A stretch of 58,046 bases of DNA. Origin: a virus. The notes beneath the pieces were generated by a model that saw nothing but the letters and a program-made list of their open reading frames with translations, searched no databases and was not told the origin of the DNA. This document shows positions 1-58,046 of the stretch, piece by piece (within the stretch, counting starts at the first letter, position 1; every line of letters begins with the position of its first letter). The stretch spans positions 1 through 58,046 of the IMG/VR virus record IMGVR_UViG_3300032294_002030, one strand, 5' to 3'. A program made the translations under genes and the position numbers.

Positions 1-809
1 CTGTTACGCCATCTAACACTGTTACTCCGTCTATTACACCATCAAATACCGTCACACCGTCCAACACCCCAACACCATCTAATACAGTCACGCCATCTAA
101 TACAGTTACTCCGTCTGTTACGCCATCCAACACCCCAACGCCAACAGTAACTCCTTCTCCAATATGTGCGTGTACAAATGTAGGACAGTTTAATTGGGGA
201 TTCACGTTATCGGAATATTGTTCGTCACCAAGCGTACAGAATTTTTCTGAAGATTGTAGTGGTAGAATCTTTTTAGGAACCGGGTGTGTTTCTTTATTCA
301 CGGGAGTTATTTTAATAAGTGGAACTTTATATACCGTGGTTAATGGAAATGTAACCGGAACTACGGCATGTCCATCACAAACTCCTACGCCTACTCCATC
401 GAATACGGTTACACCTTCTGTTACGCCTTCTAATACAGTTACTCCATCTAATACGGTTACGCCTTCTAATACAGCCACTCCATCCAACACTGCTACACCA
501 TCTGTTACGCCTTCTAATACAGTTACTCCATCGAATACAGTTACTCCGACCAACACTCCAACTCCTACAATAACCCCTACAAACTCTCCTCCAATGGGAG
601 AATGCTATGCGGTAGGACCGTTTGATACGGGGGTTGTTAGATATTATCCGGTAGGAGGAGGAACGGCTGACCTATCACCGTCAGGAAATTCACAATTCGT
701 GTGTAGTACCGCAACTCCTGTTTACATTGGATCCGGAACCAGCCCCGTAATTGGAGGATGCTTTACTTCTTGCACCAATAATTCACAATGCGTTGATTGC
801 AATGCTTAA
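1..809 (+). CDS. Virion surface protein with Thr/Pro/Ser-rich linkers (5' end missing)
   Basis: The reading frame is open from position 3 to the TAA at 807-809, so the gene begins outside the window; a GTG at 336 is an internal codon. The visible part alternates low-complexity linkers (about 3-160 and 372-595, repeats of the type TPSNTVTPS) with two compact Cys-containing modules (about 163-370 and 596-806). Such spaced modules are typical of phage tail-fibre or capsid decoration proteins, but I do not recognise a named family. The mucin-like linkers are candidate O-glycosylation sites, of interest because the right end of the window is rich in glycosyltransferases. Structural role is inferred from composition and from the tail genes downstream. 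Confidence 0.6.
   Translation, partial: VTPSNTVTPSITPSNTVTPSNTPTPSNTVTPSNTVTPSVTPSNTPTPTVTPSPICACTNVGQFNWGFTLSEYCSSPSVQNFSEDCSGRIFLGTGCVSLFTGVILISGTLYTVVNGNVTGTTACPSQTPTPTPSNTVTPSVTPSNTVTPSNTVTPSNTATPSNTATPSVTPSNTVTPSNTVTPTNTPTPTITPTNSPPMGECYAVGPFDTGVVRYYPVGGGTADLSPSGNSQFVCSTATPVYIGSGTSPVIGGCFTSCTNNSQCVDCNA
3..160 (+). repeat. Minisatellite coding TPSNTVTPS-type repeats, first block
   Basis: Degenerate tandem units based on ACNCCNTCNAANAC encode Thr-Pro-Ser-Asn-Thr-Val linkers. Variation sits mostly at third codon positions, suggesting the peptide rather than the DNA is maintained. Confidence 0.7.
372..595 (+). repeat. Minisatellite coding TPSNTVTPS-type repeats, second block
   Basis: Second low-complexity linker of the same gene, again Thr-Pro-Ser-Asn-Thr units with silent variation between copies. 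Likely a flexible spacer between the two Cys-containing modules. Confidence 0.7.
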
Positions 810-834
810 TGACCACACTACAAAGGAAAATGTT

Positions 835-1074
835 ATGAATGAACAATTGCCTACCGAAGTAACAGTTCAGATTCCACTTGCGCTGGAGCAGCTTATTAAA
901 ACAAGCAATGAACTATTGAAGAACTATCAAACAAAATTAATGGAAAAAATTCAACAAGCAAACGCCGACTTAATGCAACTCATGCAGTTACACCCAAGCG
1001 CGGGATGGCGGCTTGATATGGATAGAATGGTATACACCCGCCCTATAACGGAAGACGACATCGTTCAGATGTAA
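835..1074 (+). CDS. Small hypothetical protein
   Basis: 79 residues, charged, predicted mostly helical in the first 50 residues (LALEQLIKTSNELLKN), ending in a short motif GWRLDMDRMVYTRP. I chose ATG 835 because AAAGGAAA lies at 822-829; in-frame starts at 751 and 802 would overlap the previous gene and lack a comparable ribosome binding site. It is one base from the helicase gene and probably co-transcribed with it. Function unknown. Confidence 0.6.
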   Translation: MNEQLPTEVTVQIPLALEQLIKTSNELLKNYQTKLMEKIQQANADLMQLMQLHPSAGWRLDMDRMVYTRPITEDDIVQM

Positions 1075-1075
1075 T

Positions 1076-2959
1076 ATGCATCCGTCGTTAGATCAAGTAA
1101 TTTTTACTTGGGGAAAATATAAAGGACAAACGTTGGGGAATGTTAAACGAACGGCTCCTCAATACTTACAGTGGCTCTCTACCATGACATCTTTACCTGC
1201 GGTGTGGGTAGAAGCATCTAAACGAGCGTTGCTGGGAGACGATGTATCCGACTTAGCGCTTCCGCGAGTAAAAACTTCAACCGTCCCACAAAAAAAGAAT
1301 GATGAGCGTATCGGCCCAATAACCGTTGATTTAAAAACCACATCAACGGCGTTTATTATTATGCCGTATAATAAGTCATTAATGGAACAATTTAAGTATG
1401 AGATTGATGGTAGAAAGTGGGACGGTGATGAAAAACGATGGGAATTTCCGGCAGTTCATTTGCCCAAGCTTAAAAAATTATTTCCACGGGCAACGTTTTC
1501 AGACAAGGCCGATCAGTTATTATCTAAGTTAACTGAGCGTAGAGAAGAATTGGATGAAATCAGAGAACTAGAAGATACCGAATTTAAAGTTCCCGGGTTA
1601 AAACTTGATCTATTTCCATATCAAAAGATTGGAGTGCAGTTTGTAGATAGAGCCGGTGGAAGATGTTTAATAGCAGATGCTCCGGGGTTGGGAAAAACTG
1701 CACAGTCAATAGCTTACGCACAATTGCATAATCTAAAAACGCTAATCGTATGCCCATTGTCGGTTGTAGTTAATTGGAAACGTGAAATCAAAAAATTTAC
1801 CGGAAAGGAAAGCACGATATGGGACAGCAAATCATATGACGGTAAACTCGGAAATCAATTTCATATTAGTCATTTTGATGCAGTTGGTAAAAATAATCAC
1901 TGGCTTCGTGACCAAAAATTTGATTTACTTGTGTGTGACGAGGCAACCTATCTTAAAAACCGTCAAACAATACGGGCAAAAAGTATCTTGGGTTCTTGGA
2001 AAGAGCGAAGAAAATACCCCGGAATAAAAACAAAATATGTTATATTCTTGACGGGAACTCCGGTAATGTCTAGGCCAGTTGAAGCATTTTCTTTGTTGAA
2101 TTTCTTGGACAAAGAGCGGTTCAATAATTTCTATCATTTTGTACAGCGATATGGTGGATGGAGAGGCCAAGCTCCAATGAACCTTCAAGATTTACATGAT
2201 CGCACAAAAGATTTAGTTATCAGACGAAAGAAAGAAAATGTATTCAAAGAAATGCCACTAAAGCAACGAAATGATTTATATGTAGAACTAACACCGCAAG
2301 AAAGAAAAGAATATACTCAACTGCTAAAAGAAATGTTTGGTAAGTGGAAACTGGAAGGTAAACCTTCCGTTCAACACATGCCTAAGCTACAGGGGTTTTT
2401 AATCGAAAAGAAATTACCTAGGGCTATAGAAATGATAGATGAATTCTTAGACAATGATAGATCTATTTTGATTTTTAGTTGTTATCTGACTCCACTTAAA
2501 CTACTGAAAGAGCATTACGGGGACAACGCGGCAATTTTAACTGGTGAAATGAATAGAACAGACCGTCAGCAATCTATTGATAATTTAGTAAACAAAAAAG
2601 CAAAAGTGGGATTGTTTAGTCTCAGGGCGGCTGGTATGGGAATTGATGGATTGCAACATGTCATGGATACCGTGGTATTTCTTGACATGGGCTGGTTACC
2701 AGCCGAACACGAGCAAGCGGAAGATAGAACGCATAGAATTGGTCAAAAGAATCAAGTACAAGCATATTATATGATATGCGAAGAAACCATCGACGAATAT
2801 ATGCGGGATATTTTGAAAGAAAAACAAGCGATTGCCGATATAATTGTTGACGGTTCGTTAGTCACCCCTGACAGAAATAAATCAATGTTTAAAGAATTCG
2901 TACGACGAATTAATCAGAATTTAAACCAAGCGTTCAGCGAAGAAATTGAAGATTTTTAA
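1076..2959 (+). CDS. SNF2-family DNA helicase/translocase
   Basis: 627 residues. Residues 8-35 (WGKYKGQTLGNV..PQYLQWL) resemble the short DUF3820-type module; about 88-140 (MPYNKSLMEQ, WDGDEKRWEFP) resembles the HARP region of SMARCAL1-like annealing helicases. The SF2 motor follows: motif I DAPGLGKT near 201-208, motif II DEAT near 288, motif III LTGTPV, and motifs V-VI GMGIDGLQ and EDRTHRIGQ near 547-557. Family members remodel branched or stalled DNA, so a role in replication-fork or recombination repair comparable with T4 UvsW is reasonable but inferred. It sits among tail genes rather than with the replisome. Start ATG 1076 follows the previous stop by one base. Confidence 0.9.
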   Translation: MHPSLDQVIFTWGKYKGQTLGNVKRTAPQYLQWLSTMTSLPAVWVEASKRALLGDDVSDLALPRVKTSTVPQKKNDERIGPITVDLKTTSTAFIIMPYNKSLMEQFKYEIDGRKWDGDEKRWEFPAVHLPKLKKLFPRATFSDKADQLLSKLTERREELDEIRELEDTEFKVPGLKLDLFPYQKIGVQFVDRAGGRCLIADAPGLGKTAQSIAYAQLHNLKTLIVCPLSVVVNWKREIKKFTGKESTIWDSKSYDGKLGNQFHISHFDAVGKNNHWLRDQKFDLLVCDEATYLKNRQTIRAKSILGSWKERRKYPGIKTKYVIFLTGTPVMSRPVEAFSLLNFLDKERFNNFYHFVQRYGGWRGQAPMNLQDLHDRTKDLVIRRKKENVFKEMPLKQRNDLYVELTPQERKEYTQLLKEMFGKWKLEGKPSVQHMPKLQGFLIEKKLPRAIEMIDEFLDNDRSILIFSCYLTPLKLLKEHYGDNAAILTGEMNRTDRQQSIDNLVNKKAKVGLFSLRAAGMGIDGLQHVMDTVVFLDMGWLPAEHEQAEDRTHRIGQKNQVQAYYMICEETIDEYMRDILKEKQAIADIIVDGSLVTPDRNKSMFKEFVRRINQNLNQAFSEEIEDF

Positions 2960-2973
2960 TATTTATGTAAGAG
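2960..2973 (+). promoter_or_regulatory. Candidate phage late promoter (TATTTAT GTAAGAG)
   Basis: The gap before the hub gene carries TATTTAT at 2960-2966 followed directly by GTAAGAG. Near-identical strings precede genes at 38534, 54744 and, on the minus strand, 35145. It is the only motif I see in this 45-bp gap besides the AGGAGG ribosome binding site at 2993-2998. Promoter function is inferred from recurrence and orientation. Confidence 0.4.
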
Positions 2974-3004
2974 CATACAATTATAATTTATTAGGAGGTT
3001 ATGC

Positions 3005-3757
3005 ATGAGTGACACAAAGTTATATCCAAGCGAAGTTATTGATTTGCCTTCAAAGGGGTTATTCTATCCAGAAAACAGTCCTCTTCGTTCTGGCCAGATT
3101 GAGTTGAAATATATGACGGCAAAGGAAGAAGATATCTTAAGTTCAAGAAACTTAATTGAAAAAAATATTGTGTTAGATAAGTTGCTAGACAGCCTTATAC
3201 TAACACCCGGAGTAAAATCGTCTGATCTTTTGGTTGGGGATATAAATGCAGCGATGGTCGCCACAAGAATTTTAGCATATGGAAAGGACTATCCTGTTAC
3301 TGTTGTTTGTCCTAATTGTGGAAGTGAAATAGAAGAGGTTGCAGATTTAACGCAATTAAATACAAAAAACGAACCAACGGAAGCTACGAAAAAAGAGTTT
3401 ACGGTTGTTTTGCCGGTCTCAAAGGCAGAAGTTAAACTTAAGCTATTGACTAGAAAAGACGAACATGATGTTGACAAAGAAATAAAATCTCTTAAAAAGG
3501 CATCGTTAGATGTATCAAACGAGTCAACCGCTAGACTGCGGGCTATCATCGTATCAGTGAACGGAGACGCTTCCAGATCAACGGTGTGGAACTTTGTGGA
3601 AAATATGTTAGTTAGAGATTCTCGGTTCATAAAGGAGCAGTATAAAAAGCTATTGCCTGACATTGACTTGACCATAAAAGTTGCATGCACATGTGGTGAC
3701 GACCCTGTTTCCGTGAGGTTGCCGATAGGGCAAAACTTTTTTTGGCCTGACGCCTGA
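3005..3757 (+). CDS. 26: T4 gp26-like baseplate hub protein
   Basis: 250 residues in the zero frame. The N-terminus (LPSKGLFYPEN, MTAKEEDIL, LDKLLDSLI) matches the T4 gp26-type baseplate protein family (PF12322). A CPNCG pair near residue 101 and a CTCGD pair near 229 could together form a zinc site. In T4, gp26 belongs to the baseplate hub assembly pathway with gp51, gp27-29. The ribosome binding site AGGAGG at 2993-2998 is the strongest in this region. The frame closes at TGA 3755, but a seven-T run at 3737-3743 leads in the +1 frame into a further 63 codons that look genuinely coding (next entry), so the full-length product may be about 309 residues. Confidence 0.75.
   Translation: MSDTKLYPSEVIDLPSKGLFYPENSPLRSGQIELKYMTAKEEDILSSRNLIEKNIVLDKLLDSLILTPGVKSSDLLVGDINAAMVATRILAYGKDYPVTVVCPNCGSEIEEVADLTQLNTKNEPTEATKKEFTVVLPVSKAEVKLKLLTRKDEHDVDKEIKSLKKASLDVSNESTARLRAIIVSVNGDASRSTVWNFVENMLVRDSRFIKEQYKKLLPDIDLTIKVACTCGDDPVSVRLPIGQNFFWPDA
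3737..3745 (+). promoter_or_regulatory. Candidate +1 frameshift site (TTT TTT TGG)
   Basis: In the hub frame the codons are AAC TTT TTT TGG. A Phe tRNA on 3740-3742 can re-pair unchanged on 3741-3743, putting the ribosome in the +1 frame at GGC 3744. That frame reads GLTPEYKVQTHKAM and on to the stop at 3935 without a start codon being needed. A -1 slip would meet TGA almost at once. A one-base insertion in the T run, natural or from sequencing, would look identical. Confidence 0.5.
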
Positions 3758-3782
3758 ATATAAGGTACAGACGCACAAAGCG

Positions 3783-3935
3783 ATGCTCACGGCAGCACAT
3801 TACTCGAAGGGCGCCTTTAGTGTTATGGAATTGTACCAAATGCCAGTTTATTTAAGAAATTTTTATATAAAAGAATTTAATGAACTTAAACGAAAAGAAT
3901 CGGATGAAATAGAAAAAGCGTCTAAGCGGAGATAA
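3783..3935 (+). CDS. gp51-like small hub assembly protein, probably the +1 extension of the gp26-like gene
   Basis: From ATG 3783 the product is 50 residues (MLTAAHYSKGAFSVMELYQM..). The same frame is open upstream to the T run at 3737-3743 and the extra residues GLTPEYKVQTHKA continue the protein plausibly. There is no usable ribosome binding site close before 3783; the nearest purine-rich stretch, AAGG at 3762, is about 17 bases away. I therefore favour expression by frameshift from the upstream gene. The pattern with MPVYLRNFYIKEFN recalls the short protein that accompanies gp26 in T4-like phages; naming it gp51-like is from memory of family pattern and tentative. Confidence 0.55.
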   Translation: MLTAAHYSKGAFSVMELYQMPVYLRNFYIKEFNELKRKESDEIEKASKRR

Positions 3936-3937
3936 TT

Positions 3938-4309
3938 TTGATACGTCTTTACGATCTGTTAATTCAACATGACAGAGCATATACCGGGATAGCCGTGCGC
4001 GGTTCCCCTCTTATCACAGTAACAAATAATTTTCGAGTGTATAAAGGATTGTCGATATCCGGCAGTCCTTTATATACTATTAAAAACAATAAATTATTTA
4101 ATGGTATAGCGGTATCTGGATATCCGTTGGCTACGTTAGTTGGGGATTTGATTTTCTTAGGGTCTGATGTTGCAGGAGTTCCTATAGCAAGGATTCAAAG
4201 AACACGATCTTATAAAGGAATTAATATAGCCGGTAGTCCTGTGGTTACTGTTCCTAGCGGAAACATACTAACCTTATTTGCCGCAACGTATCATGCGTTG
4301 TTGGGATAA
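3938..4309 (+). CDS. Five-repeat small tail-region protein
   Basis: 123 residues beginning with TTG at 3938, supported by GGAG at 3928-3931 with a six-base gap. Nearly the whole protein is five tandem units of about 20 residues sharing G-x-x-x-x-G-[SYV]-P-[LIV]-x-[TR]-[IVL]: GIAVRGSPLITV, GLSISGSPLYTI, GIAVSGYPLATL, GSDVAGVPIARI, GINIAGSPVVTV. The regular hydrophobic spacing suggests a small beta-solenoid or beta-propeller-like fold. It lies between the hub gene and the tape measure, so a tail role is likely. No family recognised. Confidence 0.65.
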   Translation: MIRLYDLLIQHDRAYTGIAVRGSPLITVTNNFRVYKGLSISGSPLYTIKNNKLFNGIAVSGYPLATLVGDLIFLGSDVAGVPIARIQRTRSYKGINIAGSPVVTVPSGNILTLFAATYHALLG

Positions 4310-4312
4310 TAT

Positions 4313-7300
4313 ATGGAAATAGAAAAACAACTAGAAGAAACATATTCTCAGATTAGAACACTGCGAGAAGAGTTAGAAGGAAAGCGAGAAAAGTGGAGGT
4401 CAATGAGCACGACCGTAGTTACCTTAAAGGGTGCTGTACGGGCGGCTGTTGCTCGAATTACTGAAATAAAGAACAAAGACGCTACTTTACTTGCGGAATA
4501 TAATAAACTAAAAGAAGCGTTTGAGTCTGCGTCGAAGACAGAAAAAACAAGAATATCATCTAGAATTTCCGAAATAAACAAAGAAAGAAAGGCTATGTTA
4601 GACACCGGTAAATCCGACGCCGCGAGTATAACAAGAAACCAAGATGCCTTGCAAAAAATCGTAGATGGTACGGAGTATAAAGGACTACAGGATGAAATTT
4701 CTGGGTTGGAAGCAAAACTAGACGAGCTAGAAAAAAAGCATACCACTCTGTTTGAACAAATAGCGAAAAAGGCAGCCACTCCAGAAAAACCGGCTAAAAA
4801 ATCTAAAAAAACTACAACTCCCAAAGCACCGAAAGTAGTAGATGTTGCGCCATCTATCGTTGCTGCGGTTACCCCTACCCCAGCACCAACGACCGTTTCT
4901 GCTACTGAACCTAGCATTTCTCCAAGCTTAGTAGAACAGGTGTCCACTCCTACAACGCCTGACGTAGTGGCTCCTGCCATAGAGCCAAGTTTGGTTGCTG
5001 AATCGGCAAAGAGCACACGTAAAAAAACAACGACCCCAAGTCCAGCACCAACTGCCACATCGTCTGGTGGTGGTGGCGGAAGAAAAAAGCCACCAACTCC
5101 TGCCCCCGCTGCCTCTCCCCCGCCTCCTCCGGAAGAACGCTCCGGACCAAAGGACATTAACGCCGGTAGAGTTCATGATAAAAAAGCGGCGGAAAAAGAA
5201 GCTAGATTCACAGAAAAGCTGTATAAAGAAATACAAATTGCGCTGGAAACTCATGCAAAGTTTTTGAATGAAATAATTAATCAGCGCCGTCTACATCTGG
5301 AGCTAGAAGCAAAAGAGATGGAAGCAACTCGTGTTAGACGACAAAAGTTAGAAGCAGATTATGATAAGTGGTGGCAAAAATCATTAGATGATCGACAAAA
5401 GAAAATAGAAACAGAAGCGATATTTGAGAATAATATTCACGAACAGCGCAGAAAGCACTTAGAAAATCAAGCTAAGCAACTTGAGGTAGAAGCGAATTTC
5501 ATGAATGATTTGCACAATCAACGCGTTGCTCACATGCGTGATGAAGCAAAGATGATGAACGATGCGCTTGATAGACGTATAAAACTACAAGAAGATTATG
5601 ATGCGTGGTGGCAAAAAGCAATCTTAGAAGACGCGAAATTTCAAGATGATTTATTTAACCAACGTCAAGCGCATATGCTCAAACAAGCATATTTTGAAAA
5701 TAATTTGCATGACCAGCAGACTAAGCATATGCTTGAGCAAGCGTATTTTGAAAATAGCTTATTTGATCAAAGAAAGAAACATATGTTGGAACAAGCGTAT
5801 TTTGAAAATAGCTTATTTGATCAAAGAAAGAAACATATGTTGGAGCAGGCGTATTTTGAAGATAGTTTATTTGAACAAAGAAAGCGAGCAAAAGAAAAAC
5901 AAGAACGTGACGATAGAGAAGCGATTGGTAAGGTTAGTAAATTCGCAAACTATATCGTTGGGATATTTGCGTCTATTTCAAAAAACTTATTAGACGTAGC
6001 AAATGAAATACGAAAAGTCCAACAAATGTTTGGTGTAAATGCGGGCGTTGCGGTTAGATCAATAACATCTAGTTTTGTCGAATCCTTTAAAAGTTTGTTT
6101 TCCGGTTCGAATAATCCGTTTATAACACGAGAACAAATACTTGAAGCGGCTAGCGTTTTTCAAGAAGAGTTCGGTGGAGTCTTAACTGGAGAGGCGGCTG
6201 CATCTATTGCACAGAGAAGTGTTCGTCTTGGTATAACTCCTGCTCAACAAGCTCTTGCTAGACGAGTATTTTTAACTCAGACGGGTGGAGACAGAGAAGC
6301 CGCGATTGACGCGGAAAATAAGTTTATCGCAGAATTTGAAGCTAAAAACTTAACGGCAAAAGATGCAATGCAAGCTATTGCCGCGTATTCAGATTTGCTC
6401 GCAAGAAACGGAACTCGCTTTCAAACTTCGTTTGCGCGAGCCGCAATAGATGCTAAAAAGATAGGCGTCGATTTATCTAAGGTAGATCAAATTGGCGACA
6501 ACATTATCGGTAACTTTGAATCATTCTTAGAAAGCTCCGCTGAATTAGGAGCTATGGGATTTGGTTTAGACACAAACCGATTGGCAGAACTTGCCGAAAT
6601 GGGCGATACCGGGGCTCTTTTTAACGAGCTTCGTTCGCAATTAGCGGCTACTGGTAAAGACATAACCAGACTAAGACGGTCAGAGCAACTAGCATTATCC
6701 GAAGCGTTTGGATTATCTATAGCAGACATTCAACGACTTGCCGGAAAAACGACCGGTTCTGGCGAAAAAACGATGGAAAACTTGCAAGAAGCGGCAAACA
6801 GTACGCTATCTAGTATAGTAAATACATTAGAAAAGATATTTAATGTAACGAGTGTAATGGTTGGTGTCCTATCAGGAGCCATTTCGCTGTTGTTGGCCGG
6901 TATTGAATTTAACACTGCGCTTATTGCATCAGGAAAAGCAGTTGGTGGTATAGGGGGAGCGTTTGGTAGATTGATGGCTGGGCCATTGGGAGGAATTGGA
7001 GCCGGTGTCGGCAGAATGCTTCCTATAGCTGCATTGGCTACAACGGCTGCTACTGCAACAGTTGGGTCATATAATGCAGCAAAAGAAGGAAACCTTGCGT
7101 GGAGTTTATTAGCGGCGTTAGGCGCTGCCGGTGCGGGTGCCGGTGCAGGAGCGATGTACGGTAGCTTTTTAGGATTACCCGGCGCGGTTGCCGGTGCATT
7201 GCTTGGTGGTGCGGTTGGGTTGGGTGGAACTGTGTTGGGTGCTATGACAGGAGACGATGTTATTTCTAAGTCTGGTTATGGAAAGCGAGCACTTGTCACG

Positions 7301-7603
7301 CCTACCGCAACGGTTGCATTGAATGATAAGGATAATATCGTAGCATTTGCCGATGATATGGTTTCGCGAGAAACGGGCCTAAAGATGCTTTCGAAGGGAG
7401 AAATCGCATCCAAGGCTACGTCAACTTCACCTCCACCGTCTGTGGATTTAAGTGCATTAGAATCCAAGTTAGATAAAATTGTGACTGCAATTGCAGGAAT
7501 GGGAATATATATGGATGGTAGTAAAGTAGGAAAGGTATTGGTAAACAGCGCAGATTCTACCTCGGTAGGTGTATTCCGCACCCAAGCAAAGGCAACGTTT
7601 TAA
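4313..7603 (+). CDS. Tape-measure-like tail protein
   Basis: 1096 residues. Residues 1-150 are a charged coiled coil; about 165-285 is an Ala/Pro/Thr linker with runs of Gly and Pro; about 285-545 is a long coiled coil with tandem 18-residue repeats (441-530) and repeated DYDxWWQK segments; the C-terminal half has hydrophobic stretches near 846-870 and a Gly/Ala-rich segment near 930-985 resembling transmembrane helices. Length, coiled coils and hydrophobic C-terminal segments fit a phage tape measure, whose length sets tail length and which may enter the cell membrane during ejection. Position before the LysM and hub genes agrees. It could instead be a T4 gp29-like hub component. Confidence 0.7.
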   Translation: MEIEKQLEETYSQIRTLREELEGKREKWRSMSTTVVTLKGAVRAAVARITEIKNKDATLLAEYNKLKEAFESASKTEKTRISSRISEINKERKAMLDTGKSDAASITRNQDALQKIVDGTEYKGLQDEISGLEAKLDELEKKHTTLFEQIAKKAATPEKPAKKSKKTTTPKAPKVVDVAPSIVAAVTPTPAPTTVSATEPSISPSLVEQVSTPTTPDVVAPAIEPSLVAESAKSTRKKTTTPSPAPTATSSGGGGGRKKPPTPAPAASPPPPPEERSGPKDINAGRVHDKKAAEKEARFTEKLYKEIQIALETHAKFLNEIINQRRLHLELEAKEMEATRVRRQKLEADYDKWWQKSLDDRQKKIETEAIFENNIHEQRRKHLENQAKQLEVEANFMNDLHNQRVAHMRDEAKMMNDALDRRIKLQEDYDAWWQKAILEDAKFQDDLFNQRQAHMLKQAYFENNLHDQQTKHMLEQAYFENSLFDQRKKHMLEQAYFENSLFDQRKKHMLEQAYFEDSLFEQRKRAKEKQERDDREAIGKVSKFANYIVGIFASISKNLLDVANEIRKVQQMFGVNAGVAVRSITSSFVESFKSLFSGSNNPFITREQILEAASVFQEEFGGVLTGEAAASIAQRSVRLGITPAQQALARRVFLTQTGGDREAAIDAENKFIAEFEAKNLTAKDAMQAIAAYSDLLARNGTRFQTSFARAAIDAKKIGVDLSKVDQIGDNIIGNFESFLESSAELGAMGFGLDTNRLAELAEMGDTGALFNELRSQLAATGKDITRLRRSEQLALSEAFGLSIADIQRLAGKTTGSGEKTMENLQEAANSTLSSIVNTLEKIFNVTSVMVGVLSGAISLLLAGIEFNTALIASGKAVGGIGGAFGRLMAGPLGGIGAGVGRMLPIAALATTAATATVGSYNAAKEGNLAWSLLAALGAAGAGAGAGAMYGSFLGLPGAVAGALLGGAVGLGGTVLGAMTGDDVISKSGYGKRALVTPTATVALNDKDNIVAFADDMVSRETGLKMLSKGEIASKATSTSPPPSVDLSALESKLDKIVTAIAGMGIYMDGSKVGKVLVNSADSTSVGVFRTQAKATF
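5633..5902 (+). repeat. Five tandem 54-bp repeats in the tape-measure gene
   Basis: Units begin at 5633, 5687, 5741, 5795 and 5849. The unit at 5741-5794 recurs unchanged at 5795-5848, and the unit from 5849 differs slightly; the two earlier copies are more diverged. Each unit encodes 18 residues of the pattern AYFENSLFDQRKKHMLEQ, likely a helical coiled-coil module. The near identity of the later copies suggests recent duplication. Confidence 0.85.
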
Positions 7604-7615
7604 TGAGATTTAATA

Positions 7616-9667
7616 ATGTCGTTTAAAAATTTAGAACAGCGATATAACGAAACTGTAAAAAGTTTATATGCCGGGGCCACCCTGAAATTTGATAACGGAG
7701 CGCCTTCTAATGGAAGAAACGATGATCCATTAATCGTGCGTAAACCGGGAGATGGGTATTGGAATTTTGCGGAAAGCCGTTCCACACCCATATCCAGCGC
7801 TACACAAGACGTAAAACGACTAACTTTATTTACTACAAGTGTTCGCGGTATAAAGTTTTTGGCAAAGCAGCAAATACTTCAGACCGGCAATACCTTTGAA
7901 TCAACTCGAATAATCAATCCGTTATTTACGATTGGAAATGCGGTGCCGTTTGTTCGTTTAAAGAGAAGTTTGGACGTTCCTATCACCGCGAGAGGGGTAC
8001 TTCGTAATTTAGTGGGGGATAACGTACTCTCTAGAAGAATATTTGGATCGGGTGCTCAAAAAACAGATACCACTTCTCTGAAAAGAATTGCTCAACTGCA
8101 ACAAGAAACATACAATAAATTATCACCGAAGTCAGGGTTACATGGCGCGGGGCGATCTTTATTAACTAAAATACCTGTAATAGGACCGACCATTTCAGCG
8201 GCAAGCGCAAAAAGAAGCATGGGAGAAGTGGGTGATGGGTGGAAAGAAAGCCGCCCCGAACTTGCTAGCTCTAATCCTTTGAAAAATACGAGTCCTCTCG
8301 GGAGGGCCGTTACGCAAGTGTCACGTGCGATTTTGGGATCAACGTTAACTGATATCTTGACTCAGTATGACGCTGGTTATATAATGATACGCCAGTTAAA
8401 TGCTCTAAATAAAACGTGGCAAAATAACCAAGAAATCAAATTTACTCCACGGTTTGGGCCAAGTGTTTTGGCGGGCACGTATACTACGTATTTTGATTTA
8501 ACAAACAACAAAAAAGATTTTACGCATTTTACATTTTTAACCAGATCAACCAGATTTGGTCTGATACGTAGATCTCCCGAAGCCGAAAAAAATGATTTAA
8601 AAAATACATACGACGAGTCTAGCGTTAAGTCTTTACTAGACAGCAATAGAATAGATTATGGGATAATTAACCGAAGTAAATGGTATCAAGAAGAAGCAAA
8701 TAGCGACGGGGAACAAATGCCATATCTCAAGTATTTTACGGGAGATATAGAAAGTATTACTGACGGAGCACAATTTGATCCTCAAAATTTAAACACAACA
8801 AACGCGAAGTATATTGCAGAAACCCGCACGGATAAAAGCAAAAAAATATCATATATAAAGGATCCATCGAACGAAACCGTGGCGTTGGAAGTTATTGACG
8901 GATTGAATATACAACCCGCATACGCTCTTATAAACAACACATTTGATGATTCCATATATGTTTCTTTTGCGATGGGAAACAACACTCCCGTTTCGTTTAG
9001 AGCGTATATAACAGATCTAACACAAACCGCAACACCTGAATACAAGCCATATCAGTATATCGGTAGAATAGAAAAATTCATAACATATACTAGCGTACAA
9101 CGCCAAATTTCATTTAAACTGGGCATTCTTGCATATTCAAAGGACGAGATTGAAGGTGTATGGCGAAGATTAAATTACCTAACGGGATTGGTTTTTCCGT
9201 ATGGATATGTTAGAGGTATATATCAACCAAACATAGTTAGATTAACTATAGGTGATATTTATGACAATCAACCGGGATACTTAACCAGCCTTACCACGAA
9301 CTTTAACGAATTGTCAGAAACGTGGGATTTGGATAGACAGGTTCCCATAGCAGCAACATCTGACATATCCTTTACGTTAATAGAGAAAAATACAAAGGTG
9401 GCAGATTCTCCGTTTTATGGTATTACTGAAGGCATGGAAGGATTTACTGCCAGAGTATCTAGTGAACAACCTGATGTTACGTATCAAACAAACGAAGCTC
9501 CTGCTGGTAGTACTCTATCTAACATCCCTCGGTCACAATTTAGAGGAACCCCGGGATTAGGAGATTCGGTAATATTTCTACCACCCAATCCATTCCCCTC
9601 AAATAGATTTAGAGGATTTGGTGGGGGCGGCGGATTTAGCGGCGGTGGTGGCGGAACTTCGTTCTAA
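7616..9667 (+). CDS. Baseplate/tail structural protein, family not recognised
   Basis: 683 residues. The body is mixed alpha/beta with no motif I can name; the last 60 residues are Pro/Gly-rich and end in GGGGG runs before SF at the C-terminus, as in virion proteins with a flexible tail. It lies between the tape measure and the LysM protein, a position that in contractile-tail phages is often filled by a tube-initiator or baseplate-to-tube adaptor. Start ATG 7616 lies 12 bases after the tape-measure stop. Structural role inferred from position and composition only. Confidence 0.6.
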   Translation: MSFKNLEQRYNETVKSLYAGATLKFDNGAPSNGRNDDPLIVRKPGDGYWNFAESRSTPISSATQDVKRLTLFTTSVRGIKFLAKQQILQTGNTFESTRIINPLFTIGNAVPFVRLKRSLDVPITARGVLRNLVGDNVLSRRIFGSGAQKTDTTSLKRIAQLQQETYNKLSPKSGLHGAGRSLLTKIPVIGPTISAASAKRSMGEVGDGWKESRPELASSNPLKNTSPLGRAVTQVSRAILGSTLTDILTQYDAGYIMIRQLNALNKTWQNNQEIKFTPRFGPSVLAGTYTTYFDLTNNKKDFTHFTFLTRSTRFGLIRRSPEAEKNDLKNTYDESSVKSLLDSNRIDYGIINRSKWYQEEANSDGEQMPYLKYFTGDIESITDGAQFDPQNLNTTNAKYIAETRTDKSKKISYIKDPSNETVALEVIDGLNIQPAYALINNTFDDSIYVSFAMGNNTPVSFRAYITDLTQTATPEYKPYQYIGRIEKFITYTSVQRQISFKLGILAYSKDEIEGVWRRLNYLTGLVFPYGYVRGIYQPNIVRLTIGDIYDNQPGYLTSLTTNFNELSETWDLDRQVPIAATSDISFTLIEKNTKVADSPFYGITEGMEGFTARVSSEQPDVTYQTNEAPAGSTLSNIPRSQFRGTPGLGDSVIFLPPNPFPSNRFRGFGGGGGFSGGGGGTSF

Positions 9668-9681
9668 TTTAGGAATTTTAT

Positions 9682-9942
9682 ATGCAAAAATACTTATCTG
9701 AACCAACTATAAGAAAAACTGACTCCGGTGTTAGATATTACAGCACTGCAATACCAGTTGTCCCGAGTCTTGCCGACATAAACTACACTGTAGTATCTGT
9801 TTTGGGTGATCGGTGGGATACATTGGCGTATAAATACTTGGGGTCTGCTAAATTTTGGTATGTGTTAGCTAGCGCAAATAATGGAGCAAATGGATCAATG
9901 TTCATAAAGCCCGGTACAGTTATAACTATTCCAGAGGTATAA
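9682..9942 (+). CDS. LysM-type baseplate protein (gpX/gp53-like)
   Basis: 86 residues. The second half reads YTVVSVLGDRWDTLAYKYLG then WYVLASANN and KPGTVITIPEV, the LysM layout of a beta strand, two helices and a beta strand closing on a Pro-rich motif. Small LysM proteins of this kind (P2 gpX, the LysM part of T4 gp53, type VI secretion relatives) join the tail tube, hub and baseplate. The gene is directly upstream of the hub protein, as expected. GGAATTT before ATG 9682 gives a usable ribosome binding site. Confidence 0.75.
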   Translation: MQKYLSEPTIRKTDSGVRYYSTAIPVVPSLADINYTVVSVLGDRWDTLAYKYLGSAKFWYVLASANNGANGSMFIKPGTVITIPEV

Positions 9943-9946
9943 TGTC

Positions 9947-12900
9947 ATGGCGTTAGCGCACAATTACGGTTCATTTGATTATAAAGCAATAGACCCCGTT
10001 ATTCGAGAAGTATTAAATACTAGATCCAAATTGGATAATACGATACAGCTTGCTATGCCATTCGTAAAGGCTACTACTACCCTTAAAAATAAAATGTTGG
10101 GAGAGGGCAATGTAGGATTTACGTTAGGGCTACATGGTATTTCAGAGAATGTAGAGTGGGAATCTATGTTTTCTGAACAAAGTAACGATTTACCGCTGAT
10201 TGGATACACGTATGGTATCGATGGAGCCCCGCGTAAAGTATATGCACGGGACTTCAACCTAGACTTATTTGTAAATGAATTGAAAATACATTCTACTATT
10301 ACCGACTTAAATAGACTTCCTCCTCCCGGTATAACTCAAGTTAGTATAGGAAGATATAGAAATGGATTGCTAGCCTCTGCTCAGCTTAATATAACCATTC
10401 CTTCGTTGTTACAATTAGAAAGTTTGCAAAAAACGTTTTTAATTCCCGGCGTTGGAATGATATTGGAGTGGGGACAGCAGTTTGCGAAGGGTCAAGAACC
10501 AGTTAATACTCAATACGGAGAGCTTGGATTAAACGACATAACGTTAACAAACAGTGTTTTTCCGTGGCATGACAGAAATAAATTAATGCCACTCTTAAAA
10601 CGATTGGGATATAATAATGTTGGGCTATCTGAGATAATACAAAACTACGTGTATCCTACGCAAGGCCAGTACATGTGGATGTTTGGTAGAGTTGCAAACT
10701 TTTCTATAACATCTAATGCAGATGGGTCATTTGAATCAACCGTAAAAATAGTAGGTCCGTCCGAAGATTCGTGGGCATACAGTACAAAAAATACGGTGGT
10801 CCCACCAAAAGACGCCTCTACAACATATTTTTGTTCAGCGAAAACAAACAGTATATACAGTTATTTTACCGAAACTGTTACTGGACCAAACTTCAAAACA
10901 AAACTAGATCAAACACTAAATCCGCAAAATAATTCTCCGTGGAAAAATCATGTAATAAAATTCGCACAGGGTAACAAAAGGGAAGGAAAAGACGCGAGTG
11001 AAACTAGCTCTCCTATCACTAGCCAAAAATCGTTTGGAGATTTGGAAGATGCGTATTTCATTTCTTGGAGATTTTTCGTAAACGAAGTGCTGAATGGCAA
11101 TCAAAACAGCGTAAAATCTGCGGTTTTTGCGAACGCGCTGGTTGATTCGGAATTACAAAAAGTTGGCATGCTTCTTCCATATGCACACGGAGAAAATAGA
11201 ACTAATACAGAAATTGCTTCTATGTCATATATAAATGATCCGTGTGAAAGTTTTGTTGGCATGAACGAATACTTGCGGTCTGTTGATCCATCTGTTATGA
11301 TAATAGTAAACGAATCGGCGGTAGAAATCGCAAAAAGCAGTAATCAATATCAATCTATCAACGCAACGGATGATATATTTCGAGAAACCGACGACTCAAA
11401 GAAATTTAAACTAACGGGGCTTGGTTCATTTGATAGATCTGCGCTTCAATACTACCCAGATAAGATTGATGGTGGTTTTTTGAGTGCCGGGGTTTGGTTA
11501 AACCACAAAGCCGTAATAGAGTGTATGATCGGCGGCGATACGTTAATGCGGGGAATCATAAATTTATTAGATAGAATGAATGCCGCTACTTCAAATTATT
11601 GGCAATTAACATTAGATACAATTGAACCAATAGCAGGAATGCCGCATTCGTACAATTATATAGTAATGGATGCAAACTACAGAGAAAATTCTGTTACAGC
11701 GACCGCAAGATTTATTAAAAATGTTCATACATTTAATAAAGTAACTAGAAAAAGTCAAGCTTCCGGTGAATTGTTTGGGTCAGAATTGATTGGATGTGCG
11801 GTAGATTTGTCGTTACCAAAACGACTGTTTTCTCAAATAGCAACTCTTGGGTTAGTACAGCCGGAGGATCTGAAAAAATTAAATAGTACAAATCCCGGAG
11901 AACCAGAAAACGTTTCTCCTAAACTGTCGGATCCAAACGATACAATTCGTCAATTGTTTGCTGAGATATCTACTAGCTTAGTCGCATCTTCAGATGACGA
12001 ACAAGGCCCTGATTTAACTATTCCGCCCAAAACAGAACGAACTGCATTATTAGCGGCTCAAAGTTCATGCGGAGCAACTAATACCACAACCACGGCACAA
12101 ACGTCTGGCGACGGACAACGAGCGGATAAAACGGCTGTTACTGCTGAATTCTCCAAAAAATCCACTGAAGAATTAACAAAGGAAATAGATAAAGCAAATA
12201 AAATTTTACAGCGCCCCGGGTGCAGTGAATGTGAACGGTGCGTTTCATCTAAACCACCGACTCCTTCGGTAACTCCTTCCGTGACCACTACTACCACTAC
12301 TACCAGCACAATATCTCCATTAGGAAAAAAACTATCAGAATTAACGATTTCCGAAATAAAGGCTGTACAGAAACCAAACGGAACTGTATTGGCGGTTGGT
12401 AAGTACCAAGCTATACCTGCTACTTTTAATGCGTGGGTGCGATCAGAAAAAATCGCACCTGACACGGTGTTTAATTCAACAACCCAAGAACAACTTGGCG
12501 ATTGGCTAATCGTAAAAAAGCGACCGTTAGTTGCGCGATACGTAAACGGAGACCCGTCTGTAAGCATTGAAACTGCACAATTTCAATTAGCACTTGAATT
12601 TGCTTCCATACCAGTTCCATTCAGAGTATATCGGCCACCAAAGACCGCTGGTAGAGACGATCCGGGTAAATGGGTAGAACCCGGAGAATCTTATTATTCT
12701 GGTGTGGCGGGAAATACATCACAAAATTCAATCACGCGGTATCAAAACGCACTGCGCCAAGCTAAGGAAACAAAGTCAGTACAGCCGCTTAAAGAGTTTA
12801 TAGCCAAAGGAGAAGGCGGATACGATGCAATTAATAGGGGAAAGGCTGGTGATACGGTGCTATATAGTAAAAAATACTATAGCGCGCTGAATCCTACTGT

Positions 12901-13546
12901 TAATTCTCCCGCTGCATTAGTTACTACTACCAATTTACCGCTCCCGACTGTTACCCCAGTCGCAACCACCGCAAATACAATATCATGCGACGAGTTGTAT
13001 GCTGCATTAGGAAGAGCAAATAAACAACCAGATAATCCATATTTAGTAGCAAAGGTTGGTATTGCATCACCGGACGATGTTACTATCGGTAAACAATTTT
13101 GTAATGACTGTGCAAGAGCAAAGAAAATAATACCTCAAATAAATGATATTCTTGCGGCTAAACAAACGTATGAAAATGTAACACGAAACTTTTCCGGTCT
13201 ACAACATATTTTACGATATATTGAAATGTTCCCTGACTTCATGGTCTCTACGATAACAGGAAATGCTAATGGTGTATTTTCTAATGCGTTTGGAGCGTCA
13301 CCCGGATCATTGTCAATATCAGCAGACATAGAGCTTCCGGGAATAAATGGTATTAGAATAGGAGAATTGTTCTGGATAGATAGAATACCTTCGTTTTATA
13401 AAATTTTCGGTGCATTTCAGGTCATGAGCATAGAAGATGTAATTGATATATCTGGATGGAGAACAAAAATACATGCTAGATTCAACTATTTAGGTAAAAC
13501 ATGGAAAGAATCTATGGCAGCTATTTTAAACAAGGGTACTGTATGA
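9947..13546 (+). CDS. Giant baseplate hub protein with an internal lysozyme module
   Basis: 1199 residues, far longer than T4 gp27 (391). Residues 1-700 and 1000-1199 appear to be hub material; the C-terminal stretch (ELPGINGIRIGELFWIDRIP, SIEDVIDISGWRTKI) matches the late domain of gp27-like hubs. Between them lie a Thr/Ser/Pro linker near 772-788 and a muramidase-like region: LGKKLSELTISEIKAVQ from 791, VGKYQAIPATF from about 817, SYYSGVAGN near 915, then FIAKGEGGYDAINRGKAG with Glu956. In the phage muramidase family I know, the Glu-containing segment comes first, so the module looks circularly permuted or partly duplicated. A second Thr/Pro linker follows. Likely drills peptidoglycan during infection, as gp5 lysozyme does in T4. 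The downstream gene overlaps by ATGA. Confidence 0.75.
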   Translation: MALAHNYGSFDYKAIDPVIREVLNTRSKLDNTIQLAMPFVKATTTLKNKMLGEGNVGFTLGLHGISENVEWESMFSEQSNDLPLIGYTYGIDGAPRKVYARDFNLDLFVNELKIHSTITDLNRLPPPGITQVSIGRYRNGLLASAQLNITIPSLLQLESLQKTFLIPGVGMILEWGQQFAKGQEPVNTQYGELGLNDITLTNSVFPWHDRNKLMPLLKRLGYNNVGLSEIIQNYVYPTQGQYMWMFGRVANFSITSNADGSFESTVKIVGPSEDSWAYSTKNTVVPPKDASTTYFCSAKTNSIYSYFTETVTGPNFKTKLDQTLNPQNNSPWKNHVIKFAQGNKREGKDASETSSPITSQKSFGDLEDAYFISWRFFVNEVLNGNQNSVKSAVFANALVDSELQKVGMLLPYAHGENRTNTEIASMSYINDPCESFVGMNEYLRSVDPSVMIIVNESAVEIAKSSNQYQSINATDDIFRETDDSKKFKLTGLGSFDRSALQYYPDKIDGGFLSAGVWLNHKAVIECMIGGDTLMRGIINLLDRMNAATSNYWQLTLDTIEPIAGMPHSYNYIVMDANYRENSVTATARFIKNVHTFNKVTRKSQASGELFGSELIGCAVDLSLPKRLFSQIATLGLVQPEDLKKLNSTNPGEPENVSPKLSDPNDTIRQLFAEISTSLVASSDDEQGPDLTIPPKTERTALLAAQSSCGATNTTTTAQTSGDGQRADKTAVTAEFSKKSTEELTKEIDKANKILQRPGCSECERCVSSKPPTPSVTPSVTTTTTTTSTISPLGKKLSELTISEIKAVQKPNGTVLAVGKYQAIPATFNAWVRSEKIAPDTVFNSTTQEQLGDWLIVKKRPLVARYVNGDPSVSIETAQFQLALEFASIPVPFRVYRPPKTAGRDDPGKWVEPGESYYSGVAGNTSQNSITRYQNALRQAKETKSVQPLKEFIAKGEGGYDAINRGKAGDTVLYSKKYYSALNPTVNSPAALVTTTNLPLPTVTPVATTANTISCDELYAALGRANKQPDNPYLVAKVGIASPDDVTIGKQFCNDCARAKKIIPQINDILAAKQTYENVTRNFSGLQHILRYIEMFPDFMVSTITGNANGVFSNAFGASPGSLSISADIELPGINGIRIGELFWIDRIPSFYKIFGAFQVMSIEDVIDISGWRTKIHARFNYLGKTWKESMAAILNKGTV

Positions 13547-13947
13547 TAGATCAAGAATTACTTTCTATATTAAAAAAAGAATCTGATACTTCTTTTATAA
13601 AAGGATTAACCGCGCAGCCTGTTAAGCATATTCCTGTTATAACTCAAGCGGATGCGCGTTCTACCTTTTTAACGAGGTATTTTGTTAGATCGGTAAATGA
13701 TTTATACTCTACTATTGAAATCGACAAAAAACAGTACGAGTCTTTTAAAAATAATCCTCGATTTATTACAATTGAACTCGAATGGAAAATAATAGGCAAA
13801 AAGGAAACGCAAACATTATTGTCTGGCATTCCTTTGTATGGGGTATCCGATACTAACCGAATAGCAGTTGCAGATGCGGACTTGACATTTGGGGGGCTTC
13901 GTAGATATATTACAGACTATCTGGAGTTTTGGATAGCGGAGGAATAA
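13543..13947 (+). CDS. Small tail-region protein, unknown
   Basis: 134 residues from ATG 13543, which overlaps the hub stop as ATGA; a longer reading from 13501 would be nested in the hub gene and is not favoured. The sequence is mixed and soluble (TFLTRYFVRSVNDLYSTIEI, FITIELEWKIIGKKE, LRRYITDYLEFWIAEE), with no motif I recognise. Tight coupling with the hub gene suggests a baseplate or assembly role. It is about the size of T4 gp25 but I do not see gp25 features. Confidence 0.6.
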   Translation: MIDQELLSILKKESDTSFIKGLTAQPVKHIPVITQADARSTFLTRYFVRSVNDLYSTIEIDKKQYESFKNNPRFITIELEWKIIGKKETQTLLSGIPLYGVSDTNRIAVADADLTFGGLRRYITDYLEFWIAEE

Positions 13948-15204
13948 ATGATTATTAATGGTTACGATGAATATAAATCTCTGTTAGAGCGTATAGATCG
14001 GGAGGAGTGCATACTCACCCCGATTTTTCGTGATGTCCATTACCATCCCGTAGAAAATCAGTTACTTTGTGTCGGGATTACGTTTTTAGATTATTCTACA
14101 TACGTCATATCAGTCTCACATTCAGACGCGCGTATGTTCGACATCCCTAGCAAACCTAATATCATGTCACATGAAGATATTCGCGTACTTGCATATGTAA
14201 CTAATACACAGTTTCCTGAACTAAGTTTTACTCCATATGTGCTAGAAACTCACAACACGTTTGGTTTATCAAAAGACATAAACAGAATAATTCCCATAAC
14301 AGTTTGGTCGTCTATAATTAAAAAATATAACAACAAATTAATCGATATTTTACTCAATAATAAAAAAGAATTAACGTCGAATAAATATATTTTCACAAAA
14401 AAGTTATTATCTGTTTTGCGCAGAATAGAGAGCGCGGGCATTTACGTTGATAAAGATAAATTAATAGCGCGGTTTGGTGAAACAGTTAATAAATATTTTC
14501 CTACAAATTACGTATATTCTCAATATAATCCATATACAATTACCGGTAGGCCAAGTAATAATTTTGGCGGAATAAATTTTTCTGCGCTAAATAAACATGA
14601 TGGGACTCGCGATGCTTTTATTAGCAGGTATGAAAACGGAACTTTAGTTCAAATTGACTTTGAAGCATATCATTTGCGGTTGATTGCGAATGAGCTAGGG
14701 ATACCATTGCCGCCAACGTCTATACACAGGGAATTAGCTAAGCTATACTTTGGTACCGAACACATAACAGATGAGATGTACGCTCAGAGCAAACAAAAAA
14801 CGTTTGAGATTATGTATGGTATGTCGCAAGATACATACAACGTTGAGCTATTTCAGCGAATTCATGAATTGCGCCATAAATATCAAGGTCAGTCATCTAT
14901 TTTATTACCGAGTGGAAACAACGTAGATGTGATTGACCCGTCGCCTAGTAAATTATATAATTACTTTGTACAGTCATTGGAGACCGTACGAACTCTTCCT
15001 AAATTAGAAAAAATTTTGGATTTGATTTTTGATACCCGTTGCCACTTGACATTGTACACATATGATAGTATATTACTAGATGTGGAACAATTTGATACAT
15101 TACTCATAAAAGATATAGTAGACGTATTAGAAGAAGATAAAAAATTTCCCGTGAGAGTCTACGCGGGAACAACTTATGGTAACATTAAAGAGATTAGTTT
15201 ATGA
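13948..15204 (+). CDS. Divergent family-A DNA polymerase-like protein
   Basis: 418 residues. The second half carries recognisable but altered polymerase A motifs: YNPYTITGRPSNNFGGINF (compare T-x-TGRLSS..PNLQN), motif A VQIDFEAYHLRLIANELG near 236 with its Asp kept, motif B QSKQKTFEIMYG near 280-291 with Lys and YG kept, and motif C reduced from HDE to TYDSILLDV near 372, keeping the Asp. The 3'-5' exonuclease domain is not visible in the first 150 residues. Proteins of this kind occur in tail regions of T4-like phages and their role is unclear. The genome also has a normal B-family polymerase at 24858, so this one is not the main replicase. It overlaps the next gene by ATGA. Confidence 0.65.
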   Translation: MIINGYDEYKSLLERIDREECILTPIFRDVHYHPVENQLLCVGITFLDYSTYVISVSHSDARMFDIPSKPNIMSHEDIRVLAYVTNTQFPELSFTPYVLETHNTFGLSKDINRIIPITVWSSIIKKYNNKLIDILLNNKKELTSNKYIFTKKLLSVLRRIESAGIYVDKDKLIARFGETVNKYFPTNYVYSQYNPYTITGRPSNNFGGINFSALNKHDGTRDAFISRYENGTLVQIDFEAYHLRLIANELGIPLPPTSIHRELAKLYFGTEHITDEMYAQSKQKTFEIMYGMSQDTYNVELFQRIHELRHKYQGQSSILLPSGNNVDVIDPSPSKLYNYFVQSLETVRTLPKLEKILDLIFDTRCHLTLYTYDSILLDVEQFDTLLIKDIVDVLEEDKKFPVRVYAGTTYGNIKEISL

Positions 15205-16082
15205 AAAAACCTTCAATTGGTATAGTTGGGTTAGGATACGTAGGATCCGCCGTACGCAACGCATATGGTCGAAAAACTCTACCCGGCAAAGTATATATTT
15301 ACGACATCGATCCATCCAAAACCCACTGGAGCGCCGTGCGGTGCTCTTCATTGAACGAATTAGCCGCCCAAGCTGAGTTGATTTATATAGCGGTTCCGAC
15401 TCCGATGATGTTATCGGGTGAGTGTGACACAAGCATCGTAGAAAGTGTTATTGAACAGCTTACTCAACACACATCACCTCGTGTCTTGATTATTAAATCT
15501 ACAGTCCCACCGGGGACTACGGAGCGCTTGCAAGCAAAATATCCTAGTCATCATATTTTTTTCAGTCCAGAATTTTTAACTGAAGCAAATTATTTAAACG
15601 ATTATTTAGATCAAAATCTATTGATATTGGGTGCGCCTGAACGAACTCCATTTGTGCTTTCCAACGCGGTGTTGGAAGAGCAAGCCAGTGTGTTAGACCA
15701 TGTTAAAAAACACATCGTCGTTTCTTCTACTACGGCGGAAATGTTCAAGTATATGGCGAATGTATTTTTGGCAACAAAAGTAACGTTTGCAAACGAAATG
15801 TTTGACGTAGCCAATGCGGTTGGTGCGAACTGGGATGATTTGCAACTTCTACTTACGTCCGATTCTAGACTAGGCAAAACTCACTGGAAGGTTCCCGGAC
15901 CAGACGGACACCGAGGATTTGGTGGATCGTGCTTTCCAAAAGATATATCTGCATTGATCGAAGTGGCAAACGCCCACGGAGTAACTATACCTCTAATAAA
16001 TGCCGTACAGGCCCGAAATGTTTTAATAGATCGTCCTGAACGTGATTGGGAACAATTAAAGGGTAGAGCAGTAGTAGAGTAA
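15201..16082 (+). CDS. UDP-glucose/GDP-mannose 6-dehydrogenase-like protein, short form
   Basis: 293 residues. An N-terminal Rossmann fold shows GIVGLGYVGSAV; the family markers IAVPTPM, KSTVPPGTT, SPEFLTE and FGGSCFPKD follow, with the catalytic Cys at 244. Family enzymes oxidise the sugar of a UDP- or GDP-hexose to the uronic acid using two NAD+. Usual length is about 430; this protein ends soon after the central domain and lacks the C-terminal nucleotide-sugar domain, so substrate binding may differ. It lies far from the glycan genes at 43-58 kb, though it could supply them. Starts by ATGA overlap with the previous gene. Confidence 0.85.
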   Translation: MKKPSIGIVGLGYVGSAVRNAYGRKTLPGKVYIYDIDPSKTHWSAVRCSSLNELAAQAELIYIAVPTPMMLSGECDTSIVESVIEQLTQHTSPRVLIIKSTVPPGTTERLQAKYPSHHIFFSPEFLTEANYLNDYLDQNLLILGAPERTPFVLSNAVLEEQASVLDHVKKHIVVSSTTAEMFKYMANVFLATKVTFANEMFDVANAVGANWDDLQLLLTSDSRLGKTHWKVPGPDGHRGFGGSCFPKDISALIEVANAHGVTIPLINAVQARNVLIDRPERDWEQLKGRAVVE

Positions 16083-16108
16083 AATATTACTTTGGGGGAA
16101 TAATGTAA

Positions 16109-16122
16109 TATTTATTAAAAGA
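16109..16122 (+). promoter_or_regulatory. Possible weak copy of the TATTTAT late-promoter motif
   Basis: TATTTAT at 16109-16115 is followed by TAAAAGA rather than GTAAGA, 38 bases before the next start codon. It has the same placement as the better copies, but the second half is diverged. Confidence 0.25.
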
Positions 16123-16153
16123 TTCTTTCTTGAACTTTTAATGGATGTTACAT

Positions 16154-16549
16154 ATGATTGAACAAACTCAATTGCTTTGTACGTTTGCTGCGGCAGACGA
16201 GCTTGCATATACAGTAGACGAAATTAAAAAGGCATACAAACTTTCTTTTAATAAATTATATGTATTAGAGAATGTAAACGATAACGCTCAGCTTGTATTG
16301 ACATATAATATTGTAAACGTGTTGGACAAAGCTACTCCTATTTCTACTATTGCAGTACACCGAAAAAAGCAGACAAATACAATTTACACAATAAACGCTA
16401 TTAATAAATTAATTGAAGCCAATAATAACGGAATTTTAGATAAAACTTATAGAATCAATTGGGAAGAATTAAAGAATACAGTATTAGTAACCGCCTACGG
16501 AAAGCTAAAAATAGTAAATACTAAATTACTTAACATAATTAATTTCTAA
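16154..16549 (+). CDS. Hypothetical protein upstream of the SSB gene
   Basis: 131 residues. The start at 16154 is preceded by GGATG at 16144-16148; ATG 16145 in frame is possible. The sequence begins MIEQTQLLCTFAAADELAYT and is rich in Asn, Ile and Lys, apparently one soluble alpha/beta domain. Its place directly before gp32-like SSB suggests a DNA-transaction role, but no motif supports a specific function. Confidence 0.6.
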   Translation: MIEQTQLLCTFAAADELAYTVDEIKKAYKLSFNKLYVLENVNDNAQLVLTYNIVNVLDKATPISTIAVHRKKQTNTIYTINAINKLIEANNNGILDKTYRINWEELKNTVLVTAYGKLKIVNTKLLNIINF

Positions 16550-16569
16550 TCTTTTGATTTTCACCGAAT

Positions 16570-16589
16570 ACTTGCTAAGGATAGCAAGT
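16570..16589 (+). promoter_or_regulatory. Perfect 8-bp stem-loop in the SSB leader
   Basis: ACTTGCTA at 16570-16577 and TAGCAAGT at 16582-16589 pair perfectly around the loop AGGA. No T run follows, so a terminator is unlikely. It lies 37 bases before the SSB start codon. T4 gp32 represses its own mRNA through a structured leader, so a similar role is a natural hypothesis. Confidence 0.5.
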
Positions 16590-16626
16590 GTATTAAACAC
16601 CTAAACATTTTAAACGAGGACTAAGT

Positions 16627-17415
16627 ATGACCCTAAACATCGCTGCACTTAAACAAAAACTAAGCCAATTTAACAAGCAGGGTAATCAAACTGAAGCGCT
16701 GTGGAAGCCCACCGAAGGCCGTCACATCATCCGTATTGTACCGTGGAAGGAAAATCGGGAAGACCCTTTCATTGAGTTGCACTTTCACTATCTTGGTAAC
16801 AAGACATATCTTTCCCCGATTTCTAATGGCAACCGCGATCCTATTTTAGAATTCGCAGAAGAAGTTTCTTCTAGTGGAAAAAAGGAAGACTGGTTACAGT
16901 CTCGCCCGTTCCGCCCAAAACTACGCACCTTCGTCCCAATAATCGTGCGCGGTGAAGAAGACAAGGGAGTTCGGTTTATGTCTTTTGGTAAGACCGTGTA
17001 TACTGAGCTACTTTCAATCATCGCGGACCCTGATTATGGTGATATCACCGATGTACAGTCAGGAAGAGATATCGTGGTAGATTACATTCCCCAAGAAAAG
17101 TCAGACACTGGGTTTGCCAAGACCACGGTTCGCGCTAAGCCAAACATGACTCCGCTAGCAACTAATAGTGGATTAATCGAAAAGCTTTTGAATGAACAAC
17201 CAGACTTGCGGGTTATTTTCAAGGAACCTTCTTTCGACGAATTAAAGAATGCTCTTGCGAAATTCTTAGACCCGGACAACACCCCACCAGAAGCTCCCTC
17301 CTCTTCTGCCGATGAAGGGCCGCAGTCAATAACAACAAAATCCTCTACCGCTTCTACTAAGGCGAGTAAGACGAATCAAGACATCGCGGACGAATTTGAC
17401 GCTATTTTTAACTAA
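16627..17415 (+). CDS. 32: T4 gp32-like single-stranded DNA-binding protein
   Basis: 262 residues. The basic N-terminal segment (LKQKLSQFNKQ), the core (RIVPWKENREDPFIELHFHYLG, RPFRPKLRTFVPI) and the acidic C-terminal tail (ADEFDAIFN) follow the gp32 layout: cooperative binding, OB-fold core, protein-interaction tail. T4 gp32 has a zinc site made of one His and three Cys; this protein contains no cysteine at all, so that zinc site is absent. The Ser/Thr/Ala linker before the tail is long. It coats ssDNA for the polymerase at 24858 and UvsX just downstream. GACTAAGT before ATG is a weak ribosome binding site. Confidence 0.88.
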   Translation: MTLNIAALKQKLSQFNKQGNQTEALWKPTEGRHIIRIVPWKENREDPFIELHFHYLGNKTYLSPISNGNRDPILEFAEEVSSSGKKEDWLQSRPFRPKLRTFVPIIVRGEEDKGVRFMSFGKTVYTELLSIIADPDYGDITDVQSGRDIVVDYIPQEKSDTGFAKTTVRAKPNMTPLATNSGLIEKLLNEQPDLRVIFKEPSFDELKNALAKFLDPDNTPPEAPSSSADEGPQSITTKSSTASTKASKTNQDIADEFDAIFN

Positions 17416-17421
17416 TAACCG

Positions 17422-17450
17422 TTGACATTTCTTAAGTGGTCCACTATATT
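17422..17450 (+). promoter_or_regulatory. sigma70-type promoter of uvsX (TTGACA-N17-TATATT)
   Basis: The -35 TTGACA is at 17422-17427 and the -10 TATATT at 17445-17450, with a 17-bp spacer. Only the fifth -10 base departs from consensus. The next gene starts 35 bases downstream. The promoter is built into a long inverted repeat (next entry). Confidence 0.75.
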
Positions 17451-17468
17451 TAACGTGGACCACTTAAG
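17431..17468 (+). promoter_or_regulatory. Perfect 14-bp inverted repeat around the uvsX -10 box
   Basis: CTTAAGTGGTCCAC at 17431-17444 and GTGGACCACTTAAG at 17455-17468 are exact reverse complements with a 10-bp centre that includes the -10 box. The left arm fills most of the -35/-10 spacer and the right arm covers the expected transcription start near 17457. A dimeric repressor bound here would block RNA polymerase. Because the left arm lies upstream of the start, it is a DNA site rather than an RNA hairpin. Confidence 0.75.
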
Positions 17469-17484
17469 ATTTATGGGGATCTAT

Positions 17485-18660
17485 ATGAGAACTAAAGCAG
17501 AAAAGAAAACAATTGATACAGATAGAGATGAGTTAGCACAAAATATTGCGGATGCGTTGAATCAATTTCATAAAGGCGGTGAAAAAATTGCCTATTTTCT
17601 TGATGGAATTGACAATTCTCCTACCGAGTTTACTGATTTCGTATCAACCGGTGCCACAATGCTTGACATTGCAATTAGCAATCGTCCACATGGAGGAATC
17701 GCGGTAGGACGTATCACCGAAGTAACTGGATTGGAAGGCTCTGGTAAGTCATTGGTGTGCGCTCATTTAATGGCCACCACTCAAAGGATGGGTGGCGTTG
17801 CTGTTTTAATTGATACAGAAACGGCGGTAAATCCAGAGTTTTATACCGCAATTGGGCTTGATTTAAAGAAGCTTGTTTGGGTTGAAGCGAATACGGTAGA
17901 AGATGTGTTTGATAGAATGGTATTTTTGATTGAACATATTCGTAAGAATCCGGCTAACGATAAGAAGATGGTTACGATTGTAGTAGACTCCGTAGCAGCC
18001 GCGTCTACCAAAAAGGAACTGGAGGCCGATTTTAGTAAAGACGGGTATGCGACGGATAAGGCTATCATCATTAGTAAAGCCATGCGTAAAATTACGGGCA
18101 TGCTCGCTCGTCAAAAGATTGCTTTAGTATTCACTAACCAACTACGTCAGAAAATGAATGCGATGGCTTTTAGTGACCCGTGGACCACTTCTGGTGGTAA
18201 GGCTATTGCCTTCCATGCTTCTACACGACTTCGCCTATCTCAGACGGGAAAGATTACTAATAAAGACGGCGATGTTATTGGGGTCAAAGTCAGGGCAAAG
18301 GTAGAAAAGAATCGCCTCGGACCTCCACACAGAACGGCAGACTTTGAAATTTATTTCAACCGGGGTATAGATGATTATACAAGTTGGTTAAATGTTATGA
18401 AGGACAACAAGCTTGTAAAACAAGCCGGTGCATGGTATACCTACGTTGATCCGGATACGGGCGAAGAAACAAAGTTTCAATCAAAAGATTTTCCCGCGTT
18501 TCTTGACGCCAATCCTGAGCGAAAGGAGAGTATATATCAAAAGATTTGTGACATTTTAATAATGAAGTACAAAGAAGAGTTTGACCCAGACGAGGTATCG
18601 TTTAGTGATGGAGTAGACGATGATGACATTAAACCACAACCGCAACTGCTCCATGATTGA
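17485..18660 (+). CDS. uvsX: UvsX/RecA-like recombinase
   Basis: From ATG 17485 the product is 391 residues, the length of T4 UvsX. GGGG at 17475-17478 supports this start; readings from TTG 17422 or ATG 17473 would include promoter sequence. Walker A is GLEGSGKS near 82-90; Walker B is VVDSVAAAS near 163. The segment KAIAFHASTRLRLS and following basic residues fit the DNA-binding loops of the family. UvsX forms filaments on ssDNA coated by gp32, catalysing strand exchange for recombination-dependent replication; its partner gp32 is directly upstream. The C-terminus is acidic (DGVDDDDIKPQPQ). Confidence 0.93.
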   Translation: MRTKAEKKTIDTDRDELAQNIADALNQFHKGGEKIAYFLDGIDNSPTEFTDFVSTGATMLDIAISNRPHGGIAVGRITEVTGLEGSGKSLVCAHLMATTQRMGGVAVLIDTETAVNPEFYTAIGLDLKKLVWVEANTVEDVFDRMVFLIEHIRKNPANDKKMVTIVVDSVAAASTKKELEADFSKDGYATDKAIIISKAMRKITGMLARQKIALVFTNQLRQKMNAMAFSDPWTTSGGKAIAFHASTRLRLSQTGKITNKDGDVIGVKVRAKVEKNRLGPPHRTADFEIYFNRGIDDYTSWLNVMKDNKLVKQAGAWYTYVDPDTGEETKFQSKDFPAFLDANPERKESIYQKICDILIMKYKEEFDPDEVSFSDGVDDDDIKPQPQLLHD

Positions 18661-19705
18661 TCCACGAGATGTGTTTAAGAGTATGAAATTCGAGGAAGAC
18701 TACCAAGGCACGGGATATAATTCCCGTGTCTTGTTGGTAGATAGCACAAATTTATTTATAAGAAATTATGCAGCCGTCCCTTCGATGGACGATAATGGTC
18801 GTCATATCGGCGGAATGATTGGCGTATTAAAAAGTCTGGGTGCGGCAATACGTCAATTTAAACCAAGCCGTGTGATAATGATATTCGATGGGAAGGGAGG
18901 TAGTCAACGTAGACGAAAGATTTTTCCTGACTATAAAAAAAATAGAAAACCGCCCGTTCGATTGAACCGGGCGTATGATTTGACTACCGATGAACAAGAA
19001 AAGGAAAACATGAAGTTTCAGTTGGTAAAGTTAATTGAAATATTAGATCATTTACCAGTTACTACATTTGCAATAGATAATGTAGAGGCTGATGATGTTA
19101 TTGCATACTTGTCTCAGTTAGTAACTGAGCAAGGCGGTAAGAGTATAATTTACTCCACAGATAAAGATTTTTTTCAGCTTGCGTCGGACACCGTAACAAT
19201 TTTTAATCCGGTAAAAAAGAAGACGTTCAGTGAAACGGTTATTTTAGAAGATTATGGTATTCACCCAAAACATTTTTACTTTTTTCGTGCATTAAATGGA
19301 GATGTTAGTGATAACATTAATGGGATAAAAGGAGTCGGGGAAGCAACTATAAAAAAGTATATCCCAGAAATCGCGGACTCTTCAATAGAAATAAATTTAG
19401 AATTCATTAAGAAAAAATACCAAGATCAAAAAAAGATTCCGAAAGTTATTTCTAATATACTAAACAGCGGTGATATCGTAGAACGAAACATTACACTGAT
19501 GAATTTACACGAAGGCATCATGTCTGCCGACGCTCGTATTCGCGTTGCCGATGCGTTTAACAAAACGTTACCTAAGTTCGATAAGTATGCCTTGACAAAG
19601 CTACTCGTGAAGGATAAATTAATAGGTGCCTTTCCGAACTATGATTCGTGGATAGCACAGACGTTCAGCCCCCTAAACAGGTTCCGCAATGACACAAGAA
19701 TTTGA
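18653..19705 (+). CDS. 5'-3' exonuclease (FEN / T4 RNase H-like)
   Basis: About 350 residues. Family motifs are clear: LLVDSTNLFIRNY, IFDGKGGSQRRRKIFPDYKKNRK, the acidic clusters VEADDVIAYL and YSTDKDFFQL, and GDVSDNINGIKGVGEATIKKY (helix-hairpin-helix with metal Asp residues). Such enzymes remove RNA primers and flaps on the lagging strand. The start is uncertain: ATG 18653 overlaps the uvsX stop and leaves a normal N-terminus; ATG 18620 has the better ribosome binding site (GGAG at 18610-18613) and adds 11 residues. The gene ends inside the helicase gene by 17 bases. Confidence 0.88.
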   Translation: MIDPRDVFKSMKFEEDYQGTGYNSRVLLVDSTNLFIRNYAAVPSMDDNGRHIGGMIGVLKSLGAAIRQFKPSRVIMIFDGKGGSQRRRKIFPDYKKNRKPPVRLNRAYDLTTDEQEKENMKFQLVKLIEILDHLPVTTFAIDNVEADDVIAYLSQLVTEQGGKSIIYSTDKDFFQLASDTVTIFNPVKKKTFSETVILEDYGIHPKHFYFFRALNGDVSDNINGIKGVGEATIKKYIPEIADSSIEINLEFIKKKYQDQKKIPKVISNILNSGDIVERNITLMNLHEGIMSADARIRVADAFNKTLPKFDKYALTKLLVKDKLIGAFPNYDSWIAQTFSPLNRFRNDTRI

Positions 19706-21074
19706 TACTAGTGTAGACAATTTAGCAAAGTATGGACCAACGTTTCAGTCAAAAGTACTATCATGTCTGATTGCTTTTCCTGAGTTTTTAAAGCAAGCGC
19801 TTGACGTATTGAACCCAAATTATTTTGAATCTGATGCAAGTCAATGGATTGTAAATAAAACTATATCATATTATTTAGACTATAAAACGCTTCCTACTAA
19901 CGAAGTATTTGCGTTAGAATTAAAACAAGTATCAGACGATATATTAAAAGTTGCTGTTGTAGAACAACTTAGAACTATCAATAAAAGAAAACAAGACGAT
20001 GATTTGGCATACGTACAAAATAGCTTTTTAGAATTTGCAAAAAATCAGGCACTTAAGGCCGCGATTGTAAAATCCGTAGATTTGTTACAACTCGGAAAAT
20101 ATAATGAAATCAAAACGTTAGTAGATAATGCACTTAAAGCAGGACAGCCAAAGAATATTGGGCATAATTGGAAAGAAGATTATTCATTACGGCTTGCGGG
20201 AAACACTCGTCTGCCCATCCCTACTGGTTGGGGGCCTATCGACATCTTAACCGGTGGAGGGTTAGGCGCGGGTGAATTAGGTGTTATTGTAGCTCCGTCA
20301 GGAATAGGCAAGTCGTGGGCTCTGTCTACCATTGGATCAAACGCAGCCCGTTTTGGAAAGACTGTGGCACATTACACTTTTGAACTAAATGAAAATTACG
20401 TTGGTCTTCGATACGATACGGTGTTTTCTGGGATTGAGGCTGGACAAATAATTAACCACCCAGATGAGATTAAAAATCTCGTAGGCACAATTCCGGGTGA
20501 TATTATCGTAAAATTCTACCCACCCAGAGCTTTTACGGTGCATACTATCCACGCTCACTTAGATAGTATGATCACAAACAAATTGAAACCGGACATTCTC
20601 ATAGTAGATTATGCTGATTTGATGAGATCCACCGACAGAGCAGATGCTAGGCACCAAGAACTGGGATTTATTTACGAAGAGCTTCGTGGATTAGCATCTG
20701 AATTTAAAGTTCCGTGTTGGACAGCCTCGCAAGCGCAACGCAGCGCTCTACAGGATGATATTATTGAAGCTGATAAGATTGCAGAATCATATGCAAAAAT
20801 TATGACGGCTGATTTTGTAATGTCAATATCGCGTAAGTTAGAAGATAAGGTGCATCACACCGGACGGGCTCACGTTATGAAAAATAGGTTTGGGCCAGAC
20901 GGTGTAACGTTCCCGATGTATATGAATACAGGCATCGGTAGAGTTGACATTTATGACGAATCGTCGTCGCACGGAATACTACTTAAGAAACAAATGCAAG
21001 CTGGAGAAAGTCTACTTAAGAAGAATTTAGTGCAAAAGTTCAACGAATTACATGGTAATTCTTTACATGAATAG
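19689..21074 (+). CDS. 41: DnaB/T4 gp41-type replicative helicase
   Basis: 461 residues. An N-terminal helical domain (about 1-150) resembles the primase-interacting domain of DnaB. The RecA-like motor starts near 175 with PTGWGPIDILTGGGLGAGEL; Walker A APSGIGKS is near 202 and Walker B ILIVDYADLM near 303, followed by ELRGLASEFKVPCWTASQAQR. Family members form hexamers that unwind the fork 5'-3'. No separate T4 gp61-type primase gene is visible in this window, and no primase domain is fused here. Confidence 0.92.
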   Translation: MTQEFDTSVDNLAKYGPTFQSKVLSCLIAFPEFLKQALDVLNPNYFESDASQWIVNKTISYYLDYKTLPTNEVFALELKQVSDDILKVAVVEQLRTINKRKQDDDLAYVQNSFLEFAKNQALKAAIVKSVDLLQLGKYNEIKTLVDNALKAGQPKNIGHNWKEDYSLRLAGNTRLPIPTGWGPIDILTGGGLGAGELGVIVAPSGIGKSWALSTIGSNAARFGKTVAHYTFELNENYVGLRYDTVFSGIEAGQIINHPDEIKNLVGTIPGDIIVKFYPPRAFTVHTIHAHLDSMITNKLKPDILIVDYADLMRSTDRADARHQELGFIYEELRGLASEFKVPCWTASQAQRSALQDDIIEADKIAESYAKIMTADFVMSISRKLEDKVHHTGRAHVMKNRFGPDGVTFPMYMNTGIGRVDIYDESSSHGILLKKQMQAGESLLKKNLVQKFNELHGNSLHE

Positions 21075-21123
21075 AACGATACTTATATGAACCTACAACA
21101 ACAACCCATTTTGGAGATTCAGG

Positions 21124-22974
21124 ATGTTATTAGAAGCAAAAATTCTGTCTGATATAACCACATTTCTTAAGTACAGCAAATTCCTTCCCGAAAAATTTCG
21201 CCGGGAAACGTGGGACGAATTGGTAGACAGAAATGAAAATATGCATATCGCAAAATTTCCCCACCTAACCGAACAAATTAGAGAAGCCTATATGTTTGTT
21301 CGGGCTAAGAAAATTCTTCCTTCGATGCGCTCCATGCAGTTTGCTGGTAAGCCAATTGAATTAAACAACGCTCGTATATATAACTGCTGCTTCCTACCAG
21401 TAGATCATCCGGACGCCTTTAGTGAAGGCATGTTCCTTCTATTGTCCGGGGTTGGGGTTGGCTACTCCGTGCAGAGACATCACGTAGAGAAGCTACCGGA
21501 GATTCACAAGCCAACTAAAACTCGTCGCTATCTTGTTGGGGATAGCATTGAAGGATGGTCAGATGCGGTGAAGGTGTTGATATCCGCGTACATGAAAGGC
21601 AAGGCTTTACCCGTATTTGATTTCAGAGACATTCGCCCTAAAGGTGCAATGCTCGTTACTGCGGGTGGAAAGGCACCCGGTCCTGAACCGTTGAAGGATT
21701 GCTTGCACAATATTCAAAAGATTCTTGATCGTAAGAGCAACGGTGAGCAACTTTTGCCCATCGAAGTACATGACATCTTTTGTTATATCGCGGACGCAGT
21801 TCTTTCGGGTGGCATTCGCCGGTCGGCAATGATTGCGCTTTTTGATTTAGATGACGATGACATGTTAACTTGCAAGTTTGGTAATTGGTGGGAGGAGAAT
21901 CCACAACGTGGTCGAGCAAATAATAGCGCGGTAATCGTTCGTCACAAGATTGAAAAGAATGTATTTCTCAATCTGTGGAAGAAGATTGAGTTATCGAACT
22001 CTGGAGAGCCGGGGTTCATGTTCACCAATGATCCAAATTGGGGACTAAATCCATGTGCGGAAATTTCTCTGCGACCGTTCCAGTTTTGTAATTTGTGTGA
22101 AATCAACGTATCAGACTTGGTTGATCAAGACGACTTCAATGCTCGCGCAAAGGCGGCGGCATTTATTGGAACGCTACAAGCAAGTTATACTGACTTTCAC
22201 TATCTCCGTGATGTATGGAAGCGTACTACGGAAAAAGAAGCGTTGATCGGTATTGGAAAGACTGGTATTGCGTCTACTGCTGTATTGAAGCTTAACCAGA
22301 AAGAAGCGGCGAATGTTGTTAAGGCTGAAAACGAGCGCGTTGCCGACTTGATTGGTATCAATAAGGCCGCACGTACTACCACGGTAAAGCCAAGTGGAAC
22401 AACTTCGTTGGTGCTAGGAACGTCTTCGGGTATTCATGCGTGGCACAATGATTTCTATATTCGCAGAGTTAGAATCGGAAAGAATGAAAGTTTGTATACC
22501 CACCTAGCAATTCATCATCCTGAGCTAGTTGAGGACGAATTCTTCAAGCCACACCAACAGGCTGTTATTTCTATCCCACAACGGGCTCCTGCGGGGGCGA
22601 TTACTAGACAAGAATCCGCATTAGATTTACTTAATCGCGTGAAGATTGTTTGGAATGAGTGGGTAAAGCCGGGGCACCGAAAAGGAGAAAACAAGAATAA
22701 TGTGTCTGTTACTGTGTCCATTAAGCCAGATGAATGGGAAGGTGTTGGGGAATGGATGTGGTCAAACAGAGAAAACTTCACCGCACTTTCAGTGCTACCT
22801 CACGATGGGGGCAATTATATCCAAGCACCTTTCGAAGACATTACTGAAGAAAAGTACAATGAATTAGTGAAGCACTTACATGACATTGATCTAACTCAAG
22901 TGGTTGAACTAGACGACACGACCGACTTGGCTGGTGAAGCGGCGTGTGCTGCTGGGGGGTGTGAAGTAACATGA
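21124..22974 (+). CDS. nrdJ: Class II (adenosylcobalamin-dependent) ribonucleotide reductase
   Basis: 616 residues, close to the monomeric class II enzymes rather than T4-type NrdA/NrdB. Visible markers: LPSMRSMQFAG, YNCCFLP, LLSGVGVGYSVQ, GGIRRSAMI, the active-site stretch NPCAEISLRPFQFC with Cys near 311 and Glu near 313, PSGTTSLVLGTSSG, and the C-terminal redox pair C608-x4-C613. It would make deoxynucleotides without oxygen or a small subunit but needs B12 from the host or its surroundings. The thioredoxin gene overlapping its stop by ATGA probably reduces the C-terminal pair. GGAG before ATG 21124 supports the start. Confidence 0.92.
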   Translation: MLLEAKILSDITTFLKYSKFLPEKFRRETWDELVDRNENMHIAKFPHLTEQIREAYMFVRAKKILPSMRSMQFAGKPIELNNARIYNCCFLPVDHPDAFSEGMFLLLSGVGVGYSVQRHHVEKLPEIHKPTKTRRYLVGDSIEGWSDAVKVLISAYMKGKALPVFDFRDIRPKGAMLVTAGGKAPGPEPLKDCLHNIQKILDRKSNGEQLLPIEVHDIFCYIADAVLSGGIRRSAMIALFDLDDDDMLTCKFGNWWEENPQRGRANNSAVIVRHKIEKNVFLNLWKKIELSNSGEPGFMFTNDPNWGLNPCAEISLRPFQFCNLCEINVSDLVDQDDFNARAKAAAFIGTLQASYTDFHYLRDVWKRTTEKEALIGIGKTGIASTAVLKLNQKEAANVVKAENERVADLIGINKAARTTTVKPSGTTSLVLGTSSGIHAWHNDFYIRRVRIGKNESLYTHLAIHHPELVEDEFFKPHQQAVISIPQRAPAGAITRQESALDLLNRVKIVWNEWVKPGHRKGENKNNVSVTVSIKPDEWEGVGEWMWSNRENFTALSVLPHDGGNYIQAPFEDITEEKYNELVKHLHDIDLTQVVELDDTTDLAGEAACAAGGCEVT

Positions 22975-23240
22975 AAACCGTAATTAAGTTTTCGGCAAGC
23001 TGGTGCATGCCGTGCAGAGCAATCGCGCCGTTATTTAATACGTTCAAGAAAGAACACGCGGAGCTACAGTTTTTAATGATTGATGCTGAAACAGATACAA
23101 CGCTGACTGAAAAGTATAACATCCGAACCGTACCCACGGTCGTATTTATGAACGGAGAGAATGAAGTAAACAGACTCGTTGGATTACAGGCAAAACAAAC
23201 GTATATTGAGGCGATTGAAAAATTGAAAACTGTAGAATAA
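22971..23240 (+). CDS. Thioredoxin
   Basis: 89 residues with the active site SWCMPCRAIAP near 11-18 and the cis-Pro segment VRT-like IRTVPTVVFMNG. It begins in the nrdJ stop codon (ATGA), so the pair is translationally coupled; reduction of the nrdJ C-terminal cysteines is the likely job. It is shorter than bacterial thioredoxin (about 105), ending soon after the last helix. Confidence 0.9.
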   Translation: MKTVIKFSASWCMPCRAIAPLFNTFKKEHAELQFLMIDAETDTTLTEKYNIRTVPTVVFMNGENEVNRLVGLQAKQTYIEAIEKLKTVE

Positions 23241-23249
23241 AGTCTAGTC

Positions 23250-23618
23250 GTGCAGCTAAATAAAATAGAACAAACGGTATTTAACATACTGAAAAGTATG
23301 AAAGTAAATGCAACGCCACAAGTCACCATAGACAAATATACTGTTGATTTTTTAATAGGTGATAAGTACATAATAGAATGCTATGGTGACTTTTGGCACT
23401 GCAATCCGCAAAAATACTCTCCTTCTTATTTCAATAAAGGAAAGAGAAAAACTGCAAAGGAAATATGGGAAAGAGATTTACATCGTAAGAGTTTGTTTGA
23501 AAGTATGGGATATACTTTTATATTTCTGTGGGAATCAGAAATTAAAAAGAATCCTAAAAAAATAAAAGCAAAACTAAAAAAACTAATAAAAGAGGGTAAA
23601 CATGGTTACCGAAATTAA
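23250..23618 (+). CDS. Vsr-like (PD-(D/E)XK) free-standing endonuclease
   Basis: 122 residues from GTG 23250. The motif YTVDFLIGDKYIIECYGDFWHCNP matches the Vsr/EDxHD-type core (Asp, then Glu, then GDxWH), followed by WERDLHRKSLFESMGYTFIFLWESEI typical of the same fold. In phages such single-domain enzymes are usually homing endonucleases. It splits the two thioredoxin genes and overlaps the second by 17 bases, as an inserted mobile gene would. Its codons are more A-rich than those of the neighbours by eye. Confidence 0.75.
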   Translation: MQLNKIEQTVFNILKSMKVNATPQVTIDKYTVDFLIGDKYIIECYGDFWHCNPQKYSPSYFNKGKRKTAKEIWERDLHRKSLFESMGYTFIFLWESEIKKNPKKIKAKLKKLIKEGKHGYRN

Positions 23619-23973
23619 TATGAATGAGTTTGATGCAATGCTTGTTACTAATATGCAAGCTGCCAAAGTAATTATGTTTTTTGGTCCTACGTGCGGTCCA
23701 TGCAAAGCTACTATGCCAAATTACGAGGCGGCTGCAAACTTCTTTCTGTCAAGAAATTGCAAAATGGAGTTTTTTAAACTAAACGCATGGGAACCAGAAG
23801 AACAAAAAAACTTTTGTAATACAAAGGGAATTTCCGGGGTTCCACATTTCAAGGCGTTTCATAACGGAGTACAGTTGACTGAGCGCGTTGGTGGGGGAGA
23901 TGAATCATATATGATACAATTTTTACACGAGGTAGTAGACCTTACCTTCAACAAATATGGAGAAAAGCTTTGA
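23602..23973 (+). CDS. Second thioredoxin-like protein
   Basis: 123 residues. The active site FFGPTCGPCKATMPNY has a CGPC pair, and GISGVPHFKAFHNG gives the cis-Pro loop. The N-terminal 25 residues and the sequence between motifs differ from the first thioredoxin, so it is not a recent copy. Both are in the nrdJ operon; this one may serve another target such as a different oxidoreductase. Confidence 0.85.
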   Translation: MVTEINMNEFDAMLVTNMQAAKVIMFFGPTCGPCKATMPNYEAAANFFLSRNCKMEFFKLNAWEPEEQKNFCNTKGISGVPHFKAFHNGVQLTERVGGGDESYMIQFLHEVVDLTFNKYGEKL

Positions 23974-24395
23974 TGAAAATAAAAAGACTAGCGCTCACAG
24001 CTAAGCTGCCAACCAAAGCACATGAAGGCGACTTGGGATATGATTTATACGCATCGCGCCCGTTAACTTTATATCCGGGAGAAACTGGGCTGGTTGAAAC
24101 CGACATAGCAATTGAGTTTCCCTATATGGTCGGGGGGATCATTAAAGATAGATCTTCGGTCGCAACCAAGAGACACTTATTTACTGTGTCTGGTGTCATT
24201 GACAGTGGATACACTGGCCCCATTAAAATTGCTATTCATAATGCTTCTGAACATATCCAAGCAATCGCGATTGGAGACAAAATTGCGCAAATGATATTAA
24301 CACCCGTAGTTACATGTCCAGTACAAGAAGTTGATGAAATACACTCTAGCGACGGTAGATCACATAATGGTTTTGGGTCTTCTGGGAAAATATAA
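23973..24395 (+). CDS. dut: dUTP diphosphatase
   Basis: 140 residues from ATG 23973 (a TTG three bases earlier is unlikely). All five trimeric dUTPase motifs are present in order: GDLGYDLYA, KDRSSVA, GVIDSGYTGPIKI, GDKIAQMIL and R-x-HNGFGSSG. It hydrolyses dUTP to dUMP, keeping uracil out of DNA and feeding dTMP synthesis, alongside the dCMP deaminase at 30953. It starts in the stop codon of the thioredoxin gene. Confidence 0.95.
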   Translation: MKIKRLALTAKLPTKAHEGDLGYDLYASRPLTLYPGETGLVETDIAIEFPYMVGGIIKDRSSVATKRHLFTVSGVIDSGYTGPIKIAIHNASEHIQAIAIGDKIAQMILTPVVTCPVQEVDEIHSSDGRSHNGFGSSGKI

Positions 24396-24396
24396 T

Positions 24397-24807
24397 ATGA
24401 ATATAATGCGCTTCCTGAAATTTAAGGTAAAGGTTACCATATATAAAATTATTTTGCGTATAATGCAAAGCCTTCGCATGTATACGATTGGAGAAATTAT
24501 ACACAACGCAAATAGCCCAAAAGGTATGCAATGGAACGATTTATTATTGCTGCGTGTTTCGGTTGATAGAGGAATGGCTACCGTTTTATACTGTAAGCCA
24601 AATCAGTTTGTTAACATAGCAACGGTGCCTGTTGACGACCTTGCTAACGGAACCGCACATCTGGACTGCATGCCTCACAACAGAAAAACATTTTCAGCGG
24701 CAGTGAACACTTCGATTGGTATTATACATAAAATCGGAACGATTGATGTTAAGACGATGCATGAGCATATAAAACACTTGCCGAATATAGACAACGTTGA
24801 CACTTGA
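24397..24807 (+). CDS. Hypothetical protein
   Basis: 136 residues if ATG 24397 is used; the first 26 residues are basic and hydrophobic (MRFLKFKVKVTIYKIIL), and a later ATG at 24478 would give a more compact product starting MYTIGEIIHNANSPKG. No ribosome binding site decides clearly between them. No family recognised. It sits between dUTPase and the DNA polymerase. Confidence 0.5.
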   Translation: MNIMRFLKFKVKVTIYKIILRIMQSLRMYTIGEIIHNANSPKGMQWNDLLLLRVSVDRGMATVLYCKPNQFVNIATVPVDDLANGTAHLDCMPHNRKTFSAAVNTSIGIIHKIGTIDVKTMHEHIKHLPNIDNVDT

Positions 24808-24832
24808 TTTTTACAGTACACGGTAGTATTTT
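24804..24832 (+). promoter_or_regulatory. Weak sigma70-like promoter candidate before the polymerase gene
   Basis: TTGATT at 24804-24809 and TATTTT at 24827-24832 are separated by 17 bp. Both hexamers are imperfect. A TTGACA at 24797 lacks a matching -10 at proper distance. Confidence 0.25.
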
Positions 24833-24857
24833 GCTGTTACACTTTAACTGAATTGTT

Positions 24858-27386
24858 ATGTATCAAAATATCTATGTAGATATGTATGGAGATTCTCCTG
24901 CGGTGTATGTTTGGGATGACGTAGAAGGACTAGCTATGCTGCCCCTGTCAGAATTTAAGTACGCATACACTCCGGACCCCCGGGGTAAGTGGCTAACCAT
25001 GACCGGGAAGCGAGTGTCTAAGACTCGTATGTTTCGCAGAGAAAGTCCAAATGTGTTTGAAAGCGATCTTCCAATGGAAACTCGCGTACTTACTGATTTG
25101 TATTTAAACGACGATACGCCGTCCACCGGAAACGTAACTCTATTCTTTGACATAGAGGTGTCAATGAAAGAGGGCATCCCCGACGTTCACAAAGCAAACA
25201 ACGTTGTAACTTCTATAGCTCTGTACAACCCACACACCGAAAAATATACTGTATTTGTATTAGATGAGCGCGGGTTGTACACAAATAGATCGTCTGATAA
25301 GTTAGATATTATTTTTTGTGATAGGGAATATGTGTTATTACACAACTTCATCTCCGCATATGAAGATATCAAGCCAACTATTATTACTGGATGGAATAGC
25401 AACGGGTTTGATATTCCATATATGTACAATCGTCTTAAAAACGTTTGCGGAGTTCAGACCGCGCATAGATTAAGCCCTATACAAAAAGTTAGATATTCTG
25501 AGTGCAGGGATAGATATTTGATCGCGGGGGTAAGTTCGCTTGATTATCTTGAGCTATACAAGAAATTTACATATAAACAGCAGCCAAATTATCGACTGGA
25601 TACGATTGGTAGAATCGAAGTTGGTATGGGTAAAGTGGAATATGAAGGGTCTTTGGACACGCTGTTTGAGCAAGACTTGGAAAAGTTTATTGATTACAAC
25701 TTACAAGACGTAAAAATCATCGTAGAGTTAGATAAGAAAAAACGATTGATTGAACTAGTAAGAGGTATTTGTCATATCGGACACGTACCATACGAAGATT
25801 ATAACATGAGTTCCAGATTTCTTGAAGGAACTATTGTTACTTATCTTCATAGAAAAGGAATTGTTGTTACCAACAAACCAATAACCAACCAAGAAAATGA
25901 GAACGCAGATTCCGACGATGACTCCACCTTTACGGGTGCATATGTAAAAGAGCCCGTCCCGGGGCTGTACGAATGGGCGTATTCTCTCGACTTGCAGTCT
26001 CTGTACCCGTCGATTATTATGAGCTTAAATATTAGTCCGGAAACCAAGGTAGGGTATGTTAGAAATTATAACGTAGAACAGCATATTAGAAAGGATATTC
26101 CGACATACGTGGTGGAAGAAGTCAATAATAATGGCAGTGTAGAGATGGATTACCGTCAATTTATGGAATTTCTCGAAGAAAATTCATTGACGGTTAGCTC
26201 AAATGGCGTGTTGTACTCTAACATTAAGCGTGGAATTATTCCAGAAATTTTAGAAAATTGGTTTGACAAGCGCGTAGAGTATAAAAACCTGATGAAGAAG
26301 TATTCCAAAGAAGGAGACGCCGAAAAGGCAACGTACTACGATCAGTTACAACACATTCAGAAAATTTTTCTAAACTCAATGTATGGATATCTTGGGCTGA
26401 CAGTTGGTAGATTTTATGACGTTGACAACGCAACAGCAGTAACTATAACTGGACAAGACGTAATCAAGTCTAGCGCAAAGGTAGTAAATGCACATTATAG
26501 CAAGGCACTGGGTGAAGTAAAGGACTATATTACCTATATAGACACCGATTCTATTTACGCCTCTGCTCTTCCTTTACTACTAGCTGAATCTTCCGAAGAA
26601 CCGATATTAAACCGTACGATTAAAATTGCGCGTGAAATGGAAGCGAAATTAAATAAGTTTTATGATACGTTTTCTCTTCGGGCGTTTAATTGTAAATCCC
26701 ATCGATTGTATATTAAGGGAGAATCTATTATCGAAACTGGATTGTGGATTGCCAAAAAACGATATGCACTAAATAAAGTGTATGATTTGGAAAAAAACTC
26801 TGCGCCAGATGATCATCTTGTAGTAAAGGGAATGGATACAGTTAGATCTAGTTTTCCAAAAGCGTTTCGGGAATTCTTGAAACAACTATTATTCGATGTT
26901 CTTTATAAAACCCCAAAATCAGATATAGATAAAAATATTTTAAATTTCAAGCAAACTATGTCTTCGCTGGCATTTCTTGATGTTGCTCGAAACACTTCTG
27001 CGAATAACATATCTAAATTTTTGGTGCCCAACGGAAACAGTATGTCTACGAAAAAAGGAACACCAGTTCATATTAAAGCGTCGATAGCATACAATAGATT
27101 ATTGGTAATGTTTAAGATGACAGATAAATATGATTTTATTCGCGAAGGAGAAAAAATCAAATATGTTTATCTTAAGCCCAATCCACTTAGAATACCCGCG
27201 CTGGCTGTTAAGGGATATAACGATCCCCAACATATCATAAATCTTGTATCAGAGTACATCGATTATGAGGCACTGTTTGATAAAGAATTGCGAAATAAAC
27301 TAGAAGATATTTATTTAGCGCTGGGCTGGGGTATTCTACCAACCGACGTAAATACTAACGCGAACGAATTTTTTACATGGGAATAA
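24858..27386 (+). CDS. 43: B-family DNA polymerase (T4 gp43-like)
   Basis: 842 residues. The proofreading exonuclease has motif I FFDIEVS with Asp98 and Glu100, motif II TGWNSNGFDIPYMYNRL near 176-190 and motif III YNLQDV. The polymerase has motif A DLQSLYPSIIM near 378-385, motif B KIFLNSMYGYLG near 500 and motif C YIDTDSIY near 560. This is the main replicase, working with the clamp at 27791 and the loader subunits at 28513 and 30312. Length and motif spacing are normal. Confidence 0.96.
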   Translation: MYQNIYVDMYGDSPAVYVWDDVEGLAMLPLSEFKYAYTPDPRGKWLTMTGKRVSKTRMFRRESPNVFESDLPMETRVLTDLYLNDDTPSTGNVTLFFDIEVSMKEGIPDVHKANNVVTSIALYNPHTEKYTVFVLDERGLYTNRSSDKLDIIFCDREYVLLHNFISAYEDIKPTIITGWNSNGFDIPYMYNRLKNVCGVQTAHRLSPIQKVRYSECRDRYLIAGVSSLDYLELYKKFTYKQQPNYRLDTIGRIEVGMGKVEYEGSLDTLFEQDLEKFIDYNLQDVKIIVELDKKKRLIELVRGICHIGHVPYEDYNMSSRFLEGTIVTYLHRKGIVVTNKPITNQENENADSDDDSTFTGAYVKEPVPGLYEWAYSLDLQSLYPSIIMSLNISPETKVGYVRNYNVEQHIRKDIPTYVVEEVNNNGSVEMDYRQFMEFLEENSLTVSSNGVLYSNIKRGIIPEILENWFDKRVEYKNLMKKYSKEGDAEKATYYDQLQHIQKIFLNSMYGYLGLTVGRFYDVDNATAVTITGQDVIKSSAKVVNAHYSKALGEVKDYITYIDTDSIYASALPLLLAESSEEPILNRTIKIAREMEAKLNKFYDTFSLRAFNCKSHRLYIKGESIIETGLWIAKKRYALNKVYDLEKNSAPDDHLVVKGMDTVRSSFPKAFREFLKQLLFDVLYKTPKSDIDKNILNFKQTMSSLAFLDVARNTSANNISKFLVPNGNSMSTKKGTPVHIKASIAYNRLLVMFKMTDKYDFIREGEKIKYVYLKPNPLRIPALAVKGYNDPQHIINLVSEYIDYEALFDKELRNKLEDIYLALGWGILPTDVNTNANEFFTWE

Positions 27387-27407
27387 CTATATACACGGGA
27401 TGCTTCT

Positions 27408-27773
27408 ATGGGAATGTTTGATTATATTAGAATAGAACAGATATTACCCGGAGAAACGGAAATATCTAAAGTAGAGTATCAAACTAAATCGTTTGAATGT
27501 TTGATGGAAGAGTATGTTATTACTGCTAAAGGAGAACTATATCTAGAAAAGTGGGATTATGAATGGGTGGATGATGAGGGGTATTTGTTTTTTGGAGGAT
27601 ATTTAAACAAAATACCAAATTCATATCGCAGAACATACTTGTGCAATTTCTATGGAGATGTTAGATTTTATGGTAAAGCCCCACACCACTCCACCGGTAA
27701 GTGGAGAGAATATTACGCTCGCTTCACCGAGGGATCATTAAAAAGAATGTGGTATGTAGATTTGAACTATTAA
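27408..27773 (+). CDS. Conserved phage hypothetical protein (MGMFDYI family)
   Basis: 121 residues beginning MGMFDYIRIEQILPGE and containing YQTKSFECLMEEYVI and LYLEKWDYEWV. This opening and the middle motif recur in small proteins of many phages, without a known function. It is acidic and aromatic-rich, with no membrane segment, and lies between polymerase and clamp. Confidence 0.7.
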   Translation: MGMFDYIRIEQILPGETEISKVEYQTKSFECLMEEYVITAKGELYLEKWDYEWVDDEGYLFFGGYLNKIPNSYRRTYLCNFYGDVRFYGKAPHHSTGKWREYYARFTEGSLKRMWYVDLNY

Positions 27774-27790
27774 TTTAAACAAAGGTTATT

Positions 27791-28516
27791 ATGGACAAAG
27801 AACGGTTTGAACGGTTTATAACGAAATACAATTTAAATGGAACATGTGAATCGGTATTGATTAAATCCACCGGAAATGCTCTAACGGTAAGCGCTGCGTC
27901 TCAAGATCAGTCAGTCGCGAGCATTGTTCACGCATCTAATATACAATTCCCGGAAGGGGAATATCCTATATATGAAACACAAAAACTCAAATCTTTGTTG
28001 GCAGTTGCGAATGCAGACAACAACTTAGAAGTATCGGTTGTTTTTCACGGAAACGTGCCCGGAAAAATTATGTTTTCTGATGGGTTTGTTGAAGTAAATT
28101 ACGCTCTAGCAGATAAGATCGCCATTCCCAGTTCGCCCAACATTAGCAAGCCCCCTCCATTTGAATCTACCGTATATCTAGATCAGCAATTTATTACTTC
28201 GTTTATTCGAGCCAAGGCTGCTCTGTCTGACAGCGACAGTGTGTTGATTACATGCTCAGATTCTGGAACGGCGACCTTTCATGTAGGACATTCTAATGTA
28301 AATACGAGCAACATTGTACTGTCCGCTAGATGTGACTCGACCGCTCAACACACCATCAATCGATATTCTGCTAAATATTTACGCGATGTGTTAGTCGCTA
28401 ATAAAGATGTGCGTGATGCTGAGCTAATGGTAAGCTCAAAGGGATTGATAAAAATCGTATTTATGGCAGACGGGATGTCTTCTACCTACTACATAACCAA
28501 GAGTCTACTTTCATGA
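27791..28516 (+). CDS. 45: Sliding clamp (T4 gp45-like)
   Basis: 241 residues (T4 gp45 is 228). The two-domain pattern of clamp folds is visible, with FPEGEYPIYETQKLKSLLAV in the first half and INRYSAKYLRDVLVANK in the second, and a C-terminal YYITKSLLS. It is followed by gp44 with a four-base overlap, the usual arrangement in T4-like phages. The clamp tethers the polymerase and in T4 also activates late transcription. AAAGG lies before ATG 27791. Confidence 0.88.
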   Translation: MDKERFERFITKYNLNGTCESVLIKSTGNALTVSAASQDQSVASIVHASNIQFPEGEYPIYETQKLKSLLAVANADNNLEVSVVFHGNVPGKIMFSDGFVEVNYALADKIAIPSSPNISKPPPFESTVYLDQQFITSFIRAKAALSDSDSVLITCSDSGTATFHVGHSNVNTSNIVLSARCDSTAQHTINRYSAKYLRDVLVANKDVRDAELMVSSKGLIKIVFMADGMSSTYYITKSLLS

Positions 28517-29433
28517 CCAACATAGACCACGCAATTTGGTTTGAGCGGTGGCGCCCCGCCACGCTAGATGATTATGTGGGAGACGAATTTATCCGACAAA
28601 AGTTGGCAGAATATATTCAACAACAATCGATTCCACATTTGCTGTTTCACGGCACCGCTGGGACGGGGAAAACTACAGCAGCTAAGATTCTAGTCAATTC
28701 TATATCATGTGATTACTTGTTTATCAACGCTTCGGATGAAAGAGGGATTGATACAGTCCGAGATAAGATCAAAAGTTTTGCCTCTACTATAGGATTTAAT
28801 CCTCTGAAAATTGTGGTATTAGACGAAGCCGATTATCTCGGGCGGGATGCACAACCAGCATTAAGAAATCTTATGGAAGCATATAGCGAAACCACTAGAT
28901 TTATTCTAACGGCAAACTATATAGAAAGAATCATTGACCCCTTGATTAGTAGGACACAAGTCTATAAATTACTACCACCGTCTAAAGCAGACGTAGCTCG
29001 TAGGCTTGCAAAAATACTACAAGAGGAACAAGTAGAGTACGAGAACGCATCAGTAATAAAACTGGTAAAAGACTACTATCCAGATATCAGAAAAATTATT
29101 AACACGGCACAGCTACAAACCTCAGATAATAAGTTAATAGTTACTGAATCAGATCAATCCATGCAGGACATGAAACGTAATATGATTAACATATTACAGG
29201 AAAAATCCCCGTTGACGAATAAAATTAATCAAATTCGACAGTGGGCCGCGGATAATAAAATACAAGACTTCACGGAATTATATGAAGAGCTATATGATAA
29301 GGTAGACGTTTACGCTCCTACTAAAGTTCCTCAAACGATACGTGAAATTGCAGAGGGGATTTATCGTGACGCGCATATTTCCCTTAAAGAAATAAACTTT
29401 GTAGCAACATTAAATAATATTTTAACACTTTGA
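28513..29433 (+). CDS. 44: Clamp loader large subunit (T4 gp44-like)
   Basis: 306 residues, AAA+ ATPase. Markers: ERWRPATLDDYVGDEFIRQ, Walker A HGTAGTGKTT near 46-55, DEAD-type Walker B VVLDEADYLG near 103, sensor 1 FILTANY and an SRTQ where most loaders have SRCQ. It loads the clamp at 27791 onto primed DNA together with the gp62-like protein at 30312. The Cys to Thr change in the SRC motif is conservative in position, keeping the arginine finger. Confidence 0.93.
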   Translation: MTNIDHAIWFERWRPATLDDYVGDEFIRQKLAEYIQQQSIPHLLFHGTAGTGKTTAAKILVNSISCDYLFINASDERGIDTVRDKIKSFASTIGFNPLKIVVLDEADYLGRDAQPALRNLMEAYSETTRFILTANYIERIIDPLISRTQVYKLLPPSKADVARRLAKILQEEQVEYENASVIKLVKDYYPDIRKIINTAQLQTSDNKLIVTESDQSMQDMKRNMINILQEKSPLTNKINQIRQWAADNKIQDFTELYEELYDKVDVYAPTKVPQTIREIAEGIYRDAHISLKEINFVATLNNILTL

Positions 29434-29442
29434 GGATCATTT

Positions 29443-29739
29443 ATGAATCAACGACCGCCAATTGAACTAGACCTTAGTAACGCACAGGACATCAAGTGCG
29501 AGCGCCCGGGTTGCGGAAACTATACGTTTCAAGAAGTAGTACTAATGAAAAAAGTCTCTGCGTTGCTTTCTCCGAACGGTAAGGCTGGTATAGTTCCTAT
29601 TCCTACATTTGCATGTAATGTATGTGGACATGTCAACGCACAGTTCCTCCCGGTTAAGCTAAACGAGCGATCATCGGTTGACAACGAAAGTCAACCCCTT
29701 ACATCAGAAGCTCGTCCGTCGCTTACCCTAGAGAGATAA
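29443..29739 (+). CDS. Zinc-ribbon protein of T4-like phages
   Basis: 98 residues with two Cys pairs: CERPGCGNYTF near 19-24 and FACNVCGHVNAQF near 57-60, preceded by VPIPTF. The PIPTFAC-x-x-CG pattern is familiar from small hypothetical proteins in the replication operon of T4-like marine phages. Likely a metal-binding adaptor; function unknown. The last 25 residues are polar and probably disordered. Confidence 0.7.
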   Translation: MNQRPPIELDLSNAQDIKCERPGCGNYTFQEVVLMKKVSALLSPNGKAGIVPIPTFACNVCGHVNAQFLPVKLNERSSVDNESQPLTSEARPSLTLER

Positions 29740-29742
29740 CAC

Positions 29743-30315
29743 ATGTCAGATCCAGCGTCATATATACTTCAACAAGAATTTAGACAGAACACATTAAGAG
29801 ATCGTGGTATTTATTATTTTGCTGGAGAGTTTTCTCAGACCAGTGTACAAGAGGCAATTACGTGGATTTTAGAAGCTAACATGCAAAGCAATCCCCTTGA
29901 GAATCTTACGCTAATTATTACCAGCCAAGGTGGGGATTTATTCTCTGCATTTGCACTCATCGATGTCATGCGCGGCAGCAAGATTCCTGTACATACTGTT
30001 GGACTTGGTATAATTGCTAGTGCTGGGCTATTAACGTTTATCGCGGGTGAGCCCGGGGAAAGAGTTATTACTCCGAATACAAGCTTACTATCCCATCAGT
30101 GGTCGTGGGGCGCATATGGGAAGGAACATGAGCTTATTGCGAGCGGCAAGCAATTTGATATCATGACTAAGAAAATGATATCGCACTATAAAAAATGCAC
30201 AAAGCTCTCGGAAAAAGTTATTCGTGAAAAACTTTTACCGGCACAAGACGTATGGCTTACGTCCGAAGAAGCAAAGGAATTCAACTTGGTAGACACTATT
30301 AAAGATTTGCGATGA
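29743..30315 (+). CDS. ClpP-like serine protease
   Basis: 190 residues, S14 family. The nucleophile is Ser93 in GLGIIASAGLL, His118 lies in SLLSHQWSW, and an Asp in LLPAQDVWLTSEEA is the likely third residue. The SQGGD oxyanion segment is also present. It is not fused to or next to capsid genes, where phage ClpP-like proteases usually act; instead it lies between gp44-like and gp62-like genes. It may process or turn over host or replication proteins. The next gene overlaps it by four bases. Confidence 0.88.
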   Translation: MSDPASYILQQEFRQNTLRDRGIYYFAGEFSQTSVQEAITWILEANMQSNPLENLTLIITSQGGDLFSAFALIDVMRGSKIPVHTVGLGIIASAGLLTFIAGEPGERVITPNTSLLSHQWSWGAYGKEHELIASGKQFDIMTKKMISHYKKCTKLSEKVIREKLLPAQDVWLTSEEAKEFNLVDTIKDLR

Positions 30316-30776
30316 CACCAAAAAAGAAGGGCAGCGAATCAAAAAATGTGTTTGATTTTATTAATGCCATAACGCAAGATCAATCACCTAATTATTTTGA
30401 TTCGCTGACTGAGGAAGAGGTAAAGCTATATCACAGATCCAGATACATGATCAATAGATATTTGTCTATGAATCCCGCGTATGCAGAAGTCGTGAATATA
30501 GTACAAAAATATAGTAATATGCCGGATAAAATGCATTACCGATTTCTATCCGGTATATTACCTAAACAAAAGCAGTTTAATAAGTATATAAAAAGTTCGG
30601 TAGAAGCTAAGTATCCGGGATGGTTAGTTTCTCTTGTGGCAAAACACTTCTTAGTATCGTCTGTACAAGCTATTGAATATCTTGACATTCTTTATGCTAA
30701 GAATAAAGAAGAAGTATTAAAACTTTGTAAAATGTATGCAGTTGATCCTAAACTTTTAAAGGAAATAAAATTATGA
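30312..30776 (+). CDS. 62: Probable clamp loader small subunit (T4 gp62-like)
   Basis: 154 residues (T4 gp62 is 187). The segments VFDFINAIT, RYMINRYLSMN, MHYRFLSGILPKQKQFNKYIK resemble the gp62-like family pattern of an N-terminal FDF/INR-LSM core and a PK-K-F-x-K motif. The position close to gp44 and gp45 genes supports it. Known role: forms the gp44/62 complex that loads the clamp. Call rests on remembered motif pattern, hence moderate confidence. Confidence 0.65.
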   Translation: MTPKKKGSESKNVFDFINAITQDQSPNYFDSLTEEEVKLYHRSRYMINRYLSMNPAYAEVVNIVQKYSNMPDKMHYRFLSGILPKQKQFNKYIKSSVEAKYPGWLVSLVAKHFLVSSVQAIEYLDILYAKNKEEVLKLCKMYAVDPKLLKEIKL

Positions 30777-30946
30777 CTAGACTAGACGTATTGGCAGAAT
30801 TTACCACGATCACAAAAAACGGGAACGATCCAGCGGCTCGTGTGGTTAACTCGGAACGAATGGCGGATGAAATTGTTCGCCTTCGAGTTAAGTTGCACGA
30901 AACGCAGCGTTTGTTGAACGATCTACTTGAAGAATCTAAAAGTTAA
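30773..30946 (+). CDS. Small helical protein (57 aa)
   Basis: Starts by ATGA overlap with the previous gene, with AAAGGAAA 7 bases upstream. Sequence MTRLDVLAEFTTI.. ends in a heptad-like helix (MADEIVRLRVKLHETQRLL). A short coiled-coil protein, function unknown; its tight spacing with dCMP deaminase supports it being real. Confidence 0.6.
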   Translation: MTRLDVLAEFTTITKNGNDPAARVVNSERMADEIVRLRVKLHETQRLLNDLLEESKS

Positions 30947-30952
30947 GAAATT

Positions 30953-31399
30953 ATGGATTGGTACTCGTATTTTAAGAACATTTCGGACATCGTTGCGCTC
31001 AAGTCTAAAGACCCTGACACGAAAGTGGGCGCGGTAATCGTTGGTCCAGAAAAGGAAATCGTCTCTACTGGATACAATTCATTCCCGCGAGGAATCAACG
31101 ATGATGTAGCATCCAGAAAAGAACGACCGGAAAAATACTACTGGATGGCACACGCGGAACTCAACAGCATCGTGAATGCGGCAAGAAACGGAGTGTCTAC
31201 TAAGGGATGTTCTATCTACACTACATCTGATGTTCCGTGTAATGATTGCACTAAAGCTATCATAAACGCGGGAATTAAAAACGTGTTTTGTGTAAAGAAC
31301 GGAGGGCCGCAATCAGATAAGTGGAAAGAACAAGAAGCTCGCAGTATTGAGATGTTTACTGAAGCGGGCGTAAATGTGTACTACTTGGGTACAGATTAA
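30953..31399 (+). CDS. dCMP deaminase
   Basis: 148 residues of the cytidine/deoxycytidylate deaminase family. The zinc site is HAELNSI (His and catalytic Glu near 67-69) with PCNDC further on. GAVIVGPEKEIVSTGYNSFPRG is typical of the dCMP branch. It converts dCMP to dUMP for dTMP synthesis and so complements dUTPase (23973). Confidence 0.93.
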   Translation: MDWYSYFKNISDIVALKSKDPDTKVGAVIVGPEKEIVSTGYNSFPRGINDDVASRKERPEKYYWMAHAELNSIVNAARNGVSTKGCSIYTTSDVPCNDCTKAIINAGIKNVFCVKNGGPQSDKWKEQEARSIEMFTEAGVNVYYLGTD

Positions 31400-31424
31400 T
31401 ATAAACTTATAAAAAAGAGGTTTT

Positions 31425-32087
31425 ATGCCAAAGACTAACAAAAGCAAAAAAAAGACGCACCTTGCAATCGTACTAGATCGTTCCGGTTCAATGACTTCTA
31501 TTAGAAAACAAGCATTAGATGCATTAAACGAAACCTTGAGCGGCATCGCCAAAGATGGATCTCTTGGTGGGGAAACCGACGTTACTATTGTATTGTTCGA
31601 TACTACGGTCGAAACTTTAATCGAAAGCGTTCCCCATGATATGTTACCTGAAATTACCGAAGAACAGTATGAGCCGCGTGGCCTCACTGCGCTATATGAT
31701 GCAGTAAACCACGCAATCGATCAGATTGTTGACCCGAACGAAACAGATGACACCGCGTATCTAGTGACAACTATCAGTGACGGAGAAGAAAATAGTTCGC
31801 GTACTGTTAATCAACAAGTGATTTCTAACAGAATTAAAGACCTAGAAGCTACTGGAAAGTGGACGTTTAATTTCATGTTAGCTAACCAAGATATTCACAA
31901 GTTCGTTCAAGACATGGGCGTTCGCGGTGGTAATGTCACGGCCTTCACTTCAACTGCTGCCGGTGTTGTGCATGGAAGTTATGCGTTGACCGGTTCTTAC
32001 TCCACATACCTATCCGCTCGCCATTCAGGATATACAACGGTAGGAAACACGTTTGATCCCGCGAGTGTTGTTAGCGGAGTTCCCTAA
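31425..32087 (+). CDS. von Willebrand factor A domain protein
   Basis: 220 residues. The MIDAS metal site is intact: DRSGSM with Asp18, Ser20, Ser22, the Thr of RGLTALYDAV and the Asp of ISDGEENSS. No signal peptide or second domain; the last 40 residues are Gly/Ser/Thr-rich. Such small vWA proteins mediate metal-dependent protein binding and in bacteria often pair with MoxR-type ATPases or tellurium-type stress genes. None of those is here; the following genes are a macro domain and a SLOG-like protein. AAGAGG precedes the ATG. Confidence 0.85.
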   Translation: MPKTNKSKKKTHLAIVLDRSGSMTSIRKQALDALNETLSGIAKDGSLGGETDVTIVLFDTTVETLIESVPHDMLPEITEEQYEPRGLTALYDAVNHAIDQIVDPNETDDTAYLVTTISDGEENSSRTVNQQVISNRIKDLEATGKWTFNFMLANQDIHKFVQDMGVRGGNVTAFTSTAAGVVHGSYALTGSYSTYLSARHSGYTTVGNTFDPASVVSGVP

Positions 32088-32590
32088 TGATTGAGTATAT
32101 TAACGGTGACGTATTAAATTCCGGCGAAGCAATAGTTGTACATGGGTGTAATTGTTTCAACAACATGGGGTCTGGTATTGCAAAGCAAGTCAGTATCGAA
32201 TATCCCGAAGCGACGATTGCCGACTATGAAACGGTTCCGGGTGATGTTAATAAGCTAGGTAGATATACAACGGCTATTGGTAAAAATGGTACACGGATTA
32301 TCAATGCGTACACTCAGTATCATTATTCTCGCACCCAAGTTAATGCTGATTATAATGCTATTGAACGGGCGATGGCGAACATATGTAGTGATTTTCCCGA
32401 CCAGAAAGTAATTGCTATGCCGAAGATTGGTGCAGGATTGGCGGGTGGTGATTGGGATATTATTGAGAAGATTCTAGAAAAGGTATCCAATGAATACGAT
32501 AGAGTTTTTCGTGTGTACATTTATCATAACGTATATCCCGTACAACCCACTAAGCCAGACTTTGCTAAGTGGAAGGAAATGATGGAATGA
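32087..32590 (+). CDS. Macro-domain protein (ADP-ribose binding/processing)
   Basis: 167 residues. The fold is marked by YINGDVL, IVVHGCNCFNNMGSGIA and MPKIGAGLAGGDW, the loops that hold ADP-ribose in macro domains. Members bind or hydrolyse ADP-ribose derivatives such as ADP-ribose 1''-phosphate or protein ADP-ribosylation. Stop of the vWA gene and start of this gene overlap. With the NAD salvage genes at 37.5-40.6 kb it suggests attention to ADP-ribose chemistry during infection (inference). Confidence 0.9.
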   Translation: MIEYINGDVLNSGEAIVVHGCNCFNNMGSGIAKQVSIEYPEATIADYETVPGDVNKLGRYTTAIGKNGTRIINAYTQYHYSRTQVNADYNAIERAMANICSDFPDQKVIAMPKIGAGLAGGDWDIIEKILEKVSNEYDRVFRVYIYHNVYPVQPTKPDFAKWKEMME

Positions 32591-32796
32591 GAACTCCGTG
32601 GATTAATGGATTTGCTATTGCGTGGAGTAGCCACTGCGGGTGTTGCTATCATTATACACTATTCTACAGACGGAACGGTAAGACGAGAGTTCTCGAACGG
32701 TTCTTTGGGATTGGTAAGCGAGAGTACGTTACGCTAGCAAAGCAACTCATTAAATATTTCAAATACGAGTACAATAATGATGTACATCAATCATAG
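32587..32796 (+). CDS. Small hypothetical protein (69 aa)
   Basis: Starts at ATG 32587 by ATGA overlap with the macro gene; an in-frame reading from 32569 is nested in that gene. The product has a Cys cluster SSHCGCCYHY and a basic C-terminal half (REYVTLAKQLIKYFKYEY). It overlaps the next gene by 20 bases. Function unknown. Confidence 0.55.
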   Translation: MRTPWINGFAIAWSSHCGCCYHYTLFYRRNGKTRVLERFFGIGKREYVTLAKQLIKYFKYEYNNDVHQS

Positions 32797-33337
32797 TGGC
32801 GGGTGTGAAGGAGCCGACATGGCTTGGGAAATATCTGGATTAGAATACGGTGTCAAGACTATTTCCTATTCCTTTCACGGGCACACTCAGTATGGGGAGA
32901 ATCCATATATTATGAATTCGGATGAACTAAACGAAGGGTGGGAAGCTTGTAAGATTGCCGCTGAAACACTTAATCGGCCCTTAGAAAGAAGTAAATCAAC
33001 TTACGTCAGAAAACTTATTTGTCGTAACTGGTTCCAAGTAAAACATTCAGAAGCTATCTTTGCGATTGGAACATTCGCGAGCTATAGTAGAAAGATTGTA
33101 AATGGCGGAACCGGCTGGGCAGTTCAAATGGGAATAGATAATAAGAAACCGGTTTATTTATTTGACCAAAATGAACAGGTATGGAAGCAATATAGTTACC
33201 GCCATGATAGATTTATTTCTGGGTTAACTCCACTTCTTACCAGAGATTTTGCCGGTATTGGAACGCGGGCAATTACCGATGCTGGTTTGCGAGTAATACT
33301 GGATGTATATCAACGAACCTTTGGAGAACTAAAATGA
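32777..33337 (+). CDS. SLOG-like (DprA/LOG Rossmann) protein
   Basis: 186 residues. The opening HSGGCEGADMAWE and FHGHTQYG resemble the phosphate-binding part of SLOG-superfamily Rossmann proteins that bind nucleotides or nucleotide-derived ligands; VNGGTGWAVQMGIDNKKPVYLFD and FAGIGTRAITDAGLRVI give the later strands. SLOG proteins appear in signalling and conflict systems as sensors of NAD- or ADP-ribose-derived molecules. Substrate not determinable here; the macro domain two genes upstream makes an ADP-ribose link attractive. Confidence 0.6.
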   Translation: MMYINHSGGCEGADMAWEISGLEYGVKTISYSFHGHTQYGENPYIMNSDELNEGWEACKIAAETLNRPLERSKSTYVRKLICRNWFQVKHSEAIFAIGTFASYSRKIVNGGTGWAVQMGIDNKKPVYLFDQNEQVWKQYSYRHDRFISGLTPLLTRDFAGIGTRAITDAGLRVILDVYQRTFGELK

Positions 33338-33576
33338 CTAACGGAAAAGGAGATACTCCACGCCCATTTAGCGTGGATCAAAAAACATACGAAACTAATT
33401 GGGCGAATACGTTTAAGCAAACGTCGGATAGACCTCTTAGTCTATCCGAAAAGTATGCTCTACATGCGGAGTATGTGCAACAAGTAGAATCCGGTATGTT
33501 CTGGGAAATGCACCCAGAACTTACCGGAACGTGGGAAGTAGATAAAGAGCAGTGGTACGCTAAGATGGGAGCGTAG
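33334..33576 (+). CDS. Small conserved phage protein (NGKGDTPRPFSV)
   Basis: 80 residues starting MTNGKGDTPRPFSVDQKTYETNWANTF. This opening, with Gly-Lys-Gly-Asp and Pro-Arg-Pro, recurs in small phage proteins of unknown role. The sequence is polar with a Trp-rich C-terminal half. Overlaps the previous gene by ATGA. Confidence 0.65.
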   Translation: MTNGKGDTPRPFSVDQKTYETNWANTFKQTSDRPLSLSEKYALHAEYVQQVESGMFWEMHPELTGTWEVDKEQWYAKMGA

Positions 33577-33577
33577 T

Positions 33578-33778
33578 ATGTTTCAGCCTACCTTAACAGC
33601 AGCGAAAGAAGTCGGGAAAACCGAACGTGGAAACTTATATATAATTCTACAAGATGCTCCCACTTCATTTCATGTGAGCGTGGTCGTAGAAGGAATTACC
33701 TACTACGACCACGTAGAACAGCCTCAATCAAAAGAAGAAATAATGAAGCGAATCGAAGAATTGGAAGTTAGAGATTAA
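33578..33778 (+). CDS. Hypothetical protein (66 aa)
   Basis: Short acidic protein predicted as a beta hairpin followed by a helix (KEEIMKRIEELEVRD). It ends convergently with the minus-strand gene, the two stop codons overlapping, and no terminator hairpin lies between. Function unknown. Confidence 0.5.
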   Translation: MFQPTLTAAKEVGKTERGNLYIILQDAPTSFHVSVVVEGITYYDHVEQPQSKEEIMKRIEELEVRD

Positions 33779-35145
33779 TATATCTCAGACCATAGCATAT
33801 TACCACCAACGTTTGTTGTACTGTTGGTCATATTTTTTGCAACCAATACATAAATTTCACCATCATTACTATCAAAGTTTTGTGTGATGAAATTTTGTTT
33901 GTTAGTAACACCGGCCTGTGTTACGGTGATTGGAACTGCTTGGTTGGGGTTTAACGAGTTGGCTCCCACAAATCCTGATAGTAGCGGTCTACCTCCATTG
34001 TGTCCCGTGGCACTTACGTTGTACTCCACTGTTGAGATGCTATCAACGGAAATCCACGCGCTGCTTGTAGTTAACGCGGACCCGCTCGGTAATTTTAATA
34101 AAGTATATTTAACCGTTTGTTGATCGGTAAATACCGCGCAGTTTTGAATTCTAATAAACGATCTGTTTGGTAATCCGTTTATATTTGTTTTTGGTCTAAT
34201 GGCTAGAATAGGTACAGTGGAACCACTAGTAATTGTTCGGAATATATCATTTGAAACGGTAAACGCCCGCCCGGTTTCTGCATATCCACCTTCACTTGCA
34301 ACCGTAGTACATATCTGTTCCATACGAGACTGCGTTACCGTTGTTGTGGAGTTTACTATTTCACATCGAATGGGCAGGTTCGGGTTTTGCATATACGACA
34401 CCGCAAGTACATTTGAATGATCAAACACGTGGCAGATTACCGTTATCCCCTTGTGAACAAACCCACATCGCACTCTACCTACCGCAAGCCATTGAAAATC
34501 AATATACAGTAATTGAGTTTTTGTTACGTCTAGCGTGAAATCTCCACTTAACAGTGTATTCACATTCCAGTCCGCTTGCTTGACTCGGTTTTCTTGAATT
34601 GACCCTGTGCCGTTTGTTGCGGAGCGTATTACTAATTGCAAGCTGCCCGTGGCGTCTTGTTCCAAAAATATTCCGTTATATCTATCAAAGTACCCAGTTC
34701 GTTTGGTTGATCCGCTGACCGGGGCGCCAAAAATGAAACTAGATAATATAACTTGACTTTTTCCGGGCATATAGTGATGATACATTTTCGTTTGATGTAT
34801 CGCATAACTTCCGCTAGTCGTTGAAGTTAACGCAACGGCTGCTCTATTTACGTTGTCTGTTATCGCGCCGTCGCCGTTAATCTTATTAAAAAATAAATCA
34901 TCTAATCCATAAATGTGCTTATAGTCGCCCAACGTAAATGGTATAGATACTCGGTTTCTACCAAAAGCATCCACTCCCGCACTTAACGATCCGCTTATGG
35001 TTACACCTAGAGGAGTTGATTTTAAGAAGGCGTGGTGATTAAAAATATCTATTAATTCCCATCCTTCTTTTCCTAGCTCGTTTAGTTCCAACTCACTATC
35101 TGGTAACACCCATTCTGGCAGTTTTACTATCTTATGTTGCGACAT
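33775..35145 (-). CDS. Virion structural protein with a DUF4177-like start, only minus-strand gene
   Basis: 456 residues. Residues 10-45 (LNELGKEGWELIDIFNHHAFLK) resemble the short DUF4177-type motif. The rest is a beta-rich protein with DAFGRNRVSIPFTLGDYKHIYG, DFQWLAVGRVRCGFVHKG and NPNLPIRCEIVNS, a pattern common in tail or receptor-contact proteins of aquatic phages. It stands alone on the minus strand in a run of more than 70 plus-strand genes, with its own candidate late promoter at 35178-35171. Structural or adsorption role is inferred from family pattern. Confidence 0.65.
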   Translation of the reverse strand: MSQHKIVKLPEWVLPDSELELNELGKEGWELIDIFNHHAFLKSTPLGVTISGSLSAGVDAFGRNRVSIPFTLGDYKHIYGLDDLFFNKINGDGAITDNVNRAAVALTSTTSGSYAIHQTKMYHHYMPGKSQVILSSFIFGAPVSGSTKRTGYFDRYNGIFLEQDATGSLQLVIRSATNGTGSIQENRVKQADWNVNTLLSGDFTLDVTKTQLLYIDFQWLAVGRVRCGFVHKGITVICHVFDHSNVLAVSYMQNPNLPIRCEIVNSTTTVTQSRMEQICTTVASEGGYAETGRAFTVSNDIFRTITSGSTVPILAIRPKTNINGLPNRSFIRIQNCAVFTDQQTVKYTLLKLPSGSALTTSSAWISVDSISTVEYNVSATGHNGGRPLLSGFVGANSLNPNQAVPITVTQAGVTNKQNFITQNFDSNDGEIYVLVAKNMTNSTTNVGGNMLWSEIY

Positions 35146-35162
35146 GTTTATCTCGGTTAGAG

Positions 35163-35178
35163 GATATACATATAAATA
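35163..35178 (-). promoter_or_regulatory. Candidate late promoter of the minus-strand structural gene
   Basis: Read on the minus strand, TATTTATA (35178-35171) is followed by TGTATATCC, resembling the TATTTAT(A)GTAAGA motif seen before 3005, 38534 and 54744, and lies 26 bases before the start codon. The same 8 bp read TATAAATA, the T4 late consensus, on the plus strand, so it could instead serve the gene at 35248. Confidence 0.35.
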
Positions 35179-35189
35179 TGCAATTGAAC

Positions 35190-35218
35190 TTGACTTTCGC
35201 GTCTTTGTAGTTTAATTT
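35190..35218 (+). promoter_or_regulatory. sigma70-like promoter (TTGACT-N17-TAATTT)
   Basis: TTGACT at 35190-35195 and TAATTT at 35213-35218 with 17 bp between them, 30 bases before the start at 35248. With the minus-strand motif beside it, this 100-bp gap looks like a divergent promoter region. Confidence 0.45.
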
Positions 35219-35247
35219 ATAAAGATCATTCATGCGAGGAAAAGATT

Positions 35248-35595
35248 ATGTGTTATGTAAATTATAAAGGATTTACCAGAGAAGCTTCCTATTCTTGTGT
35301 TGGACCGGGGTGGGCACGGTTGATAGATGAAGTATTTGATGTACATGAAAAACTTAATTGTGCCGTGAATATTATACAAGTTAAGGAAAAGTGGGGTGGC
35401 CTACGCATATATACCGATTATGGAAATTCAAAATTGGATGCAATTATTAAAATAGTTGAAGCTGATAGCTTTACTATATGCGAGGAGTGTGGTAACGCCG
35501 GAGTACTTAGAAAGGGAAACTGGTATAGGACGTTGTGTGATATTCATGCGGATGGCAGAGAACCAATTAACGGGGGCGACAATGACGGAGAATGA
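35248..35595 (+). CDS. Conserved phage protein with a C-terminal zinc ribbon
   Basis: 115 residues. GPGWARLIDEVFD and IIQVKEKWGGLRIYTDYG lead into TICEECGNAGVLRKG..WYRTLCDIHA, a CxxC...C-x2-H zinc-binding end. The combination (GW-LI, VKEKxGGLR, CExCG, TLCxxH) is familiar from phage hypothetical proteins of unknown function. GAGGAAAAG precedes the ATG. Confidence 0.7.
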   Translation: MCYVNYKGFTREASYSCVGPGWARLIDEVFDVHEKLNCAVNIIQVKEKWGGLRIYTDYGNSKLDAIIKIVEADSFTICEECGNAGVLRKGNWYRTLCDIHADGREPINGGDNDGE

Positions 35596-35800
35596 GTTTA
35601 ACTTAAAATTTACTGGAAAGGCGTCGGTTATTATTGGAATAGAAAACCACGATCCTATTCAGTTCAACATAACTGATCCAACTTTAATTGGAAAAATAAT
35701 AGAACTGATGGTAGACGAATCTATTGACATTTCCGTGGATGTGACTGCCTATTCAAAGCGGGAAGGAAAAGCGTTGTCTAAGATATTAGATAATATGTAA
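35582..35800 (+). CDS. Small hypothetical protein (72 aa)
   Basis: Starts at ATG 35582, with GGGGGC six bases upstream; a reading from 35456 lies within the previous gene and is rejected. The product MTENEFNLKFTGKASVIIG.. alternates charged and hydrophobic residues like a small beta-alpha domain. Function unknown. Confidence 0.5.
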   Translation: MTENEFNLKFTGKASVIIGIENHDPIQFNITDPTLIGKIIELMVDESIDISVDVTAYSKREGKALSKILDNM

Positions 35801-35804
35801 TAAT

Positions 35805-36692
35805 ATGAAAAAGATTTCATATTCTCAGTATTCTCTTTGGTCTAATTGTAATTGGGCGTGGAAGCTCAAGTATGTGGACGGACACCGCCTAAACGATACT
35901 ACGATGCATACCATTTTTGGTACATCGATGCACGAAACTATTCAAGAGTGGTTAGACATTCTCTATAATAAAAGCGAGAAAATGGCGAGTACAATGTACT
36001 TGAACGATGGATTCAAGGAAAAGCTGTTGGCGTTATTTAAAGAAAATATTACTATAACGGAGTCTGGAGAAAAGATATTTTTGTGTGATTCTCCGACTCT
36101 GATGCAATTCTATGCACAAGGGTGTTTGATTCTAGAATACATTCAAAAGAATTATAAAAAAATATTTCCAACAGCCGATACGAAACTACATAGTATAGAG
36201 TATCCACTGGAAATCGAAGTAAAACCGGGAGTACAATATGTAGGGTTTATCGACATCGTTACGCACAATACCGTTACCAATGAATACGTCTTATATGATT
36301 TAAAAACATCCACGAAAGGATGGAACGAGTATCAGAAAAAAGATCCGGTAAAAACCGGGCAGCTCCTATTGTACAAAAGATTTTTTTCTAGGCAGCTTGA
36401 CATTCCAGAAAAAAATATTAACGTAGAGTTTGTTATATTAAAGCGGGAAGTGTACGACAACCCTAATTATATCATTCCACGGGTATCTAAGTTTGAACCG
36501 GCGAACGGAACTCCTAGTGTCAATAAAAGCTATCAAATGTTTAAGAAATTTGTAGATTCGTGCTTTGATGATAATGGAGACTATATCGAAGAGCAAAAGG
36601 CTAGTCCCGGAAACGCCTGTAGATTTTGTGTTTATAACACCAGAAAGGATCTTTGTCCAGATGGCGTTTCCCTATTGACAAGCAACGATTGA
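35805..36692 (+). CDS. PD-(D/E)XK nuclease of the Cas4/RecB type with probable Fe-S cluster
   Basis: 295 residues. Opening SYSQYSLWSNCNWAWKLKYV and FGTSMHETIQEWL are typical of the RecB-like nuclease family; the active site is GFIDIV near 147 (Asp) and YDLKTSTK near 164 (D-x-K). Cys15, Cys272, Cys275 and Cys284 have the one-plus-three spacing of Fe-S clusters in Cas4, AddB and related enzymes. No cas genes are nearby. In T4-like phages such nucleases may act in recombination or host DNA degradation. Distinct from the Vsr-like homing enzymes in this window. Confidence 0.82.
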   Translation: MKKISYSQYSLWSNCNWAWKLKYVDGHRLNDTTMHTIFGTSMHETIQEWLDILYNKSEKMASTMYLNDGFKEKLLALFKENITITESGEKIFLCDSPTLMQFYAQGCLILEYIQKNYKKIFPTADTKLHSIEYPLEIEVKPGVQYVGFIDIVTHNTVTNEYVLYDLKTSTKGWNEYQKKDPVKTGQLLLYKRFFSRQLDIPEKNINVEFVILKREVYDNPNYIIPRVSKFEPANGTPSVNKSYQMFKKFVDSCFDDNGDYIEEQKASPGNACRFCVYNTRKDLCPDGVSLLTSND

Positions 36693-36703
36693 TCTATTAT
36701 ACT
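36675..36703 (+). promoter_or_regulatory. sigma70-type promoter (TTGACA-N17-TATACT)
   Basis: TTGACA at 36675-36680 and TATACT at 36698-36703 with a 17-bp spacer, overlapping the 3' end of the nuclease gene. The -10 lies within a short inverted repeat, ATTATA-CTTA-TATAAT (36696-36711). It would drive the small gene at 36731 and the phosphoesterase. Confidence 0.65.
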
Positions 36704-36730
36704 TATATAATAATTTAACGAGGCATTTCT

Positions 36731-36901
36731 ATGCACAAGAACGAAGTTAATTTGCTCGGCACATATCCCGTTACTCTTAAGAACGGGGAAACTGTAAGTC
36801 TATCAGAAGAAGGAACTGTGTTCTTTCTTGAAGCCGTAAACAATAATCAACTGTATTACGCATTTCTTGATCAACTAAATAGACAGCGAGATAAGAGGTA
36901 A
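36731..36901 (+). CDS. Small hypothetical protein (56 aa)
   Basis: Starts MHKNEVNLLGTYPVTLKNGE and ends in a basic helix NRQRDKR. It follows a strong host-type promoter and ACGAGG nine bases before the ATG, so it is probably expressed early. Small early phage proteins directly behind such promoters often target host functions, but nothing in the sequence shows a target. Confidence 0.6.
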   Translation: MHKNEVNLLGTYPVTLKNGETVSLSEEGTVFFLEAVNNNQLYYAFLDQLNRQRDKR

Positions 36902-36905
36902 ACTT

Positions 36906-37436
36906 ATGAAAAACGTCTTCGTAATTTCTGACACGCATTTTGGGCATCATAACATGTACAACTTCGTAGAAGCAGATGGTACGAGGACTCGTCATGAATT
37001 TGCTAATGCAGAAGAAGCAGACCAAGCAATGATTGATCGGTGGAATAGTGTAGTAAAGACTACAGATAAAGTCTATCATCTTGGTGATGTTTTTATCAAC
37101 AAAAAGGCAAGCTCTATTCTTTATGCCCTAAACGGTGATAAGGTATTGATCAAGGGCAACCACGATATTTTTGAGCTTAAGGTATACACCCCATTCTTTC
37201 GAGACATTCGGGCATATCATGTATTAGATAAGATGATTTTGAGTCATGTGCCAATCCACAAGGATTGCATTGAGCGGTTCAAAGGAAACGTGCATGGCCA
37301 TCTTCATCGTAAATTAATTCTTGACCACTGGAAGAAACCAGATCCATTTTACAAGTCCGCGTGTGTTGAACACAACGATTACACTCCAGTGGAACTGTCT
37401 GTATTTATCGACCACTTTTCCAAACTAAGGACTTGA
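36906..37436 (+). CDS. Calcineurin-like metallophosphoesterase
   Basis: 176 residues with the full metal-binding set: ISDTHFGH (Asp9, His11), HLGDVF, KGNHD, SHVPIH and HGHLH. Members hydrolyse phosphomonoesters, diesters or nucleotides. The short, single-domain form with FGHxNMYNF is common in phages and related to YfcE/MJ0936-like enzymes. Its stop codon overlaps the -35 of the next promoter. AAGAGG lies before the start. Confidence 0.9.
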   Translation: MKNVFVISDTHFGHHNMYNFVEADGTRTRHEFANAEEADQAMIDRWNSVVKTTDKVYHLGDVFINKKASSILYALNGDKVLIKGNHDIFELKVYTPFFRDIRAYHVLDKMILSHVPIHKDCIERFKGNVHGHLHRKLILDHWKKPDPFYKSACVEHNDYTPVELSVFIDHFSKLRT

Positions 37437-37461
37437 CATTTTAACCTGTTAGTGTTATAAT
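37433..37461 (+). promoter_or_regulatory. Consensus sigma70 promoter (TTGACA-N17-TATAAT)
   Basis: Both hexamers are exact consensus: TTGACA at 37433-37438 and TATAAT at 37456-37461, 17 bp apart. Expected transcription start is near 37468, about 70 bases before the start of the NMN adenylyltransferase gene. One of the strongest host-type promoters in the window. Confidence 0.85.
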
Positions 37462-37515
37462 TATGGTAGGTAATGAAAGATGCCTTTGGCAAGTAGTTAC
37501 CTACCAAACACTAAC
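37448..37515 (+). promoter_or_regulatory. Nested inverted repeats around the NAD-gene promoter and leader
   Basis: Three arm pairs are nested: GTTAGTGTT (37448-37456) with AACACTAAC (37507-37515), TGGTAGGTAA (37464-37473) with TTACCTACCA (37497-37506), and TGCC (37481-37484) with GGCA (37488-37491) around TTT. The outer left arm lies in the promoter spacer and touches the -10, so as DNA this could be a repressor site. The transcript from about 37468 could still fold AGGTAA with TTACCT and the inner TGCC/GGCA stem, giving a 5' leader hairpin with unpaired TGAAAGA and AGTAG sides. Confidence 0.65.
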
Positions 37516-37538
37516 CTCTGATACAGATGGAGACTCAT

Positions 37539-38477
37539 ATGGTTACACCTCGTAGTGCGCCTATGCGACCACGTGCCGAAAAACCGGCAGACGTTGGCAT
37601 AATCGTAGGCAGATTTCAAGTGCATGAGTTGCACGAAGCACACCGTGATCTTATTGACACGGTTGTCGCAAATCACGATAGAGTGATTATTTTTATCGGT
37701 CTTTCGCCTCTGCGAAACACCGCACACAATCCACTCGACTTCAATTCACGAAAGAAAATGATTCAGGATACTTACCCTGACATTGAAGTCTACTACATCG
37801 ACGATAACCCAAGCGATGTGATATGGTCAAAAGTATTAGACCGCGAGATTTCCAAGTGGATTACTCCCAACCAAACTGCAATAATCTACGGTAGTAGGGA
37901 TAGTTTTATTCAATACTACAGTGGCTCATTTCCGGTACAAGAACTTGAAGCTACTAAGTTTATCTCAGGCACGGAACTCCGTAGACGAATCGCAAACACC
38001 TACAAAACGTCTGATGCATTTCGTGCTGGTGTTATTTCAGCGAGCATGAATCGATACCCTACTTGCTATACCACGGTAGACGTTGCGATTATTGACCCCG
38101 CAAAAAATAGAATTTTGATGGGCAGAAAAGAAAACGAACCACATCTTCGGTTCATCGGCGGGTTTGCATCACCGACTAGCACTTCGTTTGAAGAAGACGC
38201 TCGCCGCGAGGTCATGGAAGAAACCGGCGTTGAGGTGGATGGGTTGGAGTATATTGGCAGTACGTTTATCAACGACTGGCGCTACAGAAACGAAATCGAC
38301 AAAATCAAGACAATTTTTTATCTTGGTACCTACGTACACGGGCGCCCGCAAGCGAACGATGATATCCAGTCAGTTGAATGGGTAGATATGCTGGATCTCA
38401 AGGCTGGTGTTGTGGAGGTTATGCCTGAACACCACGTTCTTGTAAATATGTTAATCAATTATTACTACGCACAATAA
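37539..38477 (+). CDS. nadM: Bifunctional NMN adenylyltransferase / Nudix hydrolase
   Basis: 312 residues from ATG 37539, chosen because GGAG lies at 37529-37532; ATG 37527 has no ribosome binding site. The N-terminal nucleotidyltransferase shows GRFQVHELHEAH near 24-35 and ISGTELRRRI near 139, converting NMN and ATP to NAD+. The C-terminal Nudix domain has RFIGGFASPT..FEEDARREVMEETGVEV; the REVMEE core is intact but the usual Glu before it aligns with Thr. Relatives with this fusion also cleave ADP-ribose to AMP and ribose 5-phosphate. With NAMPT at 39267 it forms a nicotinamide to NAD+ salvage route. Confidence 0.92.
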   Translation: MVTPRSAPMRPRAEKPADVGIIVGRFQVHELHEAHRDLIDTVVANHDRVIIFIGLSPLRNTAHNPLDFNSRKKMIQDTYPDIEVYYIDDNPSDVIWSKVLDREISKWITPNQTAIIYGSRDSFIQYYSGSFPVQELEATKFISGTELRRRIANTYKTSDAFRAGVISASMNRYPTCYTTVDVAIIDPAKNRILMGRKENEPHLRFIGGFASPTSTSFEEDARREVMEETGVEVDGLEYIGSTFINDWRYRNEIDKIKTIFYLGTYVHGRPQANDDIQSVEWVDMLDLKAGVVEVMPEHHVLVNMLINYYYAQ

Positions 38478-38497
38478 TCCTAGATATAAGATCATAC

Positions 38498-38511
38498 TAT
38501 TTATAGTAAGA
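38498..38511 (+). promoter_or_regulatory. Candidate late promoter (TATTTATAGTAAGA)
   Basis: TATTTATA then GTAAGA, identical over 14 bases to the string at 54723-54736. Both stand directly before homing endonuclease genes. ACTAT-TT-ATAGT here is also a small inverted repeat. T4 homing endonucleases are often driven by their own late promoters. Confidence 0.45.
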
Positions 38512-38533
38512 CTACCCCAAAAAGAGATTATAT

Positions 38534-39361
38534 ATGACTAGTGTGGTTGGATTACAAATAGGAGATTTGGTTGTATTACAAGAAGGACACAAGATATCAA
38601 AAGAAGGGTGGAAAATATCTACCGTTGAAGTCAAATGTGAATGTGGTAACGTTAGATGGATTAGAAAGACCGAGTTAACAAATGGAAGATACTTAAATTG
38701 TAAACAAGGGGCACATGGCAAAAATGTTGTAGATTTAAGGAATAAGTCATTTGGAGAATGGAAAGTTATTTCATATGATGGTGATGGTAAATGGAAGTGT
38801 CAGTGTTCTTGTGGAACATTAAAATCTCTGAAGTCTGCGGAATTAACGAATAGTAAAAGTAAGTCTTGTGGATGTAAGCGATTTGAGTATATGGCAAAGA
38901 CAAACACTTTACCAAACAATAAAAGTCAAAAAAATAAAATATTAAATACGTACAAAAAACACGCACAAAGTAGAAATTTAGAGTTTAAACTAACCGCCAA
39001 AGAATTTGAACAATTGATTATTGAAGATTGTTATTATTGCGGCATACAACCATCCAACATAAAAAATCCCGATTCTGTCAATAAATACGGGAACATCTCT
39101 CCGTTTAGATATAATGGTATAGATAGAGTAGACAGTTCCGTTGGATACACAATAGAAAATTGTGTTTCGTGTTGCAAACTCTGTAATCGTTCAAAGGGCG
39201 AACTGCCATTGAATGAGTGGAAAGAGTGGATAGGCAGAATCTTCAAACATTTAGAGGAGATACAAGATGAAACCCAACTTAATTTTAATGACCGACAGTT
39301 ACAAGCAAAGCCATCACAGTCAATACCCACCCAACACAACGCACATTTACAGCTATCTTGA
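38534..39361 (+). CDS. HNH homing endonuclease with zinc-ribbon-like N-terminus
   Basis: 275 residues. Two Cys repeats (CECGNVRW..LNCKQ and CQCSCGTLKSL..SCGCKR) form likely DNA-binding zinc modules, each followed by an ELTN motif. The C-terminal nuclease shows CYYCG, NGIDRVDSSVGYTIENCV and CKLCNRSKGELPLNEW, the HNH pattern of phage free-standing homing enzymes. It lies between the two NAD salvage genes and its last 31 codons run out of frame over the start of the NAMPT gene, as expected of an invading gene. Codon use is more AT-rich than the flanking genes by eye. Confidence 0.88.
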   Translation: MTSVVGLQIGDLVVLQEGHKISKEGWKISTVEVKCECGNVRWIRKTELTNGRYLNCKQGAHGKNVVDLRNKSFGEWKVISYDGDGKWKCQCSCGTLKSLKSAELTNSKSKSCGCKRFEYMAKTNTLPNNKSQKNKILNTYKKHAQSRNLEFKLTAKEFEQLIIEDCYYCGIQPSNIKNPDSVNKYGNISPFRYNGIDRVDSSVGYTIENCVSCCKLCNRSKGELPLNEWKEWIGRIFKHLEEIQDETQLNFNDRQLQAKPSQSIPTQHNAHLQLS

Positions 39362-40631
39362 AAGCAGAGGTGGGCTGTTTCCAGAAACGGTTTTCTTTGG
39401 TTTGAATTATTTACTCAAGGAATATTTGAGTTGTCCTATTACAAAAGAAGATGTTGATTATGCGGAAAGTAGAGTAGCTAAACACATGGGTGAAGGAATT
39501 TTTAATAGGAAAGGATGGGAGTACATTTTAGAGAAGCATGCTGGCTATTTGCCGATCAAAATCCGCGCTGTACCGGAGGGGCTAGTAGTCCCAACAAGAA
39601 ACGTGTTACTTACTTTGGAGAACACCGATCCCGAAGCTCCTTGGGTTGTTTCTCACTTAGAAACCTTAATTTTGAAGGTATGGTATCCAATCACGGTTGC
39701 AACTCTTAGCCGTGAAATTAAAAAGGTTATTAAAAAGTATCTTGAAGAAACGGGGGACGTTTCTGGTCTAGATTTTAAGCTTCATGACTTTGGTTACCGT
39801 GGGGTTTCTTCCGAAGAAAGCGCGGCAATCGGTGGACTCGCGCATCTTGTTAACTTCAAGGGCACTGACACCATGATTGCGCTTGAAGCAGCGGAAGCCT
39901 ACTACAAAGAAGACATGGCTGGCTTTAGTATTCCAGCGGCGGAACACAGCACGATTACCGCGTGGGGAGAAGCATTTGAGTACGAGGCGTACCAGAACAT
40001 GATCCGCCAATTTGGCGACGGTGCTCTTTATGCAGTCGTATCAGACTCCTACAACATCTACAACGCCTGTGAAAACATCTGGGGCGAGGAACTCCGCGCT
40101 CAGGTAATGAACGCAAAGGGTACGCTGGTCATTCGCCCGGACTCCGGGGTTCCCCATGAAGTTGTTCGGCAAATCACAGAAATTCTTGGAAAGAAGTTTG
40201 GATATACTGTAAACGAAAAGGGTTACAAGGTGTTGAACAAAGTACGAATCATTCAGGGAGATGGTATTACCCTTGAAGAAATCAATCGTATTCTCGAAGC
40301 ACTAAAGATTCGCGGGTGGTCCGCTGATAACGTAGCCTTTGGTATGGGCGGGGCTCTTCTACAGCAGTGCAACCGCGATACGCAACGATTTGCTATCAAG
40401 GCGTCTAGTATGGTTAGAAACGGTCGCGTGGTAGATGTGTATAAGGCTCCCGTTACGGACAACGGAAAGCGGTCTAAGCGAGGGCGTCTCAAGCTGGTAT
40501 CCACGGACGGTGTGCTAGAAACTATTGCCGAGAGTGATATCGGTCACGACATTCTACAAGAAGTTTGGGTAAACGGCAAACTCAAATACGATCCTTCTCT
40601 AGATACCGTTAGACAACTAGCGTCGGTATAG
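39267..40631 (+). CDS. nadV: Nicotinamide phosphoribosyltransferase
   Basis: 454 residues, near the normal 460-490. Markers: MTDSYKQSHHSQYP, YSYLESRGG, LHDFGYRGVSS, FSIPAAEHSTITAWGE with the catalytic His at 227, VSDSYNIYNA, VIRPDSGVP, IIQGDGIT and AFGMGGALLQQ. It makes NMN from nicotinamide and PRPP, feeding the adenylyltransferase at 37539. The start codon lies 95 bases inside the HNH gene, preceded by GAGGAGATACAAG. A strong GC-rich hairpin follows its stop. Confidence 0.95.
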   Translation: MKPNLILMTDSYKQSHHSQYPPNTTHIYSYLESRGGLFPETVFFGLNYLLKEYLSCPITKEDVDYAESRVAKHMGEGIFNRKGWEYILEKHAGYLPIKIRAVPEGLVVPTRNVLLTLENTDPEAPWVVSHLETLILKVWYPITVATLSREIKKVIKKYLEETGDVSGLDFKLHDFGYRGVSSEESAAIGGLAHLVNFKGTDTMIALEAAEAYYKEDMAGFSIPAAEHSTITAWGEAFEYEAYQNMIRQFGDGALYAVVSDSYNIYNACENIWGEELRAQVMNAKGTLVIRPDSGVPHEVVRQITEILGKKFGYTVNEKGYKVLNKVRIIQGDGITLEEINRILEALKIRGWSADNVAFGMGGALLQQCNRDTQRFAIKASSMVRNGRVVDVYKAPVTDNGKRSKRGRLKLVSTDGVLETIAESDIGHDILQEVWVNGKLKYDPSLDTVRQLASV

Positions 40632-40637
40632 CTAACG

Positions 40638-40670
40638 AACGGCGGGGGTTGACTTTTAACCCCCGCCGTT
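40638..40670 (+). terminator. 13-bp GC-rich hairpin after nadV
   Basis: AACGGCGGGGGTT (40638-40650) pairs perfectly with AACCCCCGCCGTT (40658-40670) around GACTTTT, then TATATTT. The stem is very GC-rich against an AT-rich background. The following T tract is short and broken, so termination may be partial. Confidence 0.7.
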
Positions 40671-40676
40671 TATATT
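40649..40676 (+). promoter_or_regulatory. Possible promoter within the nadV terminator (TTGACT-N16-TATATT)
   Basis: TTGACT (40649-40654) is formed by the end of the left arm and the loop, and TATATT (40671-40676) follows the right arm. This would let transcription restart for the SPFH gene at 40730. Confidence 0.35.
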
Positions 40677-40729
40677 TCACATCATAGGGAATGATACCCT
40701 ATCAACTAAAACATTATTAAGGAGAAGGT

Positions 40730-41554
40730 ATGAACAAGCTAAAGGTTATGGCTGCATTTGCTATGCTACTGTTTACGACCGCGTGTTTTGAGAAGGTTGA
40801 TGCCACGGAACATTGTGTTGAAACGCGATATGGTAAGGTAGTAAATCCCAAGGCCGGCGACGGACTAGTTTCCACGATGACAACTACGCTTACGTGTTTC
40901 CCGACCACACAACAACAGTTTCCGGGTGGTAGCGTAACTGGTGAAGATGCTTCCGCTGAAAAGGTGGAATTCCTTACTCGTGATTCAATTATGATGGCGG
41001 CAGACATTGCTATTCTGTGGAAGTATAGCAACCCAAACGATGCATTTAATACTCGTCGGTCACACGCCGCCGTTCTATCGGAACTGGCAAACGCAGTACG
41101 AGCGGGTGCCCGAGATGCCGGGGCTACGATTGGACTAACCGATCTAATGGGCGCAAAGCGAGCGGAGTTGGACGAAACGTTCCGTCTAGCAATTAACGCT
41201 CAAATGAGCGACTACGCTCAGATCGAAAAGGTTTATATTCGAGGGATTGCTATCCCCAACAACATTCAGGCTCTCTGGACGCAGACGCTTGCACAGCAAG
41301 CTGAACAAACCAAGGCTCGCGCAGCGTTCATTACAGATTCACTAAACGCTCGTCGTACCGTTATCAAGGCAGAAGCGGAAGCTCGCAAGGTTGAGCTAGA
41401 GACTCGCGCACTGGCTACGTCCCCCGCAGTACTTCAGCTTCGCACCGCAGAAGCTATGGCCAAAGGACTATCTCAAGTGTGCAGCAAGGCACAGACTTGT
41501 ATCATCGGCGGCAGTGTAATGGATACGTGGAAGAGCGGCATGGTTCCCCGTTAA
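40730..41554 (+). CDS. SPFH/prohibitin-like lipoprotein
   Basis: 274 residues. A basic start and hydrophobic stretch (MNKLKVMAAFAMLLFTTAC) end at Cys19 in a lipobox-like TTAC, although position -3 is Thr rather than Leu. The body follows the SPFH pattern: ETRYGKVVNPKAGDG, DSIMMAADIAILWKYSNP, then a long Ala/Glu/Arg helix (about 185-240) that drives ring formation in the family. It is likely a membrane-anchored oligomer in the infected cell. Phage relatives are annotated as prohibitin-like with unknown role; superinfection control or protease regulation are possibilities. GGAG lies before the ATG. Confidence 0.78.
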   Translation: MNKLKVMAAFAMLLFTTACFEKVDATEHCVETRYGKVVNPKAGDGLVSTMTTTLTCFPTTQQQFPGGSVTGEDASAEKVEFLTRDSIMMAADIAILWKYSNPNDAFNTRRSHAAVLSELANAVRAGARDAGATIGLTDLMGAKRAELDETFRLAINAQMSDYAQIEKVYIRGIAIPNNIQALWTQTLAQQAEQTKARAAFITDSLNARRTVIKAEAEARKVELETRALATSPAVLQLRTAEAMAKGLSQVCSKAQTCIIGGSVMDTWKSGMVPR

Positions 41555-41563
41555 TTAACTAAT

Positions 41564-41587
41564 CCGGGGGCGGGCAGCCGCCCCCGG
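41564..41587 (+). promoter_or_regulatory. 10-bp all-GC stem-loop after the SPFH gene
   Basis: CCGGGGGCGG (41564-41573) and CCGCCCCCGG (41578-41587) pair perfectly around GCAG. No T run follows, so it is not a classical terminator; it may stabilise the upstream mRNA 3' end or attenuate reading into the lysis genes. Confidence 0.65.
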
Positions 41588-41608
41588 CTCATCTAAGAGG
41601 TTATAAAT

Positions 41609-41806
41609 ATGATTCCTACTTTTTTTGTTATCGTTGCGGTTGCGGTAGTTTTGGTTGGCGGTATTGTGTATTTCGCGCTAGATAACCGCGATCTTCGGTT
41701 GGTAAATAATAAGCTTCGAGCGGAAAATGAGAAGCTAGTGGAAAATCACGAAGCGTTGCTCAATGAGGTTAGAATTCGTGCCGAAGTACATAAGCGTTCT
41801 CTGTGA
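41609..41806 (+). CDS. Small membrane protein with coiled coil, possible spanin or holin-like
   Basis: 65 residues. Residues 4-24 (TFFVIVAVAVVLVGGIVYFAL) are one clear membrane helix; 30-60 (LVNNKLRAENEKLVENHEALL) form a coiled coil. This topology matches inner-membrane spanins and some holins. Its position directly before the amidase gene suggests a lysis role, but no outer-membrane spanin partner is visible. Confidence 0.6.
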   Translation: MIPTFFVIVAVAVVLVGGIVYFALDNRDLRLVNNKLRAENEKLVENHEALLNEVRIRAEVHKRSL

Positions 41807-41831
41807 CTATTGAAACTAAATCAGTACTATC

Positions 41832-42365
41832 ATGGTACTTATTAGTTTGTTATTTCAACTGAGCGCTCCTACGGTAATAAATGATTTATTGCCGGGGGAG
41901 CGTTCTTTACGAAATACTTCCGTAAATTATATCGTCTTGCATTACGACGATGGCAAATCGTATTCAGGAACGAGAAAGTTTTTATTGCGAAAGGGTAACA
42001 GTTACCATTATTATGTAAAGAGAGATGGTACGGTGGTTAAGTTAGTAGATACCAAATATCAAGCAGGACATGCGGGGATATCTTATTATAAAGGATATGT
42101 ACGGATGAATAGGTACAGCATAGGAATATCTTTACAAAATGATCCTCCACAAAAATACACCGATGCTCAATATAAAAGCACGGCATGGTTGATAACTCAA
42201 CTTCAAAGAAAATATAAAGATTCTACGTCTAAAGTTATTTTAGGACATTCGGAGATAGCTGTTCCCCGGGGCAGAAAAAAAGATCCGGGTTCGCATTTTA
42301 ATTGGACGTATCTACGTAAATTGATAGTCCAACAAAATGCTCACAAAAAAATTATCAAAAAGTGA
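41832..42365 (+). CDS. N-acetylmuramoyl-L-alanine amidase endolysin
   Basis: 177 residues, Amidase_2/PGRP fold. Zinc ligands are likely His37 in YIVLHYDDG, a His in ILGHSEIAVPRG near 139 and the Asp in DPGSHFNW; HYYVKRDGTVVKLV and AGHAG give the substrate groove. It cuts the bond between muramic acid and L-Ala. The N-terminal 18 residues (MVLISLLFQLSAPTVIND) are hydrophobic enough for a weak signal or anchor sequence. It follows a small membrane protein, forming a probable lysis pair. Confidence 0.88.
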   Translation: MVLISLLFQLSAPTVINDLLPGERSLRNTSVNYIVLHYDDGKSYSGTRKFLLRKGNSYHYYVKRDGTVVKLVDTKYQAGHAGISYYKGYVRMNRYSIGISLQNDPPQKYTDAQYKSTAWLITQLQRKYKDSTSKVILGHSEIAVPRGRKKDPGSHFNWTYLRKLIVQQNAHKKIIKK

Positions 42366-42392
42366 ATGTTTTTCGTAAGAGCGTAATATATA

Positions 42393-42412
42393 TCTATAGA
42401 CATTCTATAGAC
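42393..42412 (+). promoter_or_regulatory. Tandem TCTATAGAC repeats before the RHH-like gene
   Basis: TCTATAGAC occurs at 42393-42401 and again at 42404-42412, an 11-bp period, so both face the same side of the helix. A related TAGATCTA follows at 42416. RHH repressors often bind such in-phase repeats at their own promoters. Confidence 0.4.
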
Positions 42413-42424
42413 GGGTAGATCTAT

Positions 42425-42673
42425 ATGACACACAAAAAACATTCGTATACAACTATACAGGTTAACAAAGACATTAATAAACACATAAAAGAATTTTGTA
42501 AAAAATACAAAGTAAGCGCGGCATCTATCACAGAACTTATGTGGGTTAGTTATATGTCTTCTAGTACTTATATTAAAGAAATAATGTCACTGTCACCTGA
42601 CGCAAAGGAGACAATACTATCTAGTAGTTATAAAATAGCATTGACTACCATGTCCGGAAGCGCATTTATTTAA
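42425..42673 (+). CDS. Ribbon-helix-helix-like small regulator
   Basis: 82 residues. After a basic start, YTTIQVNKDINKHIKEFCKKYKVSAASITELMW fits the RHH layout of one beta strand and two helices. The remaining 40 residues are polar and may dimerise or bind a ligand. Tandem repeats 12-32 bp upstream could be its operator. It stands at the head of the structural and glycan gene run. Fold assignment is by pattern only. Confidence 0.5.
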   Translation: MTHKKHSYTTIQVNKDINKHIKEFCKKYKVSAASITELMWVSYMSSSTYIKEIMSLSPDAKETILSSSYKIALTTMSGSAFI

Positions 42674-42684
42674 CGGAGTTACAC

Positions 42685-42987
42685 ATGTCTACAATATTAA
42701 AAGGCGACATCTTAAATGTCGGCCAGTTGGAAAATGAAATATTCAATGCCATAAATTATTTTGGGTGTGCTAATGGGTATACTGCGTCGGAAGACCCATG
42801 CGAGGCTCAGCGTCAATTTGCAAGTAGATTAGCAAACGCAATCTCAGAAGCAGTTGCTAAGGGAGTACAAAACTATCTCTCAAACACAGTTAAAACCGTA
42901 AACGTTCCTACTCTTCCGAATACAGATGGAACAATTCCGGCCCACATACATCCAAATGAACCAACATTTGATCTAATAGCACCATAA
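42685..42987 (+). CDS. Small conserved phage protein, possibly structural
   Basis: 100 residues. The N-terminal half has CANGYTASEDPCEAQRQFA, then an amphipathic helix LANAISEAVAKGVQNYLSNTV and a Pro/His-rich end. Short proteins with this Ala-rich helix occur near structural genes of T4-like phages. No specific role can be assigned. Confidence 0.55.
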   Translation: MSTILKGDILNVGQLENEIFNAINYFGCANGYTASEDPCEAQRQFASRLANAISEAVAKGVQNYLSNTVKTVNVPTLPNTDGTIPAHIHPNEPTFDLIAP

Positions 42988-43005
42988 TTAAGAGGAATTA
43001 TCTAC

Positions 43006-44415
43006 ATGAAAAAATGGTTACCAAAAAACGAAAGAAAAAAGATTTTATTTTTGTCCGATGACATGAGAGTACACTCTGGGATCGGAGTAATGTCACGAGA
43101 AATTATAGAACAAACGGCGGGTATATTTAATTGGGTACAAATGGGTGCCGCCGTCAATCATCCCGAAGCAGGGAAGATCGCAGACATAAGCGAAGAGCTA
43201 GGTAAGCACATTGGCGTCGAGGATCCGTACGTAAGAATTTACCCTCAAAACGGATACGGGAATAGCATGATTGTTCGTCAAATCATTGAAATGGAAAAGC
43301 CAGATGCTATTTTGCACTTCACTGATCCTAGATATTGGATTTGGTTATATCAAATGGAGCATGAAATTCGACAAAAGATGCCCATGATGTTTTATACAAT
43401 ATGGGACGATTTACCGTATCCACTTTACAATAGAAACTTCTATCGTTCAGATGATGGTCTCTTTTGTATTAGTAAACAAACATACAACATAGTTAAGCAA
43501 GTACTAGGCCCAGAAGAAGCGTCGAAAAAGCTTATTACATATCTGCCGCATGGTATCGATCACGTAAAGAAATACTATCCAATCACCGATTCGAATAAAG
43601 ATGATCTGGAGATTCTTTCCACGATAAAGAAAGAAATGCTTCGCAATGAACCAGTAGAGTTTATTGTTCTGTATGTAGCAAGAAATCTTCGCCGTAAAAT
43701 GACATCTGATGTTCTTCTTGCATATAACCACTTCTTGAGTAAGCTACCAAAAGAAAAAGCTGACCGGTGCAGAATCGTATTACACACTGCGCCTGTAGAT
43801 GAGAATGGTACCGACCTTCCCGCCGTTATCCGTGATGTAACTCCTAATATAAAAGCTATTTTTAGTAATACTGCGGTTGAGGCGAAAATATTAAATGCGT
43901 TGTACAATCTTGCCGACGTAACAATTAACCTAGCATCTAATGAAGGATTTGGTCTAGGTACGTGCGAAAGTATGTTGGCGGGCACTCCTATTCTTGTTAA
44001 TGTAACTGGTGGGCTACAAGATCAATGTGGGTTTATGACGGATGAAGGAGAATACTTAGATCCGGATAAGCATTTCTCATTTGAGTGGGGCAGCAATCAC
44101 GATGGGCGTTATCGTAAGCACGGCGAGTGGGCGTTTCCCGTATTTCCAACCTCTCGTTCATTGCAAGGTTCTCCTCTTACTCCCTATATCTTTGATGATC
44201 GGTGTAGCTGGGAAGAAGCCGGGGATCGGTTGTTCGAATTATACAACATGACCCGCGAAGAGCGTAAGCGTAGAGGAATGTTAGGTCGAGAATATGCATT
44301 AAATGAAGGAATGTTTACCGCTGAAAAAATGGGAGAACTTTTCGTTGAGCACATCAACAAAACAATTGAAACGTGGACTCCCCGTGAACGTTATAGCTTA
44401 ACTAAAATTGATTAA
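43006..44415 (+). CDS. Glycosyltransferase, GT4-like (GT-B)
   Basis: 469 residues. FLSDDMRVHSGIGVMSREI is a typical N-terminal acceptor-domain start; VLYVARNLRRKM opens the donor domain, and SNEGFGLGTCESMLAGTPILV near 310-330 is the E-x7-E donor-binding motif. First gene of the glycan cluster. Two further GT4-type genes (44428, 48644) share the motif but not overall sequence. Confidence 0.88.
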   Translation: MKKWLPKNERKKILFLSDDMRVHSGIGVMSREIIEQTAGIFNWVQMGAAVNHPEAGKIADISEELGKHIGVEDPYVRIYPQNGYGNSMIVRQIIEMEKPDAILHFTDPRYWIWLYQMEHEIRQKMPMMFYTIWDDLPYPLYNRNFYRSDDGLFCISKQTYNIVKQVLGPEEASKKLITYLPHGIDHVKKYYPITDSNKDDLEILSTIKKEMLRNEPVEFIVLYVARNLRRKMTSDVLLAYNHFLSKLPKEKADRCRIVLHTAPVDENGTDLPAVIRDVTPNIKAIFSNTAVEAKILNALYNLADVTINLASNEGFGLGTCESMLAGTPILVNVTGGLQDQCGFMTDEGEYLDPDKHFSFEWGSNHDGRYRKHGEWAFPVFPTSRSLQGSPLTPYIFDDRCSWEEAGDRLFELYNMTREERKRRGMLGREYALNEGMFTAEKMGELFVEHINKTIETWTPRERYSLTKID

Positions 44416-44427
44416 CCGAGGTTATTG

Positions 44428-45753
44428 ATGAATATGGAAATGAAACCGTTATGTGTAATTCGCGCCCCAATTGCTACGCGCTCGGGGTATGGAGAAATGA
44501 GCAGAGATATCGCACGGCATATTATTGAGTATGACAAGTACGATGTAAAAATCCACAGTGTAAATTGGGGCGATACTCCCATGAACGCACTGGATGAAAA
44601 TAATCCAAAAGACAAGATGCTTCACGAAAGAATTCTCCGTGAGAATTTGAATCGTAGGCCAGAGCTATTTGTATCAATTACGGTACCAAACGAATTTGAA
44701 CCAATCGGTAAATATAATATTGGAATTACGGCTGGTATAGAAACCACAATCGCAGCAGCGCCGTGGGTTGAGGGTTGCAATAGAATGGACGCGGTATTTA
44801 CCATTTCCGAACATTCTAAGCGAGTATTCGAACAAAGTAAGTTTGGATATCAAACTCCACAAGGACAGCAGGGATTACTGGAATTAATCAAGCCAATCGA
44901 AGTGCTGCACAACTGCGTTGATACCACGCTATTCGGTAAAAAGGCACCAGTTGATTCTAGCATGACAGCTATGCTAGACAACATCCCAGAACAATTTGCG
45001 TTCTTATTTGTTGGTCATTGGCTACGCGGAGACTATGGAGAAGACCGCAAGAATGTGGCGTTTTTGATTAAAATGTTCTATGAAACATTTAAGCAAATCT
45101 CGGATAAACCTAAACCTGCTCTTATATTGAAAACAAGCAGTGCTGGATTTTCTATCCTAGACAGAGAAGAAATTCTAGCTAAGATTCAACAAATTAAGGC
45201 ATCAGTTCAATTAACTGGCACTCAGACTCTACCACGTGTTTATTTGTTACATGGCGACCTAACTGAGACGGAAATGAATACGCTATACACTCATCAAAAG
45301 GTAAAGGCGCACGTTTCGTTTACCAAAGGAGAAGGGTTTGGTCGTCCGTTGCTAGAAGCGTCAGTAAGCGGTAAACCTGTCATTGCTTCTGGGTGGAGTG
45401 GGCATCTTGACTTTCTTGATAAACACGGAGCGGTGCTAGTCGGTGGAGAATTAAAAAATGTGCATCCTAGTGCTGCGTGGGAAAACGTAATTCTACAGGA
45501 GTCCCAGTGGTTTGCGCCGGATCCTCAATTGTGCGTAAATGCGCTCGCGGCTGTATTTTTGGATTACAATACATACAAAAACAATGCGTATGGGTTAGCG
45601 GACGCGAATCGTAAAAAGTTTTCGTATCAAGCAATTCAAAAGCGCACGTGGGAATTATTAGACAAATACGTTCCAGAATTCCCGAAGGAAGTTCCGCTAG
45701 TATTACCGAAGCTCAAGAAATTAGAACTTCCATCACTGAAAAAGGCTGAATAA
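44428..45753 (+). CDS. Glycosyltransferase, GT4-like (GT-B)
   Basis: 441 residues from ATG 44428. The donor site is TKGEGFGRPLLEASVSGKPVI near 300-318; FLFVGHWLRGDYGEDRKNV opens the second Rossmann domain and a conserved NCVDTTLF precedes it. The Lys/Pro-rich last 25 residues look unstructured. GAGG lies 7 bases before the start. Sugar and acceptor unknown. Confidence 0.88.
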   Translation: MNMEMKPLCVIRAPIATRSGYGEMSRDIARHIIEYDKYDVKIHSVNWGDTPMNALDENNPKDKMLHERILRENLNRRPELFVSITVPNEFEPIGKYNIGITAGIETTIAAAPWVEGCNRMDAVFTISEHSKRVFEQSKFGYQTPQGQQGLLELIKPIEVLHNCVDTTLFGKKAPVDSSMTAMLDNIPEQFAFLFVGHWLRGDYGEDRKNVAFLIKMFYETFKQISDKPKPALILKTSSAGFSILDREEILAKIQQIKASVQLTGTQTLPRVYLLHGDLTETEMNTLYTHQKVKAHVSFTKGEGFGRPLLEASVSGKPVIASGWSGHLDFLDKHGAVLVGGELKNVHPSAAWENVILQESQWFAPDPQLCVNALAAVFLDYNTYKNNAYGLADANRKKFSYQAIQKRTWELLDKYVPEFPKEVPLVLPKLKKLELPSLKKAE

Positions 45754-45755
45754 CA

Positions 45756-46160
45756 ATGTCACTTAGAAGTGAACGGCGATTTATATCATATGCGGACGTT
45801 AAGTCTGGTATGATGGTCGAGTTTTCATACACAAAAGACTCGGGTGAAATGTCTTCGTACAAAGCAATTGTAATAGATCCTGATAAGACCGGTGAAGTAC
45901 AAGGTAGATCTGAGCATTACATGCATGCTATTTTAATCGACGAGCTTACCGATTTTGAAATAGTTAGTTTAGCGACGGAGTTGGGGGAAGAGTTTAATTT
46001 TGATCCAGATCGTAGAAAGGCCCCTATTACCTATCTGCAAACCGACGAGGCGTATAATAGATACAGATCATCTAATTTGAAACCAAAAAGAATTTATAGA
46101 ACTTTTGTAAAGGATAGAATTCGGTCTATACGACAAATTTTAATAGGAGCTATTGAATGA
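45756..46160 (+). CDS. Conserved T4-like phage hypothetical protein
   Basis: 134 residues. FISYADVKSGMMVEFSYTK, AIVIDPDKTGE, MHAILIDEL and KRIYRTFVKDRIRSIRQI form a pattern seen in uncharacterised proteins of T4-like phages, often beside the small Cys-rich protein that also follows here. Function unknown. Confidence 0.65.
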   Translation: MSLRSERRFISYADVKSGMMVEFSYTKDSGEMSSYKAIVIDPDKTGEVQGRSEHYMHAILIDELTDFEIVSLATELGEEFNFDPDRRKAPITYLQTDEAYNRYRSSNLKPKRIYRTFVKDRIRSIRQILIGAIE

Positions 46161-46450
46161 CTGACAATCCATTTGGAGTGTGTCTAAAAGATGAATGTGA
46201 AGAAGATCCCGCGCTTCCGTCCACGGTAGACATGGCTAAAAATTTAATAGAAAGTGGAAAACAAATACTACAAGGTATTGTTTCCGGAGAAGGGGTAATG
46301 GTAGATGACGCAGTTAAATTAGCTAGGTTAGATACGTGCCACGCTTGCGAGTTTTTTATTCACGATAGCCAACGCTGTTCTAAGTGCGGGTGCTTCATGA
46401 AAACTAAAGCCGCATTTAATAAGGTAACATGTCCTATAGGAAAATGGTAA
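46157..46450 (+). CDS. Cys-rich DUF6171-like protein
   Basis: 97 residues. The C-terminal third has CHACEFFIHDSQRCSKCGCF..KVTCPIGKW, six cysteines in a CxxC..CxxCxC..C pattern that could bind two metals. Phage proteins of this kind commonly lie next to glycosyltransferases. The first 60 residues are helical. Overlaps the previous gene by ATGA. Confidence 0.65.
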   Translation: MTDNPFGVCLKDECEEDPALPSTVDMAKNLIESGKQILQGIVSGEGVMVDDAVKLARLDTCHACEFFIHDSQRCSKCGCFMKTKAAFNKVTCPIGKW

Positions 46451-46452
46451 CC

Positions 46453-47310
46453 ATGAAAAAAGATTTATTAATTGGTGCGGTAGATTTATATGATTGGTCA
46501 AATGTAAGAGTATGGGCAAAGTCTATCCGAGAAACAGGATTCGCGGGAGATATTGCATTGATTGCGTATAGAATAAAAAACGAAGTAGAATTCTTACACA
46601 AGTGCAAAGAATATAATGTCGAAGTATTTTCATTTGAACACGATTCGTTTGCTCGACCAATCGAACACAATGCCAAGGGAAGAGACACACAATGCCATCA
46701 GCTTCGGTTTTTCCATGCGTGGCAGTTGATGAATTGGTTTGTTGAAATGGAGCGAGAATATCGATATGTTGTAATGACCGATGTAAAAGACGTATGGTTT
46801 CAGAACAACCCATTTGATTTACTCGCAGAATCTAATGGTTTGATATTTGCTTCAAGCGAAAATATTAGTTATAAACATGAAGTGTGGGGGTATGATAATT
46901 TACTACAAGGATTTGGTGGTATTGTAGCGAACGAAGCCGTCACTAACGAATGGGAGATTTTTAACGTAGGCGTATTAGGTGGCGGGGCTGGCGCTATGAA
47001 AGAATTGTTCTTTTCCATTTACAGTATGACCTATGGAAGATATATTCCTTCCGACCAATCGGCGTTTAATACTATTGTACACCTAACCTCTCCTTACAAG
47101 TTTAAGAAAACTACCCACGAAGACCAATGGGCGTGTCAATGCGGAACCACACTTGACCCGCAAAAACAACAATACAAATTCAACTGGACTCATAAGCCAC
47201 CTGAAATTAAGGGAACGTCTGTTGTAAATTGTCACGGGGAACCATACGCAATTGTTCATCAGTGGGACAGAGTACCAGAACTAAAATCATATTTAGAAAA
47301 CAAATACTAA
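46453..47310 (+). CDS. Glycosyltransferase, GT-A type
   Basis: 285 residues from ATG 46453 (a reading from 46429 adds residues from the previous gene). YRYVVMTDVKDVWFQNNPF near 103-120 carries the DxxD metal-binding motif of GT8-like enzymes, and NVGVLGGGAGAM and PSDQSAFNTIVH are further GT-A markers. Donor and acceptor unknown. Confidence 0.78.
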   Translation: MKKDLLIGAVDLYDWSNVRVWAKSIRETGFAGDIALIAYRIKNEVEFLHKCKEYNVEVFSFEHDSFARPIEHNAKGRDTQCHQLRFFHAWQLMNWFVEMEREYRYVVMTDVKDVWFQNNPFDLLAESNGLIFASSENISYKHEVWGYDNLLQGFGGIVANEAVTNEWEIFNVGVLGGGAGAMKELFFSIYSMTYGRYIPSDQSAFNTIVHLTSPYKFKKTTHEDQWACQCGTTLDPQKQQYKFNWTHKPPEIKGTSVVNCHGEPYAIVHQWDRVPELKSYLENKY

Positions 47311-47322
47311 AGGGTAACGGTT

Positions 47323-47913
47323 ATGTTAATTGAACACATTAGAGGGTTTTGTAATTTCGATGGTTTGTACGAACATTATGTAAACGCCGCAGAAGGCGGG
47401 GAAACGTTCGTAGAATTAGGTAGCTTGTGGGGAAGAAGCGCAATCAAGATGGGACAATTGATTCGAGATAGTGGAAAGGATATTAAATTCTTTTGTGTAG
47501 ACTTCTGGGATCTTCGTGGTATAACGGATAAGGTGTGGAGTGCTGAAGATTTGCAGTGGGTAAAATACATGGGGCTCTCCCCGGATCAAACTAATGTAGA
47601 CTTGTGCTATGAAACGTTCTTAACTACATTGTTTAAGTTTGAGTTGCAAAACCATGTGTTCCCAATTAAACTGTCTACCAGATCCGCTTACAAATTATTT
47701 AAGAACAACTCAATCGATTTCTTGTTTATTGACGCTGACCACTCATATGAAGGGGTAAAGCTAGATATTTCTCTATGGGAACCCAAGGTGGTAGAAGGGG
47801 GAGTTATTTCAGGCCACGATTACGATTGGGAAGGCGTGGCTCGCGCCGTAAATGAAATGTTTGCGGACAGGCAAATAGTTACGTTTAATACATCGTGGGC
47901 GGTACAGAAATGA
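47323..47913 (+). CDS. Class I SAM-dependent methyltransferase (Methyltransf_24-like)
   Basis: 196 residues. Motif I is ETFVELGSLWGRSAIKMG near 27-44, and FLFIDADHSYEGVKLD near 128-143 is the characteristic second motif. Proteins of this type methylate sugars in glycan clusters. The next gene overlaps by ATGA. Confidence 0.8.
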   Translation: MLIEHIRGFCNFDGLYEHYVNAAEGGETFVELGSLWGRSAIKMGQLIRDSGKDIKFFCVDFWDLRGITDKVWSAEDLQWVKYMGLSPDQTNVDLCYETFLTTLFKFELQNHVFPIKLSTRSAYKLFKNNSIDFLFIDADHSYEGVKLDISLWEPKVVEGGVISGHDYDWEGVARAVNEMFADRQIVTFNTSWAVQK

Positions 47914-48647
47914 ATAAGTATAGTATTATTATTTCTTATAGGCACAGACAAAATCACTTAGACATTAATATTCCGCGACTACACAAGGTTTTTACGGAAT
48001 TAAACGTTGACTTTGAAATTATTATCGTAGAACAAAACGATGGTAATCCGTTTTGTCGGGGGCAATTGTTTAATGAGGGCGCCAAGGTTGCGACGGGAAA
48101 CATTTTAATATTTCACGACATCGATCATTACCCAACCGATGGTGTTAATTACATAAATTTTAATACCGACGTATTTTTGCCAATCGCCAAAGTGATATAC
48201 GTAGACAGTAATTTAAATCCAAAACCAACTGAAGCGGTTCCGTCTGGCTATAGGCACTTTAAAGACGGCGTAGACGCAAACTTTTTTGGTGGAATTAGTA
48301 TATTCAAGCGAGATAAGTTTTTTGAGATTAATGGATTTAGCAACGTGTATGTTGGATGGGGATTAGAAGACGCGGATCTTAGAGAGCGAGTTCTTCACTA
48401 CAAATTATCCGCTGCTCGCGACCGGGACAATACCTTCTTGGCACTAGACCATCCAGACTCAGGCGTTCCCCCAACCGATCCACATTTTCAAAATAACAAT
48501 CAAGCATTTGGTATGCGTTTTTATTTGTTAAAGTACGGGGTAAACTCTCAGTTGGCAACCGTAGAAGAAGCTACCCCTCCGATGAAAGAAATTACAAAAT
48601 GGTTAAAGGTTACTGATTTTGCCGTTAATGAGGATCTTGTTACATGA
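47910..48647 (+). CDS. Glycosyltransferase, GT7-like galactosyltransferase
   Basis: 245 residues from ATG 47910. FHDIDHYP near 69-76 gives the DxD metal site; GGISIFKRDKFFEINGFSN and YVGWGLEDADLRERV near 147-160 match the C-terminal motif of beta-1,4-galactosyltransferase-like GT7 enzymes. One of several different folds in the cluster, suggesting a hetero-polymer. Confidence 0.8.
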   Translation: MNKYSIIISYRHRQNHLDINIPRLHKVFTELNVDFEIIIVEQNDGNPFCRGQLFNEGAKVATGNILIFHDIDHYPTDGVNYINFNTDVFLPIAKVIYVDSNLNPKPTEAVPSGYRHFKDGVDANFFGGISIFKRDKFFEINGFSNVYVGWGLEDADLRERVLHYKLSAARDRDNTFLALDHPDSGVPPTDPHFQNNNQAFGMRFYLLKYGVNSQLATVEEATPPMKEITKWLKVTDFAVNEDLVT

Positions 48648-49597
48648 AAAATGTTTTATTTGTAGCACATCGTTATGCTCCGTATCCCGGAGGTACGGAG
48701 TATAACGTGCAACGCATGGCGGAATCGCTATTGGAAAATGATCACAACGTATGGGTATTAGCAGACACTCACAAAGGAAATTATAACGGGGTGGGGCTCA
48801 CTAGTGACTACAACCTGTTGATGCATCCCGATTGGGATTTAATTGCCATACATGGGTACGGTCCAACTCAAGCCGTCGCTTTAACGAATGCACATGCAAT
48901 TCTCGCTAAAAAGTTATATATGATTATTGACCCGGAAAGTAACCCTCATACCTTGTTTGGTATGGAACACTGTGACTTTCTTGGATGGGCTACTTCATTT
49001 GATCTGCATCACATAAATGCTCATGGCTATAATGTAAAGGCACACCAGATACGGTATGCCGTAAACGAAGGATTACAGCCTACGTCAATTGACTTTAGAA
49101 AAAAGTACAACATAACCACGCGATACATGTATTTATCGTGCGGTGGATTCTGGACACACAAGCGTATGCCTGAGCTTGTTCAAGCGTTTGAAGAAGCAAA
49201 CGTTCCAGATACTACCCTTGTACTGACTGGATATGATAATAGAGACGGGTGGATGCCGGTTGAGACTGACAGGATAAAAGTAATATTCCAGCCCACTCAA
49301 GAAGAAGTATATGCCGCGATGCTGGCAGCAGATCTTTACATCATGAATAGTCAGCGGGAAGGATATGGAATTGTTATTTTAGAAGCCATGATTAATAAAA
49401 CAGAATGGATAGCTAGAGACATTGCCGCTGCACATGATCTACAAGAGTATGGTACGGTATATACGGAATATAATCAGTTAGTTTCCTTGCTGCGATCATG
49501 GAAACCAAATCCAATAAAAATAGAAGCTGGGTACCAATATGTTATGCACAACCATCTCTCTATGCATATTAGAAATGATTTGGAGAAACTGCTATGA
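48644..49597 (+). CDS. Glycosyltransferase, GT4-like (GT-B), short
   Basis: 317 residues. HRYAPYPGGTEYNVQRMAE is a classic GT4 opening; YLSCGGFWTHKRM starts the donor domain and SQREGYGIVILEAM near 236-250 is the E-x7-E site. Shorter than the other two GT4 genes because the acceptor domain is compact. Start overlaps the previous stop. Confidence 0.85.
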   Translation: MKNVLFVAHRYAPYPGGTEYNVQRMAESLLENDHNVWVLADTHKGNYNGVGLTSDYNLLMHPDWDLIAIHGYGPTQAVALTNAHAILAKKLYMIIDPESNPHTLFGMEHCDFLGWATSFDLHHINAHGYNVKAHQIRYAVNEGLQPTSIDFRKKYNITTRYMYLSCGGFWTHKRMPELVQAFEEANVPDTTLVLTGYDNRDGWMPVETDRIKVIFQPTQEEVYAAMLAADLYIMNSQREGYGIVILEAMINKTEWIARDIAAAHDLQEYGTVYTEYNQLVSLLRSWKPNPIKIEAGYQYVMHNHLSMHIRNDLEKLL

Positions 49598-50304
49598 AGT
49601 TCAGTTTCATAATACCAACGGGTGGTGGGGAGCATCTTGATACCGTGATCCACTATATATTAGAGGCCGTTCCGGCGGAAAATCTTGAAATTATATTGGT
49701 GGGAAATACTTCATACGATCATCCTAACATTATCAACATACCATTTGATGATACGGTGAAATCAAAGGCGTGGATTACTCGTAAGAAAAACCTCGGTGCT
49801 CAGGCTGCAAAGTTTGAAAATCTTGTGTTTATGCACGACTACATTGTACCCAACCCGGACAATTGGTATGCTGGTTGGCTTTCGTTTGGTGATAACTACG
49901 AGGTAGCCGGTAACGTTGTTTTAACAATGGAAGGAAAGCGGCATTCCGATTGGGTAGCCTGTTCGTATGATCTATGGTTGGCTGCCCCCGAATTAAAAGA
50001 CAATTATGATGTTCTCCTTCCGTATAACGTTAAAGGAATGAATGATGTTATGTATATGTCCGGTAATTATTGGGTCGCTAAAAAAGATTTTATGTTAGCA
50101 CATCCCTTAGACGAATCTCTTGTGTGGGGTGACGCGGAAGATATTGAGTGGTCTAGGCGAGCGCGTAAGCATACAGAGTTTAAAATTAATACGCATTCAT
50201 CTGTACATTTAATTAAACCCGGAAAATGGGCACCGGCATTTTTAAGCCAATATGGATACGAAAAATTACACAGTTATTTTGGAGTAACACCTTATTATGA
50301 TTAA
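49594..50304 (+). CDS. Glycosyltransferase, GT2-like
   Basis: 236 residues. FSFIIPTGGGEHLDTVI resembles GT2 openings; ITRKKNLGAQAA and FMHDYIVPNPDNWY near 79-92 are in the positions of the GT-A donor site (D-x-x rather than DxD), and WGDAEDIEWSRRARK resembles the later ED motif. Somewhat short; donor unknown. Confidence 0.7.
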   Translation: MKFSFIIPTGGGEHLDTVIHYILEAVPAENLEIILVGNTSYDHPNIINIPFDDTVKSKAWITRKKNLGAQAAKFENLVFMHDYIVPNPDNWYAGWLSFGDNYEVAGNVVLTMEGKRHSDWVACSYDLWLAAPELKDNYDVLLPYNVKGMNDVMYMSGNYWVAKKDFMLAHPLDESLVWGDAEDIEWSRRARKHTEFKINTHSSVHLIKPGKWAPAFLSQYGYEKLHSYFGVTPYYD

Positions 50305-51670
50305 ACTTATAATATTCGATTTAGATGGCGTTTTAATCGAAGCAAAAGAAATTCATTACGAAACATTAAATCGTGCAATCGAATATGTTTGTGGGGAAGA
50401 ATATGTTATTACTCCCGAGGAACATCTAGCACTGTATGATGGTCGTAAGACTAGAGAGAAGCTACAGATGCTTACTGAGCGGAAGGGAATACACCCAACG
50501 TTCCACGATAGAATCTTTGACACCAAGCAAGTATTTACAATGACGGCACTAAGGCAAGTCCAACCAGACACGCGACTTCAGTTTGTAATGAACTACCTTA
50601 AAGAAAAAGGATATACGTTAGCATGTTGCTCTAACTCTGTGCGAACAACTGTGTTAACGGCGTTAGCGAAGTTGGGATTGATTGAGTATATGGACCTTAT
50701 CATTTCCAATGAGGATGTGAAAAATAGTAAACCACATCCAGAGATGTATTGGAAAGCCATGAGCATAATGAAAACTCTCCCGGAAGAAACGCTCATCGTA
50801 GAAGACAGTCCACCGGGGCTGTTGGCGGCGGCTCGAAGTCACGCCCATGTTCTGCGAGTAAACAATCCACCGGACTTGACTTTAGAGAAGGTACTCGCTA
50901 AATTATATGAGATGAAAAATTTAATTGTGCCTAAGTGGCAAGGTGGAAAAATGAATGTATTAATACCTATGGCGGGAGCAGGAAGTAGATTTCAAGCGGC
51001 GGGATATACTTTTCCTAAGCCGCTGATTGAAGTTCGCGGTAAGCCAATGATTCAGGTTGTCACGGAAAATCTTAAGATTGATGCAACGTATATTTACGTT
51101 GTCCAAAAAGAACACAGAGAAAAGTATAATCTTGATACCCTGTTAAATTTGATTACTCCCGACTGCAAGATTGTAGAAGTAGACGGTGTGACCGAAGGAG
51201 CGGCATGCACCACCCTTCTGGCGAAAGAGTATATAAACAACGATGCTCCCTTGTTCCTATCCAACTCCGATCAATTCGTTGAGTGGAACAGTACAGAGTT
51301 TATGTATAAGATGGTAGAGCAAAATCTCGACGGCGGAATTGTTACGTTTACTGCCACACATCCTAAGTGGTCATTTGCAAAGACGAACGAGCATGGATAC
51401 GTAACTGAAGTTGCTGAGAAGAAACCCATTTCAGATATCGCAACTGTTGGGTTCTATTATTGGAAACACGGCTCAGATTATGTGAAGTATGCGGAAGAAA
51501 TGATTGCAAATAACATTCGGTTTAATAACGAGTTTTACGTTTGTCCCGTATACAATCAAGCAATCAAGGACGGCAAAAAGATAAAAACGTTTGATATTTC
51601 TCGTATGTGGGGCTTAGGCACCCCGGAAGACCTTAAGTATTTTCTAGACAATTATTCAGGTAATGTATGA
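50297..51670 (+). CDS. HAD phosphatase fused to a sugar nucleotidyltransferase
   Basis: 457 residues. The HAD half (1-210) has FDLDGVLIEA (Asp8, Asp10), CCSNSVRTT, KSKPHPEMY-like NSKPHPEMYW and VEDSPPGLLAA, like beta-phosphoglucomutase relatives. The second half (218-457) has PMAGAGSRFQ, FPKPLIEVRGKPMI and LSNSDQFVEW, the sugar-1-phosphate nucleotidyltransferase pattern. The linker DNA holds AGGTGG at 50941-50946 then ATG 50951, resembling a former ribosome binding site, so separate translation of the second half is possible. Together they would adjust and activate a sugar phosphate for the cluster. Confidence 0.88.
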   Translation: MIKLIIFDLDGVLIEAKEIHYETLNRAIEYVCGEEYVITPEEHLALYDGRKTREKLQMLTERKGIHPTFHDRIFDTKQVFTMTALRQVQPDTRLQFVMNYLKEKGYTLACCSNSVRTTVLTALAKLGLIEYMDLIISNEDVKNSKPHPEMYWKAMSIMKTLPEETLIVEDSPPGLLAAARSHAHVLRVNNPPDLTLEKVLAKLYEMKNLIVPKWQGGKMNVLIPMAGAGSRFQAAGYTFPKPLIEVRGKPMIQVVTENLKIDATYIYVVQKEHREKYNLDTLLNLITPDCKIVEVDGVTEGAACTTLLAKEYINNDAPLFLSNSDQFVEWNSTEFMYKMVEQNLDGGIVTFTATHPKWSFAKTNEHGYVTEVAEKKPISDIATVGFYYWKHGSDYVKYAEEMIANNIRFNNEFYVCPVYNQAIKDGKKIKTFDISRMWGLGTPEDLKYFLDNYSGNV

Positions 51671-52362
51671 ACTATAATGATATTGTTTCGTTAACGGATG
51701 GCCCTGTACGATATGCTCATGGTGGGCGAGGCCACCTACGAATGGCTCACAAAGAGGTTCCTCTTTCTATCTTGGAACCAGAGTTTCATTACATTACTAA
51801 TGCAATTATTGAAGGTAAGTGCCAGACTGGGTTTGAAGTGGCGACCGCGTTTGGTATTTCGGCACTAGCTGCCGCGCTTGGATTCAAACAAACCGGCGGT
51901 AAGCTGGTTACTATGGATGCGTATATTGAAGAAAACTCTGCCGATCCGAACGCATACCGTGGAGCTAATAAAGCTCTTTACAAAGATTCGATGGGGTTCA
52001 AGTCGGTTAACTATCTACGAGAGAAATTCGACTTGCAGAATAATCTTGCGGTAGAATGTGGATGGAGTCCTGACGATATCGACGAAGTGCTTGAGCGCAA
52101 TTTCGGCAAAAACGTCAAACTTGATTATGTGTTTATTGATTCCGGGCACTTCTCGGAACAGCTTGTTGCCGAGGTAGATGCGCTGGTCAAATATACGCAC
52201 AAGAATACGGTTTTTCTTTTCCATGACGTATATGAATATATGTTTGATCCAGCTACTACCATCCACGTAATGAGAACTCTAAACGGTAAGATTGATATTA
52301 TTCACAGAATGCCGGATGGGGAAAACTTGGGAAGACTTATTCCATTCGGAGAATCTGAATGA
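51667..52362 (+). CDS. Class I SAM-dependent methyltransferase (Methyltransf_24-like)
   Basis: 231 residues. GFEVATAFGISALAAALGF is the SAM-binding motif and LDYVFIDSGHFSEQLVAEV the second signature. Related in type to the methyltransferase at 47323 but clearly different in sequence. Likely modifies a sugar or nucleotide-sugar of the cluster. Overlaps the previous and next genes by four bases each. Confidence 0.78.
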   Translation: MNYNDIVSLTDGPVRYAHGGRGHLRMAHKEVPLSILEPEFHYITNAIIEGKCQTGFEVATAFGISALAAALGFKQTGGKLVTMDAYIEENSADPNAYRGANKALYKDSMGFKSVNYLREKFDLQNNLAVECGWSPDDIDEVLERNFGKNVKLDYVFIDSGHFSEQLVAEVDALVKYTHKNTVFLFHDVYEYMFDPATTIHVMRTLNGKIDIIHRMPDGENLGRLIPFGESE

Positions 52363-53153
52363 GAGTAGCCGTTGTCTATACAGGACTAATGCGATGCTTT
52401 GAACAGGCATACGCGGAACAAAAACGATTTATGTTTAATGTTCCGTCCACGTATGAATTTCCGGTCACGTATGATTTCTACTTTCATACGTGGTCGGAAA
52501 GAGGATTTTATACTGGTAAGGGATACTTACCGGAAGAAAATGGGTTTGTGCGGTTGAAGGCAGAAGATCGCGGGTTTCATCCCGGCGGCGAGCCAATAAC
52601 TCCAGAACTAATTCGCTCTGTATATAAAAACGAAAACATTGTAGATATTGTGATCGAAGAGTTCGACGACATACAGCCCATTTTCGATGCACGAAAAGAA
52701 AATTTTCCTAACGCATTTACCAGACCAAAAAATACCATTGCTATGTTTTACAAAATTCAAAAAGGCATGGAGCGGTTTGGAGAAGTACGTCCCGTTGATT
52801 ATGACATGGTTATGCGGATGCGCCCGGACATTCTTCCACAGGGTCCGATCTGGACTTCCGGCTATAATCCAAACGCTATGCTGGTGTATCCGGGTGGAAA
52901 TAAATTAGGAAAGGGGGTTGGCGACGGAGTTAACATTTCCAGCCAAGAGAATATATATCGTTTTTCATCCGCGTATAGTAACTTAGAAGATTTATATTCT
53001 GTCACGGGAATATCGTGCCCGCATCTTTACACAGAAATAATGGCAAACTCTTTACAGTTGCCTCTTGAATTTATACGCTCCCCCTCTACCATCGCGCACT
53101 CACCGCACGGGGCATACCAAGAGCCGGAAGGCGGTATGTATATACCACAATGA
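52359..53153 (+). CDS. Putative glycosyltransferase-like protein
   Basis: 264 residues. VAVVYTGLMRCFEQAY, FYFHTWSERGFY, NTIAMFYKIQKG and YDMVMRMRPDIL form a pattern found in uncharacterised glycan-cluster proteins of viruses and bacteria, probably with a GT-A-like fold; MRMRPD may be part of the metal site. Function by context only. Confidence 0.6.
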   Translation: MRVAVVYTGLMRCFEQAYAEQKRFMFNVPSTYEFPVTYDFYFHTWSERGFYTGKGYLPEENGFVRLKAEDRGFHPGGEPITPELIRSVYKNENIVDIVIEEFDDIQPIFDARKENFPNAFTRPKNTIAMFYKIQKGMERFGEVRPVDYDMVMRMRPDILPQGPIWTSGYNPNAMLVYPGGNKLGKGVGDGVNISSQENIYRFSSAYSNLEDLYSVTGISCPHLYTEIMANSLQLPLEFIRSPSTIAHSPHGAYQEPEGGMYIPQ

Positions 53154-54010
53154 AATATCTAATTAACTGTACAGGGTTTATTGGTGACACGCTTTTTGCA
53201 TCATCTATTGCTAAAAAGCTTCATGAGCAGGATTCGATGGCTGTGGTTGATTACGCTATACCTTTAATTCAACCAAAATTTTTACTGGAACAAAACCCGT
53301 ATATTAATTCGGTGTATTTACAATCGGAGCTTCGCCTCACCGACTACGATAGAATCTTTACTATGCCGTTGGTAGATCAATCCGAACCGGCTACTATTCA
53401 ATTTCAACGAGTCGCCGGTATAGAAAATCCAACAACAGAGTTTGATGTATACACTATCCCGGAGTTTGACGAGTCTGCTAAAGAACAATTGGAGAGATTG
53501 CGTAAACCAAATACGCCGTTGGTGGCGTGGCTAGCTGGGTGGAAGGACCGGGCATACCAAACTACATTAGATATGTATTGGAGAAAGGTGGGAGGTCCAC
53601 ATAGAGATATTGATAAGATCATAGTGTCTCTTGAAAAGAAATTTACAATGATCCCCGTTGGGTTGCCATGTGGGGTTTCTCAAACAACTCCCGCCGCTCA
53701 AAATCCATATGAGTACGCATTTCTAGCTTCTGTTATCAAAGCGTGTGATTGGATGATTGGTGGGGAGGGTGGAGTGACCAATCTCTCGTGTGCGGTTGGC
53801 ACCAGAACAATTATTACAACGTGCTTCATTGAGCAGTTATACGGACGGAATGGGCACATAAAGCAAATCCCGAAGCCACAGATGGGACCGGTCACGTATT
53901 ATCCAACTGGTGGGCATACACACTTAGCCCCGTTTATTAGCGACGACGAAGTGGCGACCGAGATAGAAAGAATTATTTTAACAAACGACAGTTATAAATA
54001 CGACTGGTGA
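53150..54010 (+). CDS. Glycosyltransferase, GT9/heptosyltransferase-like
   Basis: 286 residues. The opening INCTGFIGDTLFASSIAKKL matches the GT9 pattern (GxxGDxL), and ACDWMIGGEGGVTNLSCAVGT near 200-220 corresponds to its donor-site D-x-x-G-G. Shorter than bacterial heptosyltransferases (about 320-350). In bacteria these act on LPS core sugars. Confidence 0.72.
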   Translation: MKYLINCTGFIGDTLFASSIAKKLHEQDSMAVVDYAIPLIQPKFLLEQNPYINSVYLQSELRLTDYDRIFTMPLVDQSEPATIQFQRVAGIENPTTEFDVYTIPEFDESAKEQLERLRKPNTPLVAWLAGWKDRAYQTTLDMYWRKVGGPHRDIDKIIVSLEKKFTMIPVGLPCGVSQTTPAAQNPYEYAFLASVIKACDWMIGGEGGVTNLSCAVGTRTIITTCFIEQLYGRNGHIKQIPKPQMGPVTYYPTGGHTHLAPFISDDEVATEIERIILTNDSYKYDW

Positions 54011-54013
54011 TAT

Positions 54014-54703
54014 ATGAAAATACTTTATAGAATTAGTGATGGATCGTATAAAAAAGAACGGTTCTCTCATGCCACAAAACAAACCTGCTTAGAGAACTTT
54101 TTGAAACATTTTCCAAAAGAAGAGGTTGCGATATATGCTGACAATGTTAAAGACTCTACTTATGAGTGGCTACAAACGTATGACTGTAGCCTTGTTCGCA
54201 CACAAGGCGGTAGCAGTGCCGCTGGCTTTCGAATTGTATTCGAAGATGCGCTGACGATTGACAATGAATCAGAGATTGTTTATTTTGTAGAGGATGACTA
54301 CTTGCATCTTGACGGGTCTCGTGCGGCTATTATAGAAGCTCTTGAGCGAGCCGATTATGTATCGCTCTATGATCATGCGGATAAATACATCCCGGCTTCG
54401 CAAGGTGGAAATTATTTCATTGCCGACGATGCAGCCGAAGAAACAAAAGTGTTTGTTACAAAAAGCCGTCATTGGAAGCTAACAAACAGTACTACGATGA
54501 CGTTTGCCACCAAAGTTAAAACTTTAAAACAAGATGCGCCTACGTGGCGGGAGTATACCCGTGGTACACACCCACACGACTTCCAGTGTTTTCTTGCGCT
54601 GCGAGAAAAACAACGGACTTTGGTAACGCCTATTCCCGGACTGTCTACGCACTGCGAGCCAAGGTGGGCGTCACCTTTAATTGACTGGTCGTTAGTTTAT
54701 TAA
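54014..54703 (+). CDS. Glycosyltransferase, GT-A-like
   Basis: 229 residues. YFVEDDYLHLDGS near 90-102 is a clear metal-binding acidic motif in a GT-A frame; THPHDFQCFLAL and THCEPRWASP are later conserved-looking segments. The family is unnamed to me but fits the cluster. It ends 40 bases before a homing endonuclease. Confidence 0.7.
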   Translation: MKILYRISDGSYKKERFSHATKQTCLENFLKHFPKEEVAIYADNVKDSTYEWLQTYDCSLVRTQGGSSAAGFRIVFEDALTIDNESEIVYFVEDDYLHLDGSRAAIIEALERADYVSLYDHADKYIPASQGGNYFIADDAAEETKVFVTKSRHWKLTNSTTMTFATKVKTLKQDAPTWREYTRGTHPHDFQCFLALREKQRTLVTPIPGLSTHCEPRWASPLIDWSLVY

Positions 54704-54722
54704 TTTTTTCGGACGTTTATTA

Positions 54723-54737
54723 TATTTATAGTAAGAG
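54723..54737 (+). promoter_or_regulatory. Candidate late promoter (TATTTATAGTAAGAG)
   Basis: The clearest copy of this motif, 6 bases before the start codon end of a gene whose ribosome binding site AAGAGG (54733-54738) overlaps it. If transcription starts after GTAAGAG the leader would be very short. Confidence 0.4.
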
Positions 54738-54743
54738 GCAATT

Positions 54744-55632
54744 ATGGGCAGAAAAAAAATATATGATACTCCGGAGAAACGTCGTCATGCAAAAAATAAA
54801 CGAAACCAAAAATATTACGAAAAAAATAAAGAATCAATTAAAGAAAAAAATAGAAATAGATATCACAAAAAATTGGAGCAGAACATGTCCAATATGTGAA
54901 AAAATATTAATTCACAAGAATGAAAAAAGTTACAAGGTGGGCGTTAGTAAAAAATTGTTGTGCAGAAGCTGTGTACAAAAAAATAAACCAGCATGGAATA
55001 AAGGGTTGACGAAAGATACGGATGAACGTGTAAAAAAATATTCAAATAGTTTGATAACTGCTTGGGTCACCGGAAAGGAAACTGGTAGAACAAGCTGGAA
55101 TACGGGACTTTCTGTGGAGGACGACCGGGTAAAATTAAACGTAGAAAAGTCTAGATTATCGTTACTAACTGGTTATGAAACTGGAAAGGTTGTCCCTTGG
55201 AATAAGGGAAAGTCTTTTCCACAAGTAGCCGGGGATAATAGTCCGACTAAGCGCCCAGAAGTTAGACAAAAACTTAGATTAAGTATAATTGAAAGTATAA
55301 AAAAATGTAAAAACGGAATAGCACCCAGATATAATCCACATGCATGTCGATTGTTTGACGCCATCAACAAAGAAATGGGATGGTGTGGTCTTCATGCGGA
55401 AAATGGAGGAGAGTTTTATATCAAAGATTTAGGATATTGGGTTGATTATTATGAACCCACACTTAATATTGTTATTGAATATTATGAAAAAGGGCATAAT
55501 AAAACAAAAACAATTATTCGTGATACACGTAGACAGCAAGAAATAATCAATTTGTTAAAATGTAAATTCATAGTTATACACGAAAAAGAGGAATCGTCAT
55601 GGAAAAAAATTATAAAAGAACAATACTCATAA
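54744..55632 (+). pseudogene. Homing endonuclease (NUMOD3 plus EDxHD nuclease), frameshifted
   Basis: The well-placed start ATG 54744 opens a 51-codon frame (MGRKKIYDTPEKRRHAKNKR, then YYEKNKESIKEKNRNRYHKK) typical of homing enzymes, ending at TGA 54897. The rest lies in the +1 frame: CPICEKIL..CRSC zinc pair, NUMOD3-like PAWNKGLTKDT and PWNKGK, and a nuclease core GYWVDYYEPTLNIVIEYYEKGH with later RDTRRQQEI. The frames meet at a six-A run, 54867-54872; with five A the two parts would join as RYHKNWSRTCPIC. A shorter product from ATG 54790 in the second frame is possible. The 3' end runs 34 bases into the epimerase gene. Confidence 0.75.
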
Positions 55633-56651
55633 CTGGAGTGGCCGGTTTGATTGGGTCGAGGTTTGCCGATTGGGTAGTTGAAAATGAACCAGACACTCAA
55701 ATAGTTGGAATAGATGATTTAAGTGGTGGATATATTGAAAATGTCAATTCAAAAGTGAAATTCTATCAATATGATATTTCTAGAAATATATTTTCTACGC
55801 ATAATTTAATTGAATCATATAAGCCAGATGTAATTTATCATTATGCATGTTACGCTGCTGAAGCATTGTCGCCATTTATTCGTAACTTCAATTACCAGAA
55901 CAACTTACTTACAACAACGAACATTATAAATGCGGCCATTAAGTATGGTGTTCGTAGAGTTGTGTTTACTTCTTCTATGGCCGTATACGGAAACGGAACT
56001 CCTCCGTTCGGGGAAGATGCCGTTCGTAATCCAATTGATCCATATGGCGTGGCAAAGATGGCATGTGAAATGGACCTTCAGATTGCCGGCGAACAGCATG
56101 GGTTAGACTGGTGCATAATTCGTCCACACAACGTGTACGGGGCAAAGCAAAACGTCTGGGACTCGTATAGAAACGTACTAGGTATTTGGATGTATAAGAA
56201 GCTCCACGACCAACCGTTTACTATCTTTGGTGACGGAGAACAAACACGGGCATTTAGTTATATTGATGATTCGGTGGAATGCCTTTGGAAGGCTGGGTTC
56301 TTGCCGGAATGCTCCAAGCAAATTATTAACTTAGGGGGCATTCACCATGTGTCAATTAAAGAAGCCGCACATACGTTAGCCGAGGTTGTGGGGGGATCAG
56401 AGATAATTCATCTACCACCGCGCCACGAAGTTAAATATGCGTTTCCAACATGGCAGAAGTCTGTAGATTTGTTAGGGTTTCAACACAAGACAGACCTTCA
56501 CGAGGGGCTGACAAAGATGTGGGAGTGGGTTAAGCAACAGCCAGAACGCCCCCGTCAGGTGTGGAAAGAATATGAATTAGACAAAGGTATTTACGAATTT
56601 TGGAAAAAGGATGCTCTGCTAAAGAATTCTAAACTAGTTAAGGAATTATAA
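55599..56651 (+). CDS. NAD-dependent sugar epimerase/dehydratase
   Basis: 350 residues, extended SDR. ITGVAGLIGS near 10-19 binds NAD; the catalytic set is SSMAVYG near 125 and Y-x3-K (YGVAK) near 149; RPHNVYG and GEQTRAFSYIDD are substrate-side motifs of UDP-glucose 4-epimerase relatives. It supplies an altered nucleotide sugar to the cluster. AAAGAGGAA before ATG 55599 lies inside the upstream homing endonuclease. Confidence 0.88.
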   Translation: MEKNYKRTILITGVAGLIGSRFADWVVENEPDTQIVGIDDLSGGYIENVNSKVKFYQYDISRNIFSTHNLIESYKPDVIYHYACYAAEALSPFIRNFNYQNNLLTTTNIINAAIKYGVRRVVFTSSMAVYGNGTPPFGEDAVRNPIDPYGVAKMACEMDLQIAGEQHGLDWCIIRPHNVYGAKQNVWDSYRNVLGIWMYKKLHDQPFTIFGDGEQTRAFSYIDDSVECLWKAGFLPECSKQIINLGGIHHVSIKEAAHTLAEVVGGSEIIHLPPRHEVKYAFPTWQKSVDLLGFQHKTDLHEGLTKMWEWVKQQPERPRQVWKEYELDKGIYEFWKKDALLKNSKLVKEL

Positions 56652-57436
56652 TGCTATCGGTTATCATCCCGTCGTATAGAAATCCAAAATATTTAGATTT
56701 ATGTTTGAAGTCGCTTGTTGAGGGGCAAGTCAACAAAAATGAAATCATCGTAACTCTTGACGGTTACGTTGACGAAAGTGCATATCTCATGAAAAAGTAT
56801 CCAACGGTATCATGGTTGCCGTTTCAAGAAAATCAAGGATTTCAATCGGCAATCAACTTTGCAGTTTGGAGGACAGCCGGTGAAAAGTTATTCGTGATTA
56901 ACGATGACAACGTATTCCCTCCAGAGTGGGATGTGCGAATTGAAGCACAATATCATCCTAACACGGTGATAACTGTCAATCAAATAGAACCGACTGGCCC
57001 GGGAATGTTTAATTTTCCCGTAGTGGATTGTGGTCAGACGGTAGAAACGTTTGATATGGAAAGATTTATTCAGGCAGATAAAGAATTATCAAGCAACATG
57101 GTCACACCGGATGGAAATATTTTTCCCTTCGTGATCAATAAAAGATGGTTCATGGCAGTAGGTGGATTTGACACATTTTATAATTCGCCAAATTTATGCG
57201 ATTGGGATTTTTTTGCTAAACTAGAATTGATCCCTAGCGTTGGACATGCTCGCATTCATCATGTTCACGTATATCATTTCGGATCAGTCGCGACGAAAAA
57301 GAACGCAGAATCAGAATCGTTTAAATACCGTGAACAATATGCAATGCAGCAGTATACATATAAGTGGAAGATGCATCCGTTCAACGGATTAAATAATACA
57401 AAGTTTCAACCAAACGCACCGGAGTTTTACAAATGA
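56651..57436 (+). CDS. Glycosyltransferase, GT2
   Basis: 261 residues. LSVIIPSYRNPKYLDLCLKSL is a textbook GT2 opening, VINDDNVFPPEWD near 83 the metal site, and GGFDTFYNSPNLCDWDFF the acceptor-side motif. Overlaps the epimerase stop and the next start. Confidence 0.9.
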   Translation: MLSVIIPSYRNPKYLDLCLKSLVEGQVNKNEIIVTLDGYVDESAYLMKKYPTVSWLPFQENQGFQSAINFAVWRTAGEKLFVINDDNVFPPEWDVRIEAQYHPNTVITVNQIEPTGPGMFNFPVVDCGQTVETFDMERFIQADKELSSNMVTPDGNIFPFVINKRWFMAVGGFDTFYNSPNLCDWDFFAKLELIPSVGHARIHHVHVYHFGSVATKKNAESESFKYREQYAMQQYTYKWKMHPFNGLNNTKFQPNAPEFYK

Positions 57437-57789
57437 GTTATGAGTATAAGAATCTAGACATCATTAAACAAATGGAAAGAGACTACCCACAAATGACAGG
57501 GGAGTTTATGTCTATTTGCCGGGAACAATATGAATTGTTTTGTTTAAAGCAGTATAACTACGGTCCTAGTAATATCGCACTCGGTACGCAATTAAATAAG
57601 CCGGAAGAAGTTAAGATGTCATTATCTGGAATATTCTTTCGAATGAACGATAAGATTCAGAGAATCAAGCAGCTTGTTCTCTTGGGAAACAAGGACGCCG
57701 TAGGCGAGACTGTAACTGACACTTTTCAAGACTTATCTGTATACGGAATTATTTCTCAAATCGTGAGCAGAGGAAAGTGGGGGAAATGA
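57433..57789 (+). CDS. Nmad1/DUF1599-like protein
   Basis: 118 residues. FMSICREQYELFCLKQYNYGPSNIA, LSGIFFRMNDKIQRIKQL and DTFQDLSVYGIISQIV match the nucleotide-modification-associated domain 1 pattern (DUF1599), which often travels with base-modification genes in phages. No other modification gene is obvious in this window. It is directly after the glycan cluster. Confidence 0.75.
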   Translation: MSYEYKNLDIIKQMERDYPQMTGEFMSICREQYELFCLKQYNYGPSNIALGTQLNKPEEVKMSLSGIFFRMNDKIQRIKQLVLLGNKDAVGETVTDTFQDLSVYGIISQIVSRGKWGK

Positions 57790-57793
57790 TTTC

Positions 57794-58042
57794 ATGGAAG
57801 TAAAATATGAAATTTTTAAGCGGATTCCCCCGGGAGACCGGTGGGTAGAAATGGATGAAAATAAAACTTTGATGGGAGACAAGGTGTTTCCTTCACTAAC
57901 GGAAGCATTAGAGCATTATTTTCAAAAAACTAAAGTGCGCCAATACTTTATAGATGCGGCGGCTGGACTTATCTATAAAGTAACAGAAGAAGCTGACCCA
58001 GTTAAACCAGTACCATCATTTTCAATTTATGGGGAATACTAA
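57794..58042 (+). CDS. Hypothetical protein (82 aa)
   Basis: Acidic small protein (MEVKYEIFKRIPPGDRWVEM..) ending in TAA at 58040-58042, four bases from the window edge. ALEHYFQKTKVRQYFIDA suggests one amphipathic helix with beta strands. No family recognised. Confidence 0.55.
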   Translation: MEVKYEIFKRIPPGDRWVEMDENKTLMGDKVFPSLTEALEHYFQKTKVRQYFIDAAAGLIYKVTEEADPVKPVPSFSIYGEY

Positions 58043-58046
58043 TTTA

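Follow-up and report, generated by a model that had tools for sequence, protein, structure and literature searches.

A co-varying leader hairpin and GAU-repeat ribosome-binding-site hairpins ahead of phage NAD salvage genes

Analysis of a 58,046-nucleotide stretch of viral DNA (the whole of which is referred to here as the window) revealed two structured elements in the leader of nadM, a gene encoding an NMN adenylyltransferase-Nudix protein (37539-38477, plus strand). Hairpin 1, the first of these, proved to be real; it is conserved, co-varies and was found ahead of nadM only. The second belongs, as far as its sequence can tell, to GAU-repeat hairpins at the ribosome-binding site (RBS), which mark nadM and nampt in many phages. 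It is likely, judging from these sequence patterns, that the leader exerts translational control of phage NAD salvage through a trans-acting factor that recognizes the fixed loops, and RNA is probably the means by which phages with such leaders regulate NAD repair. The salvage pathway is viewed as a phage answer to bacterial defences that destroy the cofactor; NadV/Nampt is reported to accompany NadM in every phage that has the latter, countering NAD depletion (PMC9503650). Finding an RNA element linked to both NAD genes in diverse phages opens their regulation to direct testing, and the leader may point to a novel RNA that responds to NAD or to a novel translational repressor of phages.

The leader lies behind a sigma-70-type promoter with an extended -10 TG on the plus strand (37433-37461), in which TTGACA (37433-37438) is separated by 17 bases from TATAAT (37456-37461). 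This arrangement scores 12/12 against the sigma-70 consensus (TTGACA, 16-18 nt, TATAAT) and occurs in exact form nowhere else on the 58 kb phage contig, bearing out the exact-consensus promoter of the original prediction and showing it to be unique in the record. The promoter overlaps the stop codon of an upstream phosphoesterase ORF (36906-37436). From the promoter geometry, we infer a transcription start at 37468 on the plus strand, about 7 nt past the -10.

Hairpin 1 (37464-37506, plus strand) consists of a 10-bp stem, TGGTAGGTAA/TTACCTACCA (37464-37473/37497-37506), an internal loop of T-GAAAGA opposite AGTA-G, a 4-bp inner stem, TGCC/GGCA (37481-37484/37488-37491), and a TTT loop. Within the internal loop, the invariant letters are GAAAGA on the 5′ side (37475-37480) and AGTA on the 3′ side (37492-37495). 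It is flanked by an outer pair of arms, GTTAGTGTT (37448-37456, plus strand) and AACACTAAC (37507-37515, plus strand), which form 9 perfect base pairs in the window. The three nested arm pairs described previously were thus all found in place, together with the internal loops TGAAAGA and AGTAG. The 44-nt hairpin 1 fold has a predicted energy of -19.2 kcal/mol, compared to a mean of -7.9 for shuffled sequences (z -5.0), and none of 200 shuffles folded as well. Of the promoter-like sites in the window, 31 score 10/12 or more; when these were compared for downstream hairpins, the nadM promoter had by far the strongest (-19.0, z -4.1; next best, -11.0).

Used alone as a query, the NadM protein of the window retrieved no relative from viral contigs. 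A Nampt scan and an alignment scan yielded two nadM-nampt phages, L008 and L019, whose NadM proteins are 60% and 65% identical to that of the window, respectively, and both carry the same hairpin 1 element ahead of nadM. The element reads AAGTAG-C-GAAAGA-TGTC-AATT-GACA-AGTA-C-CTACTT in L008 and TAGGTAATGG-C-GAAAGA-TGTC-ACTT-GACG-AGTA-C-CCATTACCTA in L019; neither GAAAGA nor AGTA, the loop letters, differs by a single base among the three phages. Across 36 aligned columns, all 10 base pairs are kept in the three sequences, and six of the 10 are changed on both sides, compared to a mean of 1.9 in shuffled controls, only one of 500 of which reached as high a count. Sliding the pairing partners of hairpin 1 abolished most of the covariation signal. 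Furthermore, a model built from L008 and L019 only gave the window site as its best match in the 58 kb, at E 3.7e-6 compared to 0.12 for the runner-up. The original prediction had proposed that the inner arm pairs fold in a transcribed leader and that this be judged by covariation and conservation of the stems in related phages; with three sequences available, the inner stems co-vary and the loops are fixed, which supports a folded leader at the level of sequence. Given that the loop letters stay fixed while the arms vary, the pattern is that of an RNA rather than of a DNA operator, and compensatory stem changes, along with the position of all three copies ahead of nadM, are what is expected of a structured leader RNA. 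The promoter of L008 is TTGACT-N17-TATACT, and 13 nt separate its -10 from GAAAGA, as in the window; no recognizable sigma-70 promoter was found in L019.

Scans for the loop-letter pattern in viral contigs and in one genome per species for ~85,000 prokaryote species listed ~155 chance matches, among which an outer stem of at least 6 bp occurred only in the three nadM leaders; further rare members may exist beyond the matches listed. In the complete records of the window and of 19 relatives, hairpin 1 was found at the three nadM sites only, and the model search did not find it among NadM relatives at 55% identity or below. A weak model match in L007 (E 1.3) was rejected as a plain hairpin of its own. 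An exact-letter search of viral contigs returned no match, and searching phage records at the DNA level with either the leader or the nadM region gave no relevant match.

The second conserved element, which the original prediction had overlooked, lies at the RBS of nadM. In the window it comprises an anti-Shine-Dalgarno arm, a loop with two GAT repeats and a Shine-Dalgarno (SD) arm, CTCT-GATACAGAT-GGAG (37516-37532, plus strand), or CUCU-GAUACAGAU-GGAG as RNA. The corresponding elements are CUCU-GAUAUAGAU-AGAG in L008 and CCCU-CAGAUACAAGGUA-AGGG at nadM of L019, whose nampt leader carries a two-repeat form as well, UCCU-GAUACAAGAUA-AGGA. Common to the window, L008 and L019 leaders is CTC(T/A)GATA(C/T)A directly 5′ of the SD. 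The window RBS hairpin is short (3-4 bp, one of them a wobble), and a competing UCUG/CAGA pairing is favoured in silico; on the basis of its repeats and of L008 and L019, the hairpin fits the GAU-repeat group, with its exact pairing uncertain. Its placement in this broader group is what is new here.

Hairpins with two GAU repeats in the loop precede nadM and/or nampt in many phages, and their stems co-vary and usually contain the SD sequence; the rest of these genomes is almost free of them. Loops with two GAT repeats are closed by unlike stems, including CTCCT/AGGAG (L036), TCCAAA/TTTGGA (L056), GTTTCTTT/AAGGAGAC (L052), GGTCC/GGACT (L040), TTCG/CGAA (L009), CATAG/CTATG (L035) and AGAC/GTCT (L027). 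Two GAT repeats just 5′ of the start were present in 22 of 149 nad leaders and in eight of 364 others (p 3e-7), although p-values are descriptive only, since the motif was defined after inspecting these leaders. Among the eight, those of L027 (3012), L056 (3024), L054 (3932) and probably L032 (4073) are nad leaders by position that the start assignment had missed. By contrast, GATAYA alone was not enriched ahead of nad genes (11/149 versus 18/364), indicating that the two-repeat form matters. Using the upstream-most motif match per leader, we found that flanks paired better with their own partners (9.7) than with partners swapped among leaders (6.5; sd 0.6, p 5e-5), and thinning of near relatives gave the same result.

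Six phage records, 12-228 kb in size (L052, L056, L075, L076, L037 and L043), contain the exact letters GATGCNNTGATGC at 10 sites in total, all of them ahead of nadM or nampt and none elsewhere. The looser GATGCNNNGATRCA has 13 sites in nine records, 11 of which are nad leaders by position; the reversed control gave one match. In whole-record scans of seven phages, the nad sites stood among other matches, which were mostly inside coding regions. The GAU-repeat element was not seen in the nampt or nadM-nampt phages LucasX, VH7D, D481, vB_KpnM_05F, L9-6, VspSw_1, Ah1 and RBC11.

Other hairpins were observed in nad leaders. In L007 (Synechococcus phage BUCT-ZZ01), a GCGAAAGACGC hairpin occurs exactly twice in 156 kb (reversed control, one match), ahead of nadM (~2922-2945) and in the nampt leader before 4320, and each copy is followed by a hairpin with AAGGA in its loop (TTCTAC/GTAGAA and CTTGC/GCAAG). 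The nadM leaders of L034, L038 and L063 contain a fixed-loop GTTATYGATG hairpin, with stems CAATTC/GAATTG or GGTTC/GAACC, once per genome.

How might these elements act? A strong vegetative promoter would yield an mRNA from about 37468 whose folded cis-regulatory leader serves nadM and nampt. Hairpin 1 would display an internal loop that is fixed and rich in purines, GAAAGA facing AGUA, between stems free in sequence, and ~10 nt 3′ of it the nadM SD would lie inside a small hairpin whose loop has two GAU repeats. The leader would then govern the frequency of nadM translation, through a trans factor that recognizes the fixed loops and shifts the RBS between open and closed states. This factor could be a metabolite of the NAD pathway or an RNA-binding protein of phage or host origin, perhaps NadM or Nampt. 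We infer translational control and a trans factor of this nature because control of translation is the natural reading of two elements placed either within the leader or at the SD, and because the same element at nadM and nampt suggests a common trans factor. Speaking against this explanation, hairpin 1 is present in three sequences only and is missing from many other nadM phages, and the short window RBS hairpin with its competing fold and the lack of a recognizable promoter in L019 also count against it. A switch shared through pairing of the 3′ arm of hairpin 1 with the SD region was considered and rejected, as good pairing was seen in L019 only (P 0.01) and was absent in the window (P 0.6).

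We class the leader with the cis-regulatory leader RNAs, a known kind, and do not assign it to a riboswitch class. Phage translational operators, such as the MS2 coat hairpin and the T4 RegA sites, are small hairpins at the RBS with fixed loop letters. The present elements resemble them in these respects, but the genes (nadM and nampt) and the loop letters (GAU repeats, GAAAGA/AGUA) are new. In bulged-G or loop E internal loops, AGUA stands opposite GAA; in hairpin 1 the 3′ strand AGUA likewise appears to face a 5′ strand GAA, but AGA makes the 5′ strand three bases longer. No Rfam family matched the window at permissive or gathering thresholds, in line with the earlier remark that no known NAD riboswitch pattern was recognizable, and the only Rfam matches in 20 related loci were tRNA and tmRNA. 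The NAD+-I riboswitch (nadA motif) is a bulged stem-loop in NAD-gene leaders, with a second domain that contains the RBS (PMC7297122, PMC7708056). An NAD gene in the window likewise has a bulged stem-loop in its leader, but this leader lacks the ACANCCCC bulge that characterizes each of the two tandem stem-loops of this class, lacks tandem similar domains, and gave no Rfam match at E ≤ 10. The NAD+-II riboswitch (pnuC motif) forms a pseudoknot in the short leader of a nicotinamide-pathway gene and includes the RBS in its structure (PMC7749635). The window leader is similarly a short RNA ahead of a nicotinamide-pathway gene with the RBS within the structure, but it combines a simple hairpin and an RBS hairpin ahead of nadM instead of the pnuC pseudoknot; no pseudoknot was evident on a non-exhaustive look, nor was there an Rfam match to this class, which may be absent from the Rfam copy used. 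We found no description of phage NAD-gene leaders or their regulation in the open-access literature.

Control by a trans factor could take either of two specific forms. It is plausible that a phage-encoded translational repressor, perhaps NadM or Nampt itself acting autogenously in the manner of the phage MS2 coat or T4 RegA proteins, binds the loops and blocks the ribosome. Small RBS hairpins whose loops are fixed and stems free, repeated at nadM and nampt of the same phage, fit such an operator, and loops that differ between phage groups are expected if the regulator co-evolves; however, neither NadM nor Nampt showed an RNA-binding domain, and the analysis did not turn up a gene for a candidate repressor. 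More tentatively, the leader may be a metabolite riboswitch in which hairpin 1 is the aptamer and the RBS hairpin the expression platform, with NAD+, NMN, ADP-ribose or a related compound as candidate ligands. This form is favoured by internal-loop letters fixed between co-varying stems, the strict linkage of hairpin 1 to an NAD gene, the RBS hairpins shared by both NAD genes, and the likeness to domain 1 of NAD+-I, also a bulged stem-loop (PMC7297122), but hairpin 1 is small, no switching pair shared between it and the RBS hairpin was found, and Rfam offers no match. The small size, the presence at two genes and the lineage-specific loops make us lean slightly to a protein, and an aptamer is compatible with internal-loop letters that are fixed next to an NAD gene. 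We regard as rather unlikely the further idea that nadM-nampt phages monitor the state of NAD in the cell they infect by a riboswitch class or classes of their own, made up of hairpin 1 and the GAU-repeat RBS hairpins; if true, NAD repair would be switched on when a defence system drains NAD.

Two other readings were considered. That hairpin 1 is a generic 5′-end hairpin guarding the mRNA from decay is improbable: it does begin near the predicted 5′ end, and plain 5′ hairpins were also noted by inspection in the L022, L036 and L046 leaders, but stability does not call for 10 invariant internal-loop letters, and none of the remaining strong promoter-like sites in the window is followed by a hairpin of this kind. 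Still more doubtful, to the point of being very improbable, is a DNA operator, as the original prediction had suggested for the outer pair, at which a transcription regulator would bind the nested palindrome. The outer 5′ arm occupies the promoter spacer and the first -10 base, and would consequently be absent from the transcript of this promoter; the perfect 9-bp outer arms, the spacer letters TTTARCCTGTTAG common to the window and L019, and inverted repeats flanking the -10 upstream of nadM in L021 and L023 (AATCTAGG/CCTAGATT and GAATCT/AGATTC, read by eye) speak for an operator. Among the relatives, however, it is the centre that is fixed and the arms that differ, the reverse of the kept arm sequence expected of an operator; L008 lacks the outer arms altogether, and L019 has a different extension of 5-6 pairs. 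The suggestion of an operator at the outer pair is not supported.

With regard to the gene unit itself, the NadM-type protein has NMN adenylyltransferase and Nudix domains, the former matching at 20.4 bits against a Pfam cut-off of 21. The longest ORF opens at 37527; the ATG at 37539, behind GGAG, is more probably the start. An HNH/endonuclease VII-like ORF (38534-39361, plus strand) lies between nadM and nampt (nadV; 39267-40631, plus strand), which encodes nicotinamide phosphoribosyltransferase, and overlaps the nampt start by 95 bp. In L009 (118-2474), nampt is split by an HNH ORF 39% identical to that of the window; the letters flanking the interruption are group I intron-like, with no Rfam intron match. 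The nampt start region of the window (39250-39275) contains GAGGAGATACAAGATG, which is similar to the loop GATACAAGATA seen ahead of L019 nampt but lies 3′ of the SD. An inverted repeat of 13 perfect base pairs that ends in a T-rich run, AACGGCGGGGGTT/AACCCCCGCCGTT (40638-40670, plus strand), is the probable terminator of the nadM-nampt unit. Within 40638-40714, the terminator loop contains TTGACTTTTAA, the -35 of a promoter-like site, and a second hairpin, ATAGGG/CCCTAT, stands past the nampt terminator ahead of an SPFH/Band 7 gene.
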